Source: a virus. From it: 27,605 nucleotides of DNA. The DNA is taken from IMG/VR virus record IMGVR_UViG_3300026077_000506, positions 1 through 27,605 of that record; one strand, written 5' to 3'. The translations under genes and the position numbers were made by a program. The notes under the pieces are model-generated. The model saw nothing but the letters and a program-made list of their open reading frames with translations. It was not told the DNA's origin and did no database searches. Below are positions 1-27,605 of this stretch, in pieces. Numbering within the stretch: the first letter of the stretch is position 1; the number at the start of each line of letters is the position of its first letter.

Positions 1-314
1 CCACTACCCTGTGAATATGCATCACTTGTCATTGAAACATTAACGGGTGGTGTTCTAAAATAATCAAGAACTATTCTTACCAATTCATTTTTAATTTTAC
101 GAACATCATTTACTTCCTCTCTTTTTGAATAATTAATAACATATTTTCCACCCTCATTATTGTACCCTAATTTATCTTCGTGTAATGTAATGTATGTTTT
201 TAAACTACAAGCAAAACTAATTACTGAACCAAATCCATATCTCTCTACAAATACAGGATTATCTGTAGAACCTCCAAACAAAGATACTCGTAAAGGACAA
301 GATGAAATGAACAT
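1..314 (-). CDS. GHMP-family sugar kinase, N-terminal part (runs off the window)
   Basis: The reading frame starts at an ATG that overlaps the TAA of the upstream epimerase (TAATG) and stays open to the window edge, giving about 104 residues. The N-terminus carries the GHMP substrate motif PLRVSLFGGSTDNP. The last visible residues (SDAYSQGSG) are the start of the glycine-rich ATP loop, normally PxGSGLGSSS. This is the arrangement seen in D-glycero-D-manno-heptose 7-phosphate kinase (HddA-like) and related sugar kinases, which phosphorylate a sugar C1 or equivalent hydroxyl using ATP. Its place at the downstream end of a nucleotide-sugar operon fits activation of a sugar for GDP or UDP coupling. 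The substrate cannot be read from this fragment. Confidence 0.8.
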   Translation of the reverse strand, partial: MFISSCPLRVSLFGGSTDNPVFVERYGFGSVISFACSLKTYITLHEDKLGYNNEGGKYVINYSKREEVNDVRKIKNELVRIVLDYFRTPPVNVSMTSDAYSQGS

Positions 315-1420
315 TATGATACATCCCTCAAGACATTTAACTCTTCCATTTTTTTACTACAATATTCGATTATATTATCAATAGAAGATGCACAATCTAA
401 CCACTCTTTATATTCAACAATACTGTCATATATTGTTCTGCTTGGTTTCCATCCTAAACTTTCAAGTTTAGATATATCAGACCATATGTGACGGGTATCA
501 CCAAAACGATATTTACCAGAGGGTTTTGGTTGATAATTTTTGATATCATATATTTTTGCACAAGCACTTGCAAACTGATTTACAGTAACGGGTGCACCTC
601 CACCAACATTAAACATTTCATAATCTGCACGTTCATCTTCTAAAACTAAAAGATTAGCATCTACAACATCGTGTATGTTTACAAAATCTCTTACTTGATT
701 TCCATCTTCATATATCTGTGGTTCTTTACCTTGATGAAATGCTAATGAAAAGATGCGACACGCACCACTATAAGCATTGTAAAAACTTTGTCTTGAACCT
801 TGTACGATTGAATATCTCATTGCAACTGTAGGTATCTTATATCTCTTTCCTAATTGTAATGCAAACATCTCTTCTGCAATCTTACTCATACCATATGGGT
901 TCTGAGGATTTGATATTCTTTCTGGTGTTTTTGCTAAGAATAATTCACCACCATCCTCTGCTGTTAAATCAAATATTCCTTTTTCTAAGTTCTCCTCTAA
1001 TCTTGAATCAGGTAAAACTTCATTTCCACGACTATCAAGATATAAACCCTCTCCAAGTGCTGCTTGACTACTTGCAACAATAACTTTTTTGATTGGTAAA
1101 TTATCTCTTACTATAATTTCATATATTCTAGCAGTTGATGCTACATTTACATCTACAAATTTTGAGAAGTATGGTAGATAATCTTGAAATGCTGCAAGAT
1201 GATAAACATAATCTACACCTTGCAAGGCTTCTGTTATAGCACGAATATCAGTTGCACTACCTGCTATAAATTCTATTCGTTCATCAAGGTAATCTGGTAT
1301 TGCATTATGAATAGGTTTTTGAAGTGAATCAAGAACTCTAACTTCATATCCTTCTTTTAATAAACGGTCAGCAGTATGAGATCCAATAAAACCTGCTCCA
1401 CCTGTAATCAATACTTTCAT
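314..1420 (-). CDS. NAD-dependent sugar epimerase/dehydratase (extended SDR, GalE-like)
   Basis: This 368-residue extended short-chain dehydrogenase/reductase probably acts on a nucleotide-activated sugar. The N-terminus has the Rossmann fingerprint GGAGFIG (residues 7-13). The catalytic set is visible as Ser118 in ASSQA and Tyr176-x3-Lys180 in NPYGMSK. The C-terminal half has the usual VRDFVNIHDVVDAN segment that caps the sugar site. Between the catalytic serine and YxxxK there are 58 residues, clearly more than the roughly 25 in GalE, so this enzyme has an insertion of about 30 residues near the active site. It overlaps the upstream methyltransferase by ATGA and the downstream kinase by TAATG. 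Epimerase and dehydratase activities cannot be separated by eye. Confidence 0.85.
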   Translation of the reverse strand: MKVLITGGAGFIGSHTADRLLKEGYEVRVLDSLQKPIHNAIPDYLDERIEFIAGSATDIRAITEALQGVDYVYHLAAFQDYLPYFSKFVDVNVASTARIYEIIVRDNLPIKKVIVASSQAALGEGLYLDSRGNEVLPDSRLEENLEKGIFDLTAEDGGELFLAKTPERISNPQNPYGMSKIAEEMFALQLGKRYKIPTVAMRYSIVQGSRQSFYNAYSGACRIFSLAFHQGKEPQIYEDGNQVRDFVNIHDVVDANLLVLEDERADYEMFNVGGGAPVTVNQFASACAKIYDIKNYQPKPSGKYRFGDTRHIWSDISKLESLGWKPSRTIYDSIVEYKEWLDCASSIDNIIEYCSKKMEELNVLRDVS

Positions 1421-2052
1421 TTTTTAATAGCGATAAATCCCTTACTTCTGCCTGGTGGGTCAGTAAGTATATAATCATTATAGAACTCAAACTCCCATTC
1501 GGCAAGTGTGTCGCTCCACCATTCGGGCGGTCTGATATTCCAACACTCACGATGATAAAAATTACCCCAAGGTTCAGAGCAAGCAAGAACGGAACCAATA
1601 GGTGCAATCTTATCAATCGTTTTTAATATACCTAATACATCTTCATCTTCAAGATGTGCAAGACAGCACATTGTAGAAAAGAAAGTTGGTTTAGATAATT
1701 TTAATTTTGATATTTCTTCTTCAGCAAAACCATTAATATATTTTACTTTCTTATTATCAGGATATATCTTCTTTGCAATTTCAATCGCTGATGAAGATGG
1801 TTCAATCGCATATACTTTTTTATATTTTCTCTGCTCCACCAAATAGTTTGCAAACCATCCTGTACCAGACCCAATATCAACACCAGAAGTTAATTCATAC
1901 TTATCTAAAGCATCTCCGTGTGGTATATCTTCTTGATATAAGAATTTAAAATTGTCACTATTATGCTCTTGATGTGCTTTCTTTTCTCTTTCAAAAGCAT
2001 CATCTTTTACATAGTTTACGTTATGTTGTTCTAACGATTCAACGTTAGGCAT
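1417..2052 (-). CDS. Class I SAM-dependent methyltransferase
   Basis: This 211-residue soluble protein has the SAM-binding motif I VDIGSGTGWFANYL around residues 58-71 and the motif II acidic end YAIEPSSSAIE about 25 residues later. The pattern is that of small-molecule or sugar methyltransferases of the Methyltransf_11/23 type. It overlaps the glycosyltransferase upstream by 8 nt and the epimerase downstream by ATGA, so it is translated within the polysaccharide operon. O- or N-methylation of a sugar residue of the surface glycan is the natural inference. The acceptor is unknown. Confidence 0.8.
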   Translation of the reverse strand: MPNVESLEQHNVNYVKDDAFEREKKAHQEHNSDNFKFLYQEDIPHGDALDKYELTSGVDIGSGTGWFANYLVEQRKYKKVYAIEPSSSAIEIAKKIYPDNKKVKYINGFAEEEISKLKLSKPTFFSTMCCLAHLEDEDVLGILKTIDKIAPIGSVLACSEPWGNFYHRECWNIRPPEWWSDTLAEWEFEFYNDYILTDPPGRSKGFIAIKK

Positions 2053-3145
2053 TTGCAGCCTCCCGATACAAAGTCACAAACTTACTTATAATAGAAGGAA
2101 CATCGTATATTTCTCGGTATCTTTTTTCTGCGTTTATTTTACAAACAACATAATAATTTTTATTGTTCATAAGATTTTTCATCGCATCAGAGTATTGTAT
2201 ATAATCTTCAACGACTTCACCTGCATCTCCTATCTGCTCTTTCTGTCCCATACTTGATGCTGTATGACTTATCATCGGTAAATGATGTGATAGTCCTTCA
2301 ATAATTGAACTCGAACATTGTTCACCATCAGACCTTCCGTGTGCATATACATTGAGTGTATTTAAAAACTTATGAATTAAATTAATATCACTTGTAGTAT
2401 CTAAAAATTTTACATTCTTGAGTTGATAATCTTTTGCTTGTTTACGATGATTTGCACTACCACCTAATATTAAAAATGCTGTATCATCACTTTGTATTTC
2501 TTCGTATGCATCTAGTGGCATTGGTGAGAATATATGCATATCATTTCTTTGATGCATTCCAAAAACAAACTTACCTTCCCATCCAAACTCTTCAATATAA
2601 GATGATGAATCGTAATCTGGAACTTCTACAGGAACAGGAATAATAACACCTCTTTGAGGATTACCACCTGCCTGTACCCATTTAGATTTTTGTTCCTGAG
2701 ATATTAAAACTGTACGGTATACATTTGCTTTATCTTCACCCATACCTGCAAGATGAATACTATCAATTATAGGTGTACTATTAATATGAATAAAAGGATA
2801 TTCGGGATGTCCAGAGCGACCAGTTTGAATTACATCATAATTATCTTCGTTAAACAAATCAAAGAAATTAGTATTCACCCAGTCGTGAGTTGGTTTAGTT
2901 ACATCTTTATATTCAACATCAAACTTGATTAGATTTACACCGTGTGATTCTGTGTATTGAACTCTTGATTCATCAGTATCAAGATGTTTAAAATCTGAAC
3001 CAATATAAGGTGCAGCATCACAATAAAAGAAATCAACTTGAAACTCATCTTTTGGTAAATGTGCAGCAATAGTTTGAAGATACTTTTCAGTACCACCATT
3101 TGCCATACCACCAAATTTTATGAAAGCAACTTTAATTTTTGCCAT
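2045..3145 (-). CDS. Glycosyltransferase, GT-B fold (GT4-like)
   Basis: This 366-residue protein begins with IKVAFIKFGGMANGGTEKYL, the typical first strand and glycine-rich loop of retaining GT4-type glycosyltransferases. The C-terminal domain contains GRSDGEQCSSSIIEGLSHHL, which matches the E-x7-E donor-binding motif of that clan. It has no membrane segment, so it should act at the cytoplasmic face. It overlaps its neighbours by 14 and 8 nt within the sugar operon. The sugar donor cannot be predicted, although a GDP-sugar would fit the neighbouring enzymes. Confidence 0.8.
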   Translation of the reverse strand: MAKIKVAFIKFGGMANGGTEKYLQTIAAHLPKDEFQVDFFYCDAAPYIGSDFKHLDTDESRVQYTESHGVNLIKFDVEYKDVTKPTHDWVNTNFFDLFNEDNYDVIQTGRSGHPEYPFIHINSTPIIDSIHLAGMGEDKANVYRTVLISQEQKSKWVQAGGNPQRGVIIPVPVEVPDYDSSSYIEEFGWEGKFVFGMHQRNDMHIFSPMPLDAYEEIQSDDTAFLILGGSANHRKQAKDYQLKNVKFLDTTSDINLIHKFLNTLNVYAHGRSDGEQCSSSIIEGLSHHLPMISHTASSMGQKEQIGDAGEVVEDYIQYSDAMKNLMNNKNYYVVCKINAEKRYREIYDVPSIISKFVTLYREAANA

Positions 3146-4034
3146 TTAATCTATCTCTCAATTGAGGAATGTGCCACACATTCAAGTCCTTGAAGTATTC
3201 TACACCATATTCATCAAAATGTCTATAGATGTCTGGTAGTAAGTTCTTTCTCATAAAATATTTTTCATTCCATTCTGGATCAAAGTTAGGTATATCTGGT
3301 AATGGTATATTCTCAATCCATTCCTCTGGCATCTGTGTCATACCTACATTATCTTCTAACATTGTAATACTATACTTACTATTAATTTCGTGTATTGCAC
3401 CTTGACCTTTTTGAACTAATTCTCCTATCTGACACCAAGCTTGTTTCAGTTGAAAATTATTATAGAAACTAAACTGATAATGTAATACAGCACCATGTTC
3501 AAGTTCTAATGTTCTTTGTGTTTCATCTGTATTCGGTCCTATTGTTCTACCTTCACACATGTAACCATAATTATAATTTAATGAAGGGTCATCACGAACG
3601 ATAAAATCTTTAAAATTATTACTCCAAACTGTATAATCATTTCTAAAATGTGTACAACTTTTCCAGAGTGCTAACCATTGCATTCTAACCTTTTCGCCTG
3701 GTTCAAGTTGAGACATTATATCTCTGGCGATTGGTACAAAATTAGATGTAAATGTTTCATCAGCATCAAGACAAACAAAGTGTGTACCACCTGATTCTCT
3801 TCCATAATTAAAAAGATGTTGACGTATCAATCCACAAGTCCATCCACCTTTTAGTTTTTCTGTATCATCATATCCTTTGACTATCACTCCTGCATCTTCC
3901 ATAATCTTACGGGAGTTATCTGTTGAGTGATCATCAACTGCAATTATCTCATCACATATTGGTTTGACATTTGACAAATATGTTGGAAGAAAATGTTCTT
4001 CATTTTTAAATGGTATAAGACCAATTACTTTCAT
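3132..4034 (-). CDS. Glycosyltransferase family 2 (GT-A fold)
   Basis: This 300-residue protein opens with MKVIGLIPFKNEEHFLPTYL and the nucleotide-binding segment EIIAVDDHSTDNS, both typical of GT2 enzymes. A DxD-type metal site is visible as CLDADETF near residue 90. The order of motifs (KNEE, DDxSxDxS, DADE) is that of inverting GT-A transferases that extend cell-surface glycans. The gene starts with an ATGA overlap to the preceding methyltransferase-like gene and overlaps the following GT-B gene by 14 nt. Donor and acceptor are not determinable. Confidence 0.85.
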   Translation of the reverse strand: MKVIGLIPFKNEEHFLPTYLSNVKPICDEIIAVDDHSTDNSRKIMEDAGVIVKGYDDTEKLKGGWTCGLIRQHLFNYGRESGGTHFVCLDADETFTSNFVPIARDIMSQLEPGEKVRMQWLALWKSCTHFRNDYTVWSNNFKDFIVRDDPSLNYNYGYMCEGRTIGPNTDETQRTLELEHGAVLHYQFSFYNNFQLKQAWCQIGELVQKGQGAIHEINSKYSITMLEDNVGMTQMPEEWIENIPLPDIPNFDPEWNEKYFMRKNLLPDIYRHFDEYGVEYFKDLNVWHIPQLRDRLNGKN

Positions 4035-4657
4035 TTTAAATACACTCCAAAACCTGTATCATTATGTGCCCATTCAGTTACATCATACTTATATGTGTAA
4101 TCTAACTCTGTATGAAATCTCCACTTGGTTCGACCAGGCATTGATGGACGAATATCATCTATTAACATTACACAATCATCTTTCATATATGGTTCCCATA
4201 ATTGAAACTCTGCTAACACTTGTTCATAAGTATGAATGGTATCTAAAAATATCATTGAGATGCTTTTCTTCTCAAAAGTTTTTGATACTCTATCAGAATC
4301 TAAAGCATCAAAATCATTTAATATTTTAACTCTTGAATCACTCTTTATTTTATTATTAATGAAACGAACATCATCTACAATATCAAGTGTATATAATTCA
4401 CTATTTTCACTAAGTGCATCGTAGATAGAAAGTATTCCAAGTCCTTCACGATTACCTAATTCAACAATAGTTCCTTCAATATTAGATGTTAGATTATGCA
4501 ATAAAGAGAAGTATCCATGATTTCCGTCCTTATTAAATATGAAAACATTGTAGACATTATCATTACGAATTAAATCTGCAAGTGATTCATCATTCCATTT
4601 AATGTATGGACTACTCTGAGTATCAGAGATTATTTTTTCTAGGGTTGTATTATTCAT
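4031..4657 (-). CDS. Class I methyltransferase-like protein (Methyltransf_24 / CmcI-like)
   Basis: This 208-residue protein has a SAM-binding-like strand and loop GTIVELGNREGLGILSIYDAL, followed by the acidic turn LYTLDIVDD and the segment MIFLDTIHTYEQVLAEFQLWEPYMKDD. The DxxHxYEQVxxEFxxWxPYL pattern is characteristic of the Methyltransf_24/cephalosporin hydroxylase-like group often found in bacterial polysaccharide clusters. It is coupled by ATGA overlaps on both sides to GT2 genes, so a role in decorating the same glycan is likely. Actual methyl transfer is inferred from fold only. Confidence 0.7.
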   Translation of the reverse strand: MNNTTLEKIISDTQSSPYIKWNDESLADLIRNDNVYNVFIFNKDGNHGYFSLLHNLTSNIEGTIVELGNREGLGILSIYDALSENSELYTLDIVDDVRFINNKIKSDSRVKILNDFDALDSDRVSKTFEKKSISMIFLDTIHTYEQVLAEFQLWEPYMKDDCVMLIDDIRPSMPGRTKWRFHTELDYTYKYDVTEWAHNDTGFGVYLK

Positions 4658-5430
4658 CTTAAATTAGAGACTGGAATTTTTTGTTCATCAACAATTATAT
4701 TTTCTACATCATAAGTTCTTGTATAAGGAATTAATTGTGGTTCTAGTACTCTAATATCATAACGTAATTCAATCACAGTTCTTTCTACTGGTTGTTTACT
4801 GTCTGGTTTTGTACTTTGACCTAATCCTTCATTTAAATAATATCCAAGATTAATAGGTAGGTGTAAACCTTTTCCGTTAAATGCAAGACGTAATGCTAAA
4901 TCATAATCAGCACCTTGAACCAACTGTTCATCAAACACTCCTGACTTTTCAAGTATTGACTTACGAAACATAAAATACGGACCTAAAATCATACCTGTTG
5001 TAAGTTCATCTTCACGACCAGTTTCATCTACGTATTGTCCTTGAGTTCCACCAAAATTAGGAACTATTGTATAATTACCATATACAAAATCAACATCAGG
5101 ATTTTCATCTAATGCCTTTGCCATCTCTTCAATAGAATCTGTTGTTCTTAAATCATCAACATTCCAGATACAAAGATAATCGCCTGTAGCATATTCGATA
5201 CAACGATTCATAGATGTGCCAATAGGGTCAACACCTTCTACTTTAATATGTAAAATATTATCATACTGTTCATTATACTCCTCAACCAGTTTTACTTCTT
5301 CATCAGAAGGGTCATTATGATCAAGAACAATCTCTAAATCTTTATGAGTTTGTGTGGAAAGATTATCTAAAAAACCTTTCATATACTTGCTCATATTATA
5401 GCAAGGTGTAATCGTGCTTACTTTAGTCAT
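4654..5430 (-). CDS. Glycosyltransferase family 2 (GT-A fold)
   Basis: This 258-residue protein starts VSTITPCYNMSKYMKGFLDN, the classical GT2 entry (TPxYN...FLxS), with QTHKDLEIVLDHNDPSDEE as the nucleotide-binding turn. YLCIWNVDDLRTTDSI supplies the DD metal motif near residue 93. The segment ILEKSGVFDEQLVQGADYDLALRLA matches the conserved G.FDE....EDxDL region of GT2 enzymes, with a GADYDL variant. It overlaps the upstream epimerase by 8 nt and the following gene by ATGA. It is the third glycosyltransferase of the cassette, so at least three linkages could be made. Confidence 0.85.
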   Translation of the reverse strand: MTKVSTITPCYNMSKYMKGFLDNLSTQTHKDLEIVLDHNDPSDEEVKLVEEYNEQYDNILHIKVEGVDPIGTSMNRCIEYATGDYLCIWNVDDLRTTDSIEEMAKALDENPDVDFVYGNYTIVPNFGGTQGQYVDETGREDELTTGMILGPYFMFRKSILEKSGVFDEQLVQGADYDLALRLAFNGKGLHLPINLGYYLNEGLGQSTKPDSKQPVERTVIELRYDIRVLEPQLIPYTRTYDVENIIVDEQKIPVSNLR

Positions 5431-6271
5431 AATCTTTTCTCATTGATTCAAATACTTTTGCAATACCAGTAACTAAATCTGTTTTTGGAGACCAATATTT
5501 TCTGATAAAAGGGTCTGCCTCATTTCGTTTATCAAGTTGAACAGTGTCACTTGCTTTGCCTGGTATAATATTAACTGGTTTACCAATTAATCTAAATTCA
5601 TTTTCTATTATTATAGCAACTTCTCTGATGGTTGTATAGTCAAAGTTAGTAATATGTAACGGGTCGTTAGCATAGAACTCATCATAATTTTTCATCACTG
5701 CTTCTAATCCTTCACAGCAATCTTCTGCATATAAAAATTGTCTGACTTCTTCTCCATCTGTTAACATTTCAAAGTCACCATCTTCAAATCCTTTACGAAT
5801 AAAATCTGTGATAACGTGTGCCTTTTTATGATCTTTCTCAATACCATATACATTCCAGAACTTTACAACTAATCCACCAAGAGACTCAGTATATAATTCA
5901 CCAAGTCTTTTCAAAGTTCCATAAGGAGAGTAACTCATATTACTCATCTGTGATGATGCAAATATGAAAGGTTTATCATACTGTTCTAAAAGACCAAATG
6001 TGTTTGCCATCAACCTTGTATTATTGTTTACAAAGTCAAATGTATGTTGATACTTTTTAAGATACCTAGAACCACCAACATCAAAGGCAAGAAAGAAAAC
6101 AAAGTCACTGTCCATAATTGCATTGCGAAGGTATGTATTTGGAATATGTGTCATGTCCTGATGTATTCCATTTACAATATCAAACTCTCTTACAATATGA
6201 CCTTTTCTTGAAAGATATTCTGAAAGATATGCTCCTATCTGACCACTTGAACCTAGAACGGTTATTATCAT
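5423..6271 (-). CDS. NAD-dependent epimerase/dehydratase (extended SDR)
   Basis: This 282-residue SDR has the nucleotide-binding loop VLGSSGQIGAYL at the very N-terminus, catalytic SSQ followed by SPYGTLK (YxxxK), and VRQFLYAEDCCEGL in the substrate domain. I chose the ATG at 6271 because it forms a 4-nt ATGA overlap with the upstream gene and puts the first beta strand at the start; another ATG 12 nt upstream at 6283 adds four residues. It is shorter than GalE-type enzymes and its Rossmann loop is GxSGxxG rather than GGxGxxG. Its position next to the GDP-mannose enzymes suggests an NDP-hexose reductase or epimerase. The exact reaction is unknown. Confidence 0.8.
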   Translation of the reverse strand: MIITVLGSSGQIGAYLSEYLSRKGHIVREFDIVNGIHQDMTHIPNTYLRNAIMDSDFVFFLAFDVGGSRYLKKYQHTFDFVNNNTRLMANTFGLLEQYDKPFIFASSQMSNMSYSPYGTLKRLGELYTESLGGLVVKFWNVYGIEKDHKKAHVITDFIRKGFEDGDFEMLTDGEEVRQFLYAEDCCEGLEAVMKNYDEFYANDPLHITNFDYTTIREVAIIIENEFRLIGKPVNIIPGKASDTVQLDKRNEADPFIRKYWSPKTDLVTGIAKVFESMRKDYD

Positions 6272-7305
6272 TTGTCCATCCATTCCAAAAACCTAGTAAA
6301 TATACTAACATTTTGTTCTACTTCTATTTCTATATTGCCTAACTGTTCTTCATTTATCCAATCATATGTTTTCTTGATACCCTCTTCAAGTGTCATTGTA
6401 TAATCCCAATCTAACTTCTCACGAATTAAATCATTGTTAGAATTACGACCACGAACACCTAGAGGTCCATCAATATGATTTTTCTCTACTTCTTTATCTG
6501 CTACCTTCGCTGCAATATCTACAAGTTCATTTATTGATACCATTTCTTCTGAACCTATGTTCACAGGACCAGTGAAGTCTGATTGTACTAATCTATAGGT
6601 TGCTTCGACGCATTCATCAACGAACAAGAAGGAACGAGTTTGTAAGCCATCTCCCCACACCTCGATGGTTCCACCTCCCTTCGGGAGTTCAGCAACTTTG
6701 CGACAGATTGCTGCAGGAGCTTTCTCTCTTCCTCCTGTCCAAGTTCCTTCGGGACCGAAGATATTATGATATCTGGCAATACGAACAGGAACATCGTAGT
6801 TGCGATGATAAGAAAGGTATAACCTTTCTGAAAAAAGTTTTTCCCAACCGTATTCTGAATCTGGGTTGGCAGGATATGCGGTATCTTCACGGCAGTCTGG
6901 TGTATTTGGGTCTAATTGATTGTGCTCTGGGTACATACACGCAGAGGAAGAAAAGAATATCTTTGGTTTATAATCTTTAACGTTTCTAAGTATGTTTAGA
7001 TTTATTGTTGCAGAGTTGTTCATCACATCTGCATCGTGCTCTCCTGTAAATATATAACCTGCTCCTCCCATATCAGCAGCGAACTGATATATCTCATCAA
7101 ACTCTGTATTACATACCATATCGCAGAATGTTTGACCTGTTAAGTCTCCTCTTAGAAACTCATCTGCTTCTGACATTGAAAATTCTGGATATTTAATATC
7201 TGCACCTCTTACCCAGTATCCTTCAGATTTTAATTTCTTTACCATATGACTTCCAATGAAGCCACCCGCACCACATACAAGTGCCTTCTTAGTTTCACTT
7301 TCCAT
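6268..7305 (-). CDS. gme: GDP-mannose 3,5-epimerase (plant GME-like)
   Basis: This 345-residue extended SDR has the Rossmann loop GAGGFIG near residue 12. Its core is unusually close to plant GDP-D-mannose 3,5-epimerase: QFAADMGGAGYIF, SSACMYPE, RYHNIFGPEGTWTGGREKAP and GDGLQTRSFLFVDECVEA are all family signatures. Four catalytic residues line up with a constant offset of 22 to the Arabidopsis enzyme numbering known to me (Cys145, Tyr174, Lys178, Lys217): here Cys123, Tyr152, Lys156 and Lys195. The reaction would convert GDP-mannose to GDP-L-galactose and/or GDP-L-gulose in the cytoplasm. It lies directly downstream of the GDP-fucose genes (11-nt overlap), which share its substrate. The stretch 6600-6780 is visibly richer in G+C than its surroundings. 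Confidence 0.88.
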   Translation of the reverse strand: MESETKKALVCGAGGFIGSHMVKKLKSEGYWVRGADIKYPEFSMSEADEFLRGDLTGQTFCDMVCNTEFDEIYQFAADMGGAGYIFTGEHDADVMNNSATINLNILRNVKDYKPKIFFSSSACMYPEHNQLDPNTPDCREDTAYPANPDSEYGWEKLFSERLYLSYHRNYDVPVRIARYHNIFGPEGTWTGGREKAPAAICRKVAELPKGGGTIEVWGDGLQTRSFLFVDECVEATYRLVQSDFTGPVNIGSEEMVSINELVDIAAKVADKEVEKNHIDGPLGVRGRNSNNDLIREKLDWDYTMTLEEGIKKTYDWINEEQLGNIEIEVEQNVSIFTRFLEWMDK

Positions 7306-8269
7306 ATTCTAGTTCATTCCTATTATATATTCGTAAATTTGACCTGTTATTTTTCATCCACTCATAGGTAGATTCAAGTCCTTCACGTAAACTAATCTTG
7401 GGTTCCCAACCCAAAGATTTAACCTTGTCTACATTCAAAACTTTTCTTGGTGTTCCATTTGGTTTTGATGTATCCCATTCATAATCATTCTTATATCCTG
7501 TGACTTCAACAATCATTTCTGCAAGTTCTTTAATTGTGACATCTTCACCAGTTCCAATATTGATTATCTCATCACTATCATATCTTTCCATACAGATAAG
7601 AAGTGCTGCTGCTAAATCATCAACGTGTAGAAACTCTCTTCTTGCACTACCATCACCCCAGAGTTTTACTATCCAATGCTTACTCTTCTCTAATGAACCA
7701 TCAAACTTAGCAAGTAAAGATGGAAGAACGTGACCATAATTTATATCAAAATTATCATTCGGTCCGTATAGATTTGTTGGCATCACAGCAATCGCATTCA
7801 ATCCATACTGTTTACGATATGCCTGACACATCTTAATACCTGCTATCTTTGCAATTGCATATGCATCATTGCTTCCCTCAAGAGGACCTGTGAGTAATTG
7901 GTCTTCTGTGATTGGTTGTTTTGCATACTTAGGATATATGCAAGATGAACCTAGAAATAGTAATTTTTCAACACCAACCATTGCTGCACTACTGATTATA
8001 TTAGATTGAATCATAAGATTCTCATATATGAAATCAGCAGGGTAATTGGAATTACCACCAATACCTCCTACTTTTGCAGCAGCAAGAAACACATACTCAG
8101 GTTGTTCCATCATAAAGAACATCTTAACTGCATTCTGATCAGTCAAATCACATTGAAAACGATTCACAGTTATAATATTTGTAAATCCTTTCTCTTTTAA
8201 ATGACGAACGATTGCAGAACCAACTAAACCAGTATGTCCTGCTACAAAAATTTTTGAATCACTGCCCAT
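7295..8269 (-). CDS. fcl: GDP-L-fucose synthase
   Basis: This is a 324-residue bifunctional epimerase/reductase making GDP-L-fucose from the 4-keto-6-deoxy product of Gmd. The signatures are [14 protein letters not shown] at residues 11-24, [19 protein letters not shown] with Ser108/Cys110, and AYAIAK with Tyr137-x3-Lys141. These positions match E. coli Fcl within one residue and the length is normal. I chose ATG at 8269 because the frame upstream offers only a TTG at 8287. The start overlaps the gmd stop by 11 nt and is preceded by a GAGGA sequence about 11 nt upstream. It pairs with gmd as in bacterial capsule and LPS clusters. Confidence 0.93.
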
Positions 8270-9269
8270 AGATACACATATCCTCAACTAATTGTTTGAA
8301 TGTTGTTTTAGGTTCCCAACCTAATTTCTGTTTTGCTTTTGTTGCATCACCAAGTAAACTTTCAACCTCTGCAGGTCTGAAATACTTTTCATTAACAGCA
8401 ACAATAGTTCTCTTCGTTGTCTTATCAATTCCAATCTCATCTAAACCAGAACCCATCCATTCAATATTAAATCCAAATATTGGTGCTGCTGCCTCTACAA
8501 ATTCACGAACAGAGTGTTGTTCACCCGTAGCAATGACGTAATCATCTGGTTCATCTTGTTGTAGCATCATCCACATTGCTTCAACATAATCTTTTGCGTG
8601 ACCCCAATCTCTCTTTGCATCAAGATTACCAAGATACAAAACATTCTGTAATCCAACAGATATTCTTGAAAGACCTTGTGTTATCTTACGAGTCACAAAA
8701 GTTTCTCCTCTTCTAGGAGACTCGTGGTTGAATAGAATACCAGAACTGCAATGCATATTATATGCTTCACGATAGTTCTTAATTATCCAGTAACCATATA
8801 GTTTCGCAACTCCATATGGAGAACGTGGATGAAATGGTGTTGTTTCTGTCTGTGGAAACTCTTGTGCCTGTCCATAAAGTTCTGATGTAGATGCTTGATA
8901 GATGCGTACATCATCTTGCATACCAAGAATTCTTACTGCTTCAAGAATACGAAGTGTACCCATTGCATCAACCATACCAGTATATTCTGGCAACTCAAAA
9001 GAAACCTTAACGTGACTCTGTGCTGCGAGATTATAAATTTCGTGTGGTTGAACTTTTTGTATAATATGAATGATACTACCAGAATCGGTCATATCACCAT
9101 AATGAAGTTTAATCTTGCTGTAGATAGGGTCAATACGATGGGTATTAATCAGAGAACTTCTCCTGACAATACCGTGTACATCATACCCCTTAGACAATAA
9201 AAACTCGGCAAGATATGAACCATCCTGCCCAGTTATGCCTGTTATTAATGCTGTTCTAGCGTATTTCAT
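8259..9269 (-). CDS. gmd: GDP-mannose 4,6-dehydratase
   Basis: This 336-residue enzyme dehydrates GDP-D-mannose to GDP-4-keto-6-deoxymannose, the precursor of GDP-fucose, rhamnose and perosamine. The family fingerprints are clear: [17 protein letters not shown] at the N-terminus, [37 protein letters not shown] for YxxxK, and [18 protein letters not shown]. The start ATG at 9269 is used rather than the in-frame GTG at 9275. No strong Shine-Dalgarno is seen. It opens the run of overlapping sugar genes, and a 31-nt gap separates it from the cupin gene upstream. Confidence 0.95.
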
Positions 9270-9300
9270 AATCACATAATAAAGAAAAATTTAGAGATTG

Positions 9301-9639
9301 TCAATCCCTTCCGTGGTCATCCTCAAATCTTTCAATGTCATCCTCCTCTAGGTAAGGACCACTTTGAACCTCAATAATTTTAAGTGGTATCTTACCAGGA
9401 TTTGACAAACGATGCTTACATCCTAACGGAATGTATGTGCTTTGATTCTCACCGATTAATTGTCTAGCATCATTTAATTGAACCTCTGCTGTGCCACTCA
9501 CAACAATCCAATGCTCGGTTCGATGATGATGCTTTTGAAGTGATAATCTATGACCTGGTTTTACTTCAATGTTTTTTACTTTGAATCTTTCACCTTGATC
9601 AATTACTTCATACCAACCCCAAGGTCTTTCTTCCTTCAT
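9301..9639 (-). CDS. Cupin mannose-6-phosphate isomerase (type II, C-terminal domain only)
   Basis: This 112-residue single cupin matches the C-terminal isomerase domain of bifunctional ManC/AlgA proteins: [41 protein letters not shown], and [13 protein letters not shown]. The metal-binding HHHRTEHW cluster and the later His are present. The guanylyltransferase domain that usually precedes it is absent, so the protein can only interconvert fructose-6-phosphate and mannose-6-phosphate. GDP-mannose would then need host phosphomannomutase and guanylyltransferase. It lies upstream of gmd and is coupled by an ATGA overlap to a small unknown gene. Confidence 0.88.
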
Positions 9640-9839
9640 TTCTTAAAGTACTTATGTATAATATCAATTTGATCTTGATACTTGGCAATCATATCAAGTT
9701 CTTGCTCAATTGCCTCAACAATATTAGAGTGCTCACCGATTCCCGCAGGATTCGTAAGGTAAACTTCTACGTTGGCAACGTGCTTTTGAATATCACCTTG
9801 AGCGTGTGCTAAAAGTGCCTTAATCAGTTGTTCTCTCAT
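9636..9839 (-). CDS. Small conserved-type phage protein, unknown function
   Basis: I do not recognise this 67-residue protein. It is soluble and mostly helical in appearance. It starts [17 protein letters not shown], contains a short loop [10 protein letters not shown], and ends with an amphipathic helix rich in Ile, Tyr, Gln and Lys. It overlaps the preceding gene by 20 nt and the cupin gene by an ATGA junction, which supports its being translated. It shares the early-type promoter at 10086-10114. Confidence 0.75.
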
Positions 9840-10062
9840 TTTTTGCGTATGCAGTAACTTCGGGTGATGGGTCTAACCATTTTGTATACTGAAAATCCTC
9901 CATCGCAGTTTCTAACTGCATGAAGTTATCACAGAGGTACATATCTCTATACCTCTCAGTATATGTATTATACTTTTGAATACGGTAATCTGGTTCACCG
10001 TTTAGTTCAATAATTCCAGATTCAACATACCTATAAGGGTATCTCTCAAGTAAAACTTCCAT
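9820..10062 (-). CDS. Small unknown protein, aromatic-rich
   Basis: This 80-residue soluble protein starts with MEVLLERYPYRYVESG and is rich in Tyr, Glu and Asp. I do not recognise a family. The ATG at 10062 lies about 24 nt downstream of a near-consensus sigma70 -10 box (TATAAT at 10086-10091), making this the first gene of a transcript that runs into the cupin, gmd and the whole sugar cassette. No strong Shine-Dalgarno precedes it. Confidence 0.78.
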   Translation of the reverse strand: MEVLLERYPYRYVESGIIELNGEPDYRIQKYNTYTERYRDMYLCDNFMQLETAMEDFQYTKWLDPSPEVTAYAKNERTTD

Positions 10063-10085
10063 AGTGTTTCATAATATATGTCTAT

Positions 10086-10114
10086 ATTATACCGCTACAA
10101 ACACATCTAGTCAA
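10086..10114 (-). promoter_or_regulatory. Sigma70-like promoter TTGACT-N17-TATAAT
   Basis: On the minus strand a -35 hexamer TTGACT (10109-10114) and a -10 hexamer TATAAT (10086-10091) are separated by exactly 17 nt, one base from the full consensus. It faces the gene at 9820-10062 and probably the sugar operon beyond. The -35 box overlaps the stop codon of the preceding gene (10107-10109). Host RNA polymerase should recognise this as a strong early promoter. Confidence 0.75.
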
Positions 10115-10352
10115 GTTCTTTTTCGTCTTCTTCCTGTTTAAAAACTAGTAATTCTTCACCATACTTTACACCCTCCATCTCTGGATGTGGAGCAGGTATT
10201 TTATATGGTTTCATCGCATCGCCATATGACCTTACAGGTCTTCTATCCATTTCTGATAAAGTTGATGTCATCATCTTCCACATGAAAGCAAATGTTGAAG
10301 CAAACAACATTACAAAAAATACAAGATATATGAAAACTAATGTATCGTTCAT
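10107..10352 (-). CDS. Small single-pass membrane protein, unknown
   Basis: This 81-residue protein has one N-terminal membrane segment (about residues 5-27, LVFIYLVFFVMLFASTFAFMW), followed by a hydrophilic tail containing PHPEMEGVKYGEELLVFK and a run of acidic residues at the end. The HPEM...G.ELLV tail is reminiscent of small cyanobacterial membrane proteins with an HPEL...LLV ending, but I cannot name a family. It is coupled to the upstream gene by an ATGA overlap. Confidence 0.75.
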   Translation of the reverse strand: MNDTLVFIYLVFFVMLFASTFAFMWKMMTSTLSEMDRRPVRSYGDAMKPYKIPAPHPEMEGVKYGEELLVFKQEEDEKELD

Positions 10353-10723
10353 CTAAATGGCCAAACCTTTTGAATTGGTACTTGTCTAATTCTATCTATA
10401 ACATCTGTTTCAATCTTATCCAATATATTAACATCAAGATGCATAAATGGTGGAATGATTCCTAACATTCTAAGCAAACCATCAACGAATAATGCAAGTG
10501 TTGTGAATCCAAGAATCATACTAATCACAGTGGCATCACGATTATGTTTTGCCATTGATTCTTCATCAATTCTTCTTGCTTCTGTAACTGCTTTCTCAAC
10601 AGCAGCATCAATCAAAACATTCACCTCTTCTTTAGTGTATGCTATTTCTTTAATCTTTTTCTCTGTAGTATTACTCGGAGCAGTAATCGTAGAAACGGGG
10701 AAATCCTTAATTAGATTAATCAT
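10349..10723 (-). CDS. Membrane protein with helical N-domain, unknown
   Basis: This 124-residue protein has a Glu/Lys/Ala-rich helical stretch (about residues 20-65), then one hydrophobic segment (VISMILGFTTLALFVDGLL, roughly 67-85) and a basic C-terminus with IDRIRQVPIQKVWPFR. I do not recognise a family. The ATG at 10723 is about 23 nt downstream of an extended -10 box. The stop overlaps the next start by ATGA, so the two membrane proteins are translationally linked and may act together. Confidence 0.75.
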   Translation of the reverse strand: MINLIKDFPVSTITAPSNTTEKKIKEIAYTKEEVNVLIDAAVEKAVTEARRIDEESMAKHNRDATVISMILGFTTLALFVDGLLRMLGIIPPFMHLDVNILDKIETDVIDRIRQVPIQKVWPFR

Positions 10724-10745
10724 GATTGGTTGCTTTTTAATATGT

Positions 10746-10754
10746 ATTATATCA
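10746..10754 (-). promoter_or_regulatory. Extended -10 promoter TGATATAAT
   Basis: The minus strand reads TGATATAAT, a TGn-extended -10 element, upstream of the ATG at 10723. The TG is supplied by the TGA stop codon (10752-10754) of the small preceding gene. No convincing -35 box is present, as expected for extended -10 promoters. The surrounding 13-mer ATGTGATATAATA recurs exactly at 18090-18102. Confidence 0.5.
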
Positions 10755-10904
10755 CATCATCTCATATGATCCATGATGTGGTTTTTCTGCTCTTAATTTG
10801 CTATGTTTTTCCTGTAATTCGGTTATTTTTTTCAGGGTTTCCTGACTCTTTTTAATTTCGTCTATCTTTTTTTGAACTTGCTCAAGTTCTTTTTTGATAT
10901 CCAT
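10752..10904 (-). CDS. 50-residue coiled-coil-like small protein
   Basis: This ATG-to-TGA frame encodes 50 residues with a strongly helical, heptad-like composition: MDIKKELEQVQKKIDEI, then KKITELQEKHSKL, ending HHGSYEMM. It is dominated by Lys, Glu, Gln, Ile and Leu with hydrophobic residues about every 3-4 positions, consistent with a short coiled coil. It lies between two annotated genes on the same strand and fills what would otherwise be a 258-nt gap. A late-type CTAAATA box at 10979-10985 lies upstream. No homologue is known to me. Confidence 0.6.
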   Translation of the reverse strand: MDIKKELEQVQKKIDEIKKSQETLKKITELQEKHSKLRAEKPHHGSYEMM

Positions 10905-10978
10905 ACGTCGTAAAAATTCTGCCCTTATGACCTCCCCACATAAAGAACTACACAGTGAGTTGTAGGTCTAAGTACTTA

Positions 10979-10985
10979 TATTTAG
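10979..10985 (-). promoter_or_regulatory. Late-promoter-like box CTAAATA
   Basis: The minus strand reads CTAAATA, close to the T4-type late promoter core (TATAAATA) and to the same box upstream of the plus-strand exported genes at 13737-13744. It overlaps the stop codon of the gene ending at 10982 and would drive the 50-residue gene. Such AT-rich boxes occur by chance in this genome, so the call is tentative. Confidence 0.35.
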
Positions 10986-11236
10986 CGAACTTCAAAGTCT
11001 AACTTGCGTATTTTACGTTTGCTACGCTGCTCTTGCCACTCGATTTGCTCTGTAGAAAGACCTCCATCTTTCTTAGTTGTGTATGTATTAAGCATAATAA
11101 CTTTGCTCAAATCAACAGCAGATATAACATCTCCTTTGATGGTTGTCATATTTGCACAACCACAACATACTGATTTTCCTGCAGCAGATCTTATCTCCTT
11201 GCTACAGGATTTGCATCTAACTCTTATTGGTTCCAT
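10982..11236 (-). CDS. Putative zinc-ribbon small protein
   Basis: From the ATG at 11236 this is an 84-residue protein. It begins MEPIRVRCKSCSKEI and then has SVCCGCANM, so CxxC and CCxC clusters lie about 18 residues apart, an arrangement able to bind one zinc ion. The C-terminal half is basic (QRSKRKIRKLDFEVR). Another in-frame ATG at 11245 adds three residues (MLK); neither has a clear Shine-Dalgarno. I cannot assign a family. Nucleic-acid or protein binding would be usual for such a ribbon but is not shown. Confidence 0.7.
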   Translation of the reverse strand: MEPIRVRCKSCSKEIRSAAGKSVCCGCANMTTIKGDVISAVDLSKVIMLNTYTTKKDGGLSTEQIEWQEQRSKRKIRKLDFEVR

Positions 11237-11252
11237 TTTTAACATTCTTACT

Positions 11253-11429
11253 TTAACGTTTTCCACCTGGCAATTCAACTTCTCTACATACCAGATAACT
11301 CTCAATTGCTTTGCATGAGAATGCTCTTTGTCTTCCTGCTCTTCCCAACAAAAAAGTAATTGAAATAAGTTGGATTACTATAACAATAGGTAATCCAACT
11401 TTAACAAGTGTTTTTACTTTACGATTCAT
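11253..11429 (-). CDS. 58-residue small membrane protein
   Basis: An ATG-to-TAA frame encodes 58 residues. There is a basic start MNRKVKTLVKVG, one hydrophobic segment (GLPIVIVIQLISITFLLG, about residues 12-29), and a tail with two cysteines ending in VELPGGKR. The topology looks like an N-in, single-pass protein. It fills the gap between pstS and the zinc-ribbon gene, ending 16 nt before the latter's start. No family recognised. Confidence 0.6.
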   Translation of the reverse strand: MNRKVKTLVKVGLPIVIVIQLISITFLLGRAGRQRAFSCKAIESYLVCREVELPGGKR

Positions 11430-11454
11430 AATGTTATTGTATCACAACTATATA

Positions 11455-12417
11455 TCACTTACTTATTCTCTCCACAGCAGCACGAGACTTTTCAAGAATA
11501 CCACCTTTAAGAGGAACAAATCCTAGTTTAGGTGCTTTATCTTGATACTCATCACTCAATATAGTACTGAGTGTTGTCTTGATTGCATCTGTATTCTTAC
11601 CGTTACCAGTTTCATATGCAAGTATCCAAGTCAAAGTTGCAATCGGATATGCTCCTTCTGCTTCTGGATTTGGATTTGTTCCTGCAAGGTTTTCATCAAG
11701 AGAGATACTATTAAGTGCCTTTGCTCCTGCATCTACTGATGGTAATACAAAATCACCCCACTTGTTTTGTATTGCTGCAGGTTTTATAACATCACCAATA
11801 TAAGATTGATTTACATATCCAATAGCACCTGGTGTATTTGTAATTACTCCTGCAACACCTGCATTACCTTTACCACCAACTCCAACTGGCCAAGCAACAG
11901 ATTTTCCTGTGCCAATTGTCCAAGTCTTTGAGAATGATTGCATAGAGTTTGTAAATGCTGCTGTAGTCCCAGAACCATCAGAACGATATACCCATAGCAT
12001 CTTTTGATCATCACATCCTACTTGTGACCAGTTGTTGATAATACCTAGTGCAACTTCAACTGCCTGTTGCTGTGTAAGTTTGACATCACAATCAGGATTG
12101 TTATAACCAAATGCAATTGTTCCACCTGTCATCGGTATCTGAACCATACCTCTTTTCACTTTTGCAATATCACTTTCTTTCATTGGGTCGTCTGATGCAC
12201 CAAAATGCACTGTCTCATCTATAAATGCTTTTCGACCAGAACCAGAACCAACTGCTTGATAGTTAACTCTAGGTCCTTTCTCCTTTGCTAAGTCAAAAAA
12301 CCAACGACTGTAAATTTTTGAGGGGAAAGATGCACCTGCACCAGATAATCTGGTTCTTGCATTTGCACAACTACTTGTGAGTAGTAAAGGAAGCAATGCG
12401 ATTGCTAAACGTTTCAT
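11455..12417 (-). CDS. pstS: Phosphate ABC-transporter substrate-binding protein PstS
   Basis: This 320-residue periplasmic phosphate-binding protein starts with an export signal, MKRLAIALLPLLLTSSCANA, that ends at a cysteine and could be a lipoprotein or ordinary signal. Family landmarks are LSGAGASFPSKIY, AVGSGSGRKAF, FGASDDPM, VYRSDGSGTTAAF and TPGAIGYVNQSY, which form the phosphate site in PstS. Length is normal. Cyanophage PstS is thought to boost phosphate capture through the host PstABC permease during infection. It stands apart from other transporter genes and is preceded by tandem 11-bp-spaced AT boxes that resemble a pho box. A terminator follows the gene upstream of it. Confidence 0.95.
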   Translation of the reverse strand: MKRLAIALLPLLLTSSCANARTRLSGAGASFPSKIYSRWFFDLAKEKGPRVNYQAVGSGSGRKAFIDETVHFGASDDPMKESDIAKVKRGMVQIPMTGGTIAFGYNNPDCDVKLTQQQAVEVALGIINNWSQVGCDDQKMLWVYRSDGSGTTAAFTNSMQSFSKTWTIGTGKSVAWPVGVGGKGNAGVAGVITNTPGAIGYVNQSYIGDVIKPAAIQNKWGDFVLPSVDAGAKALNSISLDENLAGTNPNPEAEGAYPIATLTWILAYETGNGKNTDAIKTTLSTILSDEYQDKAPKLGFVPLKGGILEKSRAAVERISK

Positions 12418-12418
12418 T

Positions 12419-12448
12419 TATTTAAAATAACCTTAGTATATATTTAAG
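12419..12448 (-). promoter_or_regulatory. Possible pho box upstream of pstS
   Basis: Immediately before the pstS start the minus strand has three 8-mers at an 11-bp period: CTTAAATA, ACTAAGGT and TTTAAATA, each followed by TAT or the start region. Cyanobacterial pho boxes are described as PyTTAAPyPyT/A repeats spaced by 3 bp. The first and third copies match 7 of 8 positions, the middle one poorly. The last copy abuts the ATG, which is too close for a normal operator. CTTAAATA could equally be a late-type box. Confidence 0.3.
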
Positions 12449-12451
12449 CAT

Positions 12452-12480
12452 AAAAAAAGACCCCTGCAACGCAGAGGTCT
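12452..12480 (-). terminator. Intrinsic terminator after the outer-membrane-like gene
   Basis: The minus-strand RNA reads AGACCTCTGC-GTT-GCAGGGGTCT followed by a run of seven T residues. The 10-bp stem has one mismatch and a 3-nt loop. It lies 20 nt after the stop codon at 12501 and before pstS, so it should insulate pstS from transcription arriving from upstream. Confidence 0.85.
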
Positions 12481-12500
12481 TGTATTAGATCGTTTTCAAC

Positions 12501-12857
12501 TTAGAATGTGAACTTCACACCAGCTTTAGCAGCCCAGTTAACATCGTCTTCTGCAGTTACACCAGAGATTTCTCCGTAGAACTTATCATAAGAACCACCA
12601 AGATATCCAATGAATTCTACATCACCGAACTCGTCAGAAGTTTCTGTGTGAGTCACTGTAGGACCACCAGATACATACCAACCGATTCCATTTGCTGTTT
12701 GTCCCTCATATCCGACTACTGCTTCTAGTCCACCTGATGAGTAAGCACCGTCGGGGTATGAACCAGTTGCTTCCAAATTGACGTATGGACCAGCAAAAGC
12801 TGCACCAGCGAATAGGAATGGAGATGCTGCTACTGCAGCGATTGTTGATTTAAACAT
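12501..12857 (-). CDS. Small exported protein, outer-membrane beta-barrel-like
   Basis: This 118-residue protein has a clear signal peptide (MFKSTIAAVAASPFLFAGAAFA, cleavage before GPYVN). The rest is alternating polar/hydrophobic strands with aromatic residues (GWYVSGGP, FIGYLGGSYDKFYGE). It ends AKAGVKFTF, the terminal aromatic signature used for barrel assembly in outer-membrane proteins. About 96 mature residues would allow at most a very small or oligomeric barrel. It sits between talC and pstS, each side bounded by a terminator. Function unknown; a role in outer-membrane permeability or nutrient uptake with PstS is speculation. No Shine-Dalgarno is visible, and the leader is A-rich. Confidence 0.8.
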   Translation of the reverse strand: MFKSTIAAVAASPFLFAGAAFAGPYVNLEATGSYPDGAYSSGGLEAVVGYEGQTANGIGWYVSGGPTVTHTETSDEFGDVEFIGYLGGSYDKFYGEISGVTAEDDVNWAAKAGVKFTF

Positions 12858-12884
12858 TTTTTTGTATATTATCTCGCAAGCAAT

Positions 12885-12938
12885 AAAAAAACCTGCGGAT
12901 GGAAATTCTTTCGACTAGAATTTTACATTCTACGCAGG
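12885..12938 (-). terminator. Long hairpin terminator downstream of talC (or part of a small RNA)
   Basis: On the minus strand an outer stem CCTGCG/CGCAGG encloses an inner 7-bp stem AAATTCT/AGAATTT with loop AGTCGAA, and the structure is followed by seven T residues. It lies 84 nt beyond the talC stop. It works as an intrinsic terminator by sequence. It is longer than needed, and a second small hairpin with a GAAA tetraloop (GATC-GAAA-GATC) sits just before it, so the region could instead be a discrete structured RNA. Confidence 0.75.
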
Positions 12939-12974
12939 GGCACGATCTTTCGATCCCGTTGTTCTATGTAATGG

Positions 12975-12981
12975 TATTTAG
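12975..12981 (-). promoter_or_regulatory. Late-promoter-like box CTAAATA between talC and the exported gene
   Basis: The minus strand reads CTAAATA about 40 nt past the talC stop. A transcript starting about 12 nt downstream would meet the hairpin at 12938-12885 before reaching the exported gene at 12857. It could be the promoter of that gene or of an approximately 80-nt RNA. AT-rich background makes the box itself weak evidence. Confidence 0.35.
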
Positions 12982-13022
12982 TATACACTTTCTTTAGGTT
13001 TTTGTCAAGTGTGTGGAAATCT

Positions 13023-13670
13023 TTACCTTTTGACCTTTGCCCAATCCATATCGAAAAGGTATAATCCTTTGTCTGTGAGAACGTGATTGTACATTTTCTC
13101 GAAAACAGCAGGTGGCATTGTGACAACGTGAGCACCAGATGCAAATGAATCTGATACTGTCTTGACATCACGAACAGATGCTGCAAGTATCTCTGTCTTT
13201 CTTATATTCTGAATTGTATATACATCACTAATTTGGTCAATCAACTCAATACCATTGAATGAATTATCATCTACTCTTCCAACAAATGGTGAAACATACT
13301 TTGCACCTGCCTTTGCTGCAAGTATTGCTTGTGCTGCTGAGAAAATTAAAGTAACATTTACGTTTACCAAGTCTCTTGATAGTTTCTTACATACTTTAAG
13401 TCCATCAGGAGTACAAGGAACTTTGATTGTTGCATTCTTTCCAAACTTGCGAGAAAGACGCAAACCCTCCATATACATCGCATCAAAGTCACCAACGACT
13501 TCCATACTAATATCATCGATACCCATATCAATCAATTGTTGATAGACTTCTTCTGGGTCACGACCACTCTTCATAATAAGTGTTGGATTTGTAGTGATAC
13601 CATCAATCATATCGGTTGAAAAGTGTTTTTCAATCAATTCTGTATCAGCGGTATCCAAAAATAACTTCAT
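13023..13670 (-). CDS. talC: Transaldolase, cyanophage TalC type
   Basis: This 215-residue short transaldolase belongs to the fructose-6-phosphate aldolase/TalC family. It starts MKLFLDTADTELIEKH (Asp6), has DGITTNPTL near residue 23, and carries the Schiff-base lysine Lys83 in ATIKVPCTPDG. The segment SPFVGRVDD is the phosphate-binding region. It transfers dihydroxyacetone units between sugar phosphates in the pentose phosphate pathway. In cyanophages it is believed to raise NADPH and ribose supply for phage DNA synthesis. The gene is a single unit: a TATACT extended -10 promoter upstream and a hairpin terminator downstream. Confidence 0.96.
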   Translation of the reverse strand: MKLFLDTADTELIEKHFSTDMIDGITTNPTLIMKSGRDPEEVYQQLIDMGIDDISMEVVGDFDAMYMEGLRLSRKFGKNATIKVPCTPDGLKVCKKLSRDLVNVNVTLIFSAAQAILAAKAGAKYVSPFVGRVDDNSFNGIELIDQISDVYTIQNIRKTEILAASVRDVKTVSDSFASGAHVVTMPPAVFEKMYNHVLTDKGLYLFDMDWAKVKR

Positions 13671-13692
13671 AGTGTCTATAAACTGTACCTAT

Positions 13693-13701
13693 AGTATAAC
13701 A
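13693..13701 (-). promoter_or_regulatory. Extended -10 promoter TGTTATACT upstream of talC
   Basis: The minus strand has TGTTATACT, a TGn-extended -10 element one base from TATAAT, with the talC ATG 23 nt further on. No good -35 box is seen at 16-18 nt. It shares the divergent 102-nt gap with the plus-strand late box at 13737-13744. Confidence 0.5.
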
Positions 13702-13736
13702 CATATTTTTTGTTTGAAAACCTCAAGTTTTTATTT

Positions 13737-13744
13737 GCTAAATA
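13737..13744 (+). promoter_or_regulatory. Late-promoter-like box GCTAAATA for the exported-protein genes
   Basis: GCTAAATA lies 28 nt before the ATG at 13773, the distance expected for a T4-type late promoter with a short leader. It is the only promoter-like sequence I see for the three plus-strand exported genes, and it suggests late expression. Confidence 0.5.
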
Positions 13745-13772
13745 AAGCTACATCAATAGGTAAAAATAACAG

Positions 13773-14261
13773 ATGAAAAAACTATTACCTATATTATTGT
13801 TAGCGGGTTTTAGTTCACCTGCAATGGCAGATTTGACTCATAAACTTTCAAGCAGTGTTCAGTTGAGTGTAAACGCAGCTGCAACTCAGGTTGATAGGAT
13901 TGGTTCAACATATACCATATCAGGTTCAAATATTGATACAACTGATGGTACAACAGCAGGTACAGTATCTGCAGGAACTATCACATCAGGCATATATGCT
14001 CCTGGTACAATTGCAGCAACTCAAGATACAGCAGGTTCTGCTTTCAGCTTTTCGAGTTCCTACATTCAAGGTGATGCGGTAGCAACATCAGCTCCAACAG
14101 TGGGTCAGGTTGGTAACTTCTCAAGTCAGGTATCAACAGCAGCTGGTACAAAAGATACATTAGCAGGTACTATTACAAGTGCAGGTGTTATCACAGTAAC
14201 AGCAGGTGGTGCAGGTACTGTGGCTACTGGACAATTTGTAAACGAATTGACAATTAACTAA
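13773..14261 (+). CDS. Exported Ser/Thr/Gly/Ala-rich protein, first of three
   Basis: This 162-residue protein has a signal peptide MKKLLPILLLAGFSSPAMA (cleavage before DLTHK). The mature part is low-complexity, rich in Thr, Ser, Gly and Ala, with a beta-strand-like pattern such as GTITSGIYAPGTI and GVITVTAGGAGTV, and without Cys or long charged runs. STYTISGSNI and GSAFSFSSSY resemble YQYVVTGTNI and GEAFQFTESY in the next gene, so the two look like diverged paralogues. An extracellular or virion-surface fibre-like protein is a reasonable inference, but I recognise no named family. Confidence 0.8.
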   Translation: MKKLLPILLLAGFSSPAMADLTHKLSSSVQLSVNAAATQVDRIGSTYTISGSNIDTTDGTTAGTVSAGTITSGIYAPGTIAATQDTAGSAFSFSSSYIQGDAVATSAPTVGQVGNFSSQVSTAAGTKDTLAGTITSAGVITVTAGGAGTVATGQFVNELTIN

Positions 14262-14398
14262 TGATCAATGACTTCCTTGATAATCTGGCAGCCATTCAAT
14301 ATAGAAAAATGCATGTCGAAGGCAAACGTTGCGATGTGTGTGATATGCTCTGCCCTTGCAAGTGTGCCGACTGCGATTGCAGTCCCAGTCGTCCCTAA
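14261..14398 (+). CDS. Candidate 45-residue cysteine-rich protein in an overlapping frame
   Basis: The ATG overlaps the stop of the preceding gene (TAATG), a common coupling arrangement in this window. The frame encodes 45 residues, MINDFLDNLAAIQYRKM followed by a region with seven cysteines in CDVCDMLCPCKCADCDC, then SPSRP. The pattern could bind metal. Most of it overlaps the signal-peptide region of the next gene in another frame, so one of the two readings may be incidental. The local G+C is clearly above the surroundings, as may happen under dual coding. Confidence 0.4.
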   Translation: MINDFLDNLAAIQYRKMHVEGKRCDVCDMLCPCKCADCDCSPSRP

Positions 14399-14759
14399 TT
14401 TTACCCAGGGCTCGATGACCTCAAACACGGAGACAACATCTACCGTAACTGAGACGATCAATAGTATGAATTACGATACTGGGTATCAATATGTGGTAAC
14501 TGGTACAAATATTTCCCACGATGGGAACACTATTTCAGCACCAAACACAACTGGAAATAGTAATACATTAAATGGAGTGACTTCAACATGGACGAACTTG
14601 GATCTACAAAACAAACCAAACTTTACAATAACAACACCAGGAGAAGCGTTTCAATTTACAGAAAGTTATTCTGGCCCAGGACTCTCAAATCACACAATAA
14701 TAAATCGCACAACAACCATCCAAAGCGTCACAAACACGACAAGCACGTTCTCAAACTGA
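14313..14759 (+). CDS. Exported Thr/Asn-rich protein, second of three
   Basis: From the ATG at 14313 this is 148 residues with a signal peptide MSKANVAMCVICSALASVPTAIA. An in-frame ATG at 14268 would add 15 residues before it. The mature protein is rich in Thr, Asn and Ser (for example TETTSTVTETIN) and contains repeated N-x-T/S sequences. It resembles the preceding exported protein in two places, supporting a tandem duplication. It ends inside the overlapping start region of the third exported gene. Likely secreted or virion-associated; no family recognised. Confidence 0.75.
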   Translation: MSKANVAMCVICSALASVPTAIAVPVVPNFTQGSMTSNTETTSTVTETINSMNYDTGYQYVVTGTNISHDGNTISAPNTTGNSNTLNGVTSTWTNLDLQNKPNFTITTPGEAFQFTESYSGPGLSNHTIINRTTTIQSVTNTTSTFSN

Positions 14760-15454
14760 TATCACTGTGTCTCACAGTTGGAACAGCAACCCCATCATTC
14801 GCTTCAGACATTGGGGGTGTTTCTGCTACAGCAAATCCAGTCGCCAATAGTTCTGGCTCAGTTACCAATCAAGCTATACAAGTTTTACAGGGTCCGTATA
14901 TAACTAATACTTATGGAAATGGTATACAATGTCAAGGTCCTACTATGAACGTAACACCATTTGCAACAGGAAATATCGCAGTCAAACGTCCTTATGAAGA
15001 TTATTGGATGGATCCAGTGTACAATAATGTAGACGCAAATAATGACGATGTGCCCGATAATCCAGGAGAAATTTTATATTATAAACCAGTTCGCACAGGA
15101 CAAAAAGATAGTAGCACATTATCAATAGGTATATCTGCAACTTGGTCTAAACCATTAGATAAGAAACTACAAGAGCAATGCAAACAGGCAGCAGATGCAA
15201 ATATCGCATTGATGAATCAAGCAGTCGCTAATAAAAGATTAGATTTTGAGATTGCAAGATTAAAGAACTGTGGTGAATTGATGAAGGCAGGAATAATTTT
15301 CAAACCTGGTACTGAATATGCAAAGGTATGTGCAGATGTAATGCTTATAAATCCACCAGGTGTCGTTGCGAATCATACACACGAATTACCAGTAAAACCA
15401 CCCATCAGTAATGATGCGAATGTATTGAAAGAAATATCTATTGGTAATAATTAA
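14588..15454 (+). CDS. Exported protein with conserved C-terminal domain, third of three
   Basis: The only ATG upstream of the signal-like segment is at 14588, preceded at about 10 nt by GGAG. This gives 288 residues with a long basic N-region (SHNNHPKRHKHDKH) and then a hydrophobic core VLKLISLCLTVGTATPSFA. The mature part includes GNGIQCQGPTMNVTPFATGN and a C-terminal helical domain with CKQAADANIALMNQAVANKR and RLDFEIARLKNCGELMKAGI. The first 172 nt overlap the previous gene in another frame, so the true start may instead be a non-ATG codon near 14747-14759 (a CTG lies at 14756). The stop shares TTAA with the convergent gene. Confidence 0.75.
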   Translation: MDELGSTKQTKLYNNNTRRSVSIYRKLFWPRTLKSHNNKSHNNHPKRHKHDKHVLKLISLCLTVGTATPSFASDIGGVSATANPVANSSGSVTNQAIQVLQGPYITNTYGNGIQCQGPTMNVTPFATGNIAVKRPYEDYWMDPVYNNVDANNDDVPDNPGEILYYKPVRTGQKDSSTLSIGISATWSKPLDKKLQEQCKQAADANIALMNQAVANKRLDFEIARLKNCGELMKAGIIFKPGTEYAKVCADVMLINPPGVVANHTHELPVKPPISNDANVLKEISIGNN

Positions 15455-16224
15455 TTTTTCTTTTTAATTGGGGGTAATCCCTTCTTTTCTCGATACTTAT
15501 TTGTTTGTATTTCTGAACGGGTGGGTGGTTCAATTTTCTTTCCTAATTTTTTCTGTAATGTCTTCCATAATTTTGTAATTACAGGTTTAAATATTCTCAA
15601 TAATAAAGGTGTAGCAGCTGCAGATGCTGTTGCCACTATGGCTATTGCTGCTGTGGTTGTGGCTTGATTAGTAGAAGGTAAATATTTTTCAACAGCAGTA
15701 GTTGGTTCATATAAAACTACACAAGTTGTACCTTGTATTTCGTGACCTATAACTCTCTCATCACCCTTCTGTGTTAAGTCACCAACTCTTGGTTGATTAG
15801 GTGCAGGGCAAGGAGTTTCTTTTTCTTCTCCACCAACATCACTTGTATCGGGAGGTGTAGGTGGTTCGACTTCTGGTGGGGGTGAAACAGGTGGTGGTGG
15901 AGTTTCTTTTTTAATGATTAATTGCTCTGGTGTATATTCCATTGCATCATATGTTGGATACTCACCATGAGGACATAACGTTGTTGTACCTTTTTCATCC
16001 TGATTTACTAGGTCTTTATCAAAAGGTAATCTTGATACATGGTTTTTATTATCCTGATGCATCTTGACGCAACCAGGTATCTCCACAATTGGAAATCCAA
16101 TTTGTGTTGTAATCGGTGGATGATTACTTGGAATACTGGGTATTCCATATATCCACTGTTGATTACTAACAACAACATTAGGTATTGTTATATTAGGTAC
16201 ATCAATATTATTTACTGGGGACAT
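15451..16224 (-). CDS. Proline-rich, C-terminally anchored membrane protein
   Basis: This 257-residue protein has an N-terminal region of short repeats rich in Asn, Pro and Ile (VPNITIPNVVVSN). A polyproline stretch (ETPPPPVSPPPEVEPPTPP) spans roughly residues 110-130. A conserved-looking segment with EPTTAVEKYLPSTNQA precedes a hydrophobic Ala-rich helix near residue 195, and the end is a basic tail (KKGLPPIKKKN). The ATG at 16224 is chosen because only GTG codons lie upstream; GGTGGTG precedes it. It overlaps the upstream small membrane gene by 17 nt. The layout (Pro-rich spacer plus anchor) suggests an envelope-spanning protein; it faces the exported genes and may work with them. Confidence 0.75.
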   Translation of the reverse strand: MSPVNNIDVPNITIPNVVVSNQQWIYGIPSIPSNHPPITTQIGFPIVEIPGCVKMHQDNKNHVSRLPFDKDLVNQDEKGTTTLCPHGEYPTYDAMEYTPEQLIIKKETPPPPVSPPPEVEPPTPPDTSDVGGEEKETPCPAPNQPRVGDLTQKGDERVIGHEIQGTTCVVLYEPTTAVEKYLPSTNQATTTAAIAIVATASAAATPLLLRIFKPVITKLWKTLQKKLGKKIEPPTRSEIQTNKYREKKGLPPIKKKN

Positions 16225-16420
16225 AAACACCACCAGATTGTTTAGGCATTACAAATTTTATCTGTTTGTACACCTCTTCAATAATAGTATCTTTAATAAA
16301 CTTTCGATTTTCATCAACTCTTTTATCATACATCTTCAAATTGTATAATAAAGCAGCAAACATAAAAAGGTTGATACCTAAAGATACACCAACTCCAATT
16401 TTAAATAACAAAGATTTCAT
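16208..16420 (-). CDS. Small single-pass membrane protein
   Basis: This 70-residue protein has a hydrophobic segment at residues 4-27 (LLFKIGVGVSLGINLFMFAALLY) followed by a charged helical tail containing DKRVDENRKFIKDTIIEEVYKQ. It starts in an ATGA overlap with the gene upstream. A single-pass protein with a coiled-coil-like tail next to another such protein could be part of the lysis or envelope apparatus, but no family is recognisable. Confidence 0.72.
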   Translation of the reverse strand: MKSLLFKIGVGVSLGINLFMFAALLYNLKMYDKRVDENRKFIKDTIIEEVYKQIKFVMPKQSGGVYVPSK

Positions 16421-16605
16421 TTTGTTTCTTCAATTGCTTCTTTAACAATCTGTTTAAGTTGTCGTACTTGTCTTTTAGTAAAAGCATCTGTACCAAACTT
16501 TTTGTCTATCCATTTCTTTCCATACCAGAATACGAATAGAACTGCAAGTAAAGCAAAACCTTCACCCCAAGATAAGTTCCATGCCCATTGAAAAAATTCC
16601 CACAT
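16417..16605 (-). CDS. Small single-pass membrane protein, Trp-rich N-terminus
   Basis: This 62-residue protein starts MWEFFQWAWNLSWGEGFALL, with a membrane helix (about residues 15-29) and a basic helical tail (KRQVRQLKQIVKEAIEETK). A good Shine-Dalgarno GAGGG lies 8 nt before the ATG. It overlaps the next gene by ATGA. The size and topology would suit a holin or accessory membrane protein, but that is only a guess. Confidence 0.72.
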   Translation of the reverse strand: MWEFFQWAWNLSWGEGFALLAVLFVFWYGKKWIDKKFGTDAFTKRQVRQLKQIVKEAIEETK

Positions 16606-16607
16606 AA

Positions 16608-17063
16608 TTAACCCTCTAATAATGTACCATGTGCTCTTCTTATCTCTCTTAACTCTTCAAAGTTCTTTTGCTTTGTTCCACCATCATATGCCCAAGCATA
16701 TCCTTCTTCAATCATTTTTTCGTTGAGCGATACCACATCATCGCCAACGTATAACCAACCAAGCAACCTACCATACTTACCCATGCCACCTTGGAGTTCA
16801 GTTCTAATAGTGAGTTCATCATCTCCATCAATTGTATCCTCTAAATTTTTCTTCATCCAGTTTGTAGCATCTAATCCCAATGCTTTCTCTTCTAAATCTC
16901 TTGTCCTTTTCTCAGGAGTATCAACTCCTGCAACTCTGACTCTTTCTTTTTTGTAAAGGTCAAATCCTAAGTCGATTGTTACATCAATAGTGTCTCCATC
17001 GACAACTCTATTGATTTCCGTTACTCGGAAGTTGTAACAACTCTTCCGACTCGGTGGAACCAT
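16608..17063 (-). CDS. Staphylococcal nuclease-like thermonuclease
   Basis: This SNase-fold nuclease of about 151 residues cuts DNA or RNA phosphodiesters with calcium in the family. The motifs are INRVVDGDTIDVTIDLG, VRVAGVDTPEKR and KYGRLLGWLY, giving the family's catalytic Arg (VRVAG), Glu (TPE) and Arg (YGR). No signal peptide is visible, so it probably acts in the cytoplasm, for example on host nucleic acid. The start is uncertain: ATG codons exist at 17063 and 17072 and a GTG at 17093. I chose 17063, which has GGGAG just upstream and shortens the overlap with the lipoprotein gene. Confidence 0.88.
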   Translation of the reverse strand: MVPPSRKSCYNFRVTEINRVVDGDTIDVTIDLGFDLYKKERVRVAGVDTPEKRTRDLEEKALGLDATNWMKKNLEDTIDGDDELTIRTELQGGMGKYGRLLGWLYVGDDVVSLNEKMIEEGYAWAYDGGTKQKNFEELREIRRAHGTLLEG

Positions 17064-17376
17064 TGCTCCCATATTTAAATTCTGCAAGTGCACTATTTAT
17101 AGCATCGGAAGGTATGGTTGCATTTTTTTCTATCTGACCTTTTCTTACATTTCTTTGAAACATCATCTGTATGCTCTGCCAGTGATGTGGATTGTAAATA
17201 TCAATTTCGCCTTTAAGTTGTTCTTTTGGTAATTCAACGGGTTTAACAAGTATCAAATCTTTAGGACAATGTGTAGGTTCACCATCTAAACGAGGACTAC
17301 AAGCGTGTGCAGGTGGGTCTGTTATTGGTGCAGTACATCCAACCAATATAAATGGTAGTGCCAAATATTTAATCAT
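17008..17376 (-). CDS. Putative lipoprotein
   Basis: From the ATG at 17376 this is 122 residues with a lipoprotein signal MIKYLALPFILVGCTAP, where LVGC is a good lipobox and Cys14 the lipidation site. An ATG at 17394 adds six residues. The mature protein has two more cysteines (HACSPRLDGEPTHC), a Lys/Pro/Glu segment and no second membrane helix. It overlaps the nuclease gene by 56 nt and the small membrane gene upstream by 8 nt. A spanin-like or envelope role is possible given small membrane neighbours, but nothing proves it. Confidence 0.72.
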   Translation of the reverse strand: MIKYLALPFILVGCTAPITDPPAHACSPRLDGEPTHCPKDLILVKPVELPKEQLKGEIDIYNPHHWQSIQMMFQRNVRKGQIEKNATIPSDAINSALAEFKYGSNGSTESEELLQLPSNGNQ

Positions 17377-17485
17377 TCGGGAAGAAGTGATCATATCTCA
17401 TTATGTAGTATATTATTATTGTAACAGCAATTAATAGAATTGCAACCATTATAACAATCGACCAAGTAACCGTTTGAGCTGCCAT
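17369..17485 (-). CDS. 38-residue single-pass membrane peptide
   Basis: A short frame MAAQTVTWSIVIMVAILLI... is almost entirely one membrane helix (residues 5-28) with a short tail RYDHFFPND. It has a strong Shine-Dalgarno (GGAGG) 8 nt before the ATG, better than most genes here, which argues that it is translated. It overlaps the stop region of the preceding 32-residue frame and the start of the lipoprotein gene. Confidence 0.65.
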   Translation of the reverse strand: MAAQTVTWSIVIMVAILLIAVTIIIYYIMRYDHFFPND

Positions 17486-17547
17486 AACTTAATCCTCCAC
17501 CATTTACGTTTACGTTGAACTGGTAATATTTCTTTGAAGCGATGCAT
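17449..17547 (-). CDS. Candidate 32-residue cationic Trp/Arg/Lys-rich peptide
   Basis: The ATG overlaps the TAA of the upstream gene (TAATG). The frame encodes 32 residues including VQRKRKWWRIKLWQLKRLL, which is highly basic and amphipathic with three tryptophans. The last third overlaps the following 38-residue gene in another frame. The coupling favours translation, but the shortness makes it uncertain. Membrane interaction is suggested by composition only. Confidence 0.35.
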   Translation of the reverse strand: MHRFKEILPVQRKRKWWRIKLWQLKRLLGRLL

Positions 17548-17795
17548 TAAATACCTTGGTCTTTATACCTTTCAAAAAATTCTTGTAGAGATGATTGGCA
17601 CTGACCTTTATTTTCCTTTGGATAGTCATCTTTATATCCTTTAATTCTTTTCCACTCATTATGAAGTGCTCCTAACAACCACGCTTGAGATAAACTATGA
17701 GGTCCTTTCTCTAATAGTTCAAGATGACGTTTATTATTGCAAAAGTTCTTAGCGTAATCCTCTCTCCAATTTGAGTCATCATATGTTTTTTCCAT
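17547..17795 (-). CDS. Small soluble protein, unknown
   Basis: This 82-residue hydrophilic protein starts MEKTYDDSNWREDYAKNFC and ends LQEFFERYKDQGI; it is rich in Lys, Glu, Tyr and Trp. There is no membrane segment and no motif I recognise. TAATG overlaps at both ends link it to the two-helix membrane gene upstream and to the basic peptide frame downstream, so it belongs to the run that begins at the promoter overlapping the PTOX stop. Confidence 0.75.
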   Translation of the reverse strand: MEKTYDDSNWREDYAKNFCNNKRHLELLEKGPHSLSQAWLLGALHNEWKRIKGYKDDYPKENKGQCQSSLQEFFERYKDQGI

Positions 17796-18064
17796 TATAA
17801 TCCTTCACTCCAAAAAGTATCTACAGGTGTTTGCATATTTCTAGAAATTACAAATAAACCAATATTTGTCATAAACCAAAATATATTTATTATCCAAGCA
17901 TTTCTCCAAAGGTATTTTCGATTATATTCTACTATGTAAATATTCCTCTCATTGTTAGTTCTCTTAACAAACTGCTCTAATACTAATGCGACCACAAAAC
18001 CGATTGCATATATGTAAAAAGCAAAGTTAAGAAAACTAGATGAGAGGAGTAAAAAAGATAACAT
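17795..18064 (-). CDS. Two-helix membrane protein, unknown
   Basis: This 89-residue protein has two hydrophobic segments (about residues 2-30 and 57-73) separated by a charged loop with VKRTNNERN and YNRKYLWRN. It is the first gene behind a sigma70-like promoter overlapping the PTOX stop. The location right after PTOX is suggestive of a link to photosynthetic electron flow, but the sequence itself gives no support. No family recognised. Confidence 0.75.
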   Translation of the reverse strand: MLSFLLLSSSFLNFAFYIYAIGFVVALVLEQFVKRTNNERNIYIVEYNRKYLWRNAWIINIFWFMTNIGLFVISRNMQTPVDTFWSEGL

Positions 18065-18090
18065 TAAATTGTAACGAGGTTGTAATATTT

Positions 18091-18119
18091 ATTATATCAC
18101 ATAATCATTGACATCGCAA
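18091..18119 (-). promoter_or_regulatory. Sigma70-like promoter TTGCGA-N17-TATAAT
   Basis: The -10 TATAAT (18091-18096) follows directly after the PTOX stop codon TGA, whose TG also makes an extended -10 (TGATATAAT). A -35-like TTGCGA (18114-18119) lies 17 nt upstream inside the PTOX gene. It faces the membrane protein gene at 18064. Confidence 0.65.
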
Positions 18120-18600
18120 CTTGTAACTCTTTTGCGTGTGCGAGTTCATCCTCTGCAATCTCTGCAATTCTTTTATCTTCTGGATGGTATGCAACGTATT
18201 TAACGTAAGTCTCATATGCGTGTTTTTCAATCTTCATATTGATATCATACGCATTTATTGGACTAATGAAATAATAAGCAACCATAATCCAATAGTAAAA
18301 AAGAACCAAGTGTTTAGCGAAGAATCTGTCAATCCAGTATTCATTGCCTCCACGAGTTTCCATCTCCTCCAAGTGTTCTGTTTCATTTAATGCCTGATAG
18401 AAATGTTCCTTCATTAGATATGTATGGTCTTCACCTCTCAGACCTAGTGACTCACGAAAATGTAATACACTAATAAATGAGAAGTAAGGTGCTCTTGCAA
18501 TTACTTCAAGCACCCAGAACCTCTGAAAGTCTCTACCTCTGTAGAGAAAATCTAATATGTAAATTGTGGTGTCTAACACCCAAGTATTGAATTTTTTCAT
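18097..18600 (-). CDS. ptox: Plastoquinol terminal oxidase (PTOX), cyanophage type
   Basis: This 167-residue di-iron oxidase of the alternative oxidase family passes electrons from plastoquinol to oxygen, making water. All six iron ligands can be placed: Glu32 (VLEVIARAPYF), Glu73 and His76 (NETEHL), Glu125 (EKHAYETY), Glu152 and His155 (EDELAHAKE). Hydrophobic stretches around residues 97-112 fit monotopic membrane binding. It starts in an ATGA overlap with the plastocyanin gene. In infected cells it is thought to act as an electron valve that keeps photosystem II working and ATP made while carbon fixation falls. Compared with chloroplast enzymes it is short, as in other cyanophages. Confidence 0.95.
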   Translation of the reverse strand: MKKFNTWVLDTTIYILDFLYRGRDFQRFWVLEVIARAPYFSFISVLHFRESLGLRGEDHTYLMKEHFYQALNETEHLEEMETRGGNEYWIDRFFAKHLVLFYYWIMVAYYFISPINAYDINMKIEKHAYETYVKYVAYHPEDKRIAEIAEDELAHAKELQVAMSMIM

Positions 18601-18956
18601 TCGACGTGAATAACTCCTTTCATTCCTGCACCTGCATGAGGTTCACATTGAAATTCATAATCTCCAGACTCTGGGAAAGTAACCTCGAAACTTTCCCCAC
18701 CCATAAAAGCTAAATCAGAATGTGATAACTCAGGATGGTCTGTAACTACCATATTATGTGGTGGTAGTTCACCATTTTTAAATGTGACAGTATCACCTGC
18801 ACTTATGGTGATTTCATTTGGTTCAAAGATTAGATTACCTCCAGAACCCATTGTAACCTCTGCTGCATATGCAACTTTAGGACCTAGTGCAATTGCAAAC
18901 ATAATTACAAATAACCACCAAGCTTGTAATAGATACTTTAATTTAAAGATTTTCAT
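18597..18956 (-). CDS. petE: Plastocyanin
   Basis: This 119-residue blue-copper protein carries electrons from cytochrome b6f to photosystem I in the thylakoid lumen. The export signal is MKIFKLKYLLQAWW... ending AYA, with cleavage near residue 31. The copper ligands are His67 (LPPHNMV), Cys104 and His107 (QCEPH) and Met112 (GAGM). The -VTFKNGELPPHN- and -YEFQCEPHAGAGMKG- segments are textbook plastocyanin. An AGGAG ribosome site lies inside the end of the upstream 53-residue gene, which overlaps the ATG by ATGA. It sits next to PTOX, so two electron-transfer proteins are translated together. Confidence 0.96.
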   Translation of the reverse strand: MKIFKLKYLLQAWWLFVIMFAIALGPKVAYAAEVTMGSGGNLIFEPNEITISAGDTVTFKNGELPPHNMVVTDHPELSHSDLAFMGGESFEVTFPESGDYEFQCEPHAGAGMKGVIHVE

Positions 18957-19114
18957 TTAATCTCCTTAATTGAATCCAAAGAAAAAGGATGTGCCTGTAG
19001 ATACGGTACATCCTCTCTTGCGTGTTTTACGGCTTCCCATGCGTCTTCCGCATATTCGCCTATTTCGTAATGTTTGTTTTGTTGGTCGTGCCAACCGAGT
19101 GTGTAGTGGGACAT
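18953..19114 (-). CDS. 53-residue small protein upstream of plastocyanin
   Basis: An ATG-to-TGA frame encodes 53 residues starting MSHYTLGWHDQQNKHYEIG and ending HPFSLDSIKEIK. Its composition is hydrophilic, rich in His, Glu and Asp, with no membrane part. The stop forms an ATGA overlap with petE, and the petE ribosome site AAGGAG lies in its last codons, so the gene is evidently the first of the petE-PTOX unit. A GGAG lies 12 nt before the start. Function unknown. Confidence 0.75.
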   Translation of the reverse strand: MSHYTLGWHDQQNKHYEIGEYAEDAWEAVKHAREDVPYLQAHPFSLDSIKEIK

Positions 19115-19177
19115 GATGCTTTTCAACTCCAGTACATATTATATATAATAGCACACTAGGTATAAATACGCATCAAT

Positions 19178-19193
19178 GTGTGGACTCCCACAC
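19178..19193. other. Short GC-rich hairpin after the small membrane gene
   Basis: GTGTGG-ACTC-CCACAC forms a 6-bp stem with a 4-nt loop right at the stop codon of the 59-residue gene. On the minus strand it is not followed by a T run; on the plus strand a T-rich stretch follows. It could be a weak terminator or an RNA stabiliser. Confidence 0.3.
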
Positions 19194-19372
19194 TAATTGA
19201 ACTTTCTTTTTCTTCTTATCTTAACAATTGACATACCTGCAATTAAACCTGCAATAACACCTAATGTTGAGATTGCGACTACAGTGCTGAATATCAATTC
19301 AACTGGCACCATAGGTTGTGCTTCCCAAGTACCTGGTAGTGTGTATACTGATGGATTAGAACCAAAAATCAT
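19193..19372 (-). CDS. 59-residue small membrane protein
   Basis: This ATG-to-TAG frame encodes 59 residues: a start MIFGSNPSVYTLPGTWEAQP, one hydrophobic helix (about residues 25-50, IFSTVVAISTLGVIAGLIAG), and a basic end KIRRKRKFN. The topology would be N-terminus outside or in the lumen, and the basic tail inside. It has its own promoter, TTGCCA-N16-TATAAT, starting 26 nt before the ATG. Lying before petE and PTOX, it may belong to the photosynthesis module, but the sequence gives no known family. Confidence 0.7.
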   Translation of the reverse strand: MIFGSNPSVYTLPGTWEAQPMVPVELIFSTVVAISTLGVIAGLIAGMSIVKIRRKRKFN

Positions 19373-19397
19373 TTTACTAAATCTTTTCTATATGTAT

Positions 19398-19425
19398 ATT
19401 ATAGCAACTGAGATTTAGTTGGCAA
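19398..19425 (-). promoter_or_regulatory. Sigma70-like promoter TTGCCA-N16-TATAAT
   Basis: The minus strand has TTGCCA (19420-19425), 16 nt, then TATAAT (19398-19403), facing the 59-residue membrane gene and perhaps the plastocyanin/PTOX genes beyond. The same -35 hexamer and spacing occur before pyrE. Confidence 0.7.
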
Positions 19426-19432
19426 GTAAACT

Positions 19433-19972
19433 TTACTTAATAATATCTTCGAGTTTAAATATTGAAATAAATTCAATTTTATTATTGTCCCATACCTTAT
19501 GATTTTCTTGTCTATCAACGATTGCAATGACACGATTGACAATATAACCTGCTTCTCTTAAAACATTAACTGCCTTGATAGCACTACTACCAGTTGTAGT
19601 TACATCTTCTAATACTGTAACAACAGAACCTTTGGGTGGTTTATTACCTTCAATTACTTCTTTTGTACCATATCCTTTTGGATTCTTTCTTACAATCAAA
19701 GCATCAATATGTTTACCAGAATAATATGCTTTCTGTGCGATACCACAAACTAATGGGTCAGCACCAAGTGTAAGACCACCAACTGCTACTGATTCATCCT
19801 CTACATGTTCTATCATTAGATGCGAACATAATGCATTACCTTCACAAGATAGTGTGACAGGTTTACAGTTTATATAATGCTCTGATTCTTTACCAGACGA
19901 TAAAGTAAAGTTACCTTTTTTGTATGCTCTTTCCTTTAAAAGATGCAGCAATGTTTTTCTATGTGTTTCCAT
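19433..19972 (-). CDS. pyrE: Orotate phosphoribosyltransferase
   Basis: This 179-residue enzyme makes orotidine 5'-phosphate from orotate and PRPP in pyrimidine synthesis. Its PRPP-binding motif is VTVLEDVTTTGSSA (residues 118-131) and the flexible-loop lysines are in VRKNPKGYGT (about 94-103). FTLSSGKESEHYINC near residue 22 is the usual N-terminal family segment. The length is slightly under the bacterial 190-215. It has its own promoter, TTGCCA-N16-TAGAAT. Together with NrdB at the right edge it increases nucleotide supply for phage replication. Confidence 0.93.
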   Translation of the reverse strand: METHRKTLLHLLKERAYKKGNFTLSSGKESEHYINCKPVTLSCEGNALCSHLMIEHVEDESVAVGGLTLGADPLVCGIAQKAYYSGKHIDALIVRKNPKGYGTKEVIEGNKPPKGSVVTVLEDVTTTGSSAIKAVNVLREAGYIVNRVIAIVDRQENHKVWDNNKIEFISIFKLEDIIK

Positions 19973-19978
19973 AGTTGT

Positions 19979-20006
19979 ATTCTACCATAATAATTTATAT
20001 TGGCAA
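19979..20006 (-). promoter_or_regulatory. Sigma70-like promoter TTGCCA-N16-TAGAAT upstream of pyrE
   Basis: TTGCCA (20001-20006) and TAGAAT (19979-19984) are separated by 16 nt on the minus strand, and the pyrE ATG lies 7 nt beyond the -10. That leaves almost no leader, so the transcript may be leaderless or nearly so, or another start is used. Confidence 0.5.
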
Positions 20007-20570
20007 CTAGCAGTTCTTATTTAAGTCCTCTGCCATCTGACCACCTATATCTGCACCTTGATTACCACCAAACATTGTTACCCAGCCAGCAGCAACCCAA
20101 CCAACATAGGGAATATTAGCGAGAGAAGGAGCAGCACTAGCACCAATACTGGAACCCACGAGTCTTCCTGTTCCTTCTGCACCTCCGATTGCTTTGATAC
20201 ATGCTTCGGACTTTCCGTTTGCGATTGTTGTCGATGAACTATCGGGTTTTGTGTGAACTGCACCGTCCATTGTGTACTGTTCAACCGTTTTAACTTTGTT
20301 GTTAGCCAACCCAAGAAAGCCACCCTTTGTGTTACTATCCCGTTCCACACGAAGAACCTTTGGATCGTTTGCTTTATATTCTATATAATACCCATTATGA
20401 CTAACATCTGCTTTGTATGATGTATAAGGACCAACTGGTAAGTTGATACTTGGCAATTTACTTTGACGATTTGATAAAGAACCTATCATACCAATGTGAG
20501 ATATTCCAATGAGTCCACCTAATCCCAAGGCAAACCATTTACCCCATTTCACTTCTTTCTTCTCCATCAT
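20007..20570 (-). CDS. Membrane-anchored Gly-rich protein, unknown
   Basis: This 187-residue protein has an N-terminal anchor (about residues 11-30, WFALGLGGLIGISHIGMIG), a soluble middle containing PVGPYTSYKADVSHNGYYIE, and a glycine/alanine-rich hydrophobic region near residues 128-168 (GRLVGSSIGASAAPSLANIP, then VAAGWVTMFGG). The pattern of glycine-rich helices resembles glycine-zipper membrane proteins. It starts in an ATGA overlap with the gene upstream. Family unknown; envelope or virion membrane association is inferred. Confidence 0.78.
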   Translation of the reverse strand: MMEKKEVKWGKWFALGLGGLIGISHIGMIGSLSNRQSKLPSINLPVGPYTSYKADVSHNGYYIEYKANDPKVLRVERDSNTKGGFLGLANNKVKTVEQYTMDGAVHTKPDSSSTTIANGKSEACIKAIGGAEGTGRLVGSSIGASAAPSLANIPYVGWVAAGWVTMFGGNQGADIGGQMAEDLNKNC

Positions 20571-20986
20571 GCTTTCTTGGGAGGATTACCAGGTGATATA
20601 ACCATTGGTGCTTGCTCTAATCTTATAGTTTGAGCAGGTGCTGCTTGAGTTGCTTTCTCTATAAGCATCTCCATATCTTTCTTTGATATGTTTTGACCCC
20701 CGCCACCATTTGCTTTATTACCTTTATTTTTACCTGCTTCGACACCGAATGTAGCTAGGACCCCTGTAAAGACCGAAGCTATGAAAGTTGGATCAATCTT
20801 ATCCTGCTCTGTCATACCAGGAAAAGTGACATAATTCAATGTTAATATTCCACCTGCCCAGACTAAAATCCCAAGTCTTACAAAAGTACTCAGGATTGCC
20901 ATCTGTTCTTCTTTGTCCTCAGATAACTCTTTGAGTTTACCTATAGGACCTTTTTCTTTTAGTTCTTCTTTTTTTGCTTCAGCCAT
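20567..20986 (-). CDS. Two-helix membrane protein, unknown
   Basis: This 139-residue protein has a Lys/Glu-rich N-terminus, two hydrophobic segments (about residues 32-55 and 67-82), a Gly/Lys/Asn linker (NKGNKANGGGGQN) and a helical C-terminus ending PGNPPKKA. The arrangement looks like a small channel-type or holin-like protein, but there is no diagnostic motif. It is coupled by ATGA to the next gene. A TATAAT within an inverted repeat lies just upstream. Confidence 0.75.
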   Translation of the reverse strand: MAEAKKEELKEKGPIGKLKELSEDKEEQMAILSTFVRLGILVWAGGILTLNYVTFPGMTEQDKIDPTFIASVFTGVLATFGVEAGKNKGNKANGGGGQNISKKDMEMLIEKATQAAPAQTIRLEQAPMVISPGNPPKKA

Positions 20987-20994
20987 GGGATTAG

Positions 20995-21016
20995 TATGTC
21001 TATATTATATATAGAC
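20995..21016 (-). promoter_or_regulatory. Promoter-like -10 within an inverted repeat
   Basis: GTCTATAT-TAT-ATATAGAC (20998-21016) is a perfect 8-bp inverted repeat containing TATAAT on the minus strand (21004-21009), upstream of the ATG at 20986. The 15-mer at 20995-21009 is identical to one at 10077-10091 in the other strong promoter. No -35 box is seen, but TTAAATA lies at 21027-21033. The repeat may bind a regulator. Confidence 0.4.
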
Positions 21017-21034
21017 ACTTAACCCCTATTTAAC

Positions 21035-21295
21035 CTAAAAACCGAATGGTACAGGTGATTCTGAGTCTGCAGGTGAGTCTGGTGCTGCCATAGGATTAGA
21101 TGGTGCAGGTAAACCCAATCCACCACCTAATGCACCTTGTCCAAGTCCACCAGGCAATACTGATTCCATTACCTTACTCTTGACGTTCTCGATAATCGCA
21201 TCCTTGCGTATGAATACGTAACCGCCAAGACCAACAACGGTGAGAGATACAACACCACTTGCAATAGCGATTCCATTTACAATTTTCTGTAACAT
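21035..21295 (-). CDS. Small membrane protein with Gly/Pro-rich tail
   Basis: This 86-residue protein has a single membrane segment (about residues 5-28, IVNGIAIASGVVSLTVVGLGGY), a short charged helix, then a Gly/Leu/Pro/Ser-rich tail (VLPGGLGQGALGGGLGLPAP) ending SPVPFGF. The tail looks disordered. No family recognised; it sits in a run of small membrane genes and might be a structural or envelope accessory protein. Confidence 0.72.
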   Translation of the reverse strand: MLQKIVNGIAIASGVVSLTVVGLGGYVFIRKDAIIENVKSKVMESVLPGGLGQGALGGGLGLPAPSNPMAAPDSPADSESPVPFGF

Positions 21296-21312
21296 AATAC
21301 TATTTAATTAAA

Positions 21313-21525
21313 TTATATATCATACTCGCTACCCTCTCCCATATATTCGAGAGAAACGATATCGTGATCGACACTCTTATCTTCTCTAAGTAACCACTCT
21401 GCAAATTCTTGACGAATAGATACAGCATCTTTGAGTTGCTCTAAATCACCATCCGTGCATAGTTCATTCATTCGGTCTATCGACCAATCATATGTCGTTC
21501 TTAGATTTTTCGTAAAACTGTCCAT
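21313..21525 (-). CDS. Small acidic soluble protein, unknown
   Basis: From the ATG at 21525 this is a 70-residue protein, MDSFTKNLRTTYDWSIDRMN to the end MGEGSEYDI. It is acidic, helical in appearance and contains no membrane part. TAAGGA just before the ATG supports this start; the frame upstream lies within the nuclease gene, which it overlaps by 38 nt. No family recognised. Confidence 0.72.
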   Translation of the reverse strand: MDSFTKNLRTTYDWSIDRMNELCTDGDLEQLKDAVSIRQEFAEWLLREDKSVDHDIVSLEYMGEGSEYDI

Positions 21526-21955
21526 AATCCTTACGCATATAGCGTCCGAGTATGTTGCTATTATAATACATTGGTGTCCCGTCGTCAAGTGCTTCCATCA
21601 ACACATTGTTAATAAACAACTGTTTAGTCTCTTCGTAATTTACTTTTCCAAGGGTGGTGTGGAGACTGAGGATTTCTCTTCTGAAAGTATCTCTTCCATT
21701 CTCTTTAATGTCTCGTTTAAGTTCGTCAGAGCTTCCGTAATACTTCTTCCAGTCAGACTCACTTGTGACTCTTCTCTTTCCTCCTTTTGGTTTTCTCTTC
21801 TGCACGAAGTACTTTCTTCCAATGTATTTCTGTCCCGTGGAGGTATTTGTGATGCAATAGACGAACCCATAATAGTCCCCGATATCATCAGAGGTAAAAG
21901 GGCGACCTTCATATATCCAAGGGTTTTCATAATCGACTTCCAAAACAGTAATCAT
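21488..21955 (-). CDS. GIY-YIG-type nuclease
   Basis: This 155-residue protein has a GIY-YIG nuclease core: GFVYCITNTSTGQKYIGRKY (around residues 31-50), where GFVY and KYIG are the two halves, with Arg in YIGRK at the expected site. It then has a basic segment (KRKPKGGKRR), YYGSSDELKRDI and a Glu-containing segment NYEETKQLFINN. Such proteins make DNA breaks, as homing or host-DNA-degrading nucleases. ATG 21955 is preferred to 21967, which adds MCYN. It is divergent from the plus-strand pair. There is no flanking intron visible. Confidence 0.82.
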   Translation of the reverse strand: MITVLEVDYENPWIYEGRPFTSDDIGDYYGFVYCITNTSTGQKYIGRKYFVQKRKPKGGKRRVTSESDWKKYYGSSDELKRDIKENGRDTFRREILSLHTTLGKVNYEETKQLFINNVLMEALDDGTPMYYNSNILGRYMRKDYGQFYEKSKNDI

Positions 21956-21982
21956 ATTATAACACATTCATAACTATATATC

Positions 21983-21990
21983 CATAAATA
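21983..21990 (+). promoter_or_regulatory. Late-promoter-like box CATAAATA
   Basis: CATAAATA lies 20 nt before the ATG at 22010 and matches the T4-type late core except for the first base. A second identical box precedes the neighbouring paralogue at 22389, supporting its being functional. Confidence 0.6.
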
Positions 21991-22009
21991 TCAATAAACG
22001 ATTATATAG

Positions 22010-22372
22010 ATGACTGTTTACAGAAAAAACATTACAATTAATGTGGGTGAGACTTTTAGTGAAGATTTGACTTTACAAAGTTCTGACGGTACAGGTCCTA
22101 GTGATCTAACAGGTTTTACTGGACAATCTCAATTAAGAAAAAGTCCAACAAATTACAGATTTACAGATATACAGGTTGGTATTACAAGTGCTATTAAAGG
22201 AGAAATTAATATTTCAATCGCTAGTTCTATCACCAAATTTCTTCAAGGTGGTAGACACGTATATGATATAGTTTTAACTCGTCCTAATGGATTTAAACTT
22301 GTTGTAGTCGAAGGTGATGCTCTTGTAAGATCAGGAATTAATACTTTTGTACATTATTATGGTTCACCATAA
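22010..22372 (+). CDS. Beta-sandwich-like protein, tandem copy 1
   Basis: This 120-residue protein has no signal peptide. Repeated hydrophobic/polar strands and the motifs NITINVGETFSEDLTL, SDLTGFTGQSQLRK, GEINISI, and LQGGRHVYDIVLTRPNG are visible. The scheme (G-x-T-x2-LT-x5-LTGFT...G-x-I-x-I...GxYxYDxxLT) resembles N-terminal domains of phage baseplate upper proteins (BppU-type) and other virion beta-sandwiches. It shares LTGFTG and the overall order with the following gene. Likely a late structural or decoration protein. Confidence 0.75.
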   Translation: MTVYRKNITINVGETFSEDLTLQSSDGTGPSDLTGFTGQSQLRKSPTNYRFTDIQVGITSAIKGEINISIASSITKFLQGGRHVYDIVLTRPNGFKLVVVEGDALVRSGINTFVHYYGSP

Positions 22373-22375
22373 ATA
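22368..22375 (+). promoter_or_regulatory. Late-promoter-like box CATAAATA before copy 2
   Basis: CATAAATA overlaps the TAA stop of copy 1 (22370-22372) and lies 14 nt before the ATG of copy 2. It is an exact repeat of the box before copy 1. Confidence 0.5.
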
Positions 22376-22388
22376 AAAATAAAAATAT

Positions 22389-22769
22389 ATGTCTGTTTTT
22401 AGTACCAATTTAGTAATATATAAGCACACTGACTTTGAGCAAACCTTTGTGCTTGAAGATAGTCAATCAAATAGTCTAAAAGATTTAACGGGATTCACTG
22501 GCACTTGTAAAATGCAAAGAACATTGAATCTTGGCAGTCTCACATCATTTACTTTAGCATTTACAAACAGAACAAGAGGTAAAATTAGAATATCTTTAAC
22601 TGATGATCAAACAGCAGTGATTGAAGAAGGTAAATATTTTTATGAGTTAATGTTAACTGACCCAAGCAATGTTGTAGAAAGAGTAATTGAAGGAGTTGTA
22701 ATAGTTAAACATCCAGTTACTTGGCCGTCACCACCACCCCTTACTCCTTTTGACGATCAAGTTCCTTAA
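22389..22769 (+). CDS. Beta-sandwich-like protein, tandem copy 2
   Basis: This 126-residue paralogue of the preceding gene keeps TDFEQTFVLED, KDLTGFTGTCKMQR, GKIRISLTDD and EEGKYFYELMLTDPSN in the same order, with a Pro-rich C-terminus (PSPPPLTPFDDQVP). The sequences have diverged strongly, so the duplication is old. It probably forms or caps a virion component, as the BppU-like scheme suggests. The stop codon shares TTAA with the convergent gene. Confidence 0.75.
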   Translation: MSVFSTNLVIYKHTDFEQTFVLEDSQSNSLKDLTGFTGTCKMQRTLNLGSLTSFTLAFTNRTRGKIRISLTDDQTAVIEEGKYFYELMLTDPSNVVERVIEGVVIVKHPVTWPSPPPLTPFDDQVP

Positions 22770-22984
22770 TCTTCAGGAAAATCATACGGACCATTCATCT
22801 TTTTTTCTAACTCTCTTTCGTCTAAAACTTCGTTTATAAGTTCTTTTAATTCTAGTTTAAGTGCATCTGATAAAATATTAATCTTTTTAGGTATAACATC
22901 GGGGAGTGCAGCACGTTGTTCTTCAATGCTCTTACCATCCCCCTTACCTGTCCCATAGGACATTCCTTGGGTATCAATTTTCAT
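22766..22984 (-). CDS. Small hydrophilic protein, unknown
   Basis: This 72-residue protein starts MKIDTQGMSYGTGKGDGKSI, a flexible Gly-rich head, and continues with a helical segment (LKLELKELINEVLDERELEKK). No membrane part and no family recognised. It is the last gene of the structural run and converges with the plus-strand pair with interlocked stops. Confidence 0.72.
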   Translation of the reverse strand: MKIDTQGMSYGTGKGDGKSIEEQRAALPDVIPKKINILSDALKLELKELINEVLDERELEKKMNGPYDFPED

Positions 22985-22989
22985 AATAA

Positions 22990-23127
22990 CTATTTTTTGT
23001 AATTATATAGTAACTCAAAATCCTCAGACACACCAACTCCAGGTTGATAGTTCTGAGGATTCTGTTTTGCAAGTTTAACTGACTTTAGACCACCGATGAT
23101 GTCAGCACGATTAATAATGTGTTTCAT
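22990..23127 (-). CDS. 45-residue small protein
   Basis: An ATG-to-TAG frame encodes 45 residues, MKHIINRADIIGGLKSVKL then a Gln/Asn-rich part and VSEDFELLYNYKK at the end. It begins 2 nt after the stop of the gene upstream and ends 5 nt before the start of the next, filling the gap exactly as expected for a genuine gene. Function unknown. Confidence 0.62.
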   Translation of the reverse strand: MKHIINRADIIGGLKSVKLAKQNPQNYQPGVGVSEDFELLYNYKK

Positions 23128-23129
23128 AA

Positions 23130-23429
23130 TTATTTAAAGAAGTCGCTATATTGTCCTGTAGGATCTCCAAATACTCTAGTTGTACCTTTTTTCTTATCTT
23201 CCTTTTTTTGTTTCAATGCATCTACACCTGTTTGAAAGTCAGTGTTACCACTTCTTCTATCTCCACCAAATGGTAGATCTTTTCTTGCATCATCAATCTT
23301 CTTATCAGTTTTTGGTTTCAAAAACTTTTTCATTAAAAAAGGAGTTGCAAGAAGAGCAGATCCAATCAACCTCTTTTTAATTTCAGTGATTGTCTTTACC
23401 TCTTCTTGAAATTGTTGAAAGGTTTTCAT
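23130..23429 (-). CDS. Putative internal head protein with T4-like capsid-targeting sequence
   Basis: This 99-residue lysine-rich protein begins MKTFQQFQEEVKTITE. The N-terminus is strikingly similar to the capsid-targeting sequence of T4 internal proteins (MKTYQEFIAEA), which the prohead protease gp21 removes after an [LI]-x-E motif; here ITE (residues 14-16) fits that rule. The rest has a hydrophobic stretch (GSALLATPFLMKKF) and a basic, disordered tail (KQKKEDKKKG). Packaging inside the capsid with the DNA is inferred. It directly follows the stop of the larger Lys-rich protein. Confidence 0.65.
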   Translation of the reverse strand: MKTFQQFQEEVKTITEIKKRLIGSALLATPFLMKKFLKPKTDKKIDDARKDLPFGGDRRSGNTDFQTGVDALKQKKEDKKKGTTRVFGDPTGQYSDFFK

Positions 23430-24803
23430 TTACTTCATTCTATCTTTCTTGAATTTTTCATTCCTTGCTCTTGCTGCTGCTCTCATCTTTTCCTTATTAG
23501 CTGCTTGAACATCAGCAATAGTCTTACCATCTCTTTGTCTCTTAATAGCAGAGATTTGAGATGTCACCTTACCTTTGTTCTCATCAGTCATAGATGCTTT
23601 CTTGTCTCTAATTTTCTTATTTTCAGCACTGGCTGGATTTAAGGTTTTCAATTTATTTTTACTTGACAGTATATCTTTACCTTTGCTGATAACCTTTTTG
23701 GTAGTTTTCACAGCAGTATCTTTTACATTACCAGCAGCTGTTTTTACTTTGCTAACTCCTGCTTTAATGTTATCAATAAATCCCTCGTCTAAAACATATC
23801 TAACTTCAGATACGATAGAACCGATTGTTTCTTGATCCATCTCCATCATAACATAGTTTGCTTCCTCAAGTGATGAAACCTGCTCTGTTGAGAATAGATA
23901 TTCAAGAACCATATCATATGCATCCCACTCAGTATGATCTCTTAGACCTGATGCTCTTTGTGCTGTGATTGATTTAGGATAGGCTTTTATAAAGTCTGCC
24001 TTAGACATTTCTCCTTTTTTCATTTTTTTGAAGTCCTTTTGTTTGTTTTTCAATTTGTCAACGTGGGCATCACCAAATCTTGCTCTATTTTTCTTTTCAA
24101 TAGAGTGCATTTTCTTTGGTTTTGCTTCAGTCTGTTTAGGTGGTTCTGGTTTTGTTTCCTGTTTAGGTGGATCTACTTTTACTTCTGGTTTGGTTTCTTG
24201 TTGACCACCTTTCTCACCAGTATTTGGATCTACAGGTGGTTTTACTTCTGTTTTTTTATTTTCAGCCTCTCTCTCACTCTTTCCTCTTTTTCTCAAGGCA
24301 TTAATACCACCGACAAGGGCTGCACCAGCACCAAATGGAAGTGCAAGCTTAGCTGCGATAGGTGCTGCTTTCTTAAGTGCACCACCAACTTTTTTAAGTG
24401 CACTCTTTCCAACTGACATTGCACCTTTTGCAGTATCTTTGATTCCTGTTTTTGCAGCACTTAATCCTTTTTTGATTGCTGGTGCTGCTTTAGAAGCAAG
24501 TTTTGTCAAACCTTTATTAGCTTTCATTGCTAATTTTGCACCTGTCACCAATCCCAATACTTCGTTTATTTGTTCTTCATTTAGATTTTCTTGACTCAGA
24601 CTTTCAACCACATAGTCTTCAGTAAGTGCTGCTAATTGATTTTCCCATAACTCATCAAAATTCTCCTCTAGATATTCTATCTCTTCTAGAGTAAAACCCT
24701 CTTCAATGAATATTTTATTAATCGCTCTTTGTTCTTCAGAAATATTCACAGAGTCATGATAGAGTTGTGTTATTTCCTGATATTCTTTTAAGTCCTTAAA
24801 CAT
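23430..24803 (-). CDS. Lysine-rich virion structural protein (probable)
   Basis: This 457-residue protein has an acidic helical N-terminal part (about residues 1-85, with FTLEEIEYLEENFDELWE), a Lys/Ala-rich middle with short hydrophobic stretches around 140-165, and a Pro/Lys/Glu/Thr-rich linker (KPEVKVDPPKQETKPEPPK). A helical domain containing EEANYVMMEMDQETI follows, then a basic end. The MMEMDQ module is a signature I associate with T4-like cyanophage structural proteins, though I cannot verify it here. It follows a late-type promoter. Likely an internal or prohead-core protein bound to DNA. Confidence 0.7.
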   Translation of the reverse strand: MFKDLKEYQEITQLYHDSVNISEEQRAINKIFIEEGFTLEEIEYLEENFDELWENQLAALTEDYVVESLSQENLNEEQINEVLGLVTGAKLAMKANKGLTKLASKAAPAIKKGLSAAKTGIKDTAKGAMSVGKSALKKVGGALKKAAPIAAKLALPFGAGAALVGGINALRKRGKSEREAENKKTEVKPPVDPNTGEKGGQQETKPEVKVDPPKQETKPEPPKQTEAKPKKMHSIEKKNRARFGDAHVDKLKNKQKDFKKMKKGEMSKADFIKAYPKSITAQRASGLRDHTEWDAYDMVLEYLFSTEQVSSLEEANYVMMEMDQETIGSIVSEVRYVLDEGFIDNIKAGVSKVKTAAGNVKDTAVKTTKKVISKGKDILSSKNKLKTLNPASAENKKIRDKKASMTDENKGKVTSQISAIKRQRDGKTIADVQAANKEKMRAAARARNEKFKKDRMK

Positions 24804-24828
24804 TTGTCAAGTCAGTTGCTACAGTTAT

Positions 24829-24836
24829 TATTTATA
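24829..24836 (-). promoter_or_regulatory. T4-type late promoter box TATAAATA
   Basis: The minus strand reads TATAAATA exactly, 26 nt before the ATG at 24803. It lies just downstream of the stop codon of the gene before it. This is the full T4 late promoter core and is correctly placed for late expression of the Lys-rich structural gene. Confidence 0.65.
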
Positions 24837-24840
24837 CTGA

Positions 24841-26382
24841 TTACGTTTTCTTGATAGGACTCTTAAATGCAGTAGTTCCATCCATAAATTTTTTGTAAGC
24901 TATTTTATCAGCATTTTTCTTTCCAGTATCAAATCCTAATGGTTTATTTACCGCTGTATAAGTATCAGGTGCTTTCTTTGGTGCCAATGCTTTTTTTACA
25001 GGTCCAGAAAGTCCATATGCAGTAAGTCCTATTGCCCCAATTGTTTTAGTCAAAGGAGATGCTCCAACAATTCTCTTAAAGAATTGTCTTTTTAAAGTAC
25101 CTGAACCTGGAATATTTCTAATTCTTGAAAAACTTCTTCTAGCTAAATTACCACTTTTAGTTTTGTACATATCCCATCCAATTCCACCAGGTAAATTTTC
25201 AGGTCTTGTTCTAAAGTTCTTCGTCTTTTTACCTATGGTTCTCATAAGATTTCTAACTCTAGAGAATAAATTTTTAGATTTATCAGGTTTTGGTGGTGTG
25301 GTTAAAACTTCTGGAGGTTTTTCTGCTTGATAAACATTTTTAATTAAAGGATATTTTTGTCCCATCTTTTTAGTGATTGGGACTCTCTTAAATCCTTTTG
25401 GTACGTTTAGCTGTTTAGATATTTCTTTACTTCTTACTAATGTAGTCTTCGTTTTTACTGGTAGTCTACCACCTGTTTCAGGACTTACATATGTTGGATT
25501 CTTTGCATCAATCTTTGCTTTAACTTTAGCAAGATTAGATTTCTTTTGTGCATCAGTCATCTTTGCAATTTTTGCATCTGGCTTTGCAAGTTTACCTGCA
25601 TAATCACTCTTATTAATTGTATCTGCTATCTTTTTATATTCTTTGCTTGCTGGATCAGATGCAATCGTTTTTGCTTTTGATACTATATTTTTAAACTGAC
25701 TTGCTTTCTTAGGATCACTTGTTATCATCTTCTTGAAGTCAGATTTAGACATACCCTGACTCATTCTATTGAATCCACCTCTATTCTTCGCAAAGTCAAA
25801 CACACCTGCTTGTGTTGCTTTACCTGTCTTAGTATCAATACGTGCTTTTCTTTTTGCTGCGAGTTCTCCTGCCTTACTAAAGTCTATCTGACCTGGTGTC
25901 AACTTACCACTTTTAGCAGTTGTAGATGGTTTAGTTTTCTTTACAAGTTGTCCTAATGGTCTCTGTTGACCAGGATTTGATATTTGTGTTTTAGTATGTG
26001 CTGCTTTATATTCTTTTGGTTTTACATACTCAGGACGATTTGGATTCAATTCATTATATTTTTTCGTAATTACTCTTGCATCTACTGATTTTTTTACTGG
26101 AGGTTCAAAGTTCCTTACATTAATTTTAACAGGTGTGCTACCCTTACTCTTTCCTCCAGATTTAGCATCTAATGCACTTTTTATTGAACTAGATGGTTTT
26201 TCACCTGATGATTTAAGATCTTTTTTAAATATTTTCTTTGCTTTATTTAATTCTTTTTTATCAAGGTTGTCAGCTTGAGTAAACTTTTTTTTAGGATCTT
26301 TAAATTCTGGATTAACCACATCATCAGATGGTTTCTCCTGCAGATCATATCTTTTATTATTTAATTTCTCAAACAGACTCAT
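24841..26382 (-). CDS. Large lysine-rich virion protein (probable)
   Basis: This 513-residue protein is extremely rich in Lys, with Ser, Ala and Pro, and looks mostly disordered at its N-terminus (KKKFTQADNLDKKELNKAKK). Helical Lys/Ala/Ile segments occupy the middle, and near residue 450 is a hydrophobic part (LTKTIGAIGLTAYGLSGPV). There is no signal peptide or enzyme motif. High basicity, a late promoter and its place beside the putative internal head proteins suggest a DNA-associated virion component. The start overlaps the preceding 48-residue gene in a 14-nt ATGA...TGA junction. Confidence 0.7.
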   Translation of the reverse strand: MSLFEKLNNKRYDLQEKPSDDVVNPEFKDPKKKFTQADNLDKKELNKAKKIFKKDLKSSGEKPSSSIKSALDAKSGGKSKGSTPVKINVRNFEPPVKKSVDARVITKKYNELNPNRPEYVKPKEYKAAHTKTQISNPGQQRPLGQLVKKTKPSTTAKSGKLTPGQIDFSKAGELAAKRKARIDTKTGKATQAGVFDFAKNRGGFNRMSQGMSKSDFKKMITSDPKKASQFKNIVSKAKTIASDPASKEYKKIADTINKSDYAGKLAKPDAKIAKMTDAQKKSNLAKVKAKIDAKNPTYVSPETGGRLPVKTKTTLVRSKEISKQLNVPKGFKRVPITKKMGQKYPLIKNVYQAEKPPEVLTTPPKPDKSKNLFSRVRNLMRTIGKKTKNFRTRPENLPGGIGWDMYKTKSGNLARRSFSRIRNIPGSGTLKRQFFKRIVGASPLTKTIGAIGLTAYGLSGPVKKALAPKKAPDTYTAVNKPLGFDTGKKNADKIAYKKFMDGTTAFKSPIKKT

Positions 26383-26515
26383 CTTCTTCAGACACTTTTT
26401 TAGTATTTATATCATAAGATTCATACGCATCATAATCCCCGAATAACCAAGCATCTGCTTTTGCTGCTTCACGATATGCCTTAATTGATTCTTCTGTCTC
26501 TTTCTTCTTATCCAT
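26369..26515 (-). CDS. 48-residue small protein with acidic tail
   Basis: An ATG-to-TGA frame encodes 48 residues: MDKKKETEESIKAYREAAKA, then the aromatic segment WLFGDYDAYESYD, ending SEEDESV. It starts inside the last codons of the oxygenase gene (8-nt overlap) and ends 14 nt into the next gene. This tight fit supports it as a real gene. It carries the late box TATAAATA within its coding region, aimed at the next gene. Function unknown. Confidence 0.65.
   Translation of the reverse strand: MDKKKETEESIKAYREAAKADAWLFGDYDAYESYDINTKKVSEEDESV
26404..26411 (-). promoter_or_regulatory. T4-type late promoter box TATAAATA
   Basis: The minus strand reads TATAAATA 22 nt before the ATG at 26382, inside the 48-residue gene. 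The spacing to the start is the same type as for the box at 24829-24836, supporting separate late starts for the two Lys-rich genes. Confidence 0.6.
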
Positions 26516-27104
26516 TTTTTAATCTGATGTTAAATGAAACTGAAATACGATCTTCTTCTGATTTATTATGTAAAACATGATGTTGCAAATGAGATGGAAA
26601 AACTATTATTCTTCCTTCAGTTGGATTAAAATAATAACAGTGATTATAATTATTTGAATCTTTAAAGTCATCTGTATATGACTCTACTTCATTATGTGTT
26701 TGAAATGCAGACGGAGAATCAAATACAATATTACCACAATCTTTAGGTGCTTTTAACCATATAACTCCAGATAAGTCACTTGTAGGATGAGTATGTTTTA
26801 CATTATAATCACCAGGTTTATTAATATTAATCCATGCATCAACACACATATTTGTTGTTTTCTTTATAGTCGGAAACTCAGATAAGCAATTAATTATAAA
26901 ACACTGAAGTAAATCACTTTCATCATTGAGTGTAAAAAAAGATGATTGCCAACCACCATAGTTTGAAATGGTAACACCCTCATCTTCTTTTTTTAGATTA
27001 TATGCATAATCTATTAACTCATTTTTTACTTCATCAAACCCATTCACATCAAATATATGAATTGGAACGGGGAAAATATTTTTTATTCTATAATTTAAAT
27101 CCAC
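26508..27104 (-). CDS. 2-oxoglutarate/Fe(II)-dependent oxygenase
   Basis: This 198-residue protein fits the 2OG-FeII_Oxy_5 group common in T4-like cyanophages. Visible motifs are VKHTHPTSDLSGVIWLKAP (iron-binding His region), GRIIVFPSHLQHHV (distal His) and EDRISVSFNIRL (the Arg that binds 2-oxoglutarate). Such enzymes hydroxylate or otherwise oxidise a substrate using oxygen and 2-oxoglutarate; the substrate here is unknown. Translation starts at a GTG inside the end of nrdB (17-nt overlap), with AAGGA about 9 nt before it. Confidence 0.85.
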   Translation of the reverse strand: MDLNYRIKNIFPVPIHIFDVNGFDEVKNELIDYAYNLKKEDEGVTISNYGGWQSSFFTLNDESDLLQCFIINCLSEFPTIKKTTNMCVDAWININKPGDYNVKHTHPTSDLSGVIWLKAPKDCGNIVFDSPSAFQTHNEVESYTDDFKDSNNYNHCYYFNPTEGRIIVFPSHLQHHVLHNKSEEDRISVSFNIRLKNG

Positions 27105-27605
27105 TAAAGGTATCCTTCTTCACATCCTGTTTAATACCACCAACAATGTAGGATTCTACTTCTGTTTCCTGTGGTGCCACTTGTAATCCTTTTGAGGATA
27201 TCCAATGCTCTGTCCAAGGTAATGGATTGTTTCTTGCTGCAATATCATAAACTGGTTTCAACCCAATCGATCTCATTCTGCGATTTGCTACCCACTCAAC
27301 ATACTGATGAAGTAATTTATCATTCAAACCAATCATACTTCCATCTTTAAATAGATACTCTGCCCATCTCTTCTCTTCGTTTACACAACGGTCAAACATA
27401 CTGTATGTCCATTGCTCTTCTTCTTTGATGATTTCCTTCATCATCGGATCATCACCTTTCTTCCAGTTGTTTATAATATTCTGAGTTATTGCCAAATGGA
27501 GATTCTCATCTCTTGCAATAAGCGATATGATTTTCGCAGATCCTTCCATGAGTTTAAGCTCACCAAAAGCAAAACTACAAGCGAAAGATACGTAAAAGCG
27601 GATAC
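27088..27605 (-). CDS. nrdB: Ribonucleotide reductase beta subunit, C-terminal part (runs off the window)
   Basis: The frame is open from the window edge to the TAG at 27088, about 171 residues. It reads FYVSFACSFAFGELKLMEG and LIARDENLHLAITQ; these hold the conserved Glu (FAFGE), Glu and His (ARDENLH) iron ligands of class Ia NrdB. The C-terminal tail FSGFKL is the type that docks on the NrdA subunit. The enzyme makes deoxyribonucleotides with a di-iron tyrosyl radical. The N-terminal part lies beyond the window, so an internal ATG at 27549 must not be taken as the start. Confidence 0.95.
   Translation of the reverse strand, partial: IRFYVSFACSFAFGELKLMEGSAKIISLIARDENLHLAITQNIINNWKKGDDPMMKEIIKEEEQWTYSMFDRCVNEEKRWAEYLFKDGSMIGLNDKLLHQYVEWVANRRMRSIGLKPVYDIAARNNPLPWTEHWISSKGLQVAPQETEVESYIVGGIKQDVKKDTFSGFKL

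Follow-up and report, generated by a model that had tools for sequence, protein, structure and literature searches.

A conserved cyanophage cassette of predicted exported proteins with an out-of-frame overlapping gene pair, and its possible part in late lysis

In its account of the gene cluster considered here, Sullivan et al. 2010 (PMC3037559) already groups T4-GC 218, 219, 234, 235 and 237 and a 'plasmid stability' gene into a conserved cassette; the proteins are termed hypothetical and are given no function. In Kongari 2018 (PMC6139136), P-SSP7, P-HM1, P-SSM2, Syn9 and other cyanophages have no detectable spanin, 20 of the 91 phages on the spanin-less list have Prochlorococcus or Synechococcus as host, and it is proposed that a type I protein of the inner membrane, or else a protein of the outer membrane, could act as spanin. 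All four of these named phages carry the cassette, which supplies candidates for both of the proposed spanin substitutes. The same spanin-less list also contains cyanophages that lack the cassette (S-PM2, P60 and Syn5; its absence from S-PM2 agrees with the cluster account of 2010), so that spanin absence does not track the cassette, and the list argues that some alternative is needed, not that the cassette is that alternative.

The window (the whole stretch of DNA analysed, 27.6 kb) is a virus fragment from a T4-like cyanophage; it carries talC, pstS, plastocyanin and plastoquinol terminal oxidase along with T4-like cyanophage families, and its closest relatives are P-TIM68, P-HM1 and P-SSM2. 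Its island of three plus-strand genes and the gene facing them were matched to T4-GC 237, 236, 235 and 234, and the Sullivan 2010 cassette clusters and the plasmid stability gene are all present, at 13773-16224 and 20007-21295. The latter segment, on the minus strand, is a further part of the set that the earlier note had not connected with the island. Families and arrangement are those of the published cassette, the window members being identified by profile; in the part of the 2010 paper that describes it, the cassette is reported for myoviruses only, and T4-GC 236 stands outside the named cluster. The earlier suggestion that the island is a candidate for an undescribed system therefore holds insofar as that account gives no function, but not for the gene set itself, which was listed in 2010. 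The features are:

13738-13744, plus strand: late-type box CTAAATA, 35 nt 5' of the gene 1 start
13773-14261, plus strand: gene 1, predicted exported β-rich protein, T4-GC 237, phrog_564
14313-14759, plus strand: gene 2, predicted exported protein, T4-GC 236, phrog_650, DUF6322
14588-15454, plus strand: gene 3, predicted exported protein, T4-GC 235, phrog_848
14588-14759, plus strand: out-of-frame overlap of genes 2 and 3, 172 nt, with the gene 3 frame kept open
15451-16224, minus strand: facing gene, T4-GC 234, phrog_570, proline-rich protein with a single C-terminal membrane helix
16208-16420, minus strand: small membrane protein with an N-terminal helix; homologue in 50 of 319 loci
20007-20570, minus strand: T4-GC 219, phrog_605, N-terminal membrane helix and Gly-rich hydrophobic segment
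20567-20986, minus strand: DUF6450 (T4-GC 218, phrog_2714), two predicted membrane helices in a holin-like layout
21035-21295, minus strand: 'plasmid stability' protein, phrog_568, small, one N-terminal membrane helix

Three other minus-strand genes of the window were recorded. A Phage_OMP family member (PF24653, 12501-12857) adjoins pstS; the corresponding P-SSM2 protein carries a DUF680 annotation, and S-SZBM1 virions are reported to contain a DUF680 protein. An SNase-family nuclease (16608-17093) lies directly upstream of two small membrane proteins neighbouring the facing gene, and a mannose-6-phosphate isomerase-type cupin (9301-9639) lies at the edge of the long minus-strand run 3-9275.

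The three plus-strand ORFs that the earlier note had picked out amid minus-strand runs (13773-14261, 14268-14759 and 14588-15454) were confirmed, and, in keeping with its remark that they have no enzyme motif, none belongs to an enzyme family in Pfam or PHROGs. Each also has the signal peptide ascribed to it, with a Sec-type hydrophobic core, an AxA-type cleavage site and no lipobox, as called by simple hydropathy and the -3/-1 rule rather than by SignalP. The predicted cleavage site of the gene 1 product follows residue 19 (AMA^D). For gene 2, Met 14313 is the probable start instead of the listed ORF start 14268, since the signal peptide begins there and phrog_650 aligns from residue 22. In gene 3, which has four invariant Cys, a polar, basic extension of 53-56 residues precedes the signal core (approximately residues 54-72, with the mature part from about 14807), and the core is thus not at the N-terminus of the ORF. 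The resemblance of genes 1 and 2 noticed earlier reflects homology (hhalign E = 1.1e-5 across the segments then quoted); gene 1 of phage MED4-117 matches phrog_650, the gene 2 family, at 5e-4, and an iterated gene 1 profile retrieves 304 gene 2 ORFs. An 'OMP1 protein' annotation of gene 1 was rejected, as Pfam and PHROGs gave no outer-membrane family for it. The late-type box is likewise well founded: CTAAATA lies 30-35 nt upstream of gene 1 in 46 of 54 T4-like loci, compared with 1.4 expected by shuffling. No such box was found in the siphovirus or podovirus versions, and those copies should use other promoters.

The succession of three exported plus-strand genes stands, but they are not simply consecutive as had been supposed, because gene 3 starts inside gene 2. 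Among 319 loci from public phages and IMG/VR, 303 of 304 pairs of the two genes share one phase of overlap. To gauge how the second frame is kept open, we counted gene 2 codons whose third base could silently be T and in which that T would create a stop in the gene 3 frame. T4-like phages use the stop-making T in 7 of 793 such codons lying up to 180 nt from the gene 2 end, whereas immediately upstream of the overlap the figure is 149 of 236; the siphovirus loci use it in 0/726 within 120 nt of the gene 2 end versus 225/454 at 150-179 nt. Podoviruses, where a gene 3 start is possible 8 nt after the gene 2 ATG, show depletion over most of gene 2. From the single phase and this strong avoidance of stop codons we infer that the gene 3 frame is translated within the overlap. 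In 64 of 92 T4-like pairs its ATG precedes the end of gene 2 by 169 nt, and an ATG or GTG is found at 136 nt in all 119 of 119 siphovirus pairs. Although the phase would permit a -1 frameshift fusion of genes 2 and 3, an independent start is the simpler explanation, given that gene 3 has its own conserved start and that stop avoidance sets in close to it.

Third-base change in the gene 3 extension is reduced in T4-like phages (0.37 versus 0.56), and there is no reduction in siphoviruses (0.493 versus 0.494). Protein constraint on the extension was therefore rejected, and it is mainly openness that is conserved; the siphovirus overlap is otherwise free in sequence, so that what is kept is mainly the act of starting within gene 2. 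Genes 2 and 3 are a deeply conserved overlapping pair that is often split or mis-started in public annotation. In P-SSP7, gene 3 is annotated from an internal start in NC_006882.2 (L319:38376-39238), and its frame, intact in that record, is interrupted in GU071093.1 (L087:5902-6523). Structure models of gene 2 (pLDDT 73, two strands of 24-25 residues) and gene 3 (pLDDT 63, with a long helix) had no PDB match below E = 0.1 with Foldseek; weak matches to pore-forming proteins and phage collars were set aside as not significant, and the models, being of low confidence, add no support to a mechanism.

The facing protein is rich in proline, as described before, and carries one membrane helix at its C-terminus, and the stops do interlock (TAA at 15452-15454 on the plus strand, and the minus-strand stop read as TTA at 15451-15453). 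Charge predicts an N-out/C-in topology: 218 of 218 T4-GC 234 members are more positive after the helix, a type I charge asymmetry, and in 67/67 members of the podovirus counterpart the lone C-terminal helix is followed by a strongly positive tail. Counting against this model is the absence of a signal peptide, which makes an N-out topology for ~180 residues unusual. The product of 16208-16420 has a weak Rz-like PHROG match only (E = 0.05), and no holin family match was found for DUF6450. Weak DUF6450 homologues (E ~1e-7 to 1e-8) were also seen in S-N03, S-H34, S-B68 and MA01 (L341, L342, L340 and L348, respectively), which are without gene 3 and have GH19/C39 endolysins; cassette-minus cluster C phages carry DUF6450, weakly.

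With gene order largely kept, the set is present in T4-like phages, in T7-like phages (P-SSP7, NATL2A-133 and SS120-1) and in siphovirus MED4-117, three unrelated phage types that all retain the overlap of genes 2 and 3. P-SSP7-type podoviruses have the order p234, DUF6450, gene 2, gene 3; MED4-117-type siphoviruses (113 contigs) have DUF6450 and genes 1-2-3, followed by 234 and plasmid stability on the opposite strand. DUF6450 thus adjoins genes 2-3 in the former and genes 1-3 in the latter. The P-SSP7 annotation gives one helix, two helices and a possible signal peptide for three cassette members. Each family occurs in about 412-455 phage records, all of cyanophages judging by record names, and the island is therefore not a product of chance. 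A host origin was considered and rejected: the scan of 84,980 cell genomes yielded no convincing host gene and only 16 loci, most of them on contigs with the phage-type cassette order, several being marine MAGs or infected single cells and others isolate or MAG contigs resembling phage contamination. A 188 kb contig filed as Nonlabens xiamenensis (L328, NZ_RMVE01000006.1) has a full cyanophage cassette and is probably contamination. The cassette is a known cluster of unassigned function, extended here to three phage types with a dual-frame pair; the siphovirus and T7-like copies, the conserved overlap, the accompaniment by DUF6450 and the link to endolysins are new.

Compared with two-component spanins (lambda Rz/Rz1; overlapped or embedded), genes 2 and 3 are alike in forming an out-of-frame overlapping pair for envelope-directed proteins, and the cassette lies near holin-like and endolysin genes in some contigs. 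They differ in that no cassette protein of the window has a lipobox and homology is lacking; the signal peptides of both overlapping products are cleavable, and there are extra members (gene 1, T4-GC 234 and 219). An i-spanin is a type II membrane protein with a periplasmic coiled coil; gene 3 combines a long helix with a signal that is cleavable. T4-GC 234 resembles a unimolecular spanin of the T1 gp11 type in its C-terminal helix, positive tail and extended proline-rich part, but is without the N-terminal lipoprotein signal and lipobox.

The surroundings of the cassette in other phages bear on its function. In podoviruses the terminase small subunit follows gene 3 in 71 of 80 loci (median 331 nt), and the slot between it and the tail fibre, filled there by p234-DUF6450-gene 2-gene 3, is occupied in P60 and S-CBP42 by a GH19-type endolysin together with two small membrane proteins. 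Two contigs, L323 and L329, have C39-type endolysin-like ORFs directly beside the cassette. That of L323 abuts DUF6450 head-to-tail, with DUF6450 directly upstream, and matches C39 endolysins through an iterated profile only, Pfam making no call; that of L329 has a C39 domain above the Pfam cut-off and sits with two small membrane proteins whose families also neighbour the endolysins of P60 and KBS-S-2A. The KBS06 family is found beside the endolysin in KBS-S-2A and divergently beside DUF6450 in 34 siphovirus-type loci, and members of the P60 gp38 family adjoin the P60 endolysin and, in L331 and L334, come after gene 3. Three phages without gene 3 that were picked regardless of lysis genes (S-PM2, S-SZBM1 and S-CREM2) each have a C39 and/or GH19 endolysin, whereas the nine cassette-bearing reference phages are all without a GH19 endolysin and only DSL-LC02 among them has one of the C39 type; the remaining cassette-minus phages in the comparison had been located through their endolysins, so their share of the contrast is biased. 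The idea that cassette and endolysin strictly exclude each other was rejected, for it holds for GH19 in the phages tested but C39 coexists with the cassette in DSL-LC02, L323 and L329. Separately, residues 444-542 of P-SSP7_050 (L319:40359-42065) weakly and locally match an 'endolysin' PHROG (E = 1e-9); the protein, in which Pfam finds no enzyme, may be relevant to the lysis question.

We give a probability of about one half to a late lysis module specific to cyanophages, with the three genes as its exported part. That part would probably replace spanins in outer-membrane disruption, a mechanism that is suggested by gene neighbourhood and topology and is less likely than a lysis module in general. 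Late expression, export and an envelope role, all proposed in the earlier note, are supported by the late box, the signal peptides, the invariant Cys of gene 3 and the membrane-protein company; of the functions it offered, a 'release system' fits the endolysin slot of the T7-like phages and the C39-type neighbours in L323 and L329, and a 'surface filament' is without positive evidence. Against lysis, no homology to lysis proteins was found for any cassette member in Pfam or PHROGs, and in podoviruses and MED4-117 tail-fibre genes adjoin the set as well. The coexistence of C39 endolysins with the cassette and the weak DUF6450 homologues of cassette-minus phages also count against it.

In the proposed mechanism, the late promoter would switch on genes 1-3 at a time suggested by the box, their products would be exported and cleaved at the signal peptides, and gene 3 would be folded with two disulfides formed by its invariant Cys. 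DUF6450 may act as the holin, as its two-helix topology and its place directly upstream of the endolysin-like ORF in L323 suggest. T4-GC 234, proline-rich and C-terminally anchored, would extend from the inner membrane into the periplasm, and the products of genes 1-3 would lie at the outer-membrane side, where, after opening of the wall, they would break up the outer membrane in place of Rz/Rz1 spanins. The start of gene 3 inside gene 2 probably couples translation of both. It is conceivable, if rather doubtful, that the cassette represents an outer-membrane break unrelated to spanins, in which secreted β-strand proteins (genes 1-3) form the disrupting structure, coupled to an N-out, C-terminally anchored inner-membrane protein, with the nested dual-frame pair spread among T4-like, T7-like and siphovirus cyanophages.

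Unlikely, but the best of the alternatives outside lysis, is a late surface or periplasmic layer with no direct lysis part, for example one serving superinfection exclusion or forming a secreted filament of the β-rich gene 1 and 2 proteins. The export signals on genes 1-3, the Thr/Ser-rich β-strand proteins (the gene 2 model consists of two strands of 24-25 residues), the homology of genes 1 and 2 and the conservation across phage types with common hosts would all suit such a layer, which nevertheless leaves the P60-type endolysin slot, the endolysin neighbours in L323 and L329 and the constant company of DUF6450 unexplained; late expression would be poor timing for exclusion, and searches that included Pfam and PHROGs gave no filament-family match. 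Less probable again are virion or tail-fibre associated proteins of the adsorption apparatus with signal-peptide-like N-termini, an idea that draws on the adjoining tail-fibre genes in podoviruses and MED4-117 and on weak, non-significant Foldseek matches to phage lower-collar proteins. Cleavable signal peptides and four invariant Cys point outside the cytoplasm instead, and the cluster account of Sullivan 2010 (PMC3037559) terms this cluster hypothetical and others virion structural after proteomics of S-SM1, Syn9 and S-PM2; the virion proteomes of S-SZBM1 and S-CREM2 are uninformative on this point, both phages being without gene 3 and DUF6322. Least likely is a host-takeover or envelope-maintenance cassette moved between cyanophages, its lysis neighbours due to a shared late-region position: suggested in the 2010 account of the cluster on the strength of the plasmid stability gene, and in line with that member, a variable genome position in T4-like phages and the lack of homology to any lysis protein, it fits poorly with a 'plasmid stability' protein that is here a small single-helix membrane protein, with families fixed in hundreds of cyanophages and with a gene 2/3 overlap kept in all three phage types.

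A late lysis module remains our preferred reading. Cyanophage lysis feeds much of ocean carbon turnover. Cassette-bearing phages include ones with a published gene-editing method (S-TIP37, REEP; PMC8776855), and the cassette provides a named, conserved gene set for testing how cyanophages open their hosts.
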